NCBI GenBank assembly: GCA_040902765.1
Contig: JBBDWO010000002.1
Span: 124,001 to 188,000, forward strand
Origin: Acidimicrobiia bacterium
GTDB lineage: Bacteria > Actinomycetota > Acidimicrobiia > Spongiisociales > UBA11373
Length of the DNA stretch: 64,000 nt
Direction: 5' to 3'
Shown here: positions 1 to 64,000 of the stretch, piece after piece
How positions within the stretch are numbered: the stretch's first letter is position 1
How the letters are laid out: the number at the start of each line of letters is the position of its first letter
Translations under genes and position numbers: made by a program
The notes under the pieces: model-generated
Told to the model about the DNA's origin: nothing
The model's input: only the letters and a program-made list of their open reading frames with translations
Database searches by the model: none

Positions 1-383
1 GTGAAGGCGACCGGGTGGCGGTGCAGACCGGCACCACCGGTGAGGCGTGGGCCGAGGACAACCTGGCCACGCGCGGCGTGGAAGTCGTCTCCTACGAGGA
101 GGCAGCCGACACCTACATCGCCCTCGAGGGCGGTCAGGTGCAGGGTGTGATCTTCGACGAGCCCTCGGCTGCAGCCGAGACGGCCAACCGTCCGACGCTG
201 GCCATCGCCGATGTCATCTCCACCAACGAGGAGTATGGCTTCGGTGTCGATCCGGCCCGGAATGCTCTGCTCGAGGCGATGAACCAGGCGTTTGCCGACA
301 TGCTCGCCGACGGCACCTATCAGGCCATCTACGACAAGTGGTTCCCCGAGGCCCCAGCAGGAAGCGTCCTGTACAGCGGCTGA
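1..383 (+). CDS. ABC transporter substrate-binding protein, C-terminal part (amino-acid type)
   Basis: The open frame enters from the left edge and ends at TGA 381-383, leaving about 126 residues. The sequence (VAVQTGTTGEAWAEDNL, then GQVQGVIFDEP, ending YQAIYDKWFPEAP) matches the second lobe and C-terminus of family 3 periplasmic solute-binding proteins for polar amino acids. In that family the YxxIYxKWF ending is characteristic. It would act outside the membrane, handing ligand to a permease/ATPase pair that is not in this window. A strong hairpin follows 20 bp after the stop, so it probably ends its own transcript. The first GTG in the frame is internal, not the start. The ligand cannot be deduced. 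Confidence 0.85.
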   Translation, partial: EGDRVAVQTGTTGEAWAEDNLATRGVEVVSYEEAADTYIALEGGQVQGVIFDEPSAAAETANRPTLAIADVISTNEEYGFGVDPARNALLEAMNQAFADMLADGTYQAIYDKWFPEAPAGSVLYSG

Positions 384-402
384 GTGAGCCGACAGAGATG
401 AC

Positions 403-432
403 GTGGAGGGTCGCCATGGGGCGGCCCTCCAC
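403..432 (+). terminator. Stem-loop downstream of the solute-binding protein gene
   Basis: A 13-bp inverted repeat (GTGGAGGGTCGCC / GGCGGCCCTCCAC) with a 4-nt loop and one G-T pair lies 20 bp after the stop codon. No T-run follows, as is common for actinobacterial hairpin terminators. Confidence 0.6.
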
Positions 433-553
433 TCCGTTGCGGACCGGATGATCACCTTTCGCGACCCTCATCGGCGGCCGGACCTAGGTCACAGCACACC
501 GCTAAGATCGGCACCGGCCTTAATAGCCATACACAACTAGGGAGTTAAAAACA

Positions 554-1675
554 ATGCGACGACTGCGAACAACGTTCGCCTTGGTCATTGCGTTCGCGCT
601 CGTAGCCGCCGCCTGCGGCGACGACACGGGCGGTACGACCACGACGGGGGCGCCCGGCACGACCGCAGCGCCCGCCACCACCACCACTGAAGGCGATCCG
701 GATCCACGGGCGGGTTGGCCCGACTCGCTGATCTTCGGCTTCGTGCCTTCTCGTGAGGCGGAGGAGCTCCAGGACAACGTCGACGTGCTCGCCGGCATCC
801 TGGCCGACGCCCTCGACATGGAAGTGTCGGGCATCGTCACCTCGGACTACACCGCTCTCGGTGTCGCCCTGGGTACCGGTGAGGCACAGATCGGTGCGTT
901 CGCGCCCGCCAACTACGTGCTGGCGAGCCGGATCTACCCGAACATCGAGCTGCTGGCGCAGTCCGTGCGCTTCGGTTCGGCCACCTACCACGCCCAGTAC
1001 TTCACCAACGATGCGGCTGTCTGCGGTGCAGACACTCCGCCCATCGAGGGTGCGTACGGGTACGACGGGTTCGGCAACGTGGTCGCGGCAGGTCCGACCG
1101 ACACGCCTGCGCTGCAGGTCGGTTGGAATGGTGACGGCACCCGGGACGAGAGCGTCTCGGCTGGCCTCATCTGCCCGTCGCCGGTCGATGTCAGCGTGAT
1201 CGCTGGCGGAAACATGGCGTTCGGTACTGAGACCTCGACCTCGGGATACATCTTCCCGGTGCTCGAGCTCGAGGATGCTGGCCTGGAACAGGACGTCGAC
1301 TACGAGTCGTTCTACTCGGGCAGCCACGACAACTCGGTGCTGGCTGTCTACAGCGGTGACGCCGACTTCGGTGTCTCGTTCGACGACGCCCGCCGCAACG
1401 TGCGCCAGGCAAACCCGGACGTGGGTGAGAAGGTGATCGTGTTCAACATCTCGGCACCGATCTCAAACGACGTCATCGCCGTGGATGCCGCTCTTCCGGC
1501 CAGCCTGAAGGATGCCATCTACAAGGCGATCGCCGACGTGTTCGAGACCGAGGAGGGCCTGGCCCTCATGGACGCCATCTACTCGTGGACGGACGTTCGC
1601 CGTGCCGATGCGTCGACCGTGGCTTCGTTCGTGCTCATCGAGGCAGCCATCGACCGGCTCGGCTTCGGTTCGTAA
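554..1675 (+). CDS. phnD: Phosphonate/phosphite-type ABC transporter substrate-binding lipoprotein
   Basis: 373 aa. A lipoprotein signal (FALVIAFALVAAAC) places the lipidated Cys at residue 21, followed by a Thr/Gly/Ala-rich linker to about residue 55. The body (PDSLIFGFVPSREAEELQDN, GVALGTGEAQIGAFAPANYV, AVYSGDADFGVSFDDAR) is typical of the PhnD family, which captures phosphonates, phosphite or related oxyanions on the outer face of the membrane. AGGGAG at 539-544 is a plausible ribosome site for the ATG. phnC and two phnE-type permease genes follow. An 18-bp hairpin sits between this gene and phnC. No phosphonate-degrading genes are present, so the true ligand (phosphonate, phosphite, phosphate or other) is open. 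Confidence 0.88.
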   Translation: MRRLRTTFALVIAFALVAAACGDDTGGTTTTGAPGTTAAPATTTTEGDPDPRAGWPDSLIFGFVPSREAEELQDNVDVLAGILADALDMEVSGIVTSDYTALGVALGTGEAQIGAFAPANYVLASRIYPNIELLAQSVRFGSATYHAQYFTNDAAVCGADTPPIEGAYGYDGFGNVVAAGPTDTPALQVGWNGDGTRDESVSAGLICPSPVDVSVIAGGNMAFGTETSTSGYIFPVLELEDAGLEQDVDYESFYSGSHDNSVLAVYSGDADFGVSFDDARRNVRQANPDVGEKVIVFNISAPISNDVIAVDAALPASLKDAIYKAIADVFETEEGLALMDAIYSWTDVRRADASTVASFVLIEAAIDRLGFGS

Positions 1676-1692
1676 CCGACACCGAACAGACC

Positions 1693-1732
1693 AACCGAGT
1701 GAAGCCGCCCGTGAGGGCGGCTTCACTCGGTT
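1693..1732 (+). terminator. Perfect 18-bp hairpin between phnD and phnC
   Basis: AACCGAGTGAAGCCGCCC, loop GTGA, then the exact complement ending CGGTT. It lies 18 bp after the phnD stop. In an operon this position would attenuate transcription and give more binding protein than ATPase and permease, a common arrangement for solute-binding proteins. Confidence 0.75.
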
Positions 1733-1826
1733 GTGGAGCGCCACGGCCTCCCTGTGTTCTGCCATGCGACGCCATCGGTCGACTCACTAGGCTCGCCCTC
1801 GCCCGACCAGGAGAGACGAGCCACCG

Positions 1827-2600
1827 ATGATCGAGTTCACCAACGTCGAGGTCACCTACCCCGGTGGGCTCAAAGCCCTCAAGGACGTGAGCGTCACCAT
1901 CGACAGCGGCGAACTCGTCGTGATCGTCGGTCTGTCCGGCGCCGGCAAGTCGACCTTCCTGAGGGCCATCAACGGTTTCGTCCCGATCACCAACGGTTCC
2001 GTCAGGGTCAACGGGGTCGAGGTGCGCGGCGCCAGGAGCAGCGCCCTTCGGGAGTTGCGCTCCGAGATCGGCATGATTTACCAGACGTTCAACCTGGTGA
2101 ACCGAACCACCGTGATCAACAACGTCCTCATGGGACGCCTGGCCAAGGTTGGTTTCATGCGGGCCATGCTCGGCCTGTGGCCCGCCGCCGACAAGGAGCT
2201 CGCCCTCCAGGCTCTCGAACGGGTCGACATCATCGAGAAGGCGTACGTGCGGGCCAGCAATCTCTCCGGAGGCCAGCAGCAGCGGGTCGGAATCGCCCGG
2301 GCGCTCGCTCAGGCGCCCAAGGTGGTGCTGGCCGACGAGCCGGTGGCGAGCCTCGACCCGGTGACCTCCCACACCGTGATGCAAGACCTTCGCCGGATCA
2401 ACCGCGACCTCGGTATCACCACGATCATCAACCTCCACTTCCTCGACCTCGCCCGCCAGTATGGCAAGCGCCTAATCGGGCTGCGTGACGGTGAGCTGGT
2501 TTACGACGGCGACATCGCCGATGTGACCGAGACGACATTCCGCGACATCTACGGGCGATCGGTCACCCCCGACGATCTGCTGGAAGGCGCCGACCTGTGA
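1827..2600 (+). CDS. phnC: Phosphonate-type ABC transporter ATP-binding protein
   Basis: 257 aa, the usual PhnC length. Walker A GLSGAGKST lies near residue 36, signature LSGGQQQRVGIARAL near 148, Walker B VVLADEPVASLDP near 168, and the H-loop in IINLHFLDLARQYG. The N-terminus (IEFTNVEVTYPGG) fits a start at ATG 1827. It would power uptake through the two PhnE-type permeases encoded next. The permease start GTG overlaps its TGA, indicating translational coupling. All catalytic motifs look intact. Confidence 0.93.
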   Translation: MIEFTNVEVTYPGGLKALKDVSVTIDSGELVVIVGLSGAGKSTFLRAINGFVPITNGSVRVNGVEVRGARSSALRELRSEIGMIYQTFNLVNRTTVINNVLMGRLAKVGFMRAMLGLWPAADKELALQALERVDIIEKAYVRASNLSGGQQQRVGIARALAQAPKVVLADEPVASLDPVTSHTVMQDLRRINRDLGITTIINLHFLDLARQYGKRLIGLRDGELVYDGDIADVTETTFRDIYGRSVTPDDLLEGADL

Positions 2601-3967
2601 CCGTGGAGGGGGCGGTCGCGCAGGCGCGCCCCGAGGCTCCACGGCGGGCCTCATCGATGGCCCTCTCTCTCGTCGTGGCCACCACAGCCCTCCTCGTGGG
2701 AAGCCTCTCGGGCTTCGTGGCGTACGGCATCGCCTGGGGGCTGATCGCGGCCGCTGGCCTCCTCCTCGCCCTCAGCATGGGAGGAGTCGAGACCGACCTG
2801 GCCCAGCGCGTCGTGCTGGCGGCTGGATTTATGGCCTCCACCGTCGCCGCGACCAGGGTCCTTCCCGATACCCCCGAGACGATCGATGTTCTCCTGTGCC
2901 TTCAGTTCGCCGCCGCCTGGATACCGGCGGGCATCGCCTGCGCATGGGTGGCCAGACGCCATGGAGCACGGCCGGCGTCGTCGATGAACACGGTGCTCGT
3001 CTGGATCCTGGGCGGTGCCTTCGCCATCCCGGCCGCTCAGACCCTTGGTGTGCTCAGGCCGATCGACTCGCTGCGGCGAGGCCTGGAACCGGAGTTCGGA
3101 CGCGGCGACTACGCCATCATCGCCCTCGTCGTCGCCGCCGTGGGTCTGGCCGCCTTCCTCGCCGCGGTGACCCACCTTCCCGGTCTGGCCACCGGGAGCG
3201 CCGTCATCCTGTTCACGGCGTTCGCCGGTGCCAGCGTGGGATTCACCATCCCCGGCCTCATCGCCAAGATCGCCAACATCGTCAACCTGCCGAACTTCTG
3301 GCCCCCCGACTTCGGATGGGCGATCGGTGAGGGTTCCTGGTGGTGGTTGCCGTCGTGGGAGTTCGGGGCTCCCCTCCGGGAGAATCCGATCATCGAAACC
3401 CTCCGCATCGGCATCACGGCCACGGTGGTCGGGTGCCTCGCCGCATTGCCCGTGGCCTTCATGGCATCGACACTGACCTCGCCCAACAAGACCACCTACT
3501 TGGTCGACAAGGGGTTCATGAATGTCACCAGGACCATCCCCGACCTGTTCTGGGCGGCGATCTTCGTGGCCTCGGTCGGAGCCGGTGCGTTCGCCGGCAC
3601 CCTCGCTCTCACCATCTTCTGCATGGCGATCATGGCGAAGTTGCTCTCCGAGACCATCGACGCCGCCAGTCCGGGACCCCTCGAGGCGGCGAAGGCCGCA
3701 GGCTCCCGCCACTTCCCGGCGGTCCGCACCGCAGTACTGCCCCAGGTCCTCCCCAACTACGTCGCCTACTCGCTCTACATCTTCGAACTGAGCATCCGGG
3801 CCTCGTTCGTGATCGGACTCGTCGGCGGCGGCGGTATCGGCCGCGTCCTCGAAGCCCAACGGGTCTTCTACAAGTTCGACCGCATCCTCGCCATCGTCAT
3901 CGTGATCGGCATCGTCGTGTTCATCCTCGAGCAGATCAGCGTCGCCCTGCGGAGGCGCCTCGTATGA
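2597..3967 (+). CDS. phnE: PhnE-type permease with long N-terminal membrane extension
   Basis: 456 aa against roughly 260-300 for ordinary PhnE. The last about 250 residues carry the permease core, including the cytoplasmic EAA-like loop (LEAAKAAGSRHFPAVRTAVL) and a C-terminal GLVGGGGIGRVL segment. The first about 200 residues are mostly hydrophobic, with roughly six extra predicted membrane segments that are not part of the standard fold. GTG 2597 overlaps the phnC stop, and the end overlaps the next permease by ATGA. The extension may be a lineage-specific anchoring or regulatory domain; I do not recognise it. Confidence 0.88.
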   Translation: MTVEGAVAQARPEAPRRASSMALSLVVATTALLVGSLSGFVAYGIAWGLIAAAGLLLALSMGGVETDLAQRVVLAAGFMASTVAATRVLPDTPETIDVLLCLQFAAAWIPAGIACAWVARRHGARPASSMNTVLVWILGGAFAIPAAQTLGVLRPIDSLRRGLEPEFGRGDYAIIALVVAAVGLAAFLAAVTHLPGLATGSAVILFTAFAGASVGFTIPGLIAKIANIVNLPNFWPPDFGWAIGEGSWWWLPSWEFGAPLRENPIIETLRIGITATVVGCLAALPVAFMASTLTSPNKTTYLVDKGFMNVTRTIPDLFWAAIFVASVGAGAFAGTLALTIFCMAIMAKLLSETIDAASPGPLEAAKAAGSRHFPAVRTAVLPQVLPNYVAYSLYIFELSIRASFVIGLVGGGGIGRVLEAQRVFYKFDRILAIVIVIGIVVFILEQISVALRRRLV

Positions 3968-4920
3968 ACCTCGAGACCCACGAAGCCATGGCGAGCGGCG
4001 CGTTGCGTCCCAGGGAGCCTCGCGGCCCCAAGATCTTTCGGTGGGTGATCGGCATCGCCATCGTGGTGCCATTCCTGTGGTCGGCGGCCGGACTCAACGT
4101 GTCGATCGATCGCCTGCTGTCCGCCCCGGCCGACATCTGGAACATCGTCCACCGCATGTTCCCCCCGGACCTGAGTCCCGAGACGGTCCAGCGCGCCCTG
4201 CCGAAGGTCATGGAGTCGCTGTTCATCGCCTGGGTCGGGACGATGATGGCGGCCGTGATCTCGCTCCCGCTGTCCTTCCTCGCGGCAAGGAATGTGACGT
4301 CGCGGACCACCAGCGCCATCGTCCGACAGATCTTCATCATGATCAGGTCGGTCCCCGAGGTCCTCCTGGCGATGGTCCTCATCCCGGTGACCGGTCTGGG
4401 AGCGTGGACCGGAACTCTCGCCATCGGCCTGCACTCCATCGGCACCCTTGGAAAGCTCTCGTCAGAAGTCGTAGAAGGCATCGAGCCCGGACCGGTGGAG
4501 GCCGTCGCAGGAGTCGGCGGCACCAAACTCGCTCAGGTCAGGTTCGGCATCGTGCCTCAGGTGATGCCGGCGATCATGGCCTACTGGCTCTATCGCTTCG
4601 AGATCAACATCCGCGCCTCAGCAGTCCTCGGCGTCGTCGGGGCCGGCGGAATCGGGCTCGAGTTGGTGAACCAGCTGGCCTTCCACAACTACGCCCGGGT
4701 GGGCACCGTCCTGCTCCTCACCATCGTCGTGGTTCTGGTGATCGACACCATCTCGGCGAAACTGCGCCGCCGCATCATCACCGGCGAGCGTGAGCCGGGT
4801 CCCGTGGCGATGTTCCTCGGCGCCGGTCGTACCCAGCGGCTGGCGATGATCACCTTTGCGGTTCTGGCGACCTGGTTCATCGTGTTCATGCTCATCCAGA
4901 TGCAGAGCACCCCGGCCTAG
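3964..4920 (+). CDS. phnE: PhnE-type permease (second subunit)
   Basis: 318 aa from ATG 3964, which overlaps the TGA of the preceding permease, so that start is preferred over a longer upstream frame. It has the standard PhnE layout: an N-terminal membrane segment near residues 27-45, a core with TMs, the EAA-type loop (VEAVAGVGGTKLAQVRFGIV) and GVVGAGGIGLELVNQLAF near the C-terminus. With the longer permease it probably forms a heterodimer, driven by PhnC and fed by PhnD. The last about 30 residues form one more hydrophobic helix beyond the usual end. Confidence 0.9.
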   Translation: MNLETHEAMASGALRPREPRGPKIFRWVIGIAIVVPFLWSAAGLNVSIDRLLSAPADIWNIVHRMFPPDLSPETVQRALPKVMESLFIAWVGTMMAAVISLPLSFLAARNVTSRTTSAIVRQIFIMIRSVPEVLLAMVLIPVTGLGAWTGTLAIGLHSIGTLGKLSSEVVEGIEPGPVEAVAGVGGTKLAQVRFGIVPQVMPAIMAYWLYRFEINIRASAVLGVVGAGGIGLELVNQLAFHNYARVGTVLLLTIVVVLVIDTISAKLRRRIITGEREPGPVAMFLGAGRTQRLAMITFAVLATWFIVFMLIQMQSTPA

Positions 4921-4981
4921 GTTCGAGTGAGGCCGGCCACCCGATAGGCTCGACATGGCCGTCGCGACTGGGAACTGGTGA

Positions 4982-6010
4982 ATGGTGACCGGTGATTCGA
5001 AACTGATCCGCCGCACCCGTACCGACATCGAGGCGTGGGAGGCGACGAACCTCTCCCCCGCCGCCACCCGAGCCGCCGACTCCCGGGGCAGGGCGGAACC
5101 AGAGCCTCTCGACCCGGTGCGCACGGTGTTCCAGCGCGACCGGGATCGCATCCTGCACTCGAAGGCCTTCCGGCGCCTGAAGCACAAGACCCAGGTGTTC
5201 ATGAACCCCGACGGTGACCACTTCGTCACCCGGCTCACCCACACCCTCCAGGTCACGCAGATCGGGCGCTCCCTGGCCGTGGGACTCGGCCTCAACGAAG
5301 CCCTCACCGAGGCCATCTGTCTCGGTCACGATGTCGGCCACTCCCCGTTCGGTCATACGGGCGAGGACGCGCTCACCCCCTACGTCAAGGGCGAGTGGCA
5401 TCACGCCGCGCAGAGCGTTCGCATCCTCGATCGGCTCGAACCGATCAATCTCACCTGGGAGGTCCGTGACGGGATCCGCGCCCACTCGTGGAAGATCGAC
5501 CCTCCGCCGGCGACCCAGGAAGGCATGGTGTGTCGATTCGCCGACCGGATCGCCTATCTCACCCACGACGTGGATGACGCCGTCCGGGCCGGCGTGATCG
5601 GGTACCACCACCTGCCCGACGGTCCCCGACGGGTGTTCGGTGAGCCCGGATCCGAGTGGATCTCGGTCATGATCGACGCGGTGATCACCGAGTCGGTGGC
5701 CCAGGGCACGGTGTCGATGACCGAGCCGGTGCTCGAGGCGATGCACGACATCAGGGCGTTCATGTTCGAACGCGTGTACCTGCGTCCTGAGGCCGAAGCC
5801 GAACGGGAACAGGCGATCGAGATCATCCAGAGCCTCGTCGAGCACTACCGCAAGCATCCCGATGCGATCCCCGACAGCTACCGCGACGAGACCGACCCCA
5901 CGCTCGCCGCCATCGACTACGTGGCCGGGATGACCGACCGGTTCGCCATTCGCGACTTCGAGCGACTCGGCGGCGTGATGAAGACCGACCTGGCCGGCTC
6001 GACGCCCTGA
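4982..6010 (+). CDS. dgt: Deoxyguanosinetriphosphate triphosphohydrolase-like protein (HD domain)
   Basis: 342 aa. The family opening DRDRILHSKAFRRLKHKTQV is followed by the HD metal-binding residues: His in THTLQVTQIGR, His-Asp in CLGHDVGHSPFGHTGED and Asp in RFADRIAYLTHD. Such enzymes hydrolyse dNTPs to deoxynucleoside plus triphosphate and trim dNTP pools. This is the shorter, type-2-like form common in Actinobacteria, lacking the long C-terminal domain of enterobacterial Dgt. It stands alone 60 bp after the transporter operon and may be co-transcribed or have its own promoter. Substrate preference cannot be read from sequence. Confidence 0.92.
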   Translation: MVTGDSKLIRRTRTDIEAWEATNLSPAATRAADSRGRAEPEPLDPVRTVFQRDRDRILHSKAFRRLKHKTQVFMNPDGDHFVTRLTHTLQVTQIGRSLAVGLGLNEALTEAICLGHDVGHSPFGHTGEDALTPYVKGEWHHAAQSVRILDRLEPINLTWEVRDGIRAHSWKIDPPPATQEGMVCRFADRIAYLTHDVDDAVRAGVIGYHHLPDGPRRVFGEPGSEWISVMIDAVITESVAQGTVSMTEPVLEAMHDIRAFMFERVYLRPEAEAEREQAIEIIQSLVEHYRKHPDAIPDSYRDETDPTLAAIDYVAGMTDRFAIRDFERLGGVMKTDLAGSTP

Positions 6011-6060
6011 GTCGCTGGGCCTCACCTGGCTGCTCGAGATCTTCGACGTGCTCGATGTAT

Positions 6061-6132
6061 CGATTTCCGCCCCGTAGGGGGAGGTGGCTCGGACCGCAGG
6101 GCCGAGACGAAGGGGAGGCCAAGCGCGTCGCG
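6061..6132 (-). repeat. Dispersed palindromic repeat, copy A
   Basis: Read on the minus strand this 72-bp block aligns along its length with 56666-56733. Shared pieces include CGCGACGCG, a C-rich run, a CGGCC-TGCGG hairpin, and CCACCTCCCCC followed by a G-run and GAAA. It lies between dgt and the opposing membrane-protein gene, with no open frame of its own. Confidence 0.6.
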
Positions 6133-6166
6133 AGGCTCTCGGAGCGTCCGGGTCCACGGCGCCCGC

Positions 6167-7033
6167 CTACCGGTTTCCTCCCCAACCGCCGCGAAGGCGC
6201 CGGGCAACGGACCACGTCGCCGTCACGGCGAGGACGACGCCCACGGGCGCCATCGAAGCCATCCCGACAGGTCCGCGCCACACCACGGCGATCACACACG
6301 CCGTGCCAGCCCAACCGGTGGCCGCCCGTACCCGCCTGGTGTCGATCGGAACGGGCCGACGATCCGCGGTGGACTCGACCCGAACGAGTAGCGCTGCGCT
6401 GGTGGAAAGAGCCACGGCCACCAGCCACCAACCCGAGTGGGCGGTCCATGCCTCCGGCAGACCAAGCGTGCCCGCTGCCCGGGCCGCGGCGAGGGAAACG
6501 GCCGTCGCCAGGCCGGCACCTACGAGCACGGTGCGACGGCTCCTCGCGTCGAACACCGTCGATGAGGCGATGGCAACGAGGGCCAGCAGCGCCAGCGCCA
6601 GGCCCCCCTCGCTGGTGCTCGCCCAGATGGTGAAGGCGCCGACCACGATCATGTCGACGGCGTAGGGGGCGGCCCCGGTCGTGCCGGCCACCACTCGGAC
6701 TGCCAACAGCCACACGGCAACCACGGCGAGGGATGGCGATCCGAAGACGGTCGCCCACGGCGCTGCGACCGCGGCCAGCGATGCTGCCACCGGATGATCG
6801 GGATTCAGCTCCCGGGTCACCGCCCAGGCGAGGAACGACGATCCTCCCGCAGCGATCCCGGCCCGGACGGCATCGGCCAGGCCGCCGCCGGTGAGAAGGC
6901 TCCCGATGCCGGCTACCGACCCGGCCGCCAGGGGAAGGGCGATCGACAGCCGGTTCGACAGAAGCCGAAAGTCCATCGGACGGCCCAGCCCACTGCGGAG
7001 TGACCTGTGGGGCCGGGGGGCACGCTCGCTCAT
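6167..7033 (-). CDS. Hypothetical multi-pass membrane protein
   Basis: 288 aa with about eight hydrophobic segments, including LSIALPLAAGSVAGIGSLL, SLAVVAVWLLAVRVVAG, LALALLALVAIASSTVF and ACVIAVVWRGPVGMASMAPV. The N-terminus is basic and Arg-rich, and the C-terminal tail (RRLRGGWGGNR) is basic. I recognise no family motif. It is followed 16 bp downstream of the start of the next minus-strand gene's end, so it may share a transcript with the GGDEF/EAL gene upstream of it. Function unknown. Confidence 0.7.
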   Translation of the reverse strand: MSERAPRPHRSLRSGLGRPMDFRLLSNRLSIALPLAAGSVAGIGSLLTGGGLADAVRAGIAAGGSSFLAWAVTRELNPDHPVAASLAAVAAPWATVFGSPSLAVVAVWLLAVRVVAGTTGAAPYAVDMIVVGAFTIWASTSEGGLALALLALVAIASSTVFDARSRRTVLVGAGLATAVSLAAARAAGTLGLPEAWTAHSGWWLVAVALSTSAALLVRVESTADRRPVPIDTRRVRAATGWAGTACVIAVVWRGPVGMASMAPVGVVLAVTATWSVARRLRGGWGGNR

Positions 7034-7049
7034 CCGACGACCATAGGCG

Positions 7050-9083
7050 TCAGGTGTCGCGATCCTCGGCGGTGTCGAGTTCTTCGGTGGTCAGACGGGC
7101 CTGAGTCAGCCAGGCGCTCAGGTCGGTGAACGGCATCGGTCGGGCCAGGTAGTAGCCCTGAACCAGGTCGCATCCGGCGTATCGGAGTTGATCCCAGGTA
7201 GCGCGATCCTCGACCCCCTCGGCGACGACGCGCATGTCAAGGGCATGGACCAGGGCGATCGTGGAACGCACGATCGCCGCCGACCGAGCGTCGGAGCTCA
7301 TGCCCATGACGAACGAGCGGTCGATCTTGACCTCGTCCACGGGAAGCGACGACAGGTAGGACAGGGACGAGTACCCGGTGCCGAAGTCGTCGATGCTGAG
7401 CTCCACGCCCAATTCGTCCAGGCTCTCCAGCACCTGGCGCGCCTTGGCAGAGTCAGCCATCATCGTCGACTCGGTCACCTCGAGGATCACGGCGCTCGGG
7501 TCGATGCCGCTCTCCCCGATGATCTCGGCGAGCATCCCGGGAAAGGCCGAGTCATTCAGCGACGACGGGGCGATGTTCACCGCGATCGACAACCCGTCGC
7601 GATCCGCCCCGAGGCGGACGCCGTCGGCGAGTGCGGTGCGGAGAACCAACTCGGTGAGCGGACGGATCAAGCCGGTGCGCTCGGCGAGTCCGATGAACTC
7701 GTCGGGCGGGATCGAACCGTGGCGAGCGTGCGTCCACCGCGCCAGCGCCTCGAAGCCCGTCACCCTGCCATCGGCCAGATCCGCCTTCGGCTGATAGTGG
7801 ACGCCGAGACCACCGCTGTCGATGGCGGCGCGGAGTTCTGCCGCCAGCGCCAGACGACGCGTGCTGTACCGATCGTGCTGTGTGTCGTACACCTCGATGG
7901 CGGCGACCGTCCGCTTGGCCTCGTACATCGCCACCTCGGCGCGACGCAGCAGCGCCGTGCCCTCGGTTCCGTGTTCCGGTGCCAGCGCGATCCCGATGCT
8001 CGCCGTCACCTGAAGGGTCAGCCCTTCGGTGATCAGCGGTCGCTGAACGGCATCGGCGAAACGACGCGCTTCGGCGGCCGCTCCGGTGAACCCGTCGACG
8101 CCACGAATGACCACTCCGAACTCGTCGCCACCAAGACGCGCCACGTGCTCCCCGGGACGCGCCGCCTCGGTGAGCCGGCTCGCCATCTCGCGCAGCACGA
8201 CATCACCCCGTTGGTGTCCCAGGGTCTCGTTGATCTCCTTGAACAGGTCCAGGTCGATGAGGAGCACGGCGACTGTCTCCGAATTCCCCCTAGCGGTACG
8301 GATGGCATCCTCGGTGACGATCGAGAACTGGAGCCGGTTGGGGAGTCCGGTGAGGCCATCGTGGAGCACCTGGTGGTCCTTCTGGCTGATCTCGCGCTGC
8401 AGTCGCTCCATGAGCCGCACACGCTCGAAGGCGATGCGCGCCCGCCCCGCCAACTCTCCCAACTGACCGAGGTCTGCGGTCGAGACGGTCCTGCCTTCCG
8501 CCAGGCCGACGACGATGGTGGTGTCGCTACCGCCGCCGCCTCGCAGGATCACCAGCATCCCGTCTCGAACGCCGGCCTCGCCGTAGTGAGCGACCACGTC
8601 GGCCGGCGCCTCGACGAGTGGGATCGGTATGTCGACACGCTCTGCGCCGCCCAAGGCGGCCAGCAGCCTCGGCGTCGCCGGGCGTCGAGTGGGAGACCCT
8701 TCACCTGAACGGCGCGCGGTCGCCGTCGATCCGACCCCGCGCGCCATGACGACCTCGGCCACATCCGCCCCGAATACCTCAAGGCAGGTGTCGATGGTGG
8801 CGACGACGAGCTCGTCGGTGGTGTCGGCGATCTCACACACCGCGGCGAATCGATGGGTGACCTCGAGATCGTCGAGCCGGCGAGCAACCGTTCGGTGGGA
8901 CCGCCATGACCCCCACGCCAGCATGGCGGCTAGGCCGGACAGGACCCCGCCCGCGGCTGCACCGATCGCTCCCCAGGGTCGGAGTGCCAGCAGGGCACCC
9001 GCTCCTGCGGCGATCACGACGGCCGTGAACGGCCGACCACGGTTCCAACGACGCTGGTGAGGCATGCCCTGTTCCATCGGCAA
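7050..9083 (-). CDS. Membrane-anchored GGDEF/EAL cyclic-di-GMP protein
   Basis: 677 aa. There are two N-terminal TM segments (about 17-60) and a GAF-like region (about 75-215, CEIADTTDELVVATIDTCLE). A diguanylate cyclase domain follows (about 235-400) with intact RLGGDEFGVV, then a phosphodiesterase domain (about 415-665) with GFEALARW, SIDDFGTGYSSLSYL and VDEVKIDRSF. Both active-site signatures look intact, so it could make and/or degrade c-di-GMP. In the exact I-site register five residues before GGDEF the motif reads RPGE rather than RxxD, so product inhibition may be weakened. It is divergent from the lipid-kinase gene, with starts 45 bp apart. Confidence 0.93.
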   Translation of the reverse strand: MPMEQGMPHQRRWNRGRPFTAVVIAAGAGALLALRPWGAIGAAAGGVLSGLAAMLAWGSWRSHRTVARRLDDLEVTHRFAAVCEIADTTDELVVATIDTCLEVFGADVAEVVMARGVGSTATARRSGEGSPTRRPATPRLLAALGGAERVDIPIPLVEAPADVVAHYGEAGVRDGMLVILRGGGGSDTTIVVGLAEGRTVSTADLGQLGELAGRARIAFERVRLMERLQREISQKDHQVLHDGLTGLPNRLQFSIVTEDAIRTARGNSETVAVLLIDLDLFKEINETLGHQRGDVVLREMASRLTEAARPGEHVARLGGDEFGVVIRGVDGFTGAAAEARRFADAVQRPLITEGLTLQVTASIGIALAPEHGTEGTALLRRAEVAMYEAKRTVAAIEVYDTQHDRYSTRRLALAAELRAAIDSGGLGVHYQPKADLADGRVTGFEALARWTHARHGSIPPDEFIGLAERTGLIRPLTELVLRTALADGVRLGADRDGLSIAVNIAPSSLNDSAFPGMLAEIIGESGIDPSAVILEVTESTMMADSAKARQVLESLDELGVELSIDDFGTGYSSLSYLSSLPVDEVKIDRSFVMGMSSDARSAAIVRSTIALVHALDMRVVAEGVEDRATWDQLRYAGCDLVQGYYLARPMPFTDLSAWLTQARLTTEELDTAEDRDT

Positions 9084-9128
9084 AACCTAGCGATACTCAA
9101 GCCCGGGCCACCTGAGTACCCTGCGGCG

Positions 9129-10061
9129 GTGCCTGCGCCACGCGTGGCCCTCATCATCAACGAGCACGCCGGACGGGGCCGGATTGCCCGTCAGATTCCT
9201 GTAGTCGCCAACGCACTCCGGGCGCACGACATCGAGCCGACGATCCTGCCGACCCGAGGACCCCTCGACGCCATGCGACTGGCACGCCAGGCGGCCGAGG
9301 AGCGTTTCTCCACTGTCGTCGCCGTCGGTGGCGACGGCACGGTCAACGAAGTGGCCAACGGTCTGATGGCAGGGCCCGGGGACAGACCGAGCCTCGGTAT
9401 GGTCGCCGCCGGTTCAGGCTGCGACTTTGCAAGGAGCTTCGGTCTCCCCAAGCGGTTCGACGGCAGCCTCCGCGGTATCGTCGGTCCAACGGTGTCCATC
9501 GACGTGGGACGGATCGAGTGCCAGGGACCAGACGGATCCATCGTCCGTCACTTCGTCAACGTGGCGGGGGCCGGGATGGCCGCAGCGACGGCGGGCCTGG
9601 CTGCCCGGCTTCCGCGGTGGGTAGGACGAGCCCGGTATCTGCTCGCCTTCTGGCCGACGCTCGCTTCCTATCGGCCCACGGCGATCACCGTGGCCGTCGC
9701 CGGGGAAGTCCATAGCGGAGTGGCGCACAACGCTCTGGTCGCCAACGGGAGGTATTTCGGCGGTGGCATGCTCATCTCGCCCCACTCCGACCCCGGCGAT
9801 GGGCTCTTCGACGTCCAGGTGAGCATCGGGCCGAAGCGGCAGGCGTTGACGCTCATCCCCCGCATCTACCGCGGATCCCACTTACCGAACCGACGGATCG
9901 TCCAGTTCGAAGGCGACCATGTGACCATCGCATCCGACTCACCGATCCCGGTCGAAGCCGACGGCGAGCCGGTGGGATCGACCCCGGCGACCTTCACGAT
10001 CGTGCCCGGAGCCCTCGACGTCGTCAGCGCATCTTCAGACGCTTGCGCTCACCCTCGGTGA
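9129..10061 (+). CDS. Diacylglycerol kinase-family lipid kinase
   Basis: 310 aa from GTG 9129. A longer frame from 9057 would overlap the divergent gene, and the family N-terminus fits VALIINEHAGRGRI. The DAGK catalytic signature VVAVGGDGTVNEVANGLM lies near residue 60, followed by GSGCDFARSFG (the GTGND-type motif, here GSGCD) and GGGMLISPHSDPGDGLFDV. The family phosphorylates diacylglycerol, sphingoid bases or related lipids at the membrane. The last 38 bp overlap the opposing typA gene. The change of GTGND to GSGCD is seen in part of the family, so activity remains likely. Confidence 0.9.
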   Translation: MPAPRVALIINEHAGRGRIARQIPVVANALRAHDIEPTILPTRGPLDAMRLARQAAEERFSTVVAVGGDGTVNEVANGLMAGPGDRPSLGMVAAGSGCDFARSFGLPKRFDGSLRGIVGPTVSIDVGRIECQGPDGSIVRHFVNVAGAGMAAATAGLAARLPRWVGRARYLLAFWPTLASYRPTAITVAVAGEVHSGVAHNALVANGRYFGGGMLISPHSDPGDGLFDVQVSIGPKRQALTLIPRIYRGSHLPNRRIVQFEGDHVTIASDSPIPVEADGEPVGSTPATFTIVPGALDVVSASSDACAHPR

Positions 10062-11847
10062 GATGCCGCTTCCGGATTCGGATCGACTCCGGCGTGATCT
10101 CGACGAGCTCGTCGTCCTGGATCCACTCGATCGCCATTTCCAATGTCATCCGCCTCGGAGGCTCCAGGTGAACGGCCTCGTCATGACTGTGAGTGCGGAT
10201 GTTGGTCAGCTGCTTGGCCTTGGTGGGGTTGACCTGCATCTCCTCGGGCCGCGACGACTCGCCGATCACCATGCCCTCGTAGACCTCGTCTCCCGGTCCG
10301 ATGAACAGCTCACCACGCTTCTGCAGGTTGTCGAGGGCATGCGGCGTCGCCGCCCCACCCCGATCGGCCACCACCGCCCCACCCTGTCGGGTGGGGAGTT
10401 CTCCGACCCACGGGACCCAGCCGTCGTGATGCTGGTGGACGAGCGCCGTGCCCCGGGTGGACGTCATGAGTAGCGATCGAAACCCGAGCAGCCCCCGCGC
10501 CGGCGCGGTGACGGTGACGATGGTGCGACCCGTGTCGCCCGGCCGGAGATCGACGACCTGACCCCTGCGGGGCGCCACCGCCTGAGTGACCGCTCCGACG
10601 TACTCGTCGGGCACGTCGACGACGGCCCGCTCGAAGGGCTCGTGAGGCGCGCCGCCTATCTCACGGATGATCACCTCGGGCCGACTCACCTGGAGCTCGT
10701 ACCCCTCACGACGCATCGACTCGATGAGGACCGCTAGCTGCAGTTCTCCCCTTCCGGCCACCTCCATCACGTCGGCGCTCGCCGTTGGCCCCAGGCGGAT
10801 CGACACGTTGCCGAGGACCTCGCGTCGCAGGCGGTCCTGGATCTGACGGGAGGTGAGGAACTTGCCGTCCTTGCCGGACAGAGGTGAGGTGTTGACCCCG
10901 AAAGTCATGCGAAGCACCGGTTCGTCGATCTCCAGGCGGGGAAGGGCGACCGGGTTATCGGGATCGGCGATGGTGTCGCCGATCTCCACCTCGGGAAAAC
11001 CAGCGAGCACGAAGAGGTCGCCGGCAGCGCGCTCGGGCACGTCGCGGCGATCGAGCCCCACAAACCCGAGCAACTGCGTGAGCTTGCGGCGCAGCGGTGG
11101 CTCGTCCTCGGAGGCGTGACACAGGGCGACGGTCTCACCAGAGCGCATCGTCCCGCTCACCACCCGTCCGATGGCGAGACGGCCAAGGTAGTCGGAGGCA
11201 TCGAGGTTGGTCACCAGTGCCTGGAGGGAGGCGTCCGGGTCGCCCGCAGGTGCCGGAATGCCGGAGAGGATCGCATCGAACAACGCACCGAGGTCGTCGC
11301 CGTCCCCGGGCACCCCGATTCCAGTGATACTCCGACCCACCCGGGCGATCGTGGACACGATGGGGAACTCGATGAAACGGTCGGCTGCATCGAGGTCGAA
11401 GAACAGTTGGTACACCTCGTCGACCACCTCGGTGGCCCGAGCATCGGGTCGGTCGACCTTGTTGACCACGAGGACGGCAGGAAGCCCGAGAGCCAAGGCC
11501 TTCGACAGCACGTACCGGGTCTGTGGCATCGGCCCTTCGGCTGCGTCGACGAGGAGGAGGATCCCGTCGACCATGGCGAGGGCCCGCTCGACCTCGCCGC
11601 CGAAGTCGGCGTGACCGGGTGTGTCCACGAGGTTGATACGGGTTCCCTGCCACTCCACCGACGCGGCCTTGGCCAGGATGGTGATGCCACGCTCGCGTTC
11701 CTGATCGCCGCTGTCCATGACGCGGTCAACCCGCTCCTCGTGGGAGGCGAACACGCCACCAGCGCCGAGCATGGCGTCGACCAGGGTCGTCTTACCGTGA
11801 TCGACGTGCGCGACCAGCGCGACGTTGCGGAGGGGGAGTTCAGGCAC
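10024..11847 (-). CDS. typA: Translational GTPase TypA/BipA
   Basis: 607 aa, the normal length. GTPase motifs are AHVDHGKTTLVDAML (G1), the RGITI switch I region, DTPGHADFGGEVERAL (G3) and VVNKVDRPDA (G4). EF-G-like domains III and V follow, then the TypA-specific C-terminus with RTHSHDEAVHLEPPRRMTLE and a basic end IRKRHLTEGERKRLKM. TypA binds ribosomes and helps 50S assembly and stress adaptation. It reads away from the heliorhodopsin gene across a 107-bp spacer holding a 7-bp tandem array. Its 3' end overlaps the lipid-kinase gene by 38 bp. Confidence 0.96.
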   Translation of the reverse strand: MPELPLRNVALVAHVDHGKTTLVDAMLGAGGVFASHEERVDRVMDSGDQERERGITILAKAASVEWQGTRINLVDTPGHADFGGEVERALAMVDGILLLVDAAEGPMPQTRYVLSKALALGLPAVLVVNKVDRPDARATEVVDEVYQLFFDLDAADRFIEFPIVSTIARVGRSITGIGVPGDGDDLGALFDAILSGIPAPAGDPDASLQALVTNLDASDYLGRLAIGRVVSGTMRSGETVALCHASEDEPPLRRKLTQLLGFVGLDRRDVPERAAGDLFVLAGFPEVEIGDTIADPDNPVALPRLEIDEPVLRMTFGVNTSPLSGKDGKFLTSRQIQDRLRREVLGNVSIRLGPTASADVMEVAGRGELQLAVLIESMRREGYELQVSRPEVIIREIGGAPHEPFERAVVDVPDEYVGAVTQAVAPRRGQVVDLRPGDTGRTIVTVTAPARGLLGFRSLLMTSTRGTALVHQHHDGWVPWVGELPTRQGGAVVADRGGAATPHALDNLQKRGELFIGPGDEVYEGMVIGESSRPEEMQVNPTKAKQLTNIRTHSHDEAVHLEPPRRMTLEMAIEWIQDDELVEITPESIRIRKRHLTEGERKRLKMR

Positions 11848-11869
11848 GGAGCGCGCGATGGTACAAGAG

Positions 11870-11904
11870 GGCTATCGGCTACCAGCTACCAGCTACCAGC
11901 TACC
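11870..11904. repeat. Heptamer tandem array, unit agctacc (x5)
   Basis: Five consecutive 7-bp units: ggctatc, ggctacc, then agctacc three times. The array lies in the divergent spacer between typA and the heliorhodopsin gene. The same strict 7-bp period occurs at many other intergenic sites in the window. Confidence 0.9.
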
Positions 11905-11954
11905 AGCCAGAGCCCAGCAGCCGGGTGACCATCGGTCGGCGGTACCGTTCGCTC

Positions 11955-12716
11955 ATGACTTCCGCCGCCAGGCCCACCCCTGACCGCCTGCGTCTCACCA
12001 ACATCGCCCTGGCCATCCTCCATGCGGCTCAGGCTGTCGTGGTCGTCGCCCTGGCCAACGACTTCGCTCTCCCGGTCACTGCAACCTTCATGGATGGACC
12101 TCCCGGTGGTCCGCCTCCCGCCCTCTCGAGCCTGTTCGAGGTCCGGGTCGCATGGGGGGTCGCTGCATTCCTGCTCATGTCGGCCGCGGCGCACGCCACC
12201 ATCGCCCTTCCCGGGGTGAACGGCTGGTACCGCCGGCACCTTGCCCAGGGTCGCAACTACGCGCGCTGGATCGAGTACTCGTTCAGCTCGACCGTCATGA
12301 TCGTGCTCATCGCGATGATCACTGGCATCACCGACGTGGCAGCACTGGTCGGACTGGCCGGCGCCAACGCCGCCATGATCCTCTTCGGCCTGATCCAGGA
12401 GCGCTACGAGACGCCCGGGGCACCCAGCTGGCTCCCCTTCGGCCTCGGTTCGCTGATCGGCGTGCTCCCTTGGGTCGCCATCGGGGTGTACCTGTTCGCC
12501 CCGGGCGTCGACGCCAGCCCACCGGGGTTCGTGTACGCGATCTACGTCTCGCTGTTCGCCTTCTTCAACGTGTTCGCCTTGAACATGGTCCTGCAGTACC
12601 GCGCCCGCGGGAGGTGGGCCGACTACCTGTTCGGCGAGCGGGTCTACATGCTCCTGAGCCTCACGGCCAAGTCGGCGCTCGCCTGGCAGGTCTTCGCCAG
12701 CACCCTCGCCGTCTGA
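11955..12716 (+). CDS. Heliorhodopsin
   Basis: 253 aa, seven hydrophobic helices. From memory of the founding protein 48C12, long stretches match: ALANDFALP, RWIEYSFSSTVMIVLIA, NAAMILFGLIQE and SLTAKSALAWQVFASTL. Retinal would attach to Lys239 in the last helix, with Glu107 as Schiff-base counterion and His23 and His80 in the retinal-side cavity. Starting at ATG 11955 puts His23, His80 and Glu107 at the same numbers as in 48C12, which supports this start over GTG 11925. Heliorhodopsins sit inverted in the membrane and have slow photocycles; most show no ion pumping. No retinal-synthesis gene is nearby. Confidence 0.96.
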   Translation: MTSAARPTPDRLRLTNIALAILHAAQAVVVVALANDFALPVTATFMDGPPGGPPPALSSLFEVRVAWGVAAFLLMSAAAHATIALPGVNGWYRRHLAQGRNYARWIEYSFSSTVMIVLIAMITGITDVAALVGLAGANAAMILFGLIQERYETPGAPSWLPFGLGSLIGVLPWVAIGVYLFAPGVDASPPGFVYAIYVSLFAFFNVFALNMVLQYRARGRWADYLFGERVYMLLSLTAKSALAWQVFASTLAV

Positions 12717-12779
12717 CCGGCGGGAATAGCCGGGACCGAAGACCGTGTTCTCTGAGGTATCCCCTCCGAGAGGTCATCC

Positions 12780-13295
12780 ATGACAGGCATCCGCCGCCTG
12801 AACCATGCCGTCCTGTTCGTCTCGGACCTCGACCGGGCCGTCGCCTTCTACACGGACGTGCTCGGCTTCGGGGTGATGGAGCGACTCGAGGGGCGCATGA
12901 ACGCTGCCTTCCTGCGCGCCGCGGACTCGCAGAACCATCACGATCTCGGACTCTTCGGCCTCGGCGCGGGCACGCCCCGAGCGCCCCGTGGGACGACGGG
13001 CCTGTACCACCTGGCGTGGCAGGTGGACACCATCGATCAGCTCGTGACCATCCGCGACGCTCTCATCGCGTCGGGAGCGTTCACCGGTGAGTCGTCGCAC
13101 GGCGCCACCTTGAGCCTCTACGGGGCCGACCCCGACGGCAACGAGTTCGAGGTGCAATGGATGCTGCCGCGCGACGCATGGGGCGAGTACGCCACCAAGG
13201 GAGTGGTGGAACACCTCGACCTCACCGCCGAGGTGGCCAGGTGGACCGGGGTGGGAACCGCCGACGAGCTGGGGGCCCCGGTCCGGGTCGACTGA
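12780..13295 (+). CDS. VOC (glyoxalase/dioxygenase fold) protein
   Basis: 171 aa with two VOC modules: LNHAVLFVSDLDRAVAFYTD at the N-terminus and LYHLAWQVDTIDQLVTIRD in the second half, then SLYGADPDGNEFEVQW. The potential metal ligands His (LNHAV), His (YHLAW) and Glu (EFEVQW) are present, as in catechol 2,3-dioxygenase-like members. The start is preceded by GAGAGG at a normal distance. It follows the heliorhodopsin gene by 63 bp on the same strand, but a functional link is not shown. The substrate is unknown. Confidence 0.88.
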   Translation: MTGIRRLNHAVLFVSDLDRAVAFYTDVLGFGVMERLEGRMNAAFLRAADSQNHHDLGLFGLGAGTPRAPRGTTGLYHLAWQVDTIDQLVTIRDALIASGAFTGESSHGATLSLYGADPDGNEFEVQWMLPRDAWGEYATKGVVEHLDLTAEVARWTGVGTADELGAPVRVD

Positions 13296-13346
13296 CCGCG
13301 ACAGAGGCGCCGGTCCGTCCGGCACGGCGATACCTAGGATCGTCCC

Positions 13347-14390
13347 ATGGACGACAAGATCGACCTGCGCTCAGACACCGTCACCGTCCCGTCCGTGGCG
13401 ATGCGGCGCGCCATGGCTGAGGCCGAGGTGGGTGACGACCAGTACGGCGAGGACCCCTCTGTCATCCGCCTCCAGGATGAGACCGCCGATGTCCTGGGAA
13501 CGGAGGCGGCGCTCTTTCTTCCTTCGGGGACGATGACCAACCAGGTGGCGCTGCGCACGCTGACTCGGCCGGGCGACGACGTGTTGGTGCCGACAGAACC
13601 GCACATCGTCATGCACGAGACGGGCGCAGCCGCCGCCAATGCCGGCGTTCAGTTCACCACCGTGGGAAGCGGCGGCACCTACACCGCCGACCAGGTGCGG
13701 GAGGCGATCAAGCCCGCCGGCCACATCGTGTATCCGCCGACGACGCTGCTCGTTGCCGAGAACACCCACAACCGGGCGGGTGGAATCGTGTTCCCGGAGG
13801 ACCTGCTCGGCGCTGCGGTGGGCGTGGCCCGGGAGCACGGGCTGGCCACCTACTTGGACGGGGCACGCATCCTCAACGCGGCGGTGGCGTCTGGAGTCGA
13901 ACCGGCGCGGCTCACCCGAGGGTTCGACCTGATCGGCATGTCGCTGTCGAAGGGCCTCGGCGCGCCGGTCGGCTCGATGCTCGCCGGGTCGAAGGAGCTC
14001 ATCGGGATGGCCCACCGATACCGCCGGATGGCAGGTGGGGCGATGCGCCAGGCGGGCATCATTGCCGCCGCAGGGTCGTACGCCCTGGCCAACAACGTGG
14101 CCCGGCTCGCCGAGGATCACGCCAATGCGCGGCTCATCGCCGAGGTGCTGGCGGAGAGCGACCACATCGCCCTGGACCTTTCCACCGTCCAGACCAACAT
14201 CATCGTGTTCTCCCTCGCCGACGAGTCGGAAGTGCCCGACGCCGCAACCTTCGTCGAGCGGTGTGGGGAGCGCGGCGTGCTGGTGAGTGCGTTCGGGCGA
14301 CGGGTGGTTCGGGCGGTCACCCACCTGAACGTCGATGCCGAGGAGTGCCTGCGGGCGGCCGATGCGATGCGCCGAGCCGCGGCCAGTTGA
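13347..14390 (+). CDS. ltaE: Low-specificity threonine aldolase
   Basis: 347 aa fold-type I PLP enzyme. The N-terminal DLRSDTVTVPS and GDDQYGEDP are hallmarks of the family, ENTHNRAGG and LDGARILNA follow, and the PLP lysine is Lys202 in MSLSKGLGAPVGSML. It should split L-threonine and L-allo-threonine into glycine and acetaldehyde. The gene stands between the VOC protein and the DUF393 gene on the same strand. All expected active-site residues are visible. Confidence 0.94.
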   Translation: MDDKIDLRSDTVTVPSVAMRRAMAEAEVGDDQYGEDPSVIRLQDETADVLGTEAALFLPSGTMTNQVALRTLTRPGDDVLVPTEPHIVMHETGAAAANAGVQFTTVGSGGTYTADQVREAIKPAGHIVYPPTTLLVAENTHNRAGGIVFPEDLLGAAVGVAREHGLATYLDGARILNAAVASGVEPARLTRGFDLIGMSLSKGLGAPVGSMLAGSKELIGMAHRYRRMAGGAMRQAGIIAAAGSYALANNVARLAEDHANARLIAEVLAESDHIALDLSTVQTNIIVFSLADESEVPDAATFVERCGERGVLVSAFGRRVVRAVTHLNVDAEECLRAADAMRRAAAS

Positions 14391-14433
14391 AACCCGGCGC
14401 CGTCGCATTCGGAACGACTCCTATCGTGGGCTG

Positions 14434-14838
14434 GTGAACCGCAGCAATCGTCACACGGTTCTGTACGACGCCTCCTGCCCGCTGTGCGGCCGCAGCCGTC
14501 GCGGCATCCAGCGTCTCGACTGGCTCCGCCGCTTCCGCTTCGTCGACGCCAACGACCACGAGGCGGCGGCCGGGCTGGTGCCAGGAGCAACCCATGACGA
14601 CCTCCTCGAACGGATGCACCTCGTCCGATCCGACGGAACGGTCTTCACCGGGTTCGAGGCGTTCCGTGCCATGGCACCGTCGCTGCCGTTGGCGTGGCCG
14701 TTGGTGCCGTTGCTCTGGATCCCCGGTGTCCGATGGCTCGGAGAGAGGATCTACGACCGGATCGCCCGCAACCGCTATCGCTTCGGATCGTGCCCCAACG
14801 ACTCGTGCCGGGCCAAGCGATCGGGTGGCGTGTTGTGA
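14434..14838 (+). CDS. DUF393 (DCC family) thiol-disulfide oxidoreductase-like protein
   Basis: 134 aa from GTG 14434. The longer frame from 14335 would overlap the aldolase gene. The family signature D-x-x-C-x-x-C appears as YDASCPLCGRSRRG near the N-terminus. A second conserved patch, HLVRSDGTVFTGFEAFRAM, is followed by a hydrophobic helix (LPLAWPLVPLLWIPGVRWLG) and a basic C-terminus with RFGSCPNDSC. Members are small thioredoxin-fold-like proteins of uncertain partner. The stop overlaps the GTG of the next (truncated) gene, suggesting they were once coupled. Confidence 0.85.
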   Translation: MNRSNRHTVLYDASCPLCGRSRRGIQRLDWLRRFRFVDANDHEAAAGLVPGATHDDLLERMHLVRSDGTVFTGFEAFRAMAPSLPLAWPLVPLLWIPGVRWLGERIYDRIARNRYRFGSCPNDSCRAKRSGGVL

Positions 14839-15272
14839 CGTCACTGTCCGAGCGAGACCTAGAGCGCCTCGCCGCCCTGCGGACCATCGACCTGACCACC
14901 TACGGCCGCAGGTCGGGCCTGCCACGGCGGATCGAGATCTGGTGGTTTCACGTCGACGGCCGCTTCATCGTCACCGGGACGCCGGGGAAACGCGACTGGC
15001 TGGCGAACGTCACGGCCCGCCCCGAGGTGATCATCCACGCTGGCGGGATGGACACACCGGCAACCGTGCGGCCGATAGGCCACTGGCGCCTTCTTCGAGG
15101 ACGACTCGACCACCACCGAATGGGGCTTCTACATCGGCGTTCCCGTGTTCGCCCTTGGGTTGGCATGGGCTGGATACACGGTGTGGAAAGGAAGCGACTC
15201 CCGAGCTTGAATGCGGAAGGCGGGGGTGGCGTTCTAGGCGTTCTCGTCAGGGCGCCTCGAGAGGGGCGATGA
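14835..15272 (+). pseudogene. Truncated deazaflavin (F420)-dependent nitroreductase-like gene
   Basis: About 80 residues from GTG 14835 look like the start of the DUF385/deazaflavin-dependent nitroreductase family (LRTIDLTTYGRRSGLPRRIE, VDGRFIVTGTPGKRDWLANV, ARPEVIIHAGG). After about position 15080 the frame loses similarity and becomes Arg-rich. Another frame (15079-15210) there encodes an unrelated membrane-protein tail. This looks like a deletion junction joining the 5' part of one gene to the 3' part of another. The nominal frame runs to 15272, overlapping the opposing isochorismatase gene. Probably non-functional; a single frameshift does not restore the family. Confidence 0.6.
15079..15210 (+). 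pseudogene. Orphan C-terminal fragment of a membrane protein
   Basis: This frame has no start codon: a TAG at 15076-15078 precedes it. It reads AFFEDDSTTTEWGFYIGVPV and continues with a hydrophobic helix (FALGLAWAGYTVW) to KGSDSRA and TGA at 15208-15210. Its acidic stretch followed by a membrane helix resembles the 3' end of a real gene whose 5' part is gone. It directly follows the break in the nitroreductase frame. Confidence 0.45.
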
Positions 15273-15864
15273 CGTCATCGGCCGCGCAAATAGTGGCTAT
15301 ATCGGGAAGCACCTTTTCGATGGCAAACAGGTGCATCTCTACCGTGATGCTCGCCGAGCAGTCTTCGGGGACGATCACTCGATAACCGAGATCGGCGGCA
15401 TCCATCGCGCTCGTTTCGACTACCCAGTTGGTAGCTATCCCGCAGAGGATGACGGTGGTCACTCCACGAAGGCGCAGTAACCGATCCAACTCGGTGCCAA
15501 TGAATGCACCTATCCCACGCTTGGTAACGACGAGCTCGTCGCCTTGTGGTGCTACTGGCTCGTAGAAGTCGGCATCCCACGTGCCCTCAACCGCCCGGTC
15601 GGGACCCCGGGCGAATACCGGTACAGCCATATTCATCTCGGGACTCCCCGGGCGCCATGCCGCCCTCACGTGAACGATGAGAAGCCCGGCAGCGCGGGCC
15701 GCTGCGAGCAATCGAGCAAGGTTCGCGACGGCGAGATATGCCCCTGCGGGGAACTCACGCAGACCCTGGCGGGCCCAATAGCCGTCTGGGTGGAGACCAT
15801 AGTTCTGGAAGTCCATCGGAACCAGAGCCGAGGTGGCAGGGTCGAAGTCGTGTAGTCGTGTCAC
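15247..15864 (-). CDS. Isochorismatase-fold hydrolase lacking the usual catalytic Cys
   Basis: 205 aa of the isochorismatase/cysteine hydrolase fold: VPMDFQN (Asp18), VVTKRGIGAFIGTELD (Lys115) and the cis-peptide region LCGIATNWVVETSA. In cysteine hydrolases such as nicotinamidase the last motif is ATNxCV; here the nucleophile position (148) is Val. The enzyme may use a Cys-independent mechanism as in isochorismatase/PhzD-type members, or be inactive. Codon use is less GC-biased than in neighbours (tATAGT, AATAG runs at the 3' end), and it follows the truncated genes, so acquisition by transfer is possible. The substrate is unknown. Confidence 0.85.
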   Translation of the reverse strand: MTRLHDFDPATSALVPMDFQNYGLHPDGYWARQGLREFPAGAYLAVANLARLLAAARAAGLLIVHVRAAWRPGSPEMNMAVPVFARGPDRAVEGTWDADFYEPVAPQGDELVVTKRGIGAFIGTELDRLLRLRGVTTVILCGIATNWVVETSAMDAADLGYRVIVPEDCSASITVEMHLFAIEKVLPDIATICAADDVIAPLEAP

Positions 15865-16026
15865 GAACTCCCAACTTGGCTCCCGGCGAGGGCGCCGCCC
15901 GGCATCATATCGCCGCCCGGCATTATATAGCAGACGAGGCGGCTCGTCGAACAGATATCAATGTACGAGCGGCCATCAACCAGATCGCGGCCGACCGGAC
16001 AGGGCCCGACCTTTCGAGCCAAGGAC

Positions 16027-16064
16027 GAGGGGGGGCCCGGGCCTTACGGCCAGGGCCCCCCCTC
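16027..16064 (-). terminator. GC-rich stem-loop after the small secreted-protein gene
   Basis: A 17-bp inverted repeat (GAGGGGGGGCCCGGGCC with one mismatch to its partner) and loop TTAC, 9 bp past the stop of the minus-strand gene ending at 16073. It probably ends that transcript. Confidence 0.7.
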
Positions 16065-16072
16065 GGTCTCGT

Positions 16073-16399
16073 CTAGCGGATCACCGGGTTCTCAACGTCC
16101 TGACCGGGTGGCACTCCGCCGGTGGTCTGATAGCAGCCATCGGCCTTCCCCGGCTTGCCGGCGTCCGGCCCATGGTGGGCCGTCTCCATCCCGTAGGCCG
16201 CTGGATCGCCCCCGCATGACACTCCGTTGACGAATGGGCCGTGGAGCTGGCCGTTGGCCAGTTTCACGTCCCCCGCGTCAATCACGCCGTTCTGGTTGGT
16301 ATCGATCTGGTGTGGGTGCGCCCATGCCGGCGCCGCCGTCAGGCTCATCCCGGCCATCACCAGTAGCACGGCGGCGGTTCTCGTCAGCCGTCTCCTCAT
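16073..16399 (-). CDS. Small secreted protein with dockerin/EF-hand-like calcium motif
   Basis: 108 aa. A clear Sec signal (AAVLLVMAGMSLTAAPAWA, cleavage after Ala27) precedes HPHQIDTNQNGVIDAGDVKL. The D-x-N-x-N-G-x-I-D-x-x-D loop is the calcium-binding pattern of one dockerin/EF-hand repeat. The rest is Gly/Pro-rich with two cysteines (VSCGGD, DGCYQT) and ends GQDVENPVIR. With only one loop it is not a full dockerin. The product would be exported, with unknown partner. A strong hairpin terminator follows. Its 5' end overlaps a possible upstream gene. Confidence 0.75.
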   Translation of the reverse strand: MRRRLTRTAAVLLVMAGMSLTAAPAWAHPHQIDTNQNGVIDAGDVKLANGQLHGPFVNGVSCGGDPAAYGMETAHHGPDAGKPGKADGCYQTTGGVPPGQDVENPVIR

Positions 16400-16658
16400 C
16401 CCTGTCTCCTTTGTCTCGAGTAATTACCCCCACCTGGACGACCGGGTGGAACACGGTGACATCGGAGACGCCGGTGGTGAGGATTTCTACACACCTCTGA
16501 CCGGACGCATCAACGTCGAATGCCCAACCTTGCAGCACTAGCGCCACCCTGCCGGGAGCCTCGAGGGCGGTGAGGCTGGTGATCCCGAGACGGCCGAGCT
16601 TGCGCAGGGCCTCAGCCTCTGCCCAACCCCCGGCCTCGCCGGTCACCACCAAGAGCAT
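16278..16658 (-). CDS. Hypothetical protein (uncertain gene overlapping the secreted-protein gene)
   Basis: 126 aa from ATG 16658, which has AAAGGG six bases upstream; ATG 16664 is too close to it. The first about 90 residues (LLVVTGEAGGWAEAEALRKL, SLTALEAPGRVALVLQGWAF, VFHPVVQVGVI) have an ordinary protein-like composition. The last 40 are charged low-complexity sequence reading across the secreted-protein gene in another frame. It may be a real gene whose 3' end was replaced. No family recognised. Confidence 0.4.
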   Translation of the reverse strand: MLLVVTGEAGGWAEAEALRKLGRLGITSLTALEAPGRVALVLQGWAFDVDASGQRCVEILTTGVSDVTVFHPVVQVGVITRDKGDRDEETADENRRRATGDGRDEPDGGAGMGAPTPDRYQPERRD

Positions 16659-16741
16659 CGCCATCCCTTTGCCCCATGTCGCGTGTGGGGTTCAGGTCAA
16701 TTGTTGCCACGTCGTCGCCGACCTTTCATCGGGGAATACCC

Positions 16742-19480
16742 TCATTGATCGGCCGCCTTCTTCGCCAGCAGCCCGGCCAGCTCGACCCGGTTCCTGACAC
16801 CCGCCTTGGCCAGGATGTTCGACACGTGACGCTCCACGGTCTTCGTGGAGAGAAAGAGCGATTCGGCGATTTCTCGATTCGACGATCCAGCGGCCGCCAT
16901 CTGGGCAACCTCCAGCTCCCTCCGGGTGAGACCGAGGATTTCCCCGGAGTCGGTAGTACGACGCCAAGTGCGGGCCCCGAGGCCCCGGAGGCCCTTCTCG
17001 GCGAGCAGCTGAAGCGTCACTGCCCCCATCTGCTCCGCCTCTCCCGCCACCTCACGAAATGTGTCGGCGGCTTGCGGCCGACCCGGCTGAGCGGCCCTGG
17101 CCGCGGCAAGGTCGAGCCCGATCCAGAGCCGCTCGACCTGATAACCCATGTCCGAGAAGCGATCCCTAGCCAGCTGGAGTGGCGTGAGACCGCGGTCGAT
17201 CAACGCCCTCGTGAGCTGCAGACCCGCTTCGATCAAAGGGTTGGAGGGGACCCGGGTCTCGCGGAACCGGTCCAGCCACCGCTCCGAGTCGTCCGACATC
17301 CCGGCCCTGGCCGACGCCTCGGCAGCAGCCAGGGCGAACTCCGAGGTGCACCGAGCACACCTGGCAAGCCCGGCGTCCTCCCAACCCGCATCCAGAACCC
17401 GGCTTACATCAGACGAAGAGCGCGCACCCATCGTCCGGCTGAGATAAGTCGCCACTCTTTGCCACTGGGTCAGCCGGTAGTGCGGATCCTCCTCCCCCTC
17501 CACACTGGCCCTCATCGCATCGAGGCCCCCACGCCAATCCCCACTGACTAGCGTCGAGAGCTCCGTAGTCGCTCGGGCGAAGTAGACGGACCGGGGAAAG
17601 CCGTGACGCTCGGCGAGAGGGATAACCTCGGCGGCTACTCTTGCCGCATCTGCGAGGCGTCCCGTCTCGAAGAGGCTCATTGCGTAGGCGGGGCCGAACC
17701 GGACGATCATCGTGACCAGGGCCATCTCGTGAGACTGCTGCCAGAGGGACTCGAGGATCGACCGGGCATCGGCCAGCCTGCCCACCCTTATCAGTGCCCT
17801 GCCCTGTTGGCCGAGCGCCACCAGTCTCTCCATCTCGGAGCGCGCCGCGTCCACCATTAAAAGGGCAACCTCCAGGGATCTCAGCTGATCGGCCGAGATC
17901 ATGGCGGAGTCGTACGCAGCCTGGAGCACGTCGACTCTCACCGCAGGCGCTCTCTCCAACCGGTCTTCGCCCGTCTCCTCTCCGAGCATCAGACCCAGCT
18001 CTCGTGCCTGCGCCATCGCACCCTGGGCGATGGCGTGGCCATCCTGCTGGCGCCGTTCGCTCTGCATGAGAAGCCCAGCCTCGAGGGTCGCCATCTCGAT
18101 CCGGTTGAGTTGGTCGGTATCCGGGATGGCTCTCGCCATGTCCAGCCATGTGCGGCTCTCGGCAAAAGCATCGGAGCGGAGGGCGATGCGAGACATCTGG
18201 CATGCAGCCCAAACCCGCTCGACAGGGTCTCCTGATTGCTCGAAGACGAGGAGCCACCGACGCGAGGCAATGCCTGCCGCTCCGATATCGGTGGCGAGCT
18301 GCGCCACACCTCGCCTGAGGAGAGCCGCCTCCTCGTCGTCGAGCCCTGGCTGGTCGGCGGCTCGGGAGAGATTGGCGAGACCACCCTCGCCGAGCAATCG
18401 CCGGCGCGGAGACCCCAGCAGGGCGAGCGCCTGTGACCGAGCAGGGGCACCTGCCTCAAGCCGATGGTACAAGGCCTCGAGCAGGATCTCGGTCCGTGGG
18501 TGCTCGATGGTCTCTAGGTATCGGGCGATGCCAGCGTGAGCCCTCTGCCGCGACTCCTCGCCGGCCTGCGCTATGGCTTCCTCCCGGATGAGATCATGGA
18601 CGAGCGACACCTGGTCGAGTCGCCGTCGTATCAAGCCCCGGGTCTCGAGGTCGTGCACCGCCTCCTCCACCCGCGCGGCGCCCCAGTCGAGCATCGCTCC
18701 GAGCCTCTCGACAGGTACCGGTCGTCCCAGGACTGCCATGTGTACCAAGAAAGAAATGACGTCTGAGCCGGCGCCGCGGAGCCGTGAAGCGAGCAGCTCG
18801 TCCGATGAGTCCTGCTCACGGTCCCCGGAGAGGGCGATCAGCCAATAGGGGAGCCCGCCGGCACGCTCCCAGATCGAGCGCGCCGCCTCCCGGGAGAGGG
18901 CGGGGCTCATGCTCATGGTCAGCTCGATCCCATGGGCCTCTTCCAACGGGCCAACCTCGAGGACGATTGGATTCACCTCCGCCTTCCTCACCTCTTCGAT
19001 GAAGGAGCTGGCGCCCACTCCAGAGCGTGAGGCGGCGACCAAGTGTGACGGCTCTCGGGCGTTCTTCAGCAGATAGAGGATCAGGCCCAGGCTCAGATCG
19101 TCCAGCCACTGGACGTCGTCGATCAGAAGCGACCCGCTCTGGCCTTCGAGAAGACGGCGGGTGGCCTCGAACAGCTGGATGGGCACGACCCGGGCTCCCG
19201 GATCCTCGTCGAGGATCCGGCTCAAGAGGTTCTCCTCTTCCCTCTCTTCGGCGAGCCGGTTGAGCATGCCCATCGAGGCGGCCAACTCGACATGCCGCAG
19301 GGCTTCCATTCCTCCCACGCTCAGCACCAAACCGGGCGCCCTGGCCGCCGCAAACTCGAGAAGGGCGCTCTTCCCACTTCCCGGGTCGCCGCGAAGCAGC
19401 ATCAGCCGATGCTCGCCCGAGCGGTCTGCTAAGAACGCCTCCAGGGAGGCTTTCTCCTGGTCACGGCCGAAGAGCCTCAT
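16742..19480 (-). CDS. Large ATP-binding LuxR-family (LAL/MalT-like) transcriptional regulator
   Basis: 912 aa from ATG 19480 ([20 protein letters not shown]). The frame extends 29 codons further, but that part is unlike the family. An N-terminal AAA/STAND ATPase has Walker [18 protein letters not shown] and Walker [13 protein letters not shown] long helical, TPR-like middle region follows, then a C-terminal LuxR HTH ([36 protein letters not shown]). Such proteins activate genes after binding a ligand through the helical region. No operon partner lies beside it, so the target is unknown. The adjacent genes are a small hypothetical and tRNA-Arg. Confidence 0.92.
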
Positions 19481-19814
19481 GCAGGGCAGGCTATCGGCCA
19501 ACCGGGAAGAGGCAGGGAGCCATCGACCGGAAACAAGACATTCGACCTGATTCGGTCGAGCACCCATCTAGGAGGAAGCGCCTACCCATATGGCGTCTGG
19601 CACCAACCTATGCCGGGTAAATCTGCTGAGCGCGAGGCAACAGGCGCAACAGGTCATTCCAGCTCGGCAGCTCTCCGCTTTGGAAGGCACCAACAGCAGA
19701 GCAGTGATTGGGGCTGAACCTCCCAGTGGCTGCGGAATGTGATCAGGTCCTGATCAGCCGTCCATGCCTAGATACATCGGATGGCGCAGAAACGGCCATC
19801 TACCAGGCCTTATG
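19481..19814. other. Intergenic stretch without recognisable gene
   Basis: Between the LAL regulator start and tRNA-Arg. I see only an 8-bp palindrome TGATCAGG-T-CCTGATCA near 19740-19756, which could be a binding site. No credible open frame. Confidence 0.4.
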
Positions 19815-19891
19815 TGGCGCGCCCGGAGGAACTCGAATCCCCAACCTCCTGATCCGTAGTCAGACGCTCTGTCCAATTGAGCTACGGGCGC
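19815..19891 (-). tRNA. tRNA-Arg (anticodon ACG)
   Basis: 77 nt cloverleaf on the minus strand: acceptor GCGCCCG paired with CGGGCGC, D-arm AGCTCAATTGGACAGAGC, anticodon loop CTACGGA and T-arm GGTTCGAG-type. CCA is encoded. The A34 would be edited to inosine by TadA, whose gene is at 33356-33814. Confidence 0.95.
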
Positions 19892-20107
19892 AGCGAGGGC
19901 ATCGTAGTAGCCGCTCCCCGCAGAACCACCGGTGCGGTCGAGCCCGTCGGCGGGTACACTCCCCCGTCCACCTTGATGCACGATCGCTCGGAACCTCCCA
20001 GTACCGGGCCGTCGGCCCCCAAGCCGGCGGCACCCTTCGCTCCCCTCCAGGGGGAGTCCCAGACCACGCCCGCGTCCCGACGCGGGCTGAGCCGTTAGCG
20101 GGCGCCG

Positions 20108-21397
20108 ATGGACAACATCGCACTCCAGCTCACTCTGATCGGCATCCTGATCCTGATCAACGCCGCCTTCGCCGGCACGGAGATCGCCCTCATCTCGCTA
20201 CGGGAAGGTCAGCTGAGGCGCCTGGAGGAGTCACCTGGCTCCGGCCGGGCCCTCGCCCGATTGGCCCGCGACCCCAACCGCTTCCTCGCCACGATCCAGA
20301 TCGCGATCACGCTCTCGGGATTCCTGGCATCCGCCTACGCGGCGATTTCACTCGCCGAACCGGTGGCTCGCCAGCTGGACTTCTTCGGCAACGCGGCGGT
20401 TCCGGTGTCGATCATCGTCGTCACCTTGGGGATCTCCTTCGTGAGCCTGGTGTTCGGCGAGCTCGCCCCCAAGCGCCTCGCCATGCAGAGTGCCGAACGC
20501 TGGGGGATGGTGACGGCTCGCCCGCTCACCGTGCTGGCGTCCATCGCATCGCCGCTCGTGTGGCTCCTCTCCAAGTCGACCAACATCGTGGTCCGACTGC
20601 TCGGCGGGGATCCGAACCGTCAGGGTGAGGCGCTCACCGAAAGGGAACTGCGCGACCTGATGGCGAGCCAAACCACCTTCAGCCTGCTGCAGCGCGAGAT
20701 CATCAGCGGCGCCTTCGACATATCGGAGAGACGCCTCCGCGAGATCCTCATCCCGAGGCGCGACGTGCTGGTGCTGGACACCTCACTCTCCGCGCCAGAT
20801 GCGCTCGCCACCCTCCTCGAATCAGGTCACTCGCGGGCGCCGATCGCCCCCGAGGGCAATCTCGACCTGTCGACCGGCATCGTCCACCTACGGGACCTCA
20901 TCGGCACCACCGACCCGCTCGAGAAGCTGGCCAGCCCACCCATGGTCTTCCCCGAGACCGCCAAGGCCCTCGACGTGCTGCGCGAGATGAAACACGCCCG
21001 TCAGCACCTGGCGATCGTGGTCAGTGAGCACGGCTCCGGCGAGGGGATCATCACCATCGAAGACCTCATCGAGGAGTTGGTCGGTGAGATCTACGACGAG
21101 TCGGACAAGGACCTGATCCGCGTCGAACGGCTCCCGGACGGAAGTCTGGAGCTCCCGGGCAACTTCCCCATGCACGACCTGGAGGACCTCGGCGTCGCCC
21201 TCCCCGAAGGCGAGTACACCACTGTCGCCGGCGCCGTCCTCGACTCGTTGGGCCGACTGCCGAAGGAACCCGGCGATGTGGTGAGCATCGATGGATGGCA
21301 GCTGCGGGTGCTCGCCGTCGAGGACCGCGCCATCACCCGCGTGCGGCTCCAGAAACTTGACAAGAACGTCGACGAGTCGCCGGAGCCGCCGCGCTGA
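20108..21397 (+). CDS. CNNM/CorC-HlyC family transporter (hemolysin-like)
   Basis: 429 aa. The N-terminal DUF21 membrane domain (about 1-175) opens LTLIGILILINAAFAGTEIA and contains LASAYAAISLAEPVA and FVSLVFGELAPKRLA. A CBS pair follows (about 190-330; ILIPRRDVLVLDTSLSAPDA and IVVSEHGSGEGIITIEDLIE). A CorC_HlyC domain closes it (about 345-425; ELPGNFPMHDLEDLGVALPE, GWQLRVLAVEDRAI). Family members are linked to Mg2+/Na+ export, with the CBS pair sensing Mg-ATP; the older hemolysin name is misleading. It converges on hppA with 3 bp between stops. Confidence 0.93.
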   Translation: MDNIALQLTLIGILILINAAFAGTEIALISLREGQLRRLEESPGSGRALARLARDPNRFLATIQIAITLSGFLASAYAAISLAEPVARQLDFFGNAAVPVSIIVVTLGISFVSLVFGELAPKRLAMQSAERWGMVTARPLTVLASIASPLVWLLSKSTNIVVRLLGGDPNRQGEALTERELRDLMASQTTFSLLQREIISGAFDISERRLREILIPRRDVLVLDTSLSAPDALATLLESGHSRAPIAPEGNLDLSTGIVHLRDLIGTTDPLEKLASPPMVFPETAKALDVLREMKHARQHLAIVVSEHGSGEGIITIEDLIEELVGEIYDESDKDLIRVERLPDGSLELPGNFPMHDLEDLGVALPEGEYTTVAGAVLDSLGRLPKEPGDVVSIDGWQLRVLAVEDRAITRVRLQKLDKNVDESPEPPR

Positions 21398-21400
21398 GCG

Positions 21401-23698
21401 TCAGTTCGTGAAGCCGAGGTCCACTGGCTTCTGCAGCTTCGACCAGGTGATCGCCGCGCCGAGCACCAGGGTGGCCGCGCCGGCGATGACGAAGCGCATC
21501 CCGGAGTCCCGCATGAGGATCACCGCAGGCAGGATGAGCAGCGAGATCAGGTTCATCACCTTGATCAGCGGGTTGAGTGCCGGACCAGCGGTGTCCTTGA
21601 AGGGGTCTCCGATGGTGTCACCGATCACCGCTGCCATATGGGACTCCGAACCCTTGCCACCCATGTGGCCCTCCTCGATGTACTTCTTGGCGTTGTCCCA
21701 CGCCCCGCCCGAGTTGGACAGGAAGTTGGCCATCAGCTGGCCGGTGAGGATCGTCGCTGCCAGGAAGGCGCCGAGGGCGAAGTAGTTGATGCCGAAGCCG
21801 ATGATCACCGGCGTGAGCACCGCCAGGAGGGCCGGGGTGAGCAGCTCACGGAGCGACGCCCGCGTGCAGATGTCGATCACCGGCCCGTAGTCGGGGCGGC
21901 GCTCGCCGCGCATGATCGCCCCGTCGGCGAACTGCCGGCGAACCTCCTGCACCACGACCGACGCCGAACGGCCCACCGCTCTGATCGCCAGGCCGGAGAA
22001 CATGAAGGCGATCGAACCACCGATGAGCAGCCCGATGAACGTCGCCGGGTCGGCCACGTTGATCGAGGTCTCGAACTGGGTGAACAGCTCCGACCCGGTG
22101 GCCTCCAGACCGAGCTCACCGGAGATCGTCTCGATGAACGAGGCGAACAGCGCGACGGCGGCGATGACTGCCGACCCGATGGCGAAGCCCTTGGTGACCG
22201 CCTTGGTGGTGTTGCCGACGGCGTCGAGGCCGACGAGTACGGCGCGCCCCTCACCGTGGAACTCACCGGACATCTCGGCGATACCGGCGGCATTGTCCGC
22301 CACCGGGCCGAAGGTGTCCTCGGAGACGACGACCCCGGTGGTCGCCAGCATGCCCATGCCGGTGAGAGCCACCAGGTACAGCGAGAACATGATGTTGCCG
22401 CCGCCGAGGCCGATCGCCACCCCGATGGCGCCGGAGATGGCGACGATCGCCCACACCGACGACTCCAGACCGGAAGACACACCGGCGAGCACGGTCGTCG
22501 CCGGGCCGGTGCGGGTCGCCTCGGCGATCTCGCGGACCGGCTTGTTCTCGGTCGACGTGAAGTACTCGGTGAGGCGGCTCACCACCTGGGCGAGCACCAA
22601 TCCGGTGACCACGGCGCCGAACACCTTCCAACCCTCGTTGCCGTTGTCGTTGCCCACGTAGAGCAGGGCCACAGCGAGGGTGCCCGCCACGGTGAGCAGG
22701 CCGGCGGTGAGGAAACCGCGGTTGATCGGCGCCATCGCCGAGCGGTCACGCTTGGTGGCGCGCACCTGGAAGATTCCGATGATCGACGCCACCACGCCGA
22801 TGGCCCGCACCACGACCGGGAAGATCAGCCCGAGCGCCGGGTTGGCGCCGATCGAGGAGAAGGCGGCCACACCGAGGATGATCGACGCCACCAGCGTCAC
22901 CTCGTACGACTCGAAGAGGTCCGAGGCCATACCGGCACAGTCACCCACGTTGTCACCGACGTTGTCGGCGATGGTCGCCGGGTTGCGGGCATCGTCCTCG
23001 GGGATGCCCTGTTCGATCTTGCCCACCAGGTCGGCGCCCACGTCCGCCGCCTTGGTGAAGATCCCGCCACCGACCCGCAGGAAGAGGGCGATGAGAGAAC
23101 CACCGAATCCGAAGCCGATGAGGATCGCCGACGAGGTGTTCTGGAACACCATGATGATGACGGTGGCACCGAGGAGCCCCAGGCCGACCGTGTACATGCC
23201 GGCGACGCCACCGGTGCGGAAGGCGACCTTGAGCGCCGCAGCCAGCGAGCCGGATCGGGCGGCCGAAGCCGTACGCACGTTGCCTCTCACCGCCAGGCTC
23301 ATCCCGACGAAGCCGGTGAGGCCCGAAAGGAAGGCTCCGGCGACGAAGGCGAGTGTCCGGAACAGGCCCGACTCGAAGAAGCTCAGCGCCGCGGAGCCAT
23401 CAGCAGGTCGGATGACCGCGGTCGAGGTGAAGAACACCACCGCCGACAAGGGGATGAGGATGATGAGGATGGTCCTGAACTGGCGCCGCAGGTAGGCCAT
23501 GGCGCCTTCCTGAATGGCGAGGGCCACCTCCTGCATTTTCTCGGTGCCGGCATCTGCACGCAGGACTCCCCGGGTGAGCACCGCGCCAACGATGAGGGCG
23601 AGCACGGCCGTCCCTGCCGCGATCCACAGCCACAGCCAATCGGTCGAGCCGAGGGTGAACTCTTGCCAGCCGCCCTCACCGGCGGCCATGATCAGCAT
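21401..23698 (-). CDS. hppA: Membrane-bound H+-translocating pyrophosphatase (K+-independent type)
   Basis: 765 aa from ATG 23698; the open frame continues upstream, but that part lacks family character. About 16 TM helices. PPi-binding signatures DVGADLVGKIEQGIPEDDAR and NPATIADNVGDNVGDCAGMA are intact. The subtype site reads GNTTKAVTKG: Lys in the GNTTK position marks K+-independent H+-pumping enzymes, while K+-dependent ones have Ala. It converts the energy of pyrophosphate hydrolysis into a proton gradient. A GGAGG lies 12 bp upstream of the start. Confidence 0.95.
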   Translation of the reverse strand: MLIMAAGEGGWQEFTLGSTDWLWLWIAAGTAVLALIVGAVLTRGVLRADAGTEKMQEVALAIQEGAMAYLRRQFRTILIILIPLSAVVFFTSTAVIRPADGSAALSFFESGLFRTLAFVAGAFLSGLTGFVGMSLAVRGNVRTASAARSGSLAAALKVAFRTGGVAGMYTVGLGLLGATVIIMVFQNTSSAILIGFGFGGSLIALFLRVGGGIFTKAADVGADLVGKIEQGIPEDDARNPATIADNVGDNVGDCAGMASDLFESYEVTLVASIILGVAAFSSIGANPALGLIFPVVVRAIGVVASIIGIFQVRATKRDRSAMAPINRGFLTAGLLTVAGTLAVALLYVGNDNGNEGWKVFGAVVTGLVLAQVVSRLTEYFTSTENKPVREIAEATRTGPATTVLAGVSSGLESSVWAIVAISGAIGVAIGLGGGNIMFSLYLVALTGMGMLATTGVVVSEDTFGPVADNAAGIAEMSGEFHGEGRAVLVGLDAVGNTTKAVTKGFAIGSAVIAAVALFASFIETISGELGLEATGSELFTQFETSINVADPATFIGLLIGGSIAFMFSGLAIRAVGRSASVVVQEVRRQFADGAIMRGERRPDYGPVIDICTRASLRELLTPALLAVLTPVIIGFGINYFALGAFLAATILTGQLMANFLSNSGGAWDNAKKYIEEGHMGGKGSESHMAAVIGDTIGDPFKDTAGPALNPLIKVMNLISLLILPAVILMRDSGMRFVIAGAATLVLGAAITWSKLQKPVDLGFTN

Positions 23699-23842
23699 GT
23701 CCAAAACCAACCTCCATGTCGCGACGCAACCAGAACCGGTCGCCAGAATGCCGTGAGGATAGGCGGATCGAGCGGCCCGGCGGTCGCCGGGCACGGTCCG
23801 GCCTCATTCCCGTAGTGTGATCGTGCCGACACGGGAGGATCG

Positions 23843-25528
23843 ATGCACCAGCCCCTCGCCGACCTGTCCGACCGATACTGGGAGGCCAGCCTCGCCCATC
23901 ACCCCACAACGGCTTCGCTGATCGGCGACCACCGCTTCGACGCCCGGCTCGAAGACGCCTCCCGTGAGGCAGAGGACGCTTTCATCGCCGAGCTCGAGGA
24001 TCTCGCCTCCGCCGCAACCGACATCGACCCCTCCGAACTCCAACCGGCGGAACGCATCAGCCGCGCCGTTCTGGCCTTCGAGGCACGGGCACAGGCCGAG
24101 ACTCTCCGAAGCCGCCTCGCCGAACTGGCGGTCGACCCGATGAACGGGGTGCACATCTCGCTGATCCAGGGGATCGGCCAGCTACGCGCCCGGGACCGAT
24201 CGCAGGCTGAGGCCTTCGTCGCCAAGGCCTCCAAAGTGGGGCGGCTCTTCGACCAGATGATCGAACGCCACCGTCAGGGTGTCGCAGGCGGGAGGACGCC
24301 GCCACGCGTCCTGGTGGAGAAGGTGATGGGACAGATCGACGCCTACCTGGCGGCACCGGCCGACGCTGATTCGTTCCTGCACATACCCGCACCCGTTTCG
24401 ATGAGTCCGGGGGAGGTCGACACCTGGCGTGCCGAGCTGCGACGACAGGTGGACTCGGTGATCCGGCCCGCCTTCGAACGGTATCGACAGGTGATCGCCG
24501 ACGAGGTCCTCCCGGTGAGTCGCCCCCCGGAACGCTCCGGGGTCAGCTGGCTGCCCGACGGAGAGGAGGTCTACGGACGCGCCGTGGCCCGATACACGAC
24601 GACCGACCTCGCTCCCGACGAGATCCACCAACTCGGTCTCGACGACATCACCGCACTGGAGGACGAGTACCGCAGCCTCGGCACAGTGGCACTGGACACC
24701 TCGGACGTCCCCACCATCTATGAGCGGCTTCGCACCGACCCGGCACTTCGCTTCGAGGACGCAGACCAGGTGCGGGCCGCCGCGGAGGATGCCCTGGCAC
24801 GAGCGAATGCAGCCGTTCCACAGTGGTTCGGGCGGCTACCGAAGGCCCCGTGCGTGGTGGAACCGATTCCCGAGGTCGGTGCCGGTGACTCGACCATCGC
24901 CTACTACCTGATGCCGTCCGAGGATGGCGCCCGACCCGGCATCTACTTCATCAACCTCACCGAGCCCACCACCCGGACCCGATACGAGGCCGAGGCGCTC
25001 GCCTTCCACGAGAGCGTGCCCGGGCACCACCTCCAACTCTCCATCGCCCAGGAGCTCGACGGGGTGCCCGCCTTCCAGCGCCACTCCTTCGGGGGCACCG
25101 CCTACATCGAGGGGTGGGGCCTGTACACCGAGCGGCTGGCCGACGAGATGGGCCTGTACTCGGGCGACCTGGAGCGGCTCGGGATGCTGTCGTTCGATTC
25201 GTGGCGCGCCTGCCGCCTCGTCGTCGACACCGGCATGCACGCCAAAGGCTGGTCCCGCCAGCAGGCGATCGACTACATGCTGGCCAACTCACCGCAGGCT
25301 CCGAACAACGTCGTCAACGAAGTGGACCGCTACATCGGATGGCCCGGCCAGGCACTCGCCTACAAGATCGGCCAGCACCGCATCATGGACCTACGCGGGG
25401 AAGCGCAACGAACGCTCGGCGACAGTTTCGACATCAAGGCATTCCACGACGTGGTCCTCGGCTCAGGCCCGGTCCCCCTCGACGTCCTCAGCGAGATGGT
25501 GGGCGCGTGGGTGGTGAGTAGCGGGTAG
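23843..25528 (+). CDS. DUF885 family metallopeptidase-like protein
   Basis: 561 aa, full family length. The diagnostic zinc motif appears as EALAFHESVPGHHLQLSIAQ (HExxPGH), followed by FGGTAYIEGWGLYTERLADE with the downstream Glu ligand and, near the end, WPGQALAYKIGQHRI. DUF885 proteins resemble M3/M32-type carboxypeptidases; some are cytoplasmic peptidases, and the true substrate is unclear. GGGAGGATCG gives a good ribosome site for ATG 23843. The final residues (VVSSG) are encoded by a 7-bp repeat array that runs through the stop codon. Confidence 0.9.
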   Translation: MHQPLADLSDRYWEASLAHHPTTASLIGDHRFDARLEDASREAEDAFIAELEDLASAATDIDPSELQPAERISRAVLAFEARAQAETLRSRLAELAVDPMNGVHISLIQGIGQLRARDRSQAEAFVAKASKVGRLFDQMIERHRQGVAGGRTPPRVLVEKVMGQIDAYLAAPADADSFLHIPAPVSMSPGEVDTWRAELRRQVDSVIRPAFERYRQVIADEVLPVSRPPERSGVSWLPDGEEVYGRAVARYTTTDLAPDEIHQLGLDDITALEDEYRSLGTVALDTSDVPTIYERLRTDPALRFEDADQVRAAAEDALARANAAVPQWFGRLPKAPCVVEPIPEVGAGDSTIAYYLMPSEDGARPGIYFINLTEPTTRTRYEAEALAFHESVPGHHLQLSIAQELDGVPAFQRHSFGGTAYIEGWGLYTERLADEMGLYSGDLERLGMLSFDSWRACRLVVDTGMHAKGWSRQQAIDYMLANSPQAPNNVVNEVDRYIGWPGQALAYKIGQHRIMDLRGEAQRTLGDSFDIKAFHDVVLGSGPVPLDVLSEMVGAWVVSSG

Positions 25529-25544
25529 CGAGGAGTGAGTAGCG
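25517..25544. repeat. Heptamer tandem array, unit agtagcg (x4, degenerate)
   Basis: Units agtagcg, ggtagcg, aggagtg, agtagcg. The array overlaps the last codons and stop of the DUF885 gene. The same unit recurs at 56490 and, reversed, in the gyrB-gyrA spacer. Confidence 0.8.
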
Positions 25545-25591
25545 AAGGAGCGAGGGGCCAGTGGGTCGAGGAGCCAAGTCGGCTGTCGAGC

Positions 25592-25656
25592 ACGCTCAAC
25601 GCTCAACGCCTAACGCAAGACCGATCCCGCGTTGAGCGTTGAGCGTTGAGCGTTCT
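25592..25656. repeat. Palindrome of heptamer repeats beside tRNA-Ser(GCT)
   Basis: The left arm is built from acgctca, acgctca, acgccta, acgc. The right arm is gcgttga three times then gcgt. The two 25-bp arms pair with two mismatches around a 12-nt loop. It lies 3 bp from the 3' end of tRNA-Ser(GCT), so it could act as its terminator. A near-identical element is at 33937-33994. Confidence 0.88.
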
Positions 25657-25659
25657 TCG

Positions 25660-25749
25660 CGGAGAGGGAGGGATTTGAACCCTCGAAGGGGCTTAAAACC
25701 CCTTACTCGCTTAGCAGGCGAGCGCCTTCGACCACTCGGCCACCTCTCC
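25660..25749 (-). tRNA. tRNA-Ser (anticodon GCT)
   Basis: 90-nt type II tRNA with a long variable arm: acceptor GGAGAGG/CCTCTCC, D-arm GGCCGAGTGGTCGAAGGC, anticodon loop CTGCTAA. CCA is not encoded. It reads AGC/AGU codons. Confidence 0.95.
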
Positions 25750-25791
25750 CGAGTCCTGCATTGTGGCAGCGGTGGACGGCGACCATACCGC

Positions 25792-27144
25792 TCACGCCAG
25801 CGCGTGGACCACGGCACCTGCCACTGCCAGCACGGCGATGACACGAAGCAGCGGCCAGCGAAGCACGGTGAGTGCCACGACACCTGCCACCGCGAGACTC
25901 GCGGCGAGCAGGTCGATGCTCGACCAGCGCGGAACCAACAGGCGCATCGGTCCGACAGTCCTCTCGGCGAGTTCTCCGAACAGCGTGTGGAGCGCGAACC
26001 AGGCAGCCAGGTTGGCGATCACTCCTACGACCGTCGCGGTGATCGCCGAGAGTGTTGTCGTGAGGGACGGATGGTCCCGGACCCGGTCGACGTACGGGCC
26101 GCCCACGAAGATCCACAGAAAGCACGGGACGAACGTGACCCAGGTCACGAGTGCAGCGCCGAGGATGGCGGCCATCATCGGATCCTGACCGGCGAGTCGG
26201 TACGCCCCGATGAATCCGACAAACTGCACCACCTGGATCGCAGGGCCAGGGGTCGACTCGGCCATCCCCAGTCCGTCCACCATCTCCCCCGGCATGAGCC
26301 ACCCGTACACCTGAACCGCCTGCTGAGCGACGAAGCTGAGCACTGCGTACGCACCTCCGAACGTGATCACGGCAGCCACCGCGAAGAAGGCACCCATCTC
26401 GAACCACACGGAACTCGAACCGGCGACGACGCCAGCAGCCCCAACCGGGAGCAGCCAGAGCACCAGCCCGACGACGGCCACCCGTACGGCCCGGCGGGGA
26501 TCCGTCGGTGTCGAGACGCCGTCGTCGATCAAGGTGGGCAGATCGGGCGCATGCTCACCATCGGATCCCACGAACCATGCGGGCCGCAGCCGACCCACCA
26601 GGAAGCCGACGCCACCCGCCGTCACGATCACGAAAGGAAAGGGCACATCGAAGAAGAAGATCATGATGAACCCGAGCACCGCCGTCGCGGCGAGCGCTCC
26701 ACTACGAACCGCCCTCCGGCCCAGCCGGACCACAGCGGTGACGACGATGGCCAGCACCGCCGGCTTGATACCGTAAAACAGCGCTTCGACCAGGCGCGTG
26801 TCACCGAAGGTGACGTACACGATGCTGAGTCCCAGGATGGCGACGAAGCCCGGGAGTATGAAGAGCCCGCCAGCGACGAGTCCGCCCCTGATTCCGTGGA
26901 GCAACCAGCCGATGTAGGTCGCCAGCTGCTGCGCCTCGGGCCCGGGGAGGAGCATCGTGAAGTTGACGCCGTGGAGGAAGCGGCCCTCAGAAATCCACCG
27001 GCGCTCCTCGACGAGCATCCGGTGCATCATCGGGATCTGCGCGCCAGGACCCCCGAAGCTGTTGAGCCCGACCAACCACCACACGCGAGACGCCTGCCGA
27101 AGGGTCACGTCCTCGGCCCGTGGTCCGCTCACCGTCGCCTCCAC
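25792..27144 (-). CDS. chrA: ChrA chromate ion transporter (two-domain form)
   Basis: 450 aa, the long bidomain form. The N-terminal half has VGLNSFGGPGAQIPMMHRML and NFTMLLPGPEAQQLATYIGW; the second half repeats the pattern (AVITFGGAYAVLSFVAQQAV, LGMAESTPGPAIQVVQFVGF). The FGGP and PGP motifs typify the CHR family, which exports chromate or, in some members, other oxyanions by proton-motive force. It lies downstream of mrpG on the same strand after a 40-bp gap and may be in the same transcript. No ChrB regulator is nearby. Confidence 0.94.
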   Translation of the reverse strand: MEATVSGPRAEDVTLRQASRVWWLVGLNSFGGPGAQIPMMHRMLVEERRWISEGRFLHGVNFTMLLPGPEAQQLATYIGWLLHGIRGGLVAGGLFILPGFVAILGLSIVYVTFGDTRLVEALFYGIKPAVLAIVVTAVVRLGRRAVRSGALAATAVLGFIMIFFFDVPFPFVIVTAGGVGFLVGRLRPAWFVGSDGEHAPDLPTLIDDGVSTPTDPRRAVRVAVVGLVLWLLPVGAAGVVAGSSSVWFEMGAFFAVAAVITFGGAYAVLSFVAQQAVQVYGWLMPGEMVDGLGMAESTPGPAIQVVQFVGFIGAYRLAGQDPMMAAILGAALVTWVTFVPCFLWIFVGGPYVDRVRDHPSLTTTLSAITATVVGVIANLAAWFALHTLFGELAERTVGPMRLLVPRWSSIDLLAASLAVAGVVALTVLRWPLLRVIAVLAVAGAVVHALA

Positions 27145-27184
27145 CGGTCGCTGCCCCTGACCGGTCAGCCTAGGTGGTGGTTAC

Positions 27185-27520
27185 TCAGGTTCGGCCCGAC
27201 CGACGCCGCGACTCGTCGTCGAGATGGGTCCGTTCGGCCAACGGTGACCTGGACCAGAACACGGCTCGCCCGATCAGATGTGCCCCTACCGGCGCGGTGA
27301 TGAACTGCAGCAGCGCCACCAGCGCCAGCTTTGCCACCTGCACCGCACCCGGATGGACGAGGGCGGCGCCGGTGAGGATGAGGAGCAGGCCCGCCGTGGC
27401 CGGCTTGGTCGCGGCGTGCATGCGGGTGAGCACGTCCGGGAAGCGCAGGAGGCCAACCGCGGCGATCAGGGTCAGGGCGGCACCCAGCACCAGCAGCACG
27501 GAGGCGGTCGCTTCGATCAT
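27185..27520 (-). CDS. mrpG: Mrp Na+/H+ antiporter subunit G
   Basis: 111 aa with three hydrophobic segments: ATASVLLVLGAALTLIAAVG, GLLLILTGAALV and LALVALLQFITAPVGAHLI. The family pattern LLRFPDVLTRMHAATKPAT is clear. It is the last gene of the Mrp operon, starting within the end of mrpF. The C-terminal about 25 residues are charged and extend beyond the membrane part. It is a structural subunit of the multi-protein antiporter in the cytoplasmic membrane. Confidence 0.93.
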   Translation of the reverse strand: MIEATASVLLVLGAALTLIAAVGLLRFPDVLTRMHAATKPATAGLLLILTGAALVHPGAVQVAKLALVALLQFITAPVGAHLIGRAVFWSRSPLAERTHLDDESRRRSGRT

Positions 27521-27780
27521 CGGTCCCTCCGTCCGACGAATCGGGCGACGAGCGCCGTTCCCAGGAAGGCGAGCAGCGCAGCGACCACCATGACGTCGAG
27601 GTAGGCGGCCTCGCCGGTGCGTGCGGCATGTACGGCAACACCTGCCACCACCGACAGCAACAGCGCGTCGAGGGCGATGATCCGGTCCGCCAGGGTGGGA
27701 CTGACCACCACCCGGAACACGAAGAGGAGCGACGCCAGGGCGAGGAGGGTGAACGCGACCGTCGTGGCCATCTCAACCAT
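27517..27780 (-). CDS. mrpF: Mrp Na+/H+ antiporter subunit F
   Basis: 87 aa from ATG 27780. The frame continues upstream across mrpE, but the MrpF family begins VEMATTVAFTLLALASLL. Three TMs; the conserved SPTLADRIIALDALLLSVVA includes the Asp typical of MrpF. Starts inside mrpE (8-bp overlap) and overlaps mrpG by 4 bp. Confidence 0.93.
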   Translation of the reverse strand: MVEMATTVAFTLLALASLLFVFRVVVSPTLADRIIALDALLLSVVAGVAVHAARTGEAAYLDVMVVAALLAFLGTALVARFVGRRDR

Positions 27781-28270
27781 CACCGGCCTCCCCCCGCAGG
27801 GGCACCGCCGCCACCAGGTACCGCTCGAGCATGGCGACATCGGCGCGGGTCCGGGCGGCCGACTCGAAGTGGAGTACGTGGATGAAGAGTGTCGTCGGTT
27901 CCGTGGCGACGTCGATGGTGACGGTCCCGGGAGTCAGCGTCACCATGTTGGCCACGCCGGCGATGATGCTCGGATGGGTCGCGGCAAGCGGCACCGACAC
28001 GATCGCCGGTCGAGTGCGGTCCCCCGGGGTCACGATCTCCCAGGCGACGATCACGGTGGCGACGGCGAGCCGCCACAGGAAGTACCCGATCAGCCGGACC
28101 GCTTGGATCGGCCGGAAACCCAACCCGCCGGACCGCTGGCGGGACGGGAGGATCCAGATCGCCACCGTCGCCGCGCCCAGGCCGCCGAGGAGGTTCGCCC
28201 AGGACAAGCTTCCCCACAGGGCGAACCAGACCAGGGTGAGTGCGACCACAGACAGCAGAGGACGCCTCAT
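27773..28270 (-). CDS. mrpE: Mrp Na+/H+ antiporter subunit E
   Basis: 165 aa from ATG 28270, overlapping mrpD by 4 bp. Two N-terminal TMs (LLSVVALTLVWFALWGSLSW, LGGLGAATVAIWIL) precede the soluble MNHE domain with GVANMVTLTPGTVTIDV and LFIHVLHFE, where the TLTPGT motif is diagnostic. Confidence 0.94.
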   Translation of the reverse strand: MRRPLLSVVALTLVWFALWGSLSWANLLGGLGAATVAIWILPSRQRSGGLGFRPIQAVRLIGYFLWRLAVATVIVAWEIVTPGDRTRPAIVSVPLAATHPSIIAGVANMVTLTPGTVTIDVATEPTTLFIHVLHFESAARTRADVAMLERYLVAAVPLRGEAGDG

Positions 28271-29739
28271 CCGCCTCTCACCGCCGTCACGTAGACCGAA
28301 GGATCGATCAGGCCCCGGGCGGCGACCTCGCCGAGTTCGTAGAGCGGAGCGGCGGCCGCCACGAAGGCGAGGCTGGCGACGACCAGGCAGGCGGTGGCGC
28401 CGACCATCAGCGGGGGCATACGGCGCGGCTCGATCGTGTCGCTTTCCATCGGGTCCCCCCAGAAGGCGCCGGCCCAGATCTTCGTCATCGAGAAGAGGGT
28501 GAGGGCGCTGACGAGGAGCGACACCCCGACCGTGACCTGTGCCCCGGCGTCGAACCCGGCCTGGATCAGAGCGAGCTTCGCCACGAAGCCTGAGAACGGC
28601 GGGACCCCGGCGAGGCTGAGCGCGGGCAGCAGGAACAGCACGGCGAGCACCGGCGCCGTGTGCATCAGCCCGCTGAGGCGCCGTAAGGCACCGGTACCGG
28701 CCCGCTCCTCCATCAGCCCGGCGACGAGGAACAGGGTGGTCTTCACGATGATGTGATGGACGATGTAGAAAACGGCGGCGGCGAGTCCGGCCAGGGTGAA
28801 CAGCGCCAGGCCGAAAATCATGTACCCGATCTGGCTGACGATGTGAAAGCTCAGGATCCGCTTGACGTCGTCCTGGGCGACGGCACCGAGTACGCCGATC
28901 AGCATCGTCAGTGCCGCCACCACCAGCAGCAGACGGGACGGCTGGCCATGACTGAACAGCAGCGTGTGGCTGCGGATGATGGCGTAGACGCCGATCTTGG
29001 TGAGCAGCCCGGCGAAGATCGCGGTGACCGGTGAGGGTGCCACCGGATACGAGTCCGGGAGCCAGAAGAAGAGCGGAAAGATCGCCGCCTTGATGCCGAA
29101 CACCACCAGGAAGAGCAGTCCCAGCCCGCTGCGCAGCGCGGGCGTGACTTCGCCCAACTTGCCGGACAGGTCGGCCATGTTGACCGTGCCGGTGGAGGCG
29201 TAGACGAGGGCGATCGCGGTGAGGAACAGCACGGAGGCGACGAGGCTGATGACGATGTAGGTGACGCCGTGGCGCACCTGCAGCCGATCCCCCCCGAAGG
29301 TGATCAGGACGTACGAGGCGGTGAGCGTCACCTCGAAGGCGACGAACAGGTTGAACAGGTCGCCGGTGAGGAACGACAGTGACACACCGGCAGCGAGGAT
29401 CAGATACACCGGGTGAAAGAACCCGGTCTCGTCGCGGGTCTTGGGGCTCCCGATGGCGTACACCAGCACGACGAGCAGCATCAGCGACGAGACCACGACC
29501 ATGATCGCCGCCAGCGGATCGGCGACCAGGGTGATCCCCAACGGCCACGGCCATCCTCCGACGTGGCCCACCACCACCGACCCGTCGGACACGGACAGGA
29601 GCAGGTCCACCGCCGCCGCCGTCGTAGCGAGCAGCGTGCCGACGCCGATCACGCGACGGGCAGCGGGGAAGCGACCGAGCATCGCCGACACCGCCGCCGC
29701 GGCGAGCGGGAGAGCGACCGGAATGACGAGATCGGTCAT
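28267..29739 (-). CDS. mrpD: Mrp Na+/H+ antiporter subunit D
   Basis: 490 aa, about 14 TMs, homologous to complex I NuoM/N. The conserved Glu of TM5 lies in LFVAFEVTLTASYVLI and the Lys of TM7 in FGIKAAIFPLFFWLPDSYPV. The broken-helix Lys/His region is KIGVYAIIRSHTLLF with DVKRILSFHIVSQIGYMIFG. It is an ion-translocating subunit. It overlaps mrpC and mrpE by 4 bp each, so expression is tightly coupled. Confidence 0.96.
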   Translation of the reverse strand: MTDLVIPVALPLAAAAVSAMLGRFPAARRVIGVGTLLATTAAAVDLLLSVSDGSVVVGHVGGWPWPLGITLVADPLAAIMVVVSSLMLLVVLVYAIGSPKTRDETGFFHPVYLILAAGVSLSFLTGDLFNLFVAFEVTLTASYVLITFGGDRLQVRHGVTYIVISLVASVLFLTAIALVYASTGTVNMADLSGKLGEVTPALRSGLGLLFLVVFGIKAAIFPLFFWLPDSYPVAPSPVTAIFAGLLTKIGVYAIIRSHTLLFSHGQPSRLLLVVAALTMLIGVLGAVAQDDVKRILSFHIVSQIGYMIFGLALFTLAGLAAAVFYIVHHIIVKTTLFLVAGLMEERAGTGALRRLSGLMHTAPVLAVLFLLPALSLAGVPPFSGFVAKLALIQAGFDAGAQVTVGVSLLVSALTLFSMTKIWAGAFWGDPMESDTIEPRRMPPLMVGATACLVVASLAFVAAAAPLYELGEVAARGLIDPSVYVTAVRGG

Positions 29740-30116
29740 CGGCGCTCCCCCCCTTCGCCCGGGGGCGAATTCAGGTGCGCCGCGATCCGACGGTCCTCGA
29801 TGTCGTCTTCGACGATGTCCGAACTGGTGAGCAGCCAACTGCGGTAGGCGATGGCGAGCAGGTACGCGGTCACCCCGAAGGTGATCACGATGGCGGTGAG
29901 GGCCAGTGCCTGGGGCAGCGGATCGGCGAACGCGGCCGCATCCGTTCCCGCGATCGGCGGAGCCCCGGCCCGCCCTCCGGCGACCAACAGCAGCAGGTTG
30001 GCGCCGTGAGCGATGACGGCGAGACCGATGATGATCCGCGTCAGATTGCGCTGGAGGATGAGGTAGACCCCGCACCCGTAGAGGACCCCGATGGCGACGA
30101 CCAGCACCGCGATCAT
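29736..30116 (-). CDS. mrpC: Mrp Na+/H+ antiporter subunit C
   Basis: 126 aa from ATG 30116, overlapping the mrpB stop. NuoK-like with three TMs: AVLVVAIGVLYGCGVYLILQ, NLTRIIIGLAVIAHGANLLL (bearing the conserved helix-2 pattern) and ALALTAIVITFGVTAYLLAI. A charged C-terminal tail follows. Confidence 0.94.
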   Translation of the reverse strand: MIAVLVVAIGVLYGCGVYLILQRNLTRIIIGLAVIAHGANLLLLVAGGRAGAPPIAGTDAAAFADPLPQALALTAIVITFGVTAYLLAIAYRSWLLTSSDIVEDDIEDRRIAAHLNSPPGEGGERR

Positions 30117-30549
30117 CGGAGGTCCTCGTCCCACGCGCTGCCGAGCGAGTCGAGAAGCGCCGCCACCAGCCCGACGACCACGGCGAACACACCGATGTCG
30201 AACCCGAGCGCCGATGTGAGCTTCATCGTCCCGAGCACCGGGAGCGTGACGCTCACCACCGCCTGGTCGAAGAAGCCGCCACCCCAGGCCCATCCGGCCA
30301 CGCCGACGCCGACCGCGATCGCCAGACCCCACCCGAGCAGCGGCCGTGGTGTCACGCGATGCAGCGAGCCACGCCCTTCCCGAGACCGGAGGGCGATGTG
30401 GTCGAGTACCAGACACGCGCCGGCGACCAGCCCGGCGATGAAGCCCCCACCGGGGGCGTTGTGGCCGGCGTACAGCAGGTACAGGGCGAACACGATGCCG
30501 GTGCGCAGCACCACGTTGGCGGCGACGTCGAGGATCGGGGAGTACCAGC

Positions 30550-30553
<4 letters not shown>
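30113..30553 (-). CDS. mrpB: Mrp Na+/H+ antiporter subunit B
   Basis: 146 aa of the MnhB domain. LYAGHNAPGGGFIAGLVAGA and ALGFDIGVFAVVVGLVAALL are the family signatures, with four TMs. It overlaps mrpA by 4 bp and mrpC by 4 bp. Confidence 0.95.
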
Positions 30554-32847
<2,294 letters not shown>

Positions 32848-32974
32848 CGGCTCACGCGGCGCAGGGTGGGGGTGTCAGCACACATCAGGCGGCTCCAGTT
32901 GCAGTGCCGACCAGACTTCCCGGCGCGCCGTGTTGTGAGGAGAGGGTAGCGAAGGGCGAGGGGCGAGACCCATC

Positions 32975-32995
32975 GCTGCCAGCTGCCAGCTGCCA
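32975..32995. repeat. Heptamer tandem array, unit gctgcca (x3)
   Basis: Three perfect units between mrpA and tRNA-Ser(TGA). The following 20 bp (GCAGAACGGAGGCGCCG...) recur after the matching array at 33164, as part of a local duplication. Confidence 0.88.
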
Positions 32996-33037
32996 GCAGA
33001 ACGGAGGCGCCGCTCTGCGGCACCGCAGTTCTGTTTG

Positions 33038-33124
33038 CGGAGGGGGTGGGATTCGAACCCACGGGACCCGAACGGGCCCAGCAGTTTTCAAGACTGCCGC
33101 CTTCGTCCACTCGGCCACCCCTCC
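33038..33124 (-). tRNA. tRNA-Ser (anticodon TGA)
   Basis: 87-nt type II tRNA: acceptor GGAGGGG/CCCCTCC, anticodon loop CTTGAAA, long variable arm, T-arm GGGTTCGAATCCC. CCA is not encoded. Nearly the same sequence as the next tRNA-Ser, apart from anticodon and variable arm. Confidence 0.95.
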
Positions 33125-33163
33125 CGAAATCAGCGTGCTGCATGCAGCCTGCAGACCTGAAGG

Positions 33164-33191
33164 CCGCCAGCTGCCGGCTGCCAGCTGCCAG
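33164..33191. repeat. Heptamer tandem array, unit ctgccag (x4)
   Basis: Units ccgccag, ctgccgg, ctgccag, ctgccag, between the two tRNA-Ser genes. Same unit and same downstream flank as the array at 32975. Confidence 0.88.
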
Positions 33192-33228
33192 CAGAACGGA
33201 GGCGCCGTCCGGCGCCGCAGTTCATGCG

Positions 33229-33318
33229 CGGAGAGGGTGGGATTTGAACCCACGGGACCGGATAACCCGGCCCAACAGTTTTCGAGACTGCCGCCTTCGT
33301 CCACTCGGCCACCTCTCC
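33229..33318 (-). tRNA. tRNA-Ser (anticodon CGA)
   Basis: 90-nt type II tRNA: acceptor GGAGAGG/CCTCTCC, anticodon loop CTCGAAA, long variable arm, T-arm GGGTTCAAATCCC. CCA is not encoded. Tandem relative of tRNA-Ser(TGA) 105 bp away. Confidence 0.95.
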
Positions 33319-33355
33319 CGAACAAGGCTGCATTGTGGCACCGCGGCCGCGGTCC

Positions 33356-33814
33356 TCACCGCCTCGATGAGAAGAAGTCGTCGAGCACCGCGGCGCATTC
33401 CCCGGATAGAACGCCGGCCACGATCTCGCATCGGTGATTGAGCCGATCGTCCTGCGGGATGTTGTACAGGCTCCACGCGGCGCCGGCTTTGGGGTCGGCT
33501 GCGCCGTAGACGATCCGGTCGACCCGAGCCCACACTGCCGCCATGGCGCACATGGCGCACGGCTCGAGCGTGACCACCAGGGTCAAGCCCGACAGTCTCC
33601 AGTCGCCGCGCGCTCGGCCGGCCGCCGCCAGCACCAGCATCTCGGCGTGGGCCGTCGGGTCGGCCAGCTCTTCGCGACGGTTCCGGTCGGCGGCGACCAC
33701 CGACCCCTCACCATCTACCAGCACCGCCCCCACGGGGACGTCACCCGTCGCCGCCGCGGCTCGGGCCTCGGTGAGCGCTATCGCCATCGCATCGTCGAAC
33801 GAACGGTCCGTCAT
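33356..33814 (-). CDS. tadA: tRNA adenosine(34) deaminase
   Basis: 152 aa. Zinc-site residues are His56 and Glu58 in TAHAEML, and Cys86 and Cys89 in TLEPCAMCAMA. VPVGAVLVDGEGSVV opens the deaminase fold, and ADPKAGAAWSLYNI matches the TadA substrate loop (GAAGS-type, here GAAWS). It converts A34 to inosine in tRNA-Arg(ACG), which this window encodes. It lies between two tRNA-Ser genes. Confidence 0.94.
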   Translation of the reverse strand: MTDRSFDDAMAIALTEARAAAATGDVPVGAVLVDGEGSVVAADRNRREELADPTAHAEMLVLAAAGRARGDWRLSGLTLVVTLEPCAMCAMAAVWARVDRIVYGAADPKAGAAWSLYNIPQDDRLNHRCEIVAGVLSGECAAVLDDFFSSRR

Positions 33815-33839
33815 GCCCTACCTACACTCCGATGTCCCT

Positions 33840-33930
33840 GGAGGGATCGCATAGTCTGGCCGAGTGCGCACGCCTGGAAAGCGTGTTGGCGGCGAAAGCC
33901 GCCACGAGGGTTCAAATCCCTCTCCCTCCG
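33840..33930 (+). tRNA. tRNA-Ser (anticodon GGA)
   Basis: 91-nt type II tRNA: acceptor GGAGGGA/TCCCTCC, anticodon loop CTGGAAA, long variable arm GGCGGCGAAAGCCGCC, T-arm GGGTTCAAATCCC. CCA is not encoded. It reads UCC/UCU. Divergent from tadA by 25 bp. Confidence 0.95.
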
Positions 33931-33936
33931 CAAACA

Positions 33937-33995
33937 ACGCTCAACGCCTAACGCTCGACGCGGGACTTGCGTTGAGCGTTAAGCGTTGAGCGTCC
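33937..33995. repeat. Palindrome of heptamer repeats beside tRNA-Ser(GGA)
   Basis: Left arm acgctca, acgccta, acgctcg, acgc; right arm gcgttga, gcgttaa, gcgttga, gcgt. Arms of 25 bp pair with two mismatches. It starts 6 bp after tRNA-Ser(GGA), mirroring the element at 25592-25656. Confidence 0.88.
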
Positions 33996-34012
33996 TCCAT
34001 TCCCCTCGCCCC

Positions 34013-34639
34013 TCACTCCTTCCTCATCACCACCCCATAAACAAACCCGAACGGTCCCATCCGCCAGATCCTCTCCACCTTGAGCGGTGCGTTCGCGAAC
34101 AACTGACTCGGCTGGGGGAGGCTGTCGAGGCTGCGGTGCAGGTAGCGGTACTCACCCGGGGCTCCCACCGACAGACCGACCAGCGGGAGGATCACCGCGG
34201 TCCCGGCGCGGTGGAGGGCTCGTTTCCACGCCGACTCGGGGCGCCCCAGGTCGACGATGGAGGCGACGCCTCCCGGACGCAGCACCCTTCTGATCTCGCT
34301 GAGCGTGTCGGGAACCGAGGTGAGATTGCGGAACACGTACGCCGAGAAGACCCCGTCGAACGTGCCGTCGGCGAAGGGCAACCGCTCACCGGCGGCAGCG
34401 ACCCTCAAGTCGGCGTCATCGAGCGTCAACATCGACACCGCCGGGTCGAGTCCCACGATCTCGCGGTCGCCGAGATCCGGGTTGGCGGCGCCGGTGCCGG
34501 CCCCCAGGTCGAGGACCCGGCCCGGTGGAAGGTGGGCGATGGCGGTGCGACGCCAATGGCCATCGCGGCCAAGTGAGAGCAGGCGGTTGACCCGGTCGTA
34601 GCGGCGGGCGATCCGGGAGAAGACCTCCCGCCCGCTCAC
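34013..34639 (-). CDS. menG: UbiE/MenG-type demethylmenaquinone methyltransferase
   Basis: 208 aa, slightly short for the family. VFSRIARRYDRVNRLLSLGR is the UbiE N-terminal signature. The SAM site is RVLDLGAGTGAANPDL, followed by LPFADGTFDGVFSAYVFRNL and EIRRVLRPGG. It should methylate demethylmenaquinone to menaquinone. The GTG start overlaps the serS stop. LDLGAGTG in place of LDLACGTG and the compact SAM region leave some doubt about the exact substrate. Confidence 0.85.
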   Translation of the reverse strand: MSGREVFSRIARRYDRVNRLLSLGRDGHWRRTAIAHLPPGRVLDLGAGTGAANPDLGDREIVGLDPAVSMLTLDDADLRVAAAGERLPFADGTFDGVFSAYVFRNLTSVPDTLSEIRRVLRPGGVASIVDLGRPESAWKRALHRAGTAVILPLVGLSVGAPGEYRYLHRSLDSLPQPSQLFANAPLKVERIWRMGPFGFVYGVVMRKE

Positions 34640-35916
34640 GGTGTGAGGGCGTCCAGGCCCACGAAGGGACGCAGCACCTCGGGGACCACGACCGTGCCGT
34701 CAACTCGCTGGTTGTTCTCGAGGATGGAGATGAGGAACCGACCGCTGATCGCCGTCCCGTTGAGCGTGTGGACCGGTGCCGTCCCATTGTCGGTGCGGTA
34801 CCGCGTGCGGAGGCGCCGCGCCTGAAAGTCAGTGGCATTGGAACACGACGTGATCTCCCGGTAGGCCGACTGGCCGGGGAACCACGCTTCGATGTCGTAC
34901 TTCTTGGCGTAGGGATCACCCAGTTCGCCCGCGCACACGTTCACCACGCGATACGGGATGCCCAGCGCCTGGACGAGTGACTCCTCAGTGGCCAGCAGCC
35001 GGTCGTGCTCATCCCACGATTGGTCGGCATCGACGAACGAGAACATCTCCAGTTTCTCGAACTGGTGGACGCGGAACATCCCCCGCGTGTCCTTGCCATA
35101 GGTGCCGGCCTCTCGACGAAAGCAGGAGGAGTAGCCCGTGTATCGCAGCGGAAAGGGACCCTCGAGGATCTCGTCACCGTGCATCGCCGCCAGCGGGACC
35201 TCTGACGTGCCGACGAGGAAGAGATCGTCCGGTTCGATGCTGTCGGTCCCCTCCTGGCTGACGCCGACGGCATATGCCTGCTCACGCCCCGACGGCAGGA
35301 AACCGGTGCCATAGAGCGCCGCCTCACGGACGAGCACCGGAGGCAGTACCGGAATGAATCCCTCGCTCACCAGCTTGCCCATTGCCCACTGGATGAGGCC
35401 GAAGTGGAGCAGCACTAGTTGGCCCTTCAAGTAGGCGAATCTGGAGCCAGACACCTTGGCCGCCCGCTCGGTGTCGATGATCCCGAGTGCCTCCCCGATC
35501 GCCAGGTGATCCAGGGGATCAAAGTCGAAAGCCGTCGGCTCTCCCCAGCGGCGGACCTCCTCGTTGTCGGCGTCGTCGCGGCCCACCGGAACCGACTCGT
35601 GGGGAAGATTCGGGAGCCGACTCCACTCGGCATCGAAGCGGGCGTCGAGCTCGTCGGCTTCGGTGAGGGCGGCTTTGTAACGCTCCGCTAGGTCGGCCAT
35701 AGCCGCCACCGCCGCCTGCTTCTCGTCACCGGCGAGTCCGGCGATCTCCTTGCCGCGGCGGTTCTGCTCGGCGCGCAGTTTCTCCGCAGCGGCTCGCGCC
35801 TGCCTTCGTTCAGCGTCGCTCTCGGCCAAAGCGCGGATGTCCACCGCGATACCGCGCCGCTCCATGGCGGCGGCGAGTCCGTCAGGGTCGTTCCTCAGCA
35901 GTGAAACATCGAGCAC
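34636..35916 (-). CDS. serS: Seryl-tRNA synthetase
   Basis: 426 aa from GTG 35916 (LDVSLLRNDPDGLAAAMERR), the standard N-terminus; the open frame upstream only translates the 7-bp repeats. Residues about 28-100 form the coiled-coil arm that reads the tRNA-Ser long variable arm. Class II motifs follow: FRREAGTYGKDTRGMFRVHQ (motif 2) and LNGTAISGRFLISILENNQ (motif 3). It charges the four tRNA-Ser species encoded 0.7-11 kb away. menG overlaps its stop. Confidence 0.96.
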   Translation of the reverse strand: MLDVSLLRNDPDGLAAAMERRGIAVDIRALAESDAERRQARAAAEKLRAEQNRRGKEIAGLAGDEKQAAVAAMADLAERYKAALTEADELDARFDAEWSRLPNLPHESVPVGRDDADNEEVRRWGEPTAFDFDPLDHLAIGEALGIIDTERAAKVSGSRFAYLKGQLVLLHFGLIQWAMGKLVSEGFIPVLPPVLVREAALYGTGFLPSGREQAYAVGVSQEGTDSIEPDDLFLVGTSEVPLAAMHGDEILEGPFPLRYTGYSSCFRREAGTYGKDTRGMFRVHQFEKLEMFSFVDADQSWDEHDRLLATEESLVQALGIPYRVVNVCAGELGDPYAKKYDIEAWFPGQSAYREITSCSNATDFQARRLRTRYRTDNGTAPVHTLNGTAISGRFLISILENNQRVDGTVVVPEVLRPFVGLDALTP

Positions 35917-35933
35917 GCCCCGGATGGTAGGAG

Positions 35934-35989
35934 AGCAGCAGGCAGCAGGCAGCAGGCAGCAGGCAGCAAGCTCAAGCTGCAAGCTGCAA
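35934..35989. repeat. Heptamer tandem array, units ggcagca and gctgcaa (x8)
   Basis: Eight consecutive 7-bp units: agcagca, ggcagca four times, agctcaa, gctgcaa twice. It fills the spacer between serS and the DUF4446 gene and is the longest array here. Confidence 0.92.
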
Positions 35990-35990
35990 G

Positions 35991-36455
35991 CTATTTCCCC
36001 AGCGCTCGCTCCACGGCGGTGCGCTCCTCGGGGGACAGCGGCTCTGTCCCCTCACCCCCTCGGATCATCTTGGTGAAGAACAGTGTCTGTCGGCTGCCCA
36101 CCAGGAGGGTGATGACGAGACCGTCGCGGCGCTCGTTGAGGAGGGCGATGGACCGCGACAGGTGGCCGGTGCGCTCCTCGCTGGCGTCGAACGTGACCAC
36201 GGCGGCATACCGCAGGGCGCCGGGGAGCCGCTCCGACAGCGAAGCCACCTGCGCCAGCACGGAGGCGACCTGGGGCTGGAAACGAGACACGGCGATCTCG
36301 ACATTGCTCAGGTCCTCGTCGAGCTGCCGAACCGTTTCGAGAAGATCTCCGCCCCGCGTCTCGGAGACCTTTCGACTCTGACTGCTCACCATCCACAGCG
36401 CGGAGAAGCCCAGGACGAGGGCCGTGACCGCTATGGCGAGAGTGACCGTTTCCAT
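35991..36455 (-). CDS. DUF4446 family protein
   Basis: 154 aa. One N-terminal TM (VTLAIAVTALVLGFSALWMV), a coiled-coil-like stretch (residues about 40-75), then the DUF4446 domain with YAAVVTFDASEERTGHLSRS, IALLNERRDGLVITLLVG and a C-terminal LSPEERTAVERAL. Function unknown. The start overlaps the upstream gene's stop (TGATG), and it directly precedes the repeat array before serS. Confidence 0.82.
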   Translation of the reverse strand: METVTLAIAVTALVLGFSALWMVSSQSRKVSETRGGDLLETVRQLDEDLSNVEIAVSRFQPQVASVLAQVASLSERLPGALRYAAVVTFDASEERTGHLSRSIALLNERRDGLVITLLVGSRQTLFFTKMIRGGEGTEPLSPEERTAVERALGK

Positions 36456-37447
36456 CAGCCTGCAACGTTGACGACGAAGATCATCGAGACCGTATCGTTC
36501 TCGGGCTGCGCATCGCCACCGGGCACAGAGATGGTGATCTCGTAGTTGATCCCTGGTTCAACCGGCAGCGGTGCGAAGGTCACCGTCGTCGCCCGACCCG
36601 CCTCCAGCACCTCGATAATCCTGGTCTGCTCATGGAGCGCTCCGGTACTCGAGCGCAGACGCAGGGTGACATTGATCGCGATCTGATCGAGGTTGCCGCG
36701 ATTGGACACGGTCGCCTCGGCGTTCAGGGTCTCGGTAGCCGGTACCACCGGGAGCCCGCCCTGGACCCCGAGCGGAGGAGGATCGAGCCTGATATCGGCA
36801 ACGGCCAGATCGATCACCACACCCAGGTCGGGAGCCAGCAACATCCGTCGGGCGATCTCCCGTGGGTCGTACGCAGCTTCCTCGCCGGTCGGGATGAAGA
36901 CGAGAGTCGGCAGTGGCTCCCCGTGCAGGCTCGTATCCAGATCGGCCACCTCGGAGAGGAAGCCGCGATAGGCGCGGTCCCCGACGCGCAGGTCGATGAA
37001 CCCCCGCTGCAGGCCGGCGAGTCCCTCCTCGTCGACCGGATTCGCCGAGAGCAGGACCAAGCCCGACTTCACTTCGCTCAGGCCCGCCCTCCAGCTGCTG
37101 ATGGCGATGCGCAGATAGAGGTCGGCGGCGACGAGCGACTCGGGTACCTCCGCCTCGATCAGCCGATCGAAGCCCGCGACACCAAGTGCCTCGAGATCGT
37201 TCATGGTCTGGACCATGCGCGCCCGGCTGAAGGTCTCGATCGTCGCGATCATGTCGGTGAACCCCTCGGCCATAGCCGATTCCTCGGTGACGACCTCGAA
37301 CACGACATCCAGATAGCTCCGGGTGACGGCGCGCTCGCTCGCGGTCCGCGTCACCCCGAACGCCACTGCGACAAGGGTCAAGACCGTCACGGACACGATG
37401 ATGGTGCGGCGGCGCCGGAGGCGCCTGCCGGTCGGGCTGTAAGACAC
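36455..37447 (-). CDS. Membrane-anchored hypothetical protein with CARDB-like domain
   Basis: 330 aa. An Arg-rich N-terminus and one TM (TIIVSVTVLTLVAVAFGVT) precede an extracellular region. Residues about 45-185 are helical and acidic. Residues about 230-328 form a beta-rich, CARDB-like module (TETLNAEATVSNRGNLDQIA, GRATTVTFAPLPVEPGINYE, QPENDTVSMIFVVNVAG). Such domains are usually cell-surface adhesion or spacer modules. It is coupled by TGATG to the DUF4446 gene, so the two may act together. No named family recognised. Confidence 0.75.
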   Translation of the reverse strand: MSYSPTGRRLRRRRTIIVSVTVLTLVAVAFGVTRTASERAVTRSYLDVVFEVVTEESAMAEGFTDMIATIETFSRARMVQTMNDLEALGVAGFDRLIEAEVPESLVAADLYLRIAISSWRAGLSEVKSGLVLLSANPVDEEGLAGLQRGFIDLRVGDRAYRGFLSEVADLDTSLHGEPLPTLVFIPTGEEAAYDPREIARRMLLAPDLGVVIDLAVADIRLDPPPLGVQGGLPVVPATETLNAEATVSNRGNLDQIAINVTLRLRSSTGALHEQTRIIEVLEAGRATTVTFAPLPVEPGINYEITISVPGGDAQPENDTVSMIFVVNVAG

Positions 37448-37452
37448 GGGGT

Positions 37453-37535
<83 letters not shown>

Positions 37536-37597
37536 CGAGGGCGGCGCATCGTACCACGGCCCCAAATACAGCCCCCGGGCGCCGGTACCCTGACGGC

Positions 37598-38257
37598 ATG
37601 GGAGTTGCGCGCGGCCTCGAACGGCGTCTGGAACGCCTCGTGGATGGCCTCGCGGCGCGTCTGTTTCGCGGCCGAATGCATCCGGTGGAGCTCGGTTCGA
37701 TGCTGGTGCGGGAGGCCGACCTCGCCCTCGTCGACGGTCCGGCGGGTCCGTCGGCGCCCAATCGATACCGGATCACGATGGGAGGCGACCCGGTCGATAC
37801 CGAAGTCCTGGAGTCGGTGACCGAGGAACTCGAGGCGTTCGTCGAGGACGCCGCAGCCGACCGGGGATGGCGCCTCGAGGGCAGGGCCACGGTGACGCTG
37901 CGCGTCTCCCCCGAGATGCGCGCCGGTGAAGTAACCATCGACACCGCCTTCGCAGCCGGACCACTGGAGCCATGGGCCGTACTGCACCCGCTGGATCCTC
38001 ACGGGGAGCCCCGCATCCTTGCCCCCATCCGATGCCTGGTCGGACGCTCCAAGGACACCGACGTGCAGGTCGTGTCGGACACGGTGTCCAGGACACACGC
38101 CCTCCTCTGGCAGGAGGCAGGGGCGGCGTGGATCGCCGACCTCGACTCTTCGAACGGCACCTATCTCAACGGAACCCGCATCTCCGACCCTGCCGCCATC
38201 GTGAGCGGGGACGTCGTCACCTTCGGCGACGTCGCCTTCACGGTACGGGAGCCCTGA
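37598..38257 (+). CDS. fhaA: FhaA-like protein: DUF3662 plus FHA domain
   Basis: 219 aa. The DUF3662 domain covers about 1-120 (GLERRLERLVDGLAARLFRG, HPVELGSMLVREAD), and a C-terminal FHA domain about 140-217 (IRCLVGRSKDTDVQV, VSDTVSRTHALL, DLDSSNGTYLNG). The FHA part binds phosphothreonine made by PknB-type kinases. It lacks the long linker of mycobacterial FhaA. It is the first gene of the kinase/cell-wall operon, and its TGA overlaps the next ATG. Confidence 0.93.
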   Translation: MGVARGLERRLERLVDGLAARLFRGRMHPVELGSMLVREADLALVDGPAGPSAPNRYRITMGGDPVDTEVLESVTEELEAFVEDAAADRGWRLEGRATVTLRVSPEMRAGEVTIDTAFAAGPLEPWAVLHPLDPHGEPRILAPIRCLVGRSKDTDVQVVSDTVSRTHALLWQEAGAAWIADLDSSNGTYLNGTRISDPAAIVSGDVVTFGDVAFTVREP

Positions 38258-38685
38258 TGTCGGCACTGTGGATCAACGCCTTCAAGGTGGCGTTCGTTCT
38301 GGGCCTCTATCTGTTCCTCTGGCAGGTCACCCGCGCCGTACGGACGCATCTGAGCGACCAGCCGACCCGCCGGGCCAGCGGGGACCTGCCGACGATCGCC
38401 GAGTCGCGGGTCATCGCCATCACCACCGGGAACGGCGGTCCCGTACGGCACATCGAGGTCCGCAATCCGCTGGTCGTGGGTCGCGGCGCCGTCGACGTCG
38501 TCATCGACGACCCGTTCGCCTCGGACCGCCACCTTCGACTGTCGATCGATTCTGGTCGCCTCCTCGTGGAGGATCTCGGCTCCACCAACGGCACCCTGGT
38601 CAACGATCGCCGGATCGACACACCGACCGCCTTGTCCCGCGGCGACAGCATCCGGGTCGGCACCACCACCATGGAGGTTCGATGA
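38257..38685 (+). CDS. fhaB: FhaB-like protein: TM helix plus FHA domain
   Basis: 142 aa from ATG 38257. The N-terminal TM is INAFKVAFVLGLYLFLWQV. The FHA domain at about 58-142 has LVVGRGAVDVVIDDPFASDR, HLRLSI and EDLGSTNGTLVN. This matches FhaB/FipA, which docks phosphorylated partners at growth and division sites. Overlaps both neighbours (TGATG and ATGA). Confidence 0.92.
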   Translation: MSALWINAFKVAFVLGLYLFLWQVTRAVRTHLSDQPTRRASGDLPTIAESRVIAITTGNGGPVRHIEVRNPLVVGRGAVDVVIDDPFASDRHLRLSIDSGRLLVEDLGSTNGTLVNDRRIDTPTALSRGDSIRVGTTTMEVR

Positions 38686-39392
38686 GCCTGCACTGGGCGT
38701 CACTGACCGACGTGGGTCGGGTCCGCGATCACAACGAGGACTCTGTCTGGCCCGAAGCCGGCACCGGGACCACGGATAGGCGACTGGTGGCGGGGGTCGC
38801 CGACGGAATGGGCGGCCACGCCGGAGGCGAGATTGCCAGCAAGACCGCCATCGAATCCGCCACGGGCATGGGGGGCAGCGCCTCGGTGCGGGTGCAGGCA
38901 GCCAACCTGGCCGTCATCGACACGGCGGCGCGACAGTCCCGGCTCGCCGGCATGGGGACCACCCTCACCCTGGCGATCATCTCGGAGGACGGGACCGCTG
39001 ACATCGCCCATGTGGGCGACAGCCGGGCCTACCGGGTTCACGACGGTCGTCTCGAACAGATCACGACCGATCACTCCTACGTCGCCGAGATGATCGAGGC
39101 CGGGCGGCTTACGCCCGAGGAGGCTTCCGTACACCCCTACCGGAGCGTCGTCACCCGGGCGATCGGTCTCGACCCCGGGGTCGAGGTTGACACGCACCAG
39201 GTGCTCCTGGAGGCGGGAGACCGGCTGATTCTCTGTTCCGACGGGCTCACGTCGATGCTCGATGATGCCGCCGTCGCCGAAGTACTCGCCGGTCACGACG
39301 AACCCGGTGCGGCAGTCGCCGCACTCGTCGAGGCGGCGAACCTCGCCGGCGGGGCCGACAACATCTCCGTCGTGGTCGTGGACCGCGGGTGA
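38682..39392 (+). CDS. pstP: PP2C-family serine/threonine phosphatase
   Basis: 236 aa. Metal-binding motifs are SLTDVGRVRDHNEDSVW, VADGMGGHAGGE, ADIAHVGDSRAYRV, LILCSDGLTSML and GGADNISVVVVD, all intact. It would reverse PknB phosphorylation. Compared with mycobacterial PstP it lacks the TM and extracellular tail, being only the catalytic domain, so it is cytosolic. Overlaps fhaB and rodA. Confidence 0.94.
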   Translation: MSLHWASLTDVGRVRDHNEDSVWPEAGTGTTDRRLVAGVADGMGGHAGGEIASKTAIESATGMGGSASVRVQAANLAVIDTAARQSRLAGMGTTLTLAIISEDGTADIAHVGDSRAYRVHDGRLEQITTDHSYVAEMIEAGRLTPEEASVHPYRSVVTRAIGLDPGVEVDTHQVLLEAGDRLILCSDGLTSMLDDAAVAEVLAGHDEPGAAVAALVEAANLAGGADNISVVVVDRG

Positions 39393-40678
39393 CCCGGCGC
39401 CGCCAAGCCGCCCTCATCGTCTTCAGCGCGGTCATCGCCGGTGCCGGTACGGCAGCGACCGCCATCACCCTGGGTCGCGAGGTCGTTTCGGACACGATCG
39501 GTGCGGTACTCACCCAACTTGGAGCCTTCGGCGCCGTGCTCTGGGCGATCACCCGCTGGGCTCCGTCGGCGAGCCGGCTGCTCCTGGCGCCGGCGGCCTT
39601 CATCACCGCGATCGGATGCATCGAGATCTACCGGATCGATCGTGACCTGGGTCGCATCCAACGGTGGTGGCTGGTCATCGCCGCCGTGGTCGGGGCAGCG
39701 GTCCTGTATCTCCTGCGCGACCGCGGGGTCCTCGTGCTGCGGCGCTTTCGCAACCTGTTCCTCTTTGCCGCCGTCGGCCTGCTGCTGCTCCCGCTCCTTC
39801 CCGACGGTCTGCCGCTCGCCGGAGCCGAGGTCAACGGATCGCGGCTGTGGGTCCGACTCGACCTCGGGGAGCGATCGATCAGCTTCCAACCCGGTGAAGC
39901 CGCCAAGCTGCTCATCGTGGTGTTCCTGGCCTCGTACCTGGCCGATCGGTGGCGCGCCCTGGCCGAGATGCCGCGACGGTTCCGAGCGCTGCGAATGCCG
40001 GAGCCCCGGCAACTGGCCCCCATCCTCATGGCGTTCGGCATCGCCGTCGTCGTCCTGGTGTACCAACGCGACCTGGGCGCCTCACTCCACCTGTTCGTCG
40101 TGTTTGTCGTCATGCTGTACCTGGGCACCTCGCGCCCCAGTTACCTCGTCGCCGGCGGAACCCTGGCCGCCGGTGGGATGTACGCCGCAACAACCACGTT
40201 CAGCCACGTGCAAGTGCGGGTGGAGGCATGGCTACGACCCTTCGACGACTACACCGGCTCTGGCTACCAGGCCGCCCAGGCCGTGTTCTCACTTGGGAAT
40301 GGCGGTGTGTTCGGTACCGGACTCGGGTACGGCTCGCCCCATCTCGTTCCTGCCGCGGCCACCGACTACGTGTTCGTCGCCATCGTCGAGGAGTTGGGTT
40401 TGGCAGGGGGCCTTGCGGTGGTCGCCGCCTACGCGCTGCTGGTCACCGCCGGATTCGGGATCGCCCTGCGCAGCACCGACCGGTTCCGCAGCCTGCTGGC
40501 CGCCGGCCTGACGGTCACCATCGCCGCCCAGACCTTCATCATCCTCGCCGGTGTGCTGCGAATCCTCCCCCTCACGGGGATCACCCTCCCCTTCTCCTCA
40601 TACGGCGGCTCCTCGCTCCTGTCCAACATGGCCCTGATCGCGCTGCTCGCCCGGATCTCGCACGAGGAGCGAGCGTGA
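39389..40678 (+). CDS. rodA: SEDS peptidoglycan glycosyltransferase RodA/FtsW
   Basis: 429 aa, about 10-12 TMs, GTG start overlapping the pstP stop. SEDS signatures: SRLWVRLDLGERSISFQPGE, EAAKLLIVVFLASYLADRW, VLVYQRDLGASLHLFVVFVV, QAAQAVFSLGNGGVFGTGLG, VPAAATDYVFVAIVEELGL and LPFSSYGGSSLLSNM. It polymerises glycan strands with the PBP2 encoded next. Confidence 0.95.
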   Translation: MTRRRQAALIVFSAVIAGAGTAATAITLGREVVSDTIGAVLTQLGAFGAVLWAITRWAPSASRLLLAPAAFITAIGCIEIYRIDRDLGRIQRWWLVIAAVVGAAVLYLLRDRGVLVLRRFRNLFLFAAVGLLLLPLLPDGLPLAGAEVNGSRLWVRLDLGERSISFQPGEAAKLLIVVFLASYLADRWRALAEMPRRFRALRMPEPRQLAPILMAFGIAVVVLVYQRDLGASLHLFVVFVVMLYLGTSRPSYLVAGGTLAAGGMYAATTTFSHVQVRVEAWLRPFDDYTGSGYQAAQAVFSLGNGGVFGTGLGYGSPHLVPAAATDYVFVAIVEELGLAGGLAVVAAYALLVTAGFGIALRSTDRFRSLLAAGLTVTIAAQTFIILAGVLRILPLTGITLPFSSYGGSSLLSNMALIALLARISHEERA

Positions 40679-42063
40679 AGGGCTCGATCCGCGGTGTGGC
40701 CGCCACCTTCCTCGCCCTGTTGGGCCTCACCGCGGTGTGGCTCACCGTCGGATCGACGTATGCCGGGAGCAGGTATGGCGACGACCCGCGCAACACGCGC
40801 ACCGCCGTCGACTTGGACGGACCGCGGGGCCGGATACTGACCGCAGACGGCGTCGTCCTGGCTGAGGACGACGGCTCCCGCCGCTCCTACCCGCGGTCGA
40901 GCGGGTACGCGCACCTCGTCGGATATGACGACGGTGAGATAAGGACGGGCCTGGAGAGCACCCGCATCCGCGAGATGCTCACCCGGGACGACGGATCCCT
41001 CGAGGCCCTCCTGGTCAGCCTGACCGGCGGCGACCTGGGACCGCCCGACCTGCACCTGACGGTTGTCGATGCCCTCCAGAGAGCGGCCATCGACGCCCTG
41101 GGTGGACGGACCGGAGCCGTGGTGGCGATGGATCCGACGACGGGGGCGATCCTTGCCTACGTTTCCAGCCCGTCATTCGACCCGAACACGGTGGCTTCGG
41201 GCGCCCGGCACCGCGACGACCTCGATGCAACGACCGCCATCGATCGGGTGGCACATCGGCTCCTCCCGCCAGGGTCCACCTTCAAGACGATCGTCGCCGC
41301 CGCGGCGCTCGACCGGGGTGCCGACCTGGACACGCTGTTCGACGATGCCGCCGACTACACCCCACCAGGTGGTATCCCCATCAACAACGCCGTCGTCGGC
41401 CCTTGCCGCAACGGGACGATCACCCTGTTGGACGCCTTCGTCGTCTCCTGCAACACGGTCTTCGCCGAACTCGCGGTGGACCTCGGAGCCGGCCCGATCG
41501 TCGCCGCAGCGGCCAGATTCGGATTCAACGCCCGGATCCCGTGGGAACTCGGCAATGAACCCGGAGTCGTCCCTGCCGCCGCCGACCTCGACGCCGACAC
41601 GCCGGCGCTCGCCCAGAGCGGCATCGGCGAGCGGGACGTGCGCGCCACCCCGCTGCTCATGGCCATGGTCGCCGCCGCGATAGCCAACGACGGGGTGGCC
41701 ATGGCGCCGCATGTGGTAGCCACCCGCACCGCCCCGGACGGGACCGTGATCTCGCGGTACTCCCCGCAGTCATTGGGACGGGTCATTCCATCGGCAACCG
41801 CGGCACAGCTCGTCGAGATGATGCGCGCGGTGGTCGTCAGCGGCACCGGCACCGGTGCCACCGTCGGAGACGTGGCAGTGGCTGGCAAGACGGGCACCGC
41901 AGAAGGCGGCGGAGGTCCTCACGCGTGGTTCATCGGGTTCGGCCCGACCGACGATCCGAGAATCGCGGTCGCCGTCGTCGTGGAGGGCGGCGGAGGCGGC
42001 GGCAGGGTCGCGGCTCCGATAGCCGCACGGGTGATCGCCGCCTGGCGCGACTCGATGGGCTGA
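40675..42063 (+). CDS. pbpA: Class B penicillin-binding protein (PbpA)
   Basis: 462 aa, GTG start overlapping the rodA stop. One N-terminal TM (GVAATFLALLGLTAVWLTV), the RGRILTADG signature, and a transpeptidase domain with S201-x-x-K204 (LPPGSTFKTI), SCN (VVSCNTVF) and KTG (VAGKTGTAE). It cross-links peptidoglycan made by the coupled SEDS protein. The C-terminal IAVAVVVEGGGGGGR has an unusual run of six glycines. Confidence 0.95.
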   Translation: MKGSIRGVAATFLALLGLTAVWLTVGSTYAGSRYGDDPRNTRTAVDLDGPRGRILTADGVVLAEDDGSRRSYPRSSGYAHLVGYDDGEIRTGLESTRIREMLTRDDGSLEALLVSLTGGDLGPPDLHLTVVDALQRAAIDALGGRTGAVVAMDPTTGAILAYVSSPSFDPNTVASGARHRDDLDATTAIDRVAHRLLPPGSTFKTIVAAAALDRGADLDTLFDDAADYTPPGGIPINNAVVGPCRNGTITLLDAFVVSCNTVFAELAVDLGAGPIVAAAARFGFNARIPWELGNEPGVVPAAADLDADTPALAQSGIGERDVRATPLLMAMVAAAIANDGVAMAPHVVATRTAPDGTVISRYSPQSLGRVIPSATAAQLVEMMRAVVVSGTGTGATVGDVAVAGKTGTAEGGGGPHAWFIGFGPTDDPRIAVAVVVEGGGGGGRVAAPIAARVIAAWRDSMG

Positions 42064-42087
42064 CCTCCGCCTGAGCGGCCCGTACTG

Positions 42088-44754
42088 ATGCTTGAAATCG
42101 GGCCGCCAGTACCATCCGTCGTCGTGGAGCTGCCCCGCGTCCTATCGGACCGTTACGTCCTCATCTCCCATCTCGCCCGCGGCGGGATGGCCGATGTCTA
42201 CGTGGCCGAGGATCGCCGCCTCGGTCGCCGGGTGGCGGTCAAGATCCTGCACGATCAGTACGCCAACAGCGACGCCTTCGTGGAGAGGTTCCGACGGGAG
42301 GCACAGGCGGCCGCCGGACTCACCCACAAGGGCGTCGTGTCGGTCTACGACTGGGGAGAGGACGAGGGCGTCTACTTCATGGTCATGGAGCTGGTGCAGG
42401 GCCGCAACCTACGCGACGTCCTCAAGGCCGAGGGTGCCTTGCTGCCGCGCCGGGCCGCCGAGATCGGTCTGGAGGTGGCCTCGGCACTCAGCGCTGCCCA
42501 TGCGTTGGGCATCGTGCACCGCGACGTCAAGCCCGCCAACATCCTGCTGGCACCCGACGGTTCGGTGAAGGTGGCCGACTTCGGCATCGCCCGCGCCTTC
42601 GACGACAGCGACCAGCTCACTCGCACCGGGGCGGTGATCGGGACCGCCACGTATTTCAGTCCCGAGCAGGCACAGGGCCAGTCGGCCGACTTCCGTAGCG
42701 ACATCTACAGCCTCGGCGTCGTCCTGTACGAGCTGCTCACCGACCAGCCCCCCTTCGCCGGCGAGAGCCCCGTAGCCGTGGCCTATCAGCATGTCGAAAA
42801 GACACCGCCGAAGCCGACCGACATCGACCCGGCGATCCCACGGGGCCTCGAGGCCGTCGTGTTGAAGGCGATGGCCAAGAATCCGGCCGAGCGCTACCAG
42901 ACCGCCGACGACCTGCGCCGCGACCTGCGGCGGCTCCTCGAGGGACAGGTTCCCGCGATCGCCACCGACGACGCCCCGACCCGCCTCATGGCGGCAGCGC
43001 TGGGCACCCCGCTCGCAGCGCCGCCCATGGCGCCGGAGCCGTTAGACACCGAGGCCGCCTATCGCGAACCGGGGCGCCTCGAACCCAGCACCATCGCCAT
43101 CGGCGCGCTCGCGGCGGCGGCCCTGCTGGGGCTCGGGATCATGCTGCTGGTCCGCCTCCTCGGTCCCAGTGACGGGGGCATAGAGATCCCGGATATCCGT
43201 GGCCAGACGGAGGCGGTCGCCACGGCCAACTTGGAGGATCTCGGCTTCATCGTGACCCCCAAAACGGTCGCCGACGACGAACTCCCTGCGGGGATCGCCA
43301 CCGGCACCGACCCGGCTGCGGGCGAGAGGCTGGAACGCGGCGACGAGATCACCCTGCTCGTCTCCGGAGGCCCGGCGAACATCCCGGTGCCCGACGTTCG
43401 CGACAGGACCCTTTCGGATGCCGAGGCTCTGATCCGCAGCGCCGGTCTGGAGGTGGGCACGATCCGCTACGAAGCGTCTGATGAAGTGCCTGCGGACACC
43501 GTCATCAGCCAGGACCCGCGCGCCGGAGACCTGGTCACGGCCTCCACCCCGGTCGACCTGGTCGTGTCGGGCGGGGCCGATGCCCTCATCGTCCCCGATG
43601 TGGCCAACCGATCCGAGGAGGACGCGCTGTTCGCCCTCCAGGAGGCCGGATTCGGCGCCGGACAGGTCCTGGTCGAGCGCCGTCCGCACGGCACCGTCGT
43701 AGAGGGATTTGTCATCGAGACCGTCCCCGGTCCGGGCGAGACGGTCCCCATCACCGGAACGGTCACCGTGTTCGTCAGCGAGGGTGCCGTGCCCACCGTG
43801 GTACCGAGTTCCGTGGGACTCACGCAGGAGGAGGCGACGACCCTCCTCGAAGAGTGGGGCTTCGTCGCCGTCCTCGGTTCGGAGGTCGGCATCGCATGGA
43901 ACGACCCCAACGACGGCCGGGTCGCCGAGCAGTCGCCGCAGGCCGGTCAGATACAGGAGTTCGGTTCGGACGTGACCATTCGGATCGGTCGCGCCGCCAC
44001 CGAAAACACGGTGCCGTCGGTCACCGGGAAGACCGAGGCCGATGCCAGGACCGACATCGAGGCGGCCGGCTTCGTGTTTGCCAAGGGTGCCGACACGCCC
44101 CTGGCTCCGGGTGACCCCAACATCGGCCGCGTCGCTTCGCAGAACCCCTCGGGCGGCAGTAGCAGCACCATCGGTTCCACCGTCACCGTGTCGATCGGCA
44201 TCGAGGGGGCCGTGGTGCCCAACCTGTTCACCGGTGGTGCTGGCTCATGCACGATTGCGGTGACGCAGACCGTCGCACAGCAGCGAATCACCAACGCACA
44301 ACTCACGATGAACGCATCGACGCTGCCCCCGGCACAGGATGAGTACTTCCTCAGGTGGGATACCACGGCCGCTCCCCCCAAATACGATCTGTCGTCGCGG
44401 CCGGACTGCGAGGGACGCACGGTGAGCCAGTCGCCCGCACCGGGCACCGTGGTCACCAAGAACTCTACGGTGCAGGTCTCGTTCGACCCGGTGCTAGCGC
44501 CGGCGGCCAAGGACATCTACGGTCGGACGATCACCGAAGTAAACGACGCCTACCAGCAGGCGATCGTATGGCTGGTCGGCACCACCAACGGAGGCGAGTG
44601 TCACGACGCCGTCAACCCGTCAGGACAGATCCGGCTGATCGATCCGGCACCCACCCAGGTGGTCCCGTTCAACCAGGCGCAGAGCCGGTACGAGGCGTTC
44701 TACTGGGTATCGGTCAACAACCCGGTGCGCCCGGCCTGCCCACCGCTGCCGTGA
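42088..44754 (+). CDS. pknB: PASTA-domain serine/threonine kinase PknB
   Basis: 888 aa from ATG 42088; GTG 42124 gives a start closer to the family (ELPRVLSDRYVLISHLARGG) and is a real alternative. The kinase domain covers about 20-285, with Lys52 (VAVKIL), Asp146 (HRDVKPAN), DFG at 164-166 and TGAVIGTATYFSPEQ. TM about 334-358. At least five PASTA repeats follow (about 365-705: IPDIRGQTEAVATANLEDLG, VPDVRDRTLSDAEALIRSAG, VPDVANRSEEDALFALQEAG, then two more). A divergent tail with four or more cysteines closes it. It senses peptidoglycan fragments outside the cell and phosphorylates growth regulators. Confidence 0.94.
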   Translation: MLEIGPPVPSVVVELPRVLSDRYVLISHLARGGMADVYVAEDRRLGRRVAVKILHDQYANSDAFVERFRREAQAAAGLTHKGVVSVYDWGEDEGVYFMVMELVQGRNLRDVLKAEGALLPRRAAEIGLEVASALSAAHALGIVHRDVKPANILLAPDGSVKVADFGIARAFDDSDQLTRTGAVIGTATYFSPEQAQGQSADFRSDIYSLGVVLYELLTDQPPFAGESPVAVAYQHVEKTPPKPTDIDPAIPRGLEAVVLKAMAKNPAERYQTADDLRRDLRRLLEGQVPAIATDDAPTRLMAAALGTPLAAPPMAPEPLDTEAAYREPGRLEPSTIAIGALAAAALLGLGIMLLVRLLGPSDGGIEIPDIRGQTEAVATANLEDLGFIVTPKTVADDELPAGIATGTDPAAGERLERGDEITLLVSGGPANIPVPDVRDRTLSDAEALIRSAGLEVGTIRYEASDEVPADTVISQDPRAGDLVTASTPVDLVVSGGADALIVPDVANRSEEDALFALQEAGFGAGQVLVERRPHGTVVEGFVIETVPGPGETVPITGTVTVFVSEGAVPTVVPSSVGLTQEEATTLLEEWGFVAVLGSEVGIAWNDPNDGRVAEQSPQAGQIQEFGSDVTIRIGRAATENTVPSVTGKTEADARTDIEAAGFVFAKGADTPLAPGDPNIGRVASQNPSGGSSSTIGSTVTVSIGIEGAVVPNLFTGGAGSCTIAVTQTVAQQRITNAQLTMNASTLPPAQDEYFLRWDTTAAPPKYDLSSRPDCEGRTVSQSPAPGTVVTKNSTVQVSFDPVLAPAAKDIYGRTITEVNDAYQQAIVWLVGTTNGGECHDAVNPSGQIRLIDPAPTQVVPFNQAQSRYEAFYWVSVNNPVRPACPPLP

Positions 44755-44759
44755 CCCGG

Positions 44760-44780
44760 GGCAACCGGCAATCGGCAACC
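44760..44780. repeat. Heptamer tandem array, unit ggcaacc (x3)
   Basis: Units ggcaacc, ggcaatc, ggcaacc, in the 30-bp gap between the convergent pknB and trpG-type genes. Confidence 0.8.
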
Positions 44781-44784
44781 GCCC

Positions 44785-45354
44785 CTACACCCTCCCGACC
44801 AGGAAGTTCGCCAGCAGCTTCTTCCCCTCGGTCGTCATGATGCTCTCGGGGTGGAACTGCACGCCGATGACCGGGTGAGCTCGGTGGCGGACTGCCTGGA
44901 CCACGCCCTCCTCGCTGGTGGCGGCGACCTCGAGATCCGATGGAAGCGTCACCGCCGCCAGCGAGTGATACCTGGTCGCGGTGAACGGGTTCTCGGTGCC
45001 GGTGAACAGACCCTTGCCGTCGTGGGTCACCTGTGAGGTCTTGCCGTGCCTCGGTTCGGGGGCAGTGGCGACCGACCCCCCATAGGCGACGACGATCGCC
45101 TGATGACCGAGGCATACCCCGAGCGTGGGGATCCTGTCCCCCAGCGTCTTTACGAAGTCGACCGAGTACCCGGCCGCCTCGGGGATGCCCGGGCCGGGTG
45201 ACACCACAAGGGCCTCGGGTCGGTACTCGGCGAACGCCTCCTCCGGTCCGGCGACGTCGTTCCGGATCACGATGGGGTCGGCACCGAGTTCCCCCAGGTA
45301 CTGCACCAGGTTGAAGGTGAAAGAGTCGTAGTTGTCGAGGACGAGCACCCGCAT
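44785..45354 (-). CDS. trpG: Anthranilate/aminodeoxychorismate synthase glutamine amidotransferase
   Basis: 189 aa from ATG 45354 (RVLVLDNYDSFTFNLVQYLG); GGTGA precedes it by 2 bp. Class I amidotransferase: oxyanion SPGPGIPEAAG, nucleophile Cys81 (VCLGHQA) and the His-Glu pair in VQFHPESIM. It supplies ammonia to a TrpE or PabB partner not in the window, so trpG and pabA cannot be separated by sequence. A lone trpG next to pknB is the known actinobacterial arrangement. Confidence 0.92.
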   Translation of the reverse strand: MRVLVLDNYDSFTFNLVQYLGELGADPIVIRNDVAGPEEAFAEYRPEALVVSPGPGIPEAAGYSVDFVKTLGDRIPTLGVCLGHQAIVVAYGGSVATAPEPRHGKTSQVTHDGKGLFTGTENPFTATRYHSLAAVTLPSDLEVAATSEEGVVQAVRHRAHPVIGVQFHPESIMTTEGKKLLANFLVGRV

Positions 45355-45399
45355 GGTCACCATCCCGGGACGGCCTGGTCGAACGCTACCCTCTGTCCC

Positions 45400-45642
45400 A
45401 TGCCCAAGTCGAAAGGCCGGCGCAAGCCGAAGCGCCTCCACACCCCGCCCCCCGTGGCGAAGGAGGAGAAGGTGTCACCGCGCTGGTACCTGATCCTCAT
45501 GTTCACGCTCATGGGGATCGGCGTCATCACGATCATCTTCAACTACCTGGGCCTCCTGCCCGGTGGTCAGCGCGGCCTGTTCCTGTATTCAGGGCTTGGC
45601 GCCATCGCCGCCGGCTTCGTGATGACGCTCAATTATTACTGA
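45400..45642 (+). CDS. crgA: Cell division inhibitor CrgA
   Basis: 80 aa. A basic N-terminus (PKSKGRRKPKRLHTPPPVAK) and two TMs (WYLILMFTLMGIGVITIIF and LFLYSGLGAIAAGFVMTLN) match the CrgA family. These proteins bind FtsZ and other divisome members at the septum. The place beside trpG and pknB is conserved in Actinobacteria and supports the call. A 7-bp repeat array begins 5 bp after the stop. Confidence 0.93.
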   Translation: MPKSKGRRKPKRLHTPPPVAKEEKVSPRWYLILMFTLMGIGVITIIFNYLGLLPGGQRGLFLYSGLGAIAAGFVMTLNYY

Positions 45643-45646
45643 GAGC

Positions 45647-45667
45647 GCAATTCGCAATTCGCAATTC
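45647..45667. repeat. Heptamer tandem array, unit gcaattc (x3)
   Basis: Three perfect gcaattc units directly after the crgA stop, an AT-rich unit in GC-rich surroundings. Confidence 0.85.
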
Positions 45668-45693
45668 GCAGGAGGCGCAATCCTCGCCCCTCG

Positions 45694-45933
45694 CTACTCC
45701 TCATCCATCTCCTCGCGGCAGTGGCGGGGGGCCTTGGGGTCCGTGTCGGCTGCGTGGGTGACGACGAGGCGCAGCCCGCAGATCGAGCAGCGGTAGGCGA
45801 CCGACACCTCCATCACTTCGTCGGGGTCGGGAGTCGGCTCCTGCGGGGTGGCGAGAAGCCGAACCGCCCACAGTCCGAGACGCCAGATGGCCAGCCCCCC
45901 GATGATCGCCAGGATGACCTCCACCCACCTCAC
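45694..45933 (-). CDS. Small membrane protein with zinc-ribbon-like motif
   Basis: 79 aa. The N-terminal TM (VEVILAIIGGLAIWRLGLWA) precedes VAYRCSICGLRLVVTHAADT and PKAPRHCREEMDEE, giving a CxxC...HC pattern that could hold zinc. Small proteins of this shape occur in other Actinobacteria; function unknown. It overlaps the thiolase stop by 4 bp, so it is probably translated from the same message. Confidence 0.75.
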   Translation of the reverse strand: MRWVEVILAIIGGLAIWRLGLWAVRLLATPQEPTPDPDEVMEVSVAYRCSICGLRLVVTHAADTDPKAPRHCREEMDEE

Positions 45934-47087
45934 GATGTGGCCAGCAGCTCCAGGATGGTCCCGTTGGCCATGCCGCCGCCTTCACACATCGCCTGAAGAC
46001 CCCAGCGGGTGCCGGTGCGGCGCATCTCATGCACCAGGGTGGTCATGAGGCGTGCGCCGGAGCAGCCGAGCGGGTGGCCGAGGGCGATGGCGCCGCCATT
46101 GACGTTGACGCGGTCCCATGAAGCACCCGTCTCGTCGAGCCAGGCGGCGATCACGGAGGCGAACGCCTCGTTGATCTCGAAGAGCCCGACATCGTCCATG
46201 GTCAACCCACCCCGCTCCAGCACCTTGGTGGTGGCGGGAATCGGTCCGGTGAGCATCATCACCGGGTCGGTGCCGGCGAGGGAGAAGGCGTGGAACCGGG
46301 CCATCGGCTCGAGACCCAACTGCTCGGCGGTGTCCTGACCCATGATGAGCATGGCGGCGGCACCGTCGGAGATCTGAGACGAGTTGCCCGCCGTTATCCG
46401 GCCGTCGCTCTTGAACGCCGGCTTGAGGCCGGCGAGGGTCTCGGGTGAGCTGTCAGCGCGGATGCCCTCGTCTTGGTCCAGGACGCCGTCGGCGTGCTCG
46501 ACGGGGACGATCTGACCGGCGAACCGACCCCCGGCAGTGGCCGTAGCGGCGCGCCGGTGGGAGTCGACGGCGATAGAGTCGAGGCGTTCGCGCGATGCCC
46601 CCCACTTCTCGGCGATCATCTCGGCCGAGATGCCCTGAGGTACGAGCCCGTGGCTGTAGCGGTCGAGCATCTTCGGACCGAATGGCATGCCCGGACCCTG
46701 TGATGCGGTGATCCCCATGGGCACCCGGCTCATCGATTCGACACCGCCGGCGATCACCACGTCGTAGGCACCGGCCATCACACCCTGTGCGGCGAAGTGA
46801 GCCGCCTGCTGGCCCGAACCGCACTGGCGGTCGACGGTGGTGCCGACCACCTCTTCCGGGAACCCGGCGGCGAGAGCCGCATTACGGGCCACGTTGAACG
46901 CCTGCTCACCGGTCTGGCTGACACAACCCAGGATGACATCCTCGACGAGTGATGGATCGACCCCGGTCCGCTCGACGAGAGCCCTCAGCGGAATCGACGC
47001 CAAATCAACCGGATGGATCCCCGCCAGCGATCCGTTGCGCCTCCCTACCGGCGTCCGAACCGCATCGACGATGACAGCGTTTCGCAT
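45930..47087 (-). CDS. Acetyl-CoA acetyltransferase (thiolase)
   Basis: 385 aa from ATG 47087 with GGAGG seven bases upstream. Nucleophilic Cys in TTVDRQCGSGQQAAHFAAQG, then GGVESMSRVP, INEAFASVIAAW, NGGAIALGHPLGCSGARLMT and the second catalytic Cys in LQAMCEGGGMANG. It may form or cleave acetoacetyl-CoA or a longer 3-ketoacyl-CoA. The chain-length preference cannot be told. The small zinc-ribbon gene follows with overlap. Confidence 0.94.
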   Translation of the reverse strand: MRNAVIVDAVRTPVGRRNGSLAGIHPVDLASIPLRALVERTGVDPSLVEDVILGCVSQTGEQAFNVARNAALAAGFPEEVVGTTVDRQCGSGQQAAHFAAQGVMAGAYDVVIAGGVESMSRVPMGITASQGPGMPFGPKMLDRYSHGLVPQGISAEMIAEKWGASRERLDSIAVDSHRRAATATAGGRFAGQIVPVEHADGVLDQDEGIRADSSPETLAGLKPAFKSDGRITAGNSSQISDGAAAMLIMGQDTAEQLGLEPMARFHAFSLAGTDPVMMLTGPIPATTKVLERGGLTMDDVGLFEINEAFASVIAAWLDETGASWDRVNVNGGAIALGHPLGCSGARLMTTLVHEMRRTGTRWGLQAMCEGGGMANGTILELLATS

Positions 47088-47136
47088 GAGAAAGCCTCCA
47101 TAGAGTCCACAGCTGCGACGCCTACGGCGCCGCCCG

Positions 47137-47210
47137 TGGAGATGAGGGGATTCGAACCCCTGACCCCCTGGATGCAAACCAGGTGCTCTGCCGGGCTGAG
47201 CTACATCCCC
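47137..47210 (-). tRNA. tRNA-Ala (anticodon TGC)
   Basis: 74 nt: acceptor GGGGATG/CATCTCC (one G-T), anticodon loop TTTGCAT, T-arm AGGGGTTCGAATCCCCT. CCA is not encoded. It marks the left side of a decayed stretch. Confidence 0.93.
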
Positions 47211-47239
47211 GAGGCACCCAATGTTACGGGTCTTTTCCC

Positions 47240-47428
47240 AGCAGCTGTCGATGTCGTCAGTCGCGCCGGTGCTCAGGGCCGATGCCTGGTTGGCCCTCGG
47301 GGGCTGCGCTCGCCCTGGGTGACACCGCGACAGCGGCCCAGGCGGCGGGCGAGGCCGCCGCGTACTACGAGGCGAAGGGGTACTCCGCAGGCGTCGAGCG
47401 AGCACACCGGCTGGTCGGCTTCGCTTGA
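47240..47428 (+). pseudogene. 3' remnant of a TPR-type regulator or cyclase gene, frameshifted
   Basis: The open part reads GDTATAAQAAGEAAAYYEAK then GYSAGVERAHRLVGFA and stop, resembling the last helical repeat of adenylate-cyclase/LuxR/BTAD-type proteins. Immediately upstream a different frame reads VLRADAWLALG, the expected preceding piece, implying a frameshift near 47300. The bulk of the gene is missing. Confidence 0.5.
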
Positions 47429-47465
47429 GCCACTGATACTCCGCGAACCTTCTCGGGCCCATGTC

Positions 47466-47991
47466 TCAGCCCGGTTGCGACCGCGTCAGACTGCTTCCGC
47501 GATCGACCTCACGGAGGTAAGACCGGCGGACGATATCGGCCACCTCTTCTCCGTGCTTGTCTCTGAATCCGTCGACGACCCGAACCAAGTCGAATCTCGC
47601 CATTGCAGACTGCAGAATCAGACCTCCGGGGTGGTCGGGGTGGCGCGATCCGTAGCTCATAGCCACCCATCCTCCGAATGAGTGACCGAGCACGACCGGC
47701 TGGCTGATCTCTAGGGCTTCACAGAAGGCGCGAACCAGATCCCCCGCCCACTCAAAGGTCCAATCCTCGACTGGCCCCCAGTCGGAGCGGCCATGTCCGG
47801 GGCAGATCCAGGTAGACGACCTGAGCAAGCTCAGTCAGACGGGTGAAATCAGGCTTGAGGTACGAGTGGTCAAACCCTCCCGGGCCCCCGTGCAAGAGGA
47901 CCACCGTTGGCCTGGTTCGCATCGTCCGCTGCTGGGAAACCAGGCCGGGACCGTCGATGTCGAACCAGAGACGGGTGCCCTCGACCCTCAT
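47466..47991 (-). pseudogene. Alpha/beta hydrolase, frameshifted and 3'-truncated
   Basis: Frame 1 from ATG 47991 gives VEGTRLWFDIDGPG, VVLLHGGPGGFDHSYLKPD and TELAQVVYLDLP. Frame 2 continues with CPGHGRSDWGPVEDWT, PVVLGHSFGGWVAMSYGSRH and ends TRSQPG. The switch lies near 47805 at a run of four C on the coding strand; three C would join the frames as YLDLPGHGRSDWG. The nucleophile GHSFGG is present, but the protein ends at about 175 residues, well short of the usual 280-300, so it is truncated as well as frameshifted. Confidence 0.75.
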
Positions 47992-48138
47992 GGCGAGATG
48001 TACCAAGATCACCGCGCACGACACGGGGCAGCCATCACAGCATCAGATGGATGCCACCAGCCGTCGCACGCAACCCTGCCCGGTCCCAGCGAGGAGGGCC
48101 CGACCCTCAGAGACCCTTGTACACTCTGCGCTTCTTCG

Positions 48139-48213
48139 GGGCCCATAGCTCAGCTCGGTTAGAGCGCATCCCTGATAAGGATGAGGTCCCTGGTTCAAAT
48201 CCAGGTGGGCCCA
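48139..48213 (+). tRNA. tRNA-Ile (anticodon GAT)
   Basis: 75 nt: acceptor GGGCCCA/TGGGCCC, anticodon loop CTGATAA, T-arm CTGGTTCAAATCCAG. CCA is not encoded (CAA follows). The 3' 51 nt are duplicated with two compensatory changes at 49555-49608. Confidence 0.95.
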
Positions 48214-48462
48214 CAAGACCAGCTACCAGCCGACACACCGAAAAACCGCCTCTGAAAAGGGGAAACACTCCACATTCGCATCTCGCGTGGCCTCACGACG
48301 CTTGTTGCGGGTTGCACCCGTTTTCAGTAGTCTTGTGACACATACGTGACACAGACGGAGCCGAGCTGATCTCGGCGCGTAACGCACCGTTCGGAAAGCG
48401 ATCAGGAACGGCACGTCATGACCGTTCGATCCCATGCCAGGGGCGGCACCTAGGATCCCTTG

Positions 48463-48894
48463 ATGCGTTGGTCCAATCGTCTCGCCACATACGGCCTTGT
48501 GTTCTTCGGCTACGGCGTGCTCGCTGCGGTAGTCACGATCGTGGCCCGTTGGCCCGCGCAGTTCGGAGGTCCCGGTGATCCCGCGAACGTTGCCCAAGAG
48601 TTCATCTCTCGAGGCACGGCGGCTGCTCCCCCCTTGATTCCATTGCTCCTTCTTGGCGGAGCCGCTCTTCTCGTGCGCCATCGTGGCCGGTTGGGGATCG
48701 CCGCTGCCATCCTCCTACTTCTGTTAGGAGTCGTCTTCGTCATAGGCGGTTTCGGTGAAATCTTCGCTCCAGACCCGGCGACCGCGCCTCGTGTGGTGCT
48801 TGTCGTCGGAGGTCTGATCGCCGCTATCGGCGGTATCGCATTGGCGAGTCTCGGTGTCGCGGCACTTGTGGAGCGATTCAGGCGCGGTGCTTGA
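48463..48894 (+). CDS. Hypothetical membrane protein
   Basis: 143 aa from ATG 48463. Four hydrophobic segments: LATYGLVFFGYGVLAAVVTI, PPLIPLLLLGGAALLV, LGIAAAILLLLLGVVFVIGG and VVLVVGGLIAAIGGIALASL. A short loop after TM1 (WPAQFGGPGDPANVAQEF) is the only polar part of note. No family recognised. It lies alone in the interval between the two tRNA-Ile 3' ends and may be cargo of the inserted segment. Confidence 0.65.
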   Translation: MRWSNRLATYGLVFFGYGVLAAVVTIVARWPAQFGGPGDPANVAQEFISRGTAAAPPLIPLLLLGGAALLVRHRGRLGIAAAILLLLLGVVFVIGGFGEIFAPDPATAPRVVLVVGGLIAAIGGIALASLGVAALVERFRRGA

Positions 48895-49194
48895 TCAACG
48901 CAGTCGAGCAAGGCTCTCTCGGTTGAGCCTCTACTACAGATCACCCGATCTCGGACGAAACTGCCCATATCTGAGACCGCACCCGATCGGCACCTCGGCG
49001 CTCGCGTGCGGTCCCACATCGTATCGCTCACCGAGTCCCAGGCGATCGAGATGAACAGGCGTATCACCGGCCACACCTCGGAGTCGATCCTCGAGACCTG
49101 GGTCTGACAAGCCAGCGTGGCCACATCACTGGACGGAAGAGGCCAGCCAAAGGCTCGAACGGATGGCCGCGTGGTTTACCGTTAGGCTTCGCTG
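48895..49194. other. Intergenic stretch without recognisable gene
   Basis: 300 bp between the membrane-protein gene and the small frame at 49195. Frames on both strands are Arg/Ser-rich shadows, and I see no repeat or RNA. Confidence 0.4.
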
Positions 49195-49410
49195 GTGCCC
49201 AACCTCGCTGAAATGAATCTCGAGCAACTCCATCGAGAGTGGATTGAGACCAAGATGAGGGTGTACACCCTCCGACCCGGTGTAGAGACACCGCTCTACA
49301 CCGACGAGACAGCAGCCCGACACACCGCGGCAGAGCGTGAGCTGCTTCGGCGGGGATGCACTCAACAGGCTTCCGACTGGTGGGTTGGGCCCGACGGCCA
49401 GCCACTCTAA
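49195..49410 (+). CDS. Small hypothetical protein
   Basis: 71 aa from GTG 49195, or 65 from ATG 49213 (NLEQLHREWIETKMRVYTLR). Ordinary amino-acid mix, ending CTQQASDWWVGPDGQPL. No family recognised. It lies in the interval bounded by the tRNA-Ile duplication. An opposing long frame here is the run-on of a frameshifted hydrolase and gives no competing gene. Confidence 0.5.
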   Translation: MPNLAEMNLEQLHREWIETKMRVYTLRPGVETPLYTDETAARHTAAERELLRRGCTQQASDWWVGPDGQPL

Positions 49411-49554
49411 GACATCGGCGATCGGGTCCATCCTCCGCGCACGAAAGACGGAGCGCTCGACAACTTGATGTGCGCAAGTGTGCGCAGACCCAACCCAACC
49501 GATCCACGATTCCCCCCGTGATACCAACGGATCCCGGCGCTCGCGAGACCTCTC

Positions 49555-49608
49555 AGCGCATCCCTGATAAGGATGAGGTCCGTGGTTCAAATCCACGTGG
49601 GCCCACCA
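49555..49608 (+). pseudogene. Detached 3' end of a tRNA-Ile(GAT), attachment-site-like duplication
   Basis: 27 nt identical to tRNA-Ile 48163-48189, then a T-stem in which C-G is swapped to G-C at both positions, then GTGGGCCCA followed by encoded CCA. The 5' half of the tRNA is absent. A hairpin terminator follows 5 bp later. This is what remains when an element integrates into a tRNA gene and supplies a new 3' end. Confidence 0.85.
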
Positions 49609-49613
49609 GGCAA

Positions 49614-49633
49614 ACCCCCCAGAAACGGGGGGT
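49614..49633 (+). terminator. Hairpin terminator after the tRNA-Ile 3' fragment
   Basis: ACCCCCC, loop AGAAAC, GGGGGGT, then GTTCCGTT. It probably was the terminator of the original tRNA-Ile gene. Confidence 0.75.
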
Positions 49634-49778
49634 GTTCCGTTGCGGGTCAAGGGATACGGTACCCAGCGGTCGATGGTCGGCATGGGCCATCGTTTGGATG
49701 GTTCTGCACTGTTTTCCCTGCAGGTGACAGGGGTGACACCGGTCGCCGACACCGTGGACAGCTGTTCCAGCCGATCCC

Positions 49779-50595
49779 CTAACGGGGCGTGAGAGCGTCG
49801 AGGAACTCCAGCAGCGCCTCCGTGAAGCGGTCGGGCTGCTCCCAGGTTGGGGAGGTGGGAACAGCCCTCAAAGACCTCCAGGCGGCCTCCCACCCGATCG
49901 GCGAGAACCCCACACGAATCCACCGTTGCCGGCTCGTCGAGGTCGCCGACGACCACCAGGGTCGGAACGCTCAGGCCATCGAGGCGGTCGACCGCGGGCG
50001 GCTTCAACGGCTGCGGAGTCCCCTCTTCCTTCTCGGCTCGGTAGTTGTCCAGGATCCACTGGTGGACCAGTGTGCGAAGCTCCGCGTCGACCCGGTCCTC
50101 GGGTTGGCCCGGTCCGTCGACCCACCACCGGGTCTCGAAGTCGGCGAGCCAATCCCACTCCTTCGCCTCCCACTTCTGCTCGACTTCCTCCCACATCTCG
50201 TCCTCACCCACGGCGGCCGGCGACTGATAGCCACCGATGCCACCGTCGACGACGACGAGCGCATCGACGCGATCGGGGCTCTCCAGGGCAAGGTCGAGGG
50301 CGATCATCCCGCCGCGCGACGAGCCGACGACGGTTGCGCTCGAGACACCTAGGTGGTCGAGGACGGCGATGGCATCGGCCCGGTTGGAGAACTCGACGGC
50401 CTCTGACTCGGTTCGTCCGAAACCCCGGGTGTCGTAGCGGATCACCCGGTGGGAAGCGGCGAGGGCGGGTACCTGGGGATCCCACATCCTCAGGTTGGCG
50501 ATCCCGGCGTGGATCAAGAGCAGCGGGGGACCGTCGCCGTCGACCTCGTAATACAGCGAACCGCCGGGGACGGCGACGAAACCCGAGTCGGTCAT
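49779..50595 (-). CDS. Alpha/beta hydrolase with an apparent 3' frameshift
   Basis: From ATG 50595 the frame gives a normal fold: GGSLYYEVDGDGPPLLLIHA, IRYDTRGFGRTES, ATVVGSSRGGMIALDLALES (Ser nucleophile in GSSRGG), VPTLVVVGDLDEPATVDSCG and EGCSHLPNL. There the frame runs into unrelated sequence for 220 codons. Removing one G from the GGG near 49838 restores EQPDRFTEALLEFL then DALTPR and stop TAG at 49779-49781, the expected C-terminus. Length would be about 271 aa. Either a recent mutation or a sequencing error. Substrate unknown. Confidence 0.82.
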
Positions 50596-50672
50596 GGCCG
50601 CGATGCTACCGCGGCGCAATCTGTCACACCCGGCCCGTACGGTTCCCACACCGGCAACCGGAGGACACCACC

Positions 50673-51665
50673 ATGAACATCGTCGTAGCCATCATCTCGG
50701 CCACCATCGTCGGATTCGTCGTCGCTGCGGTGGTCGTCACCGCCATGCGTCGCCACACCCCGGCCGGTGCCGACCCGACCGATGAACTGCGCGACCTGCG
50801 CCACCGTCTCGGCGGTCTGGAAGGGTTGGTTCGGGCGGGCATCGATCAGGCGTCGACCGACCAGCGTTCGGTGCGTTCGGTCCTCGACCTGCTCACCCAG
50901 AACACGGGACGGCGTGGCTCGTGGGGTGAGGTCACGCTCCGCCGGCTCCTGGAGAACTCGGGGCTGGTCCACCTGGTCGACTTCGACACGCAGAAGCGCC
51001 TGCCCAACGGGTCCCGCCCCGACGTCGTCGTCGACCTCGGCGGTGGGGGTCGCGTCGTCATCGATGCGAAGGCACCGCTCGACGACCTCAAGGCGGCGTT
51101 CGAGGCGGACACCGACGCCACGCGCCAGGATGCCATCAAGCGCCATGTCGCCACGGTGCGCCGGCACGCCACCGACCTGGCGACCCGGGACTATGCCGCT
51201 GCCCTCGACGCGGCCTTCACCCCGGTCGTCATGTACCTGCCGGTCGACGGCGCCTGGGAGGCGGCCATCGACCACAGCCCCGACCTGGCTGCCGACCTGC
51301 ACCGCCTCGGTATCCATCCCGCCTCGCCGTCCACTCTCGGTCTGGTCCTGGCCATCGTCAAGCAGCATGCCCTCGACAGCAACCGTCACGAGGCGATGCT
51401 CGACATTCTCGGCGACACCAAGCGGCTGCTCGACACCCTTGGCAAGCACACCGACCACCTGTCGAAGATGGGACGGGCCCTGGAGACCGCGGTCCGGGCC
51501 TACAACGAGGGGGTCGGGAACTTCAGCACCCGGGTTCTCCCGGCCACCGCTCGCATGTCCGCCCACCTCTCACTCGCCGAGCCCGAGTCGCCCGAGTCGG
51601 TCGAGTCGACGCCGTCGGTCGAGCGGGTCCCGGTAGACGACGGCCAGATCGGCCGGGTGGCCTGA
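50673..51665 (+). CDS. rmuC: RmuC family DNA recombination protein
   Basis: 330 aa from ATG 50673 with GGAGG nine bases upstream. An N-terminal TM (IVVAIISATIVGFVVAAVVV), a short coiled coil, then the RmuC nuclease-like domain: GRRGSWGEVTLRRLLENSGL, RPDVVVDLGGGGRVVIDAKA and FTPVVMYLPVDGAWEAAID, with SPSTLGLVLAIVKQHAL after. It limits inversions at short repeats. The short 330-aa form is usual in Actinobacteria. The presence of many short repeats nearby makes it of interest. Confidence 0.93.
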   Translation: MNIVVAIISATIVGFVVAAVVVTAMRRHTPAGADPTDELRDLRHRLGGLEGLVRAGIDQASTDQRSVRSVLDLLTQNTGRRGSWGEVTLRRLLENSGLVHLVDFDTQKRLPNGSRPDVVVDLGGGGRVVIDAKAPLDDLKAAFEADTDATRQDAIKRHVATVRRHATDLATRDYAAALDAAFTPVVMYLPVDGAWEAAIDHSPDLAADLHRLGIHPASPSTLGLVLAIVKQHALDSNRHEAMLDILGDTKRLLDTLGKHTDHLSKMGRALETAVRAYNEGVGNFSTRVLPATARMSAHLSLAEPESPESVESTPSVERVPVDDGQIGRVA

Positions 51666-51848
51666 CCGTTCAGTCGTCGAAGGCGATGCGGTGCTGGAGT
51701 TCGAGGTCGGCCAGGGCGTTCCCCCTCCTGACTCGCTCCTGAGAGAGTCCACAGCGCCTCGCCGATGACGAGCGACCGGCGAGGCTCGAGTACTGTTCGG
51801 TAGGACGCAGCACCCGAGCATCCCGGTTCCCATTACCGTCCCGCTGCA

Positions 51849-52637
51849 ATGTCTCGAATCCTGCTCACCAACGACGACGGCATCGACGCCCCCGGGCTGC
51901 TGCACTTCGCCCGCAGCCTCTCCGACATCGCCGAGGTGCGAGTCGTGATCCCCGACCGCGAGCGATCGTGGGTGGGCAAGGCGATCACCAGGTACGAGAC
52001 GGTGACCGTGGAGCGCGTCGACCGCGACGGGGTCGCCATGTACGCCTGCTCCGGATATCCGGCCGACTGCGTGCAGTTGGGCATCCACACGCTGTTTCCC
52101 GACCAGCCCGACCTCGTGGTGTCGGGAATCAACGTCGGCTACAACCACGGGGCCGCCTACCTGCAGTCGAGCGGCACCGCTGGCGCCGCCCTCGAGGCCG
52201 GTGTGGCACTGGTGCCCGCCATCGCCTTCTCGGCCGGATCCATGGTGACGCCCTGGAACGACTGGAAGCACGACGCGCTCTCCCCGTCGGCGGCTCCCAT
52301 GTGGCAGCGACTGGCCGCGGTCGCCACCGCCATCGCCCAGCGGGCACTCACCGCCGCCCGGCCGGGGGACGTCCTCAACGTCGGACTCCCCGACACGGCC
52401 TCGGCGGGGACGGAGCGCCGGATCACCACCGTGGCACCCGTGCGCTACCGGAGCCTGTTCGCCGGGGACGGTAACGGATCGTTCATCCACGCCCACGGGG
52501 GCCTCGACTTCGACGGGGCGTCTCTGGAGGGCACGGACATAGGGGCCGCCCACGACGAAGTGATCTCGATCACCCCAATCGCCGGAGCAGGACACGGATC
52601 GGCGTCACCCGGGCTCCTCGAAGCTGTCTCCGGCTGA
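51849..52637 (+). CDS. surE: 5'/3'-nucleotidase SurE
   Basis: 262 aa. The metal-binding N-terminus RILLTNDDGIDAPGL is followed by VIPDRERSWVGKAIT, YACSGYPADCVQLGI, VVSGINVGYNHGAAYLQSSG and TAGAALEAG. It dephosphorylates nucleoside monophosphates and is linked to stationary-phase survival. It stands alone on this strand, 3 bp from the opposing M23 gene stop. Confidence 0.94.
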   Translation: MSRILLTNDDGIDAPGLLHFARSLSDIAEVRVVIPDRERSWVGKAITRYETVTVERVDRDGVAMYACSGYPADCVQLGIHTLFPDQPDLVVSGINVGYNHGAAYLQSSGTAGAALEAGVALVPAIAFSAGSMVTPWNDWKHDALSPSAAPMWQRLAAVATAIAQRALTAARPGDVLNVGLPDTASAGTERRITTVAPVRYRSLFAGDGNGSFIHAHGGLDFDGASLEGTDIGAAHDEVISITPIAGAGHGSASPGLLEAVSG

Positions 52638-52639
52638 GG

Positions 52640-53509
52640 TCAGACGCAGAGTTCGACGAGCAGCCGGTACGGGTTCTGCAGGTTGTCAAGATCGATCGAC
52701 CGGGAACCCGGCATCCACCCGAGGTGCAGGTGCGCCGTGGTGGCGTTACCCGACCCACCGAGCGTTCCGATCACCTCACCCCCCTCGACCCGGGTGCCGG
52801 TCCAGATCCACTCCTCCCAGGAATCGAGGTGGGCGTAGTAGTAGACGTCACCGGTCGAGTCGGCACGGATGTAGATCTGGCGGCCTCCGGCCCAATGCCA
52901 GCTCGCCTGGATCACCGTGCCCGCTTCGATCGCCGCCAGTGGGGTGCCGAGTGGTGCGTGGAAGTCGGTTCCCTTGTGGACCCTGCCCCACGGCCGGGCA
53001 TCGTGCCAGTCGTCCTCGAAGTCCCATCCCCCGGGGACCGGGCACACCCGAACCGGGGCACGGTCGGCGACCAGCGCCTGCAATTCTCCGAGCAATGCCA
53101 CCACCCGGGACCACTCGCCGATCACCTCGTCCACGGTTCGGGATCGACTCGACCCGGGTGTCACCAGGTCGAGGATCACCGAAGGGCCCGACGCCACGAG
53201 TGCGTGGGTCGAGAATAGGGGGACCGTCGGCAGGCTGAGCGCGACACGCTGGGCCGCCGCCACCCGGCTCGAGCCGACGAAGCCGTCGATGCGGGCCACC
53301 AACCACTCGACTCGCGCCGCCCCATCCTCGTCGGGCAGCGTGGAGGTCTGCGCAACGGCGTCGATCATCCACCGAACCCCCTCGACCAGCTCGGCCAGAT
53401 GAGGGGGATCCGGAGCGGGCTCTTCCTCGTCGTGGGCCAGCGCCGCACCCGGGGTCAGCAAGGAGATCACCGCGAGCAGGGCAACGAGTCGTCGGAAGGG
53501 CTTCAGCAC
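52640..53509 (-). CDS. Secreted M23 family metallopeptidase
   Basis: 289 aa. Sec signal LVALLAVISLLTPGAALA precedes HDEEEPAPDPP. An N-terminal helical region (about 35-170) leads to the M23 domain: RVHKGTDFHAPLGTPLAAIE (HxxxD zinc ligands), GDVYYYAHLDSWEEW and GGSGNATTAHLHLGWMPG (HxH). It would cut peptidoglycan cross-bridges outside the membrane or act as a scaffold. The motifs look complete. Single gene, probably with its own promoter in the 51-bp gap to the B12 transporter genes. Confidence 0.93.
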   Translation of the reverse strand: MLKPFRRLVALLAVISLLTPGAALAHDEEEPAPDPPHLAELVEGVRWMIDAVAQTSTLPDEDGAARVEWLVARIDGFVGSSRVAAAQRVALSLPTVPLFSTHALVASGPSVILDLVTPGSSRSRTVDEVIGEWSRVVALLGELQALVADRAPVRVCPVPGGWDFEDDWHDARPWGRVHKGTDFHAPLGTPLAAIEAGTVIQASWHWAGGRQIYIRADSTGDVYYYAHLDSWEEWIWTGTRVEGGEVIGTLGGSGNATTAHLHLGWMPGSRSIDLDNLQNPYRLLVELCV

Positions 53510-53560
53510 GAACAGGGAGCCTAGGTCAACCCGTCCACAACCCGCCCTGTCGGGGCCGAC

Positions 53561-54337
53561 TCAGGAGCGGCGGCGGGGCGCCACGATGACCTCGCCGCCG
53601 GGTCCGTCGACCACGGTCACCCTCGCCCCGGAGAAGCGCATCAAGATCTCCTCGGTCAGCACCGATCGCGGCGGGCCGTCGGCGACCACGATGCCCGCAT
53701 CCATGCACACCAGCCGGTCCGAGTACTGCCCGGCCATGGTCAAGTCGTGAATCGCGGCGAGCACGGATATACCCCGCTCGATGCGCAGGTCCTCCACCAG
53801 ATCGAACACCTGCTGGGCGTGGCCCACGTCCAGGGAGGTCGTGGGTTCGTCGAGGAGCAGCACCTCGGGTTGCTGCACCAGGGCGCGTGCCAGCACCACG
53901 CGCTGCCACTCGCCGCCCGACAGGGTGCCGAGACGCCGGTCGGCGAGGTCGGTGGCGTCGAGACGCTGCAGCACCCCGGTGACCAGGTCACGGTCGGCGT
54001 CGGTCTCGACCGCGAGATACGACAGGTGGGGGCTCCGCCCGAGGAGTGCGTAGTCGGCGACACGCATCCCGTCGGGTCGTTCGGGATGCTGTGGGACCAC
54101 CGCCACCATCTGGGCCACCTGGCGCCGCCGCAGCGACGACAGCTCGCTGTCTCCGATCCGAATGGACCCCTGGTGCGGGATCACACCGGCCAGCGCCCGG
54201 AGCAGCGAACTCTTGCCAGCACCGTTGGGACCGATGATCGTGACCCACTCCCCCGCCGCCACCTCGAGATCGACCCCGCGCACCGCGGTCCTCCCGTTGT
54301 AACGCACCACCACACCCCGCGCCGTGAGACGACTCAT
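53561..54337 (-). CDS. btuD: Cobalamin-type ABC transporter ATP-binding protein
   Basis: 258 aa from ATG 54337, overlapping the permease stop. Walker A IIGPNGAGKSSLLRALAGV, Q-loop VVPQHPERPDG, signature TLSGGEWQRVVLARALVQQP, Walker B EVLLLDEPTTSLD and H-loop AAIHDLTMAGQYS. FecE/BtuD family; the upstream B12 riboswitch makes cobalamin or a precursor the likely substrate. Confidence 0.92.
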   Translation of the reverse strand: MSRLTARGVVVRYNGRTAVRGVDLEVAAGEWVTIIGPNGAGKSSLLRALAGVIPHQGSIRIGDSELSSLRRRQVAQMVAVVPQHPERPDGMRVADYALLGRSPHLSYLAVETDADRDLVTGVLQRLDATDLADRRLGTLSGGEWQRVVLARALVQQPEVLLLDEPTTSLDVGHAQQVFDLVEDLRIERGISVLAAIHDLTMAGQYSDRLVCMDAGIVVADGPPRSVLTEEILMRFSGARVTVVDGPGGEVIVAPRRRS

Positions 54338-55329
54338 CGGAAGCCCACCCGCGAAGTCCGCAGCACGATCAGGAAGAACGGGCCGCCGACGAAGGCCGTG
54401 ACCACTCCGATCGGAATCTCCGATCCCGAGAGAGCAGTGCGCGCGATCACATCGGCGATGACCAGGAAGGCAGCGCCGATGAGCAACGACAGGGGGAGGA
54501 TCGCCCGATAGGACACACCCACGAGAAGCCGCACCGCGTGCGGCACGACGATCCCGACGAACCCTATGAGCCCGCTCACCGACACCGCGGCTGCGGTCCC
54601 CATCGTGGCGGCAATCACCACCGCCGTCCGGACCCGCTCCGGACGGACCCCGAGGGCACGCGCCTCCTCCTCTCCGACCGACAGGACGTCGAGCAGCCGC
54701 CGGTGGGCGAGGAGCACGACCGCCGAAACCACCGCATACGGGAGGATCGACAGCACCTCGCCCCACCCGGCGGTTACCAAGCGACCAAGCAGCCACGAGT
54801 AGACCTCTCGGATCACGTCGGTATTGCGCTGCTGGACGAACGTCTGGATGGCGGTGAAAAACGAGGCGACGGCGACACCGGCCAGGATCAAATGCAGGCC
54901 GGTGCGGCGCCCCCCGGCGGCCGAACCCAGGGCGTAGGCAGCCACGACGGCCGCGCATCCACCGGCGAAGGCAGCGAGTGGTACCACGGGCGAGCTCGAG
55001 CCCACCGAAACGATCGCCATCGTCGCTCCCAAGCCGGCCCCGGCGGCGACGCCGAGCAGGTATGGGTCGGCCAGCGGGTTGCGGAACACCCCCTGGTAGG
55101 CCGCCCCCGCCACCGACAGCATCGCACCGACCAGGGCACCGAGCACCACGCGGGGCATGCGCAGCTCCCAGATGATCGCCGTCTGCCGGGCATTGAGGCC
55201 CGAGTCGAAGTCGAGGAACGGTAGGCGCCCGAACACCTCGGCCAGCACCGGACCCGCATCGATGCGGGCGGGGCCGATGAGGACACCGACGATGGCCGCA
55301 CCGATCAGGACCACACCGGCGACGACCAC
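54334..55329 (-). CDS. btuC: Cobalamin-type ABC transporter permease
   Basis: 331 aa from GTG 55329; no better start is visible in the 41-bp gap after btuF. Around ten TMs of the FecCD family with RMPRVVLGALVGAMLSVAGA, YQGVFRNPLADPYLLGVAAG, GLIGFVGIVVPHAVRLLVG and IPIGVVTAFVGGPFFLIVL. It forms the BtuC dimer that passes B12 handed over by BtuF. Confidence 0.93.
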   Translation of the reverse strand: MVVAGVVLIGAAIVGVLIGPARIDAGPVLAEVFGRLPFLDFDSGLNARQTAIIWELRMPRVVLGALVGAMLSVAGAAYQGVFRNPLADPYLLGVAAGAGLGATMAIVSVGSSSPVVPLAAFAGGCAAVVAAYALGSAAGGRRTGLHLILAGVAVASFFTAIQTFVQQRNTDVIREVYSWLLGRLVTAGWGEVLSILPYAVVSAVVLLAHRRLLDVLSVGEEEARALGVRPERVRTAVVIAATMGTAAAVSVSGLIGFVGIVVPHAVRLLVGVSYRAILPLSLLIGAAFLVIADVIARTALSGSEIPIGVVTAFVGGPFFLIVLRTSRVGFR

Positions 55330-55370
55330 CGCCAGCGGGCCGACCGACCGTCCCGGATTCTTGTCGGCGG

Positions 55371-56291
55371 TCAGGGGACAGCCACCGCGAGAACGACGTC
55401 GGCGATGGAGCGCATGTACTCGACGATGCGCGGACCCCAGCGCGACGACAGACCTTCATCCACGGCCACCACCCGGCCGCCCAGGACGGCTGAGAGCGAC
55501 TCCCAACCCGGGCGCTGTGCCACCGCGTCGGGCGAATCCCCCGACCAGGTCGTGTGAGCCAGGAAGACGAAGTCGGGATTCGAATCGATCACGAACTCGG
55601 GAGACAGCTGCGGGTACCCGCTCTCACCTGTCCCGTCGGCGATGCTCGTCAGCCCGAGCACCCCGTACACGCTGCCGAGAAACGTATCGGACGTGACGCT
55701 GTAGAACGACGGGTCCAGCTCGTGGTAGTAGGTCGACTCACGCAGGGTCTGCGGCAGCGAGGCAATGATGTCATCGATCTCGCTCCGCATCTCGGTGATC
55801 AGGGTGGCAGCCTCATCGACCCGATCGATGGCGACGGCGATGTCGGAGTACTGGGCGAACACGCCATCGAGATCTGTCGGAGCGTCGAGCACCAGCACCG
55901 GGATGTCGAGGGCGGCCAGACCGTCGACGACACCGGGATCGAAGGTGAGGATCACCAGATCCGGGTCCAGGTCGGCGATCGCCTCGACGCTGGCCTCGAA
56001 AGCGTCGAAGCGCGGGAGGTCGGCTATCTCCGCCGGAAAGTCGGACCACAGGTCGACGGCGGCGACCTGATCGCCGGCGCCGAGGGCGAACAGGATCTCG
56101 GTGTGGGTCGCCGACCCCGACAGGATCCGCTCCGGACGAGCCGGGATGGTGACGCCGGCTACCTCGACGGGATACGCCGGAGCCGCGCTCGTCGAACCAA
56201 CCGTCGTGATGGTCGTGTCGGCCCCGGTGCCGCCACCGCAGGCGGCGACGACCAGAGCGAGCGTGAGTGGGAGCGCAATGCGCCTGAACAT
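55371..56291 (-). CDS. btuF: Cobalamin-type substrate-binding lipoprotein
   Basis: 306 aa from ATG 56291 with GAGGAGG at the right distance. Lipobox VVAAC places the lipid on Cys18. The periplasmic-binding fold follows: ERILSGSATHTEILFALGAG, VAAVDLWSDFPAEIADLPRF, DLVILTFDP, VFLAHTTWSGD. First gene of btuF-btuC-btuD under a cobalamin riboswitch; its ribosome site is in a hairpin. Confidence 0.92.
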   Translation of the reverse strand: MFRRIALPLTLALVVAACGGGTGADTTITTVGSTSAAPAYPVEVAGVTIPARPERILSGSATHTEILFALGAGDQVAAVDLWSDFPAEIADLPRFDAFEASVEAIADLDPDLVILTFDPGVVDGLAALDIPVLVLDAPTDLDGVFAQYSDIAVAIDRVDEAATLITEMRSEIDDIIASLPQTLRESTYYHELDPSFYSVTSDTFLGSVYGVLGLTSIADGTGESGYPQLSPEFVIDSNPDFVFLAHTTWSGDSPDAVAQRPGWESLSAVLGGRVVAVDEGLSSRWGPRIVEYMRSIADVVLAVAVP

Positions 56292-56296
56292 GAAGA

Positions 56297-56317
56297 CCTC
56301 CTCGAGTTTCGAGGAGG
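56297..56317 (-). promoter_or_regulatory. Hairpin sequestering the btuF ribosome-binding site
   Basis: On the message, CCTCCTCGA, a 3-nt loop and TCGAGGAGG form a perfect 9-bp stem. The right arm contains the btuF Shine-Dalgarno sequence, 6 bp before the start codon. Together with the riboswitch just upstream, it is a natural expression platform for translational control. Confidence 0.8.
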
Positions 56318-56339
56318 AAGCCGTGGAGCCGGTGAGGGC

Positions 56340-56483
56340 TGGCCACCCTTCCTCCGAAGGCGTCCAAACCGACGCTCCGGCAGGCGACCCGACTCGTCCC
56401 CGAAGGGCTTCACGGTTGCGGGACAGTGCCGGATTCCAACCGGCTTCGCTATCCGAAGCATCACCGGTGCAAACACCGGCAAG
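56340..56483 (-). ncRNA. Cobalamin (B12) riboswitch
   Basis: Read on the minus strand it has the conserved core: GCCGGTGTTTGCACCGGTGA, then GAAGCCGGTTGGAATCCGGC, ACTGTCCCGCAACCGTGA, and the B12-box-like GAGTCGGGTCGCCTGCCGG. These are the main conserved blocks in the right order and spacing. It lies directly upstream of btuF-btuC-btuD. High cobalamin should shut down translation through the downstream hairpin. Confidence 0.92.
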
Positions 56484-56489
56484 GGGGAG

Positions 56490-56510
56490 AGTAGCGAGTA
56501 GCGAGTAGCG
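56490..56510. repeat. Heptamer tandem array, unit agtagcg (x3)
   Basis: Three perfect agtagcg units just upstream of the riboswitch, continuing as degenerate G-rich sequence to about 56575. Same unit as at 25517 and in the gyr spacer. Confidence 0.85.
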
Positions 56511-56665
56511 AGGGGCCAGGAGCCAGGGACGAGGGATGAGGGGCCAGGGGCAACGGGCCAGGGACGAGGGCGGTGGGAGGGCGGGCCTGCCACAGACTCT
56601 CTCCCCCCGAAGGGGGGAGTACCGCCACAGGCGGGGAGGGGGGAGGACGAACACTACGCAGGCCT

Positions 56666-56733
56666 CGCGACGCGTCAGCCCTCCCCCTCCGTCAGCGGCC
56701 TGCGGCCGCTGCCACCTCCCCCGTAGGGGGAAA
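56666..56733 (+). repeat. Dispersed palindromic repeat, copy B
   Basis: Aligns with the minus strand of 6061-6132. Begins CGCGACGCG, then a C-rich run, the hairpin CAGCGGCCTGCGGCCGCTG, and CCACCTCCCCC-GTA-GGGGG-AAAG. It sits in the 380-bp non-coding stretch between the riboswitch and the small gene at 56872, flanked by further G/C-run hairpins (56602-56620). Confidence 0.6.
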
Positions 56734-56767
56734 GAGTCAGAGGGGGCCGGCCCCGATCCGCGCTGTC

Positions 56768-56822
56768 CAAGTACCAAGTACCCGCGTCTTCTCTGGCTGT
56801 TAGCTGTTAGCTGTTAGCTGTC
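56768..56822. repeat. Heptamer tandem arrays, units caagtac (x2) and agctgtt (x4)
   Basis: caagtac twice (56768-56781), a 13-bp gap, then ggctgtt, agctgtt, agctgtt, agctgtc (56795-56822). They end 50 bp before the small gene at 56872. Confidence 0.85.
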
Positions 56823-56871
56823 TGCTCTCGACCCAGGCTGCCTTCCCCGACGCTCTGGTTACCCTCTTGGG

Positions 56872-56994
56872 ATGCCCCGCCGCGTGATCACCACCGTCCT
56901 CGCCTTCCTCGTCGCGGCCGGTGTGGGTATGGGAGCGGCTCTCCGCGTCCGACGGCGGGTGTCACGCCGCCCGGGGACCTGGGAGCCACTCTGA
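56872..56994 (+). CDS. Very small membrane protein (40 aa)
   Basis: ATG 56872 to TGA 56992-56994. It reads PRRVITTVLAFLVAAGVGMG, then AALRVRRRVSRRPGTWEPL: one TM helix with basic ends. Its TGA overlaps the next ATG (TGATG), so it is probably translated with the following gene. Function unknown; a small membrane anchor or regulator is possible. Confidence 0.6.
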   Translation: MPRRVITTVLAFLVAAGVGMGAALRVRRRVSRRPGTWEPL

Positions 56995-57758
56995 TGCGGA
57001 TAGCGCTCAACGCGGTGACCGAAGTGGGAACCCGCGCCGGCAAGATCCTGCTGGCAGAGAGGGGACTGGACGCCCTCGGCCTGTATGGAAACGAGAGCGC
57101 GGGACGCGGTGCCGACCGCAAGGTGATGGCGATCCGGGACGTCGCCGGCTTCGATGTCCTGGTGAGCGATGACACCGCTATCACCTCGGCGCTGGCTGGC
57201 ATCGCCGCCGAAGACGGATTGGCCTTCGTCACCACCGACGATCACATCGACGAGGACGTCCTGGATCGATTCGCTGCCGCCGGAACCACCCTCCTGATCG
57301 GCGCCAACGTCGCCACCGGTCTCGCACCAGCCCTCGCATCTCACGAGTCGACCCGCGTCGACACCGTGCTGCGCACCACTGTCGCCTGGACGATTCCGGG
57401 CACCCCGCGTCGCCGCGGGGTGGTGGTTCCTTTCCCCGAGCCGATAGGGCCCCGCTGGGCAGCCTCCCGCAGGCGACAGCGCCGGGCGGCGCATCGACGG
57501 CACGAGGTGCCCATTCGAGGCGACTGGGCGGGGGCAACGGTGATCGTCGACGGAATCGACCAGGGCCGGGAAGTGGAACGCGTCATCGGCGTCGCCGACC
57601 ACAAGGAGCATCTCGCGGCCCTCTGTCTCGCTGCTGCGGTGATAGCCGTCGCCGAAGGGTCGTACGGACCCGGACTGCATCGTCCGGCCGATCGACCGGC
57701 GGATTACCTGTCGGCGGCGCTCAGGGTGGGACTCGGGGTGGCCACCTACACCGAGTGA
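56994..57758 (+). CDS. Hypothetical protein, possible Rossmann-like N-terminus
   Basis: 254 aa. Residues 1-110 (RIALNAVTEVGTRAGKILLA, GLYGNESAGRG, MAIRDVAGFDVLVSDDTAIT, FVTTDDHIDEDVLDRFAAAG) have the beta-alpha rhythm of a nucleotide-binding fold but lack a clear GxGxxG. The middle is Arg-rich (RRRQRRAAHRRHE). The end (ADHKEHLAALCLAAAVIAVA, ADYLSAALRVGLGVATYTE) looks helical. It converges on the DUF3566 gene. No family recognised. Confidence 0.75.
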   Translation: MRIALNAVTEVGTRAGKILLAERGLDALGLYGNESAGRGADRKVMAIRDVAGFDVLVSDDTAITSALAGIAAEDGLAFVTTDDHIDEDVLDRFAAAGTTLLIGANVATGLAPALASHESTRVDTVLRTTVAWTIPGTPRRRGVVVPFPEPIGPRWAASRRRQRRAAHRRHEVPIRGDWAGATVIVDGIDQGREVERVIGVADHKEHLAALCLAAAVIAVAEGSYGPGLHRPADRPADYLSAALRVGLGVATYTE

Positions 57759-57768
57759 GCTGCCCGGC

Positions 57769-58305
57769 TCACTCCTCTGCTGAGGTCGCGTCCGCCTCGT
57801 CTTCTGGTGGCACGGTCGGCTCCGGGCGGCCCGGGCTCATCGCCGGCGGTCCTCCGGCCTTTTCCGGTCCGTCGCGACGCAATGGGGGCAAGATCCCCCG
57901 GCGCCGGGCCGAGGCAAGTGGCACCGACACCGTTGAACGGTCGCTCACCGGTGTCGAGTCCTCGAGGACGGTGATTTCGATACCGCCCACGATGTCGGTG
58001 ATCAGGTTGTAGACCACCACGCCGAGAGTCATGAACCCGGTCATGAAGATCATCCCGAGGATGGCGAGTAGGAGCACGATCCGGAAGTAGACGGCGCCCT
58101 GCAGGTTGAGGCCATTCTCCAGGCCGATGAGAAGAGCCATCTCGTTGATCCGCTCCGGTATGCCGGCGTTGACGAAGATCGCCCAGAACACGACCGCTCC
58201 GAGGACGAACACCACGGCCATGACCGCGTTGAACACCAGAGCGACCTTGAGGACCGACCAGGGGTCGATCTTTCTGATGACGCGCCGTACGCGGTGGACG
58301 GGCAT
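57769..58305 (-). CDS. DUF3566 family membrane protein
   Basis: 178 aa. The basic start RVRRVIRKIDPWSVLKVALV is the DUF3566 signature. Two TMs follow (FNAVMAVVFVLGAVVFWAIF and VLLLAILGMIFMTGFMTLGV), then YNLITDIVGGIEITVLED. The C-terminal about 60 residues are Pro/Arg-rich. The family is found next to gyrA throughout Actinobacteria; in Mycobacterium it is Rv0007. Its function is poorly known. Confidence 0.88.
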   Translation of the reverse strand: MPVHRVRRVIRKIDPWSVLKVALVFNAVMAVVFVLGAVVFWAIFVNAGIPERINEMALLIGLENGLNLQGAVYFRIVLLLAILGMIFMTGFMTLGVVVYNLITDIVGGIEITVLEDSTPVSDRSTVSVPLASARRRGILPPLRRDGPEKAGGPPAMSPGRPEPTVPPEDEADATSAEE

Positions 58306-58394
58306 GGTGTAGATCTCCGCTCGTTACTCGCCACCGGAACGATACCGGTCGTCCCGTACTTGATCGGGCGTCTCGGCCCCTCACCCAGGCTGGC

Positions 58395-60830
58395 TCAGTC
58401 GCCATTCTCCTGGGGAACCAACGCGAACGCCGACACCTCGCCGCCGTCGCTCAGGTTCATCACCTTGACTCCGGAAGCGTCACGCTTCTGTCTGCTGATC
58501 GTGTCGACGGCGGTTCGGATGACCACGCCGTTGCTCGAGGTGACGAAGATCTCCGATCCGGTACCCACGGCCCGTGCAGCTACCAGACGACCCCGCACCC
58601 TGGTGAGCTTCATCGCCTTGAGTCCCAGCCCACCCCTCAGCTGGCGTCGGAACTCGCTGACCTTGGTGCGCTTGCCGTATCCGCCGCTGGTGAGCATGAG
58701 GATGTCCGCACCTTCTTCGTTGCTCGCGGCCGAAACCACCCGGTCGCCCTCGCGCAGCCGGATGCCGTGCACCCCCATCGTGTCGCGGCCCATCGGGCGG
58801 ATCTCGCTCTCCTTGAACCGGATGCCCTGGCCCATCTCGGTGAACAGCATCAGGTCGTGCTCGCCCATGGTGGTGCGGACGGCCACAACCTCATCACCCT
58901 CCTGGAGCTTGATGGCGATGAGTGTGCTGTTGCGGCTGTCGTACTCCCTGAACTTCGTCTTCTTGACCTGTCCCAGGCGGGTGGCGATCACCATGTACTT
59001 CGACGTCTCGTAGTCCCTGGTGTCGACGACCGCCTCGATGCGTTCGTCGGGCTCGAGAGGGAGCACCGATTGAGCAAGCACACCCTTGGCGGTTCGATCC
59101 TTGCGAGGCAACTCGTGGGCCTTGATGCGATACACCTTGCCCCGGTTGGTGAAGAAGAGCAGAAACGCATGTGCTGTGGTGTGCACCAGGTGCGTCGTGA
59201 CATCGTCCTCGCGTAGGTTCTCCGCCTTGACCCCACGCCCGCCGCGGCCCTGGGGGCGATAGACACTGGCGTTGACCGCCTTGACGTACCCGTTGGCGGT
59301 GACGCTCACCACGATCTCCTCGTCGGCGATCAGGTCCTCCAGCGACAGGTCTCCCTCATCGGGGATGATCCGGGACCGCCGCTTGTCCGCGTACTTCTCG
59401 CGGACCTCCTCGAGTTCGGTGGCGATCAGCTTGCGTCGTCGAGCCGGACTCTTGAGGAGGGCTTCGAGATCGGCGATCGTCTTCATGAGCTGATCGTGTT
59501 CCTCGCGCAGCTTGCCCGTCTCGAGCGCGGTGAGCCGCCGTAGCGGCATGTCGAGGATGTGGGTGGTCTGCACCTCGCTGAGCTCGAAGCGCTTCATCAG
59601 CGTGGTCTTGGCCTCGTCGCTATCGGCCGAGCCCCGGATGATCGCCACGACCTCGTCGATGTTGTCCAGGGCGATGAGCAGGCCCTCGACGATGTGCGTC
59701 CTGGCCTTGGCCTTGTCGAGGCGGAACCGGGTGCGCCGCTCGATCACCTCCATCTGGTGATCGATGTAGTAGCCGATCAGCTCGGCCACGTTGAGAGTGC
59801 GGGGAACACCGTCGACCAGGGCCACGGTGTTCACCCCGAAGGTCTCCTGCAGTTGGGTGAGCTTGTAGAGCTGGTTGAGGACGACCTGGGGATTGGCGTC
59901 CCGCTTGAGTTCGACCACCATCCGGGTACCGTTGCGGTCGCTTTCGTCCCGCAGCTCGGCGATGCCGGTGATCTTCTTCTCCCGGACCAGCTCGGCGATC
60001 CGCTCCATGATTCGGTCACGCGACACCTGATAGGGAATCTCGGTGACGACGATGCCGACCCGACCCTTGCGGATCTCCTCCACCTCGGCCACGGCCCGCA
60101 TTTTCACTGAACCGCGCCCGGTGAGCAGGGCATCGCGCACGCCCTTGTTGCCGAGGATGTAGGCCCCGGTCGGGAAGTCAGGACCCTTGACGAACTGGAG
60201 CAGGTCCTCGGCGGTGGCTTCGGGGTTGTCGAGCACATGGATGGTGGCGTCGACCACCTCTCCCAAATTGTGCGGCGGGATGTTGGTTGCCATGCCCACG
60301 GCGATCCCGGTGGAACCGTTGACCAGCAGATTGGGGAACCGGGCGGGAAGCACCGAGGGCTCCTGGCGCTCGCCGGAATAGTTGTCCACGAAGTCGACGG
60401 TCTCCTCGTCGATGCCGTCGAGCAGGTTCATGGCGAGCGTCGCCAGGCGGGCCTCGGTGTAACGCATGGCTGCGGGCGGATCGTCTACCGAACCGAAGTT
60501 CCCCTGCGGGTCGATGAGCGGGTACCGGCTGGAGAAGTGCTGCCCGAGCCGGACCATGGCGTCGTAGATGGCGTCGTTGGAGTGGGGATGGAACCAACCC
60601 ATCACGTCACCCACGACGCGAGCGCTCTTGCGATACGGGCTCCCCGGGCGGATGCCCGCGTCGTACATCGAGAACAGGATCCGGCGATGAACCGGCTTGA
60701 GCCCGTCACGCGCATCGGGGAGAGCGCGCGACACGATCACCGACATCGCGTACTCGAGGAAGGAGGCCTTCACCTCCTGCTCGATGTCGATCAGTTCGAC
60801 CCTGGCTGAGTCGTCTCTTCCGTCGGTCAC
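58395..60830 (-). CDS. gyrA: DNA gyrase subunit A
   Basis: 811 aa from GTG 60830. Catalytic Tyr124 lies in [11 protein letters not shown]. The N-terminal breakage-reunion domain ends near 515, and six beta-propeller blades follow, with the GyrA box [14 protein letters not shown]. The quinolone-determining loop reads [17 protein letters not shown]; the residue matching E. coli Ser83 is Asp86 and that matching Asp87 is Asp90. The gene follows gyrB with a 35-bp spacer made of 7-bp repeats. Confidence 0.97.
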
Positions 60831-60833
60831 TCG

Positions 60834-60865
60834 CTACTCGTCCCTCGCTACTCGCTACTCGCTAC

Positions 60866-60868
<3 letters not shown>
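60834..60868. repeat. Heptamer tandem array filling the gyrB-gyrA spacer (x5)
   Basis: Units ctactcg, tccctcg, ctactcg, ctactcg, ctactca, running from 3 bp upstream of the gyrA start into the gyrB stop codon. On the message this is the agtagcg unit, and its GAGGG is the only ribosome-site-like sequence before the gyrA GTG. Confidence 0.92.
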
Positions 60869-63252
<2,384 letters not shown>

Positions 63253-63260
<8 letters not shown>

Positions 63261-64000
63261 CCGCCCTCACCTCGCCGGGAAGCACCGACCACCGGCGCCC
63301 GACGAGGGGTACGTCCTCGGCACGGGCCGAGGTGACGAACACCTGTCCACTCGGGAGTTGTCGCACCAGTCGATCGCTTCGGTCGGGATCCAGCTCCGAG
63401 AATACGTCGTCGAGGAGCAGGATCGGGGCCTCTTCGCGCCGGTCCGCCAGTGCCCGATAAAGCGACACCCGCAACGCCAGGGCTACCGACCGCTGCTCAC
63501 CCTGACTCGCTCTCGTCCTGGCGTCGCGATCGCCCACCATGAGCGTCACGTCGTCTCGGTGGGGGCCGATCGTGGTGGTGCGGCGGTCCTTGTCGAGTCC
63601 GCGGGCGGCCCGCATCCGCTCCAGCGTCCTCTCGGACAGGTCATCCCGGGAGTCCGTATCGGACGCAACGGCACCATTGCTGTCGTATGCCCATGAGAGG
63701 TTCTCGGCGGCGTCACTCAGTTCGCGATAGACCTGTCCCACCGCTTCTCCCAACAGGGACATAGCCGCCAGTCGTCGCGTCAGCACATCGGCCGCCCGTG
63801 ACGCCACGAGTTCGTCGAGGGCGTCGAGTGAGGCGTCACTGGCGTACCTTCCCTCCGTCCGCAGCAGCGCGTTGCGCTGGCGGAGGGATCGGTCAAACTC
63901 CCGCTGCTCCACGGCCGACGACGGCCAGAGTTGCACACACGCATCGTCGATGAACTCCCGTCGCAGGGCCGGGCCTCGCTTGACCAGGTCGAGGTCGTCG
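63253..64000 (-). CDS. recF: DNA replication and repair protein RecF (C-terminal part)
   Basis: The frame is open to the right edge; about 249 residues are visible (KRGPALRREFIDDAC, GPHRDDVTLMVGDRDARTRA, SQGEQRSVALALRVSLYRAL, PILLLDDVFSELDPDRSDRL). The ABC signature SQGEQR and Walker B LLLDDV are intact. RecF loads RecA at gaps. It begins the recF-dciA-gyrB-gyrA string, and the Walker A end lies outside the window. Confidence 0.95.

Follow-up and report, generated by a model that had tools for sequence, protein, structure and literature searches.

In the founding heliorhodopsin (HeR), 48C12, the proton stays close to E107 without being moved across the membrane; this glutamate is essential, whereas mutation of H23 or H80 leaves the spectrum unchanged (PMC6951262). 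The partners reported for other HeRs are glutamine synthetase (AbHeR), a photolyase (TfHeR) and an ABC transporter (OcHeR, with OmrDE) (PMC9529153, PMC9769723, PMC11109279), and the positively charged intracellular loops of AbHeR and OcHeR bind these partners (PMC9529153, PMC11109279). In the class Acidimicrobiia, HeRs of the order UBA5794 are present in only some of the genomes and their neighbours vary, with emphasis on kinase-type ATPases, regulators, transporters and photolyases (PMC12008989). In 'Ca. Actinomarinales', HeRs occur in genomes without retinal synthesis genes, at a locus fixed between two nuo operons, and together with a type-1 rhodopsin (PMC7771536).

In this study, we analysed a HeR gene from an uncultured member of the Acidimicrobiia. 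The window, that is, the whole stretch of 64,000 nucleotides under analysis, corresponds to bases 124001-188000 of a 211-kb contig, within an assembly of 1.99 Mb that is 97% complete and comprises 35 contigs. The locus is organized as follows.

10024..11847, minus strand: typA/bipA translational GTPase (TIGR01394, 820 bits), divergent from the HeR gene; adjacency not conserved
11848..11954: divergent typA-HeR intergenic region, 107 bp; no sigma-70-like site found
11878..11907: perfect heptanucleotide tandem array (GCTACCA)4.3, inside the typA-HeR intergenic region
11955..12716, plus strand: heliorhodopsin, 253 aa, assigned by profile, alignment, model and residues (H23, Q26, S76, H80, N101, R104, counterion E107, S111, N138, E149 and S235xxxK239, with K239 as the Schiff-base lysine)
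12780..13295, plus strand: VOC-superfamily protein, 171 aa, extradiol-dioxygenase-like, with a candidate metal triad H9/H77/E124; 63 bp downstream of the HeR gene
13347..14390, plus strand: GntG-family PLP-dependent aldolase (threonine-aldolase-like), 51 bp after the VOC gene
14335..14838, plus strand: DCC1-like thiol-disulfide oxidoreductase, the end of the co-directional gene run examined

The product of the open reading frame at 11955-12716 is a genuine and ordinary heliorhodopsin by every test available. The frame starts with ATG; 10 codons further upstream, at 11925, there is an in-frame GTG. The Pfam Heliorhodopsin profile PF18761 aligns over all of its 242 positions (1-242) with 314 bits against a cut-off of 26.7 (E 6.3e-94), and the NCBIfam equivalog model NF038020 gives 302 bits against a cut-off of 100. 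Hence, a profile search that might have assigned the protein to another seven-helix family places it among the heliorhodopsins, far above the cut-off. At a threshold of 1e-3, its only sequence relatives in the PDB are heliorhodopsins. The predicted model (pLDDT 87, pTM 0.82) shows seven helices and an A-B hairpin, and all of its ten top-ranking structural matches are heliorhodopsins, with query-normalised TM scores of 0.90-0.92 for 48C12 (PDB 6su3, 6su4, 6uh3) and 0.88-0.89 for TaHeR; the type-1 rhodopsins listed reach at most 0.66.

The active site agrees with this assignment. H23, H80, E107 and K239 are found exactly where the preliminary description had placed them, aligned with H23, H80, E107 and K241 of 48C12, and S76 and S235 (S237 in 48C12) are likewise shared. 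The SxxxK motif of helix 7 (S235-K239) and E107 of helix 3 are invariant across 82 aligned heliorhodopsins, and of the 71 alignment columns with 90% conservation or more, the window protein deviates in none. As evidence, these residues are not equivalent: given the mutants of 48C12 described above, E107 carries weight, whereas the two histidines are weaker markers. The two proteins are also alike in that neither carries a domain fusion. Their sequence identity is 49%, so that the description of the window protein as close to the founding heliorhodopsin holds only approximately: its nearest relatives are 60-66% identical, and the 66% matches come from other Actinomycetota and from Chloroflexota. 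Arginines occur in the N-terminus and in the B-C and F-G loops, the two loops being arginine-rich (R93, R94 and R100; R216, R218 and R220). As read from the sequence and the model, this distribution agrees with the positive-inside rule, and under an inverted topology the arginine-bearing loops would be on the cytoplasmic side. In this respect the protein would resemble AbHeR, TfHeR and OcHeR, whose positive cytoplasmic loops are of the partner-binding kind.

The array in the typA-HeR intergenic region has counterparts elsewhere. Further perfect 7-bp tandem arrays lie in the window at 25629-25654, 32975-32997, 45646-45670, 56796-56821 and 60844-60867. Altogether, 236 kb of this genome hold 36 heptamer arrays of at least three copies, built from many different unit sequences, and a single array of any other period between 4 and 30 bp; all but three of the heptamer arrays lie outside coding-like ORFs. 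We counted 12 heptamer arrays in 242 kb from family relatives and six in 1.17 Mb from 80 other HeR loci, four of these six in L035, a member of the family. Heptamer repeats have also been described in other bacteria, where they are mostly intergenic (PMC4679880).

The flanking genes had been correctly recognized, with typA upstream on the opposite strand and the VOC gene downstream. The view that they form a core-genome setting, with conserved and hence informative neighbours, did not withstand comparison with related genomes. TypA is indeed core, being present in all 14 genomes of the GTDB family, whereas HeR is patchy, with matches above the family cut-off in 9 of these 14 genomes and in 53 of the 138 genomes of the order. 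Only four genomes of the order carry a HeR match and TypA on the same contig, a count partly limited by the many short contigs of these assemblies; the two genes are adjacent in this genome and separated by about 30 kb (G116), 45 kb (G033) and 510 kb (G001) in the other three. We also compared all ORFs lying up to 4 kb from each of 117 HeR genes; some loci are represented twice in this set, and 100 of the 117 are flanked by 1 kb or more on each side. TypA adjoins HeR in this genome only. The nearest other cases are a TypA gene 4 kb away (L080) and, at 0.7 kb, a more distantly related translational GTPase (about 700 aa; probably EF-G; L129). A conserved typA-HeR neighbourhood was thus rejected.

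The genes that do recur around these 117 loci encode SDR/NmrA-type oxidoreductases, ABC transporters, photolyases, TerC and 2-hydroxyacid dehydrogenases, several of which have already been published beside HeRs (PMC11109279, PMC12008989). The window HeR has neighbours outside these groups, with no adjacent histidine kinase and none of the ten operon partners described in the literature. It therefore differs from the AbHeR, TfHeR and OcHeR pairs, from the UBA5794 loci, in place of whose neighbours it has typA and the VOC gene, and from 'Ca. Actinomarinales', since this genome has neither the placement between nuo operons nor a type-1 rhodopsin. Because the neighbours are not conserved, they say little about HeR function.

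The unique position next to typA raises the question of how the gene arrived there. Horizontal transfer within Actinomycetota, a proposal about origin and not about function, is plausible, and we regard it as a tentative reading. In the tree, the window HeR groups with two HeRs from other loci, L019 and L024 (95/85), apart from the clade of four family relatives (100/99). However, a topology that unites it with these four relatives remains acceptable under the AU test (p 0.351), and both the GC content and the third-position GC of the gene match those of its neighbours, so that transfer cannot be taken as proven by the tree. Moreover, gene order around typA is poorly kept across the family anyway, which weakens the argument from position.

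Given the same strand and gaps of 63 and 51 bp, co-transcription of the HeR, VOC, aldolase and DCC1 genes is possible. It could further be proposed that HeR and the VOC gene, maybe with the aldolase and DCC1 genes, form a unit through which a detoxification or redox operon comes under light control, along the lines proposed for clusters of HeR, glyoxalase and glutaredoxin genes in other Actinobacteria. Glyoxalase_2 and glutaredoxin genes have been reported beside HeRs by Bulzu et al. (PMC8612252), and L019 and L024, the loci of the closest HeRs in the tree, are the only others among the 117 where a VOC homologue lies at most 4 kb away. This coincidence is a weak lead: in both loci the VOC gene lies 2.2 kb upstream and is only weakly similar (E ~1e-5), and the two are near-identical and count as one case. 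A conserved HeR-VOC pair is consequently not supported. In addition, the HeR-glyoxalase linkage published by Bulzu et al. was defined by a distance below 10 bp on the same strand, whereas here the distance is 63 bp. The best matches of the VOC protein are extradiol dioxygenase models, and its assignment as a glyoxalase I was discarded at 28.6 bits against a cut-off of 120. A VOC homologue 52% identical to that of the window also stands beside typA where HeR is absent: in the relative G009 (L140: 8358-10679, contig C15), typA is followed by this gene in tail-to-tail orientation. Taken together, a light-regulated unit of this kind is unlikely. The promoter and terminator scan at the HeR locus found nothing, and such a scan is uninformative in a high-GC actinobacterium.

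A second line of evidence concerns the supply of retinal. The preliminary description had seen no retinal-forming gene around the HeR, and this holds genome-wide. Searches for the brp/blh and crt genes, run as BCD, CrtB and CrtI, found none: there is no match to BCD/Brp/Blh in this genome (97% complete) nor in any of the 138 genomes of the order, and within the 14 family genomes searched, this genome has no match to phytoene synthase CrtB nor, at 1e-20, to a CrtI-family desaturase. An RPE65-type oxygenase was found neither in this genome nor across the 14 genomes of the family. Control genomes were positive in the RPE65, SQS_PSY and CrtI searches. The first controls of the BCD search gave no match; when it was repeated on 24 genomes, of which 23 were other HeR-bearing genomes, matches were obtained in two (those of L036 and L084), which indicates that the search works on Actinomycetota. 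With 35 contigs at 97% completeness, a missing gene could sit in a gap. A phytoene-synthase match was found in two HeR-bearing family members, G012 and G013. No type-1 rhodopsin was matched in this genome, where HeR is the sole rhodopsin found. Elsewhere in the order, ten of the 138 genomes have a type-1 rhodopsin and no detectable Brp/Blh (G013, G029, G068-G071, G074, G095, G098 and G115); two of these ten correspond to L118 and L119.

The gene content thus suggests that the cell is unable to make retinal by any known route, and for this reason uptake from other organisms is most likely. Such a situation has precedents besides 'Ca. Actinomarinales'. A functional rhodopsin is possible in bacteria that lack blh, either with retinal supplied to them or by way of an unknown synthesis: the rhodopsin of Rhodoluna lacicola is active once retinal is supplied, and Aurantimicrobium minutum produces retinal in the absence of any known gene for it (PMC7734400).

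It could be argued that a HeR in such a cell is made but remains free of chromophore, or has a role independent of retinal; the lack of any known route to retinal or beta-carotene in the genome and the patchy presence of HeR across the order are in line with this reading. However, K239, E107 and all strongly conserved columns are intact at 60-66% identity to the nearest relatives, which would be difficult to account for if retinal binding were not under selection. Intact copies are moreover spread over an order whose searched genomes gave no Brp/Blh match. We therefore consider a chromophore-free or retinal-independent HeR improbable.

The case of A. minutum means that uptake is not the sole possibility, and an undescribed enzyme route might supply retinal to the HeRs of this order. 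The proposal is based on the count of 53 HeR-bearing genomes against none with Brp/Blh among the 138, and on a family in which no RPE65-type enzyme was found; we give it a small probability.

We favour, as the likely reading, a regulatory HeR in which K239 carries the retinal Schiff base with E107 as counterion, and which passes a light signal to a cytoplasmic partner by means of retinal acquired externally. By analogy with the characterized HeRs, the protein would be an inverted seven-helix membrane protein with its N-terminus in the cytoplasm. All-trans retinal would be bound to K239 through a protonated Schiff base, E107 serving as the counterion. Illumination would isomerize the retinal, and the Schiff-base proton would leave yet stay inside the protein, near E107. 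A slow conformational change would then be read out at the arginine-rich cytoplasmic face by a partner protein. The family membership, the active-site residues, the unconserved neighbours and the lack of retinal genes among those searched are observations on this gene and its genome, as is the fold at the level of a predicted model; retinal binding, the photocycle, a signalling role and the uptake of retinal from other organisms would follow by analogy. Light-driven proton transport is very improbable: one viral member with the heliorhodopsin fold, V2HeR3 of a giant virus, carries protons (PMC9448325), whereas the active-site residues of the window HeR are those of 48C12, which does not pump and lacks the proton donor and release groups of bacteriorhodopsin (PMC6951262).

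In summary, this gene adds one more member to the large heliorhodopsin family. Its neighbourhood is unusable for guessing its function. On the other hand, it provides a clean case: HeR is the sole rhodopsin found, the genome has no known route to retinal or to its carotenoid precursor, and the absence of Brp/Blh from the searched genomes of the order points to retinal obtained from other organisms.
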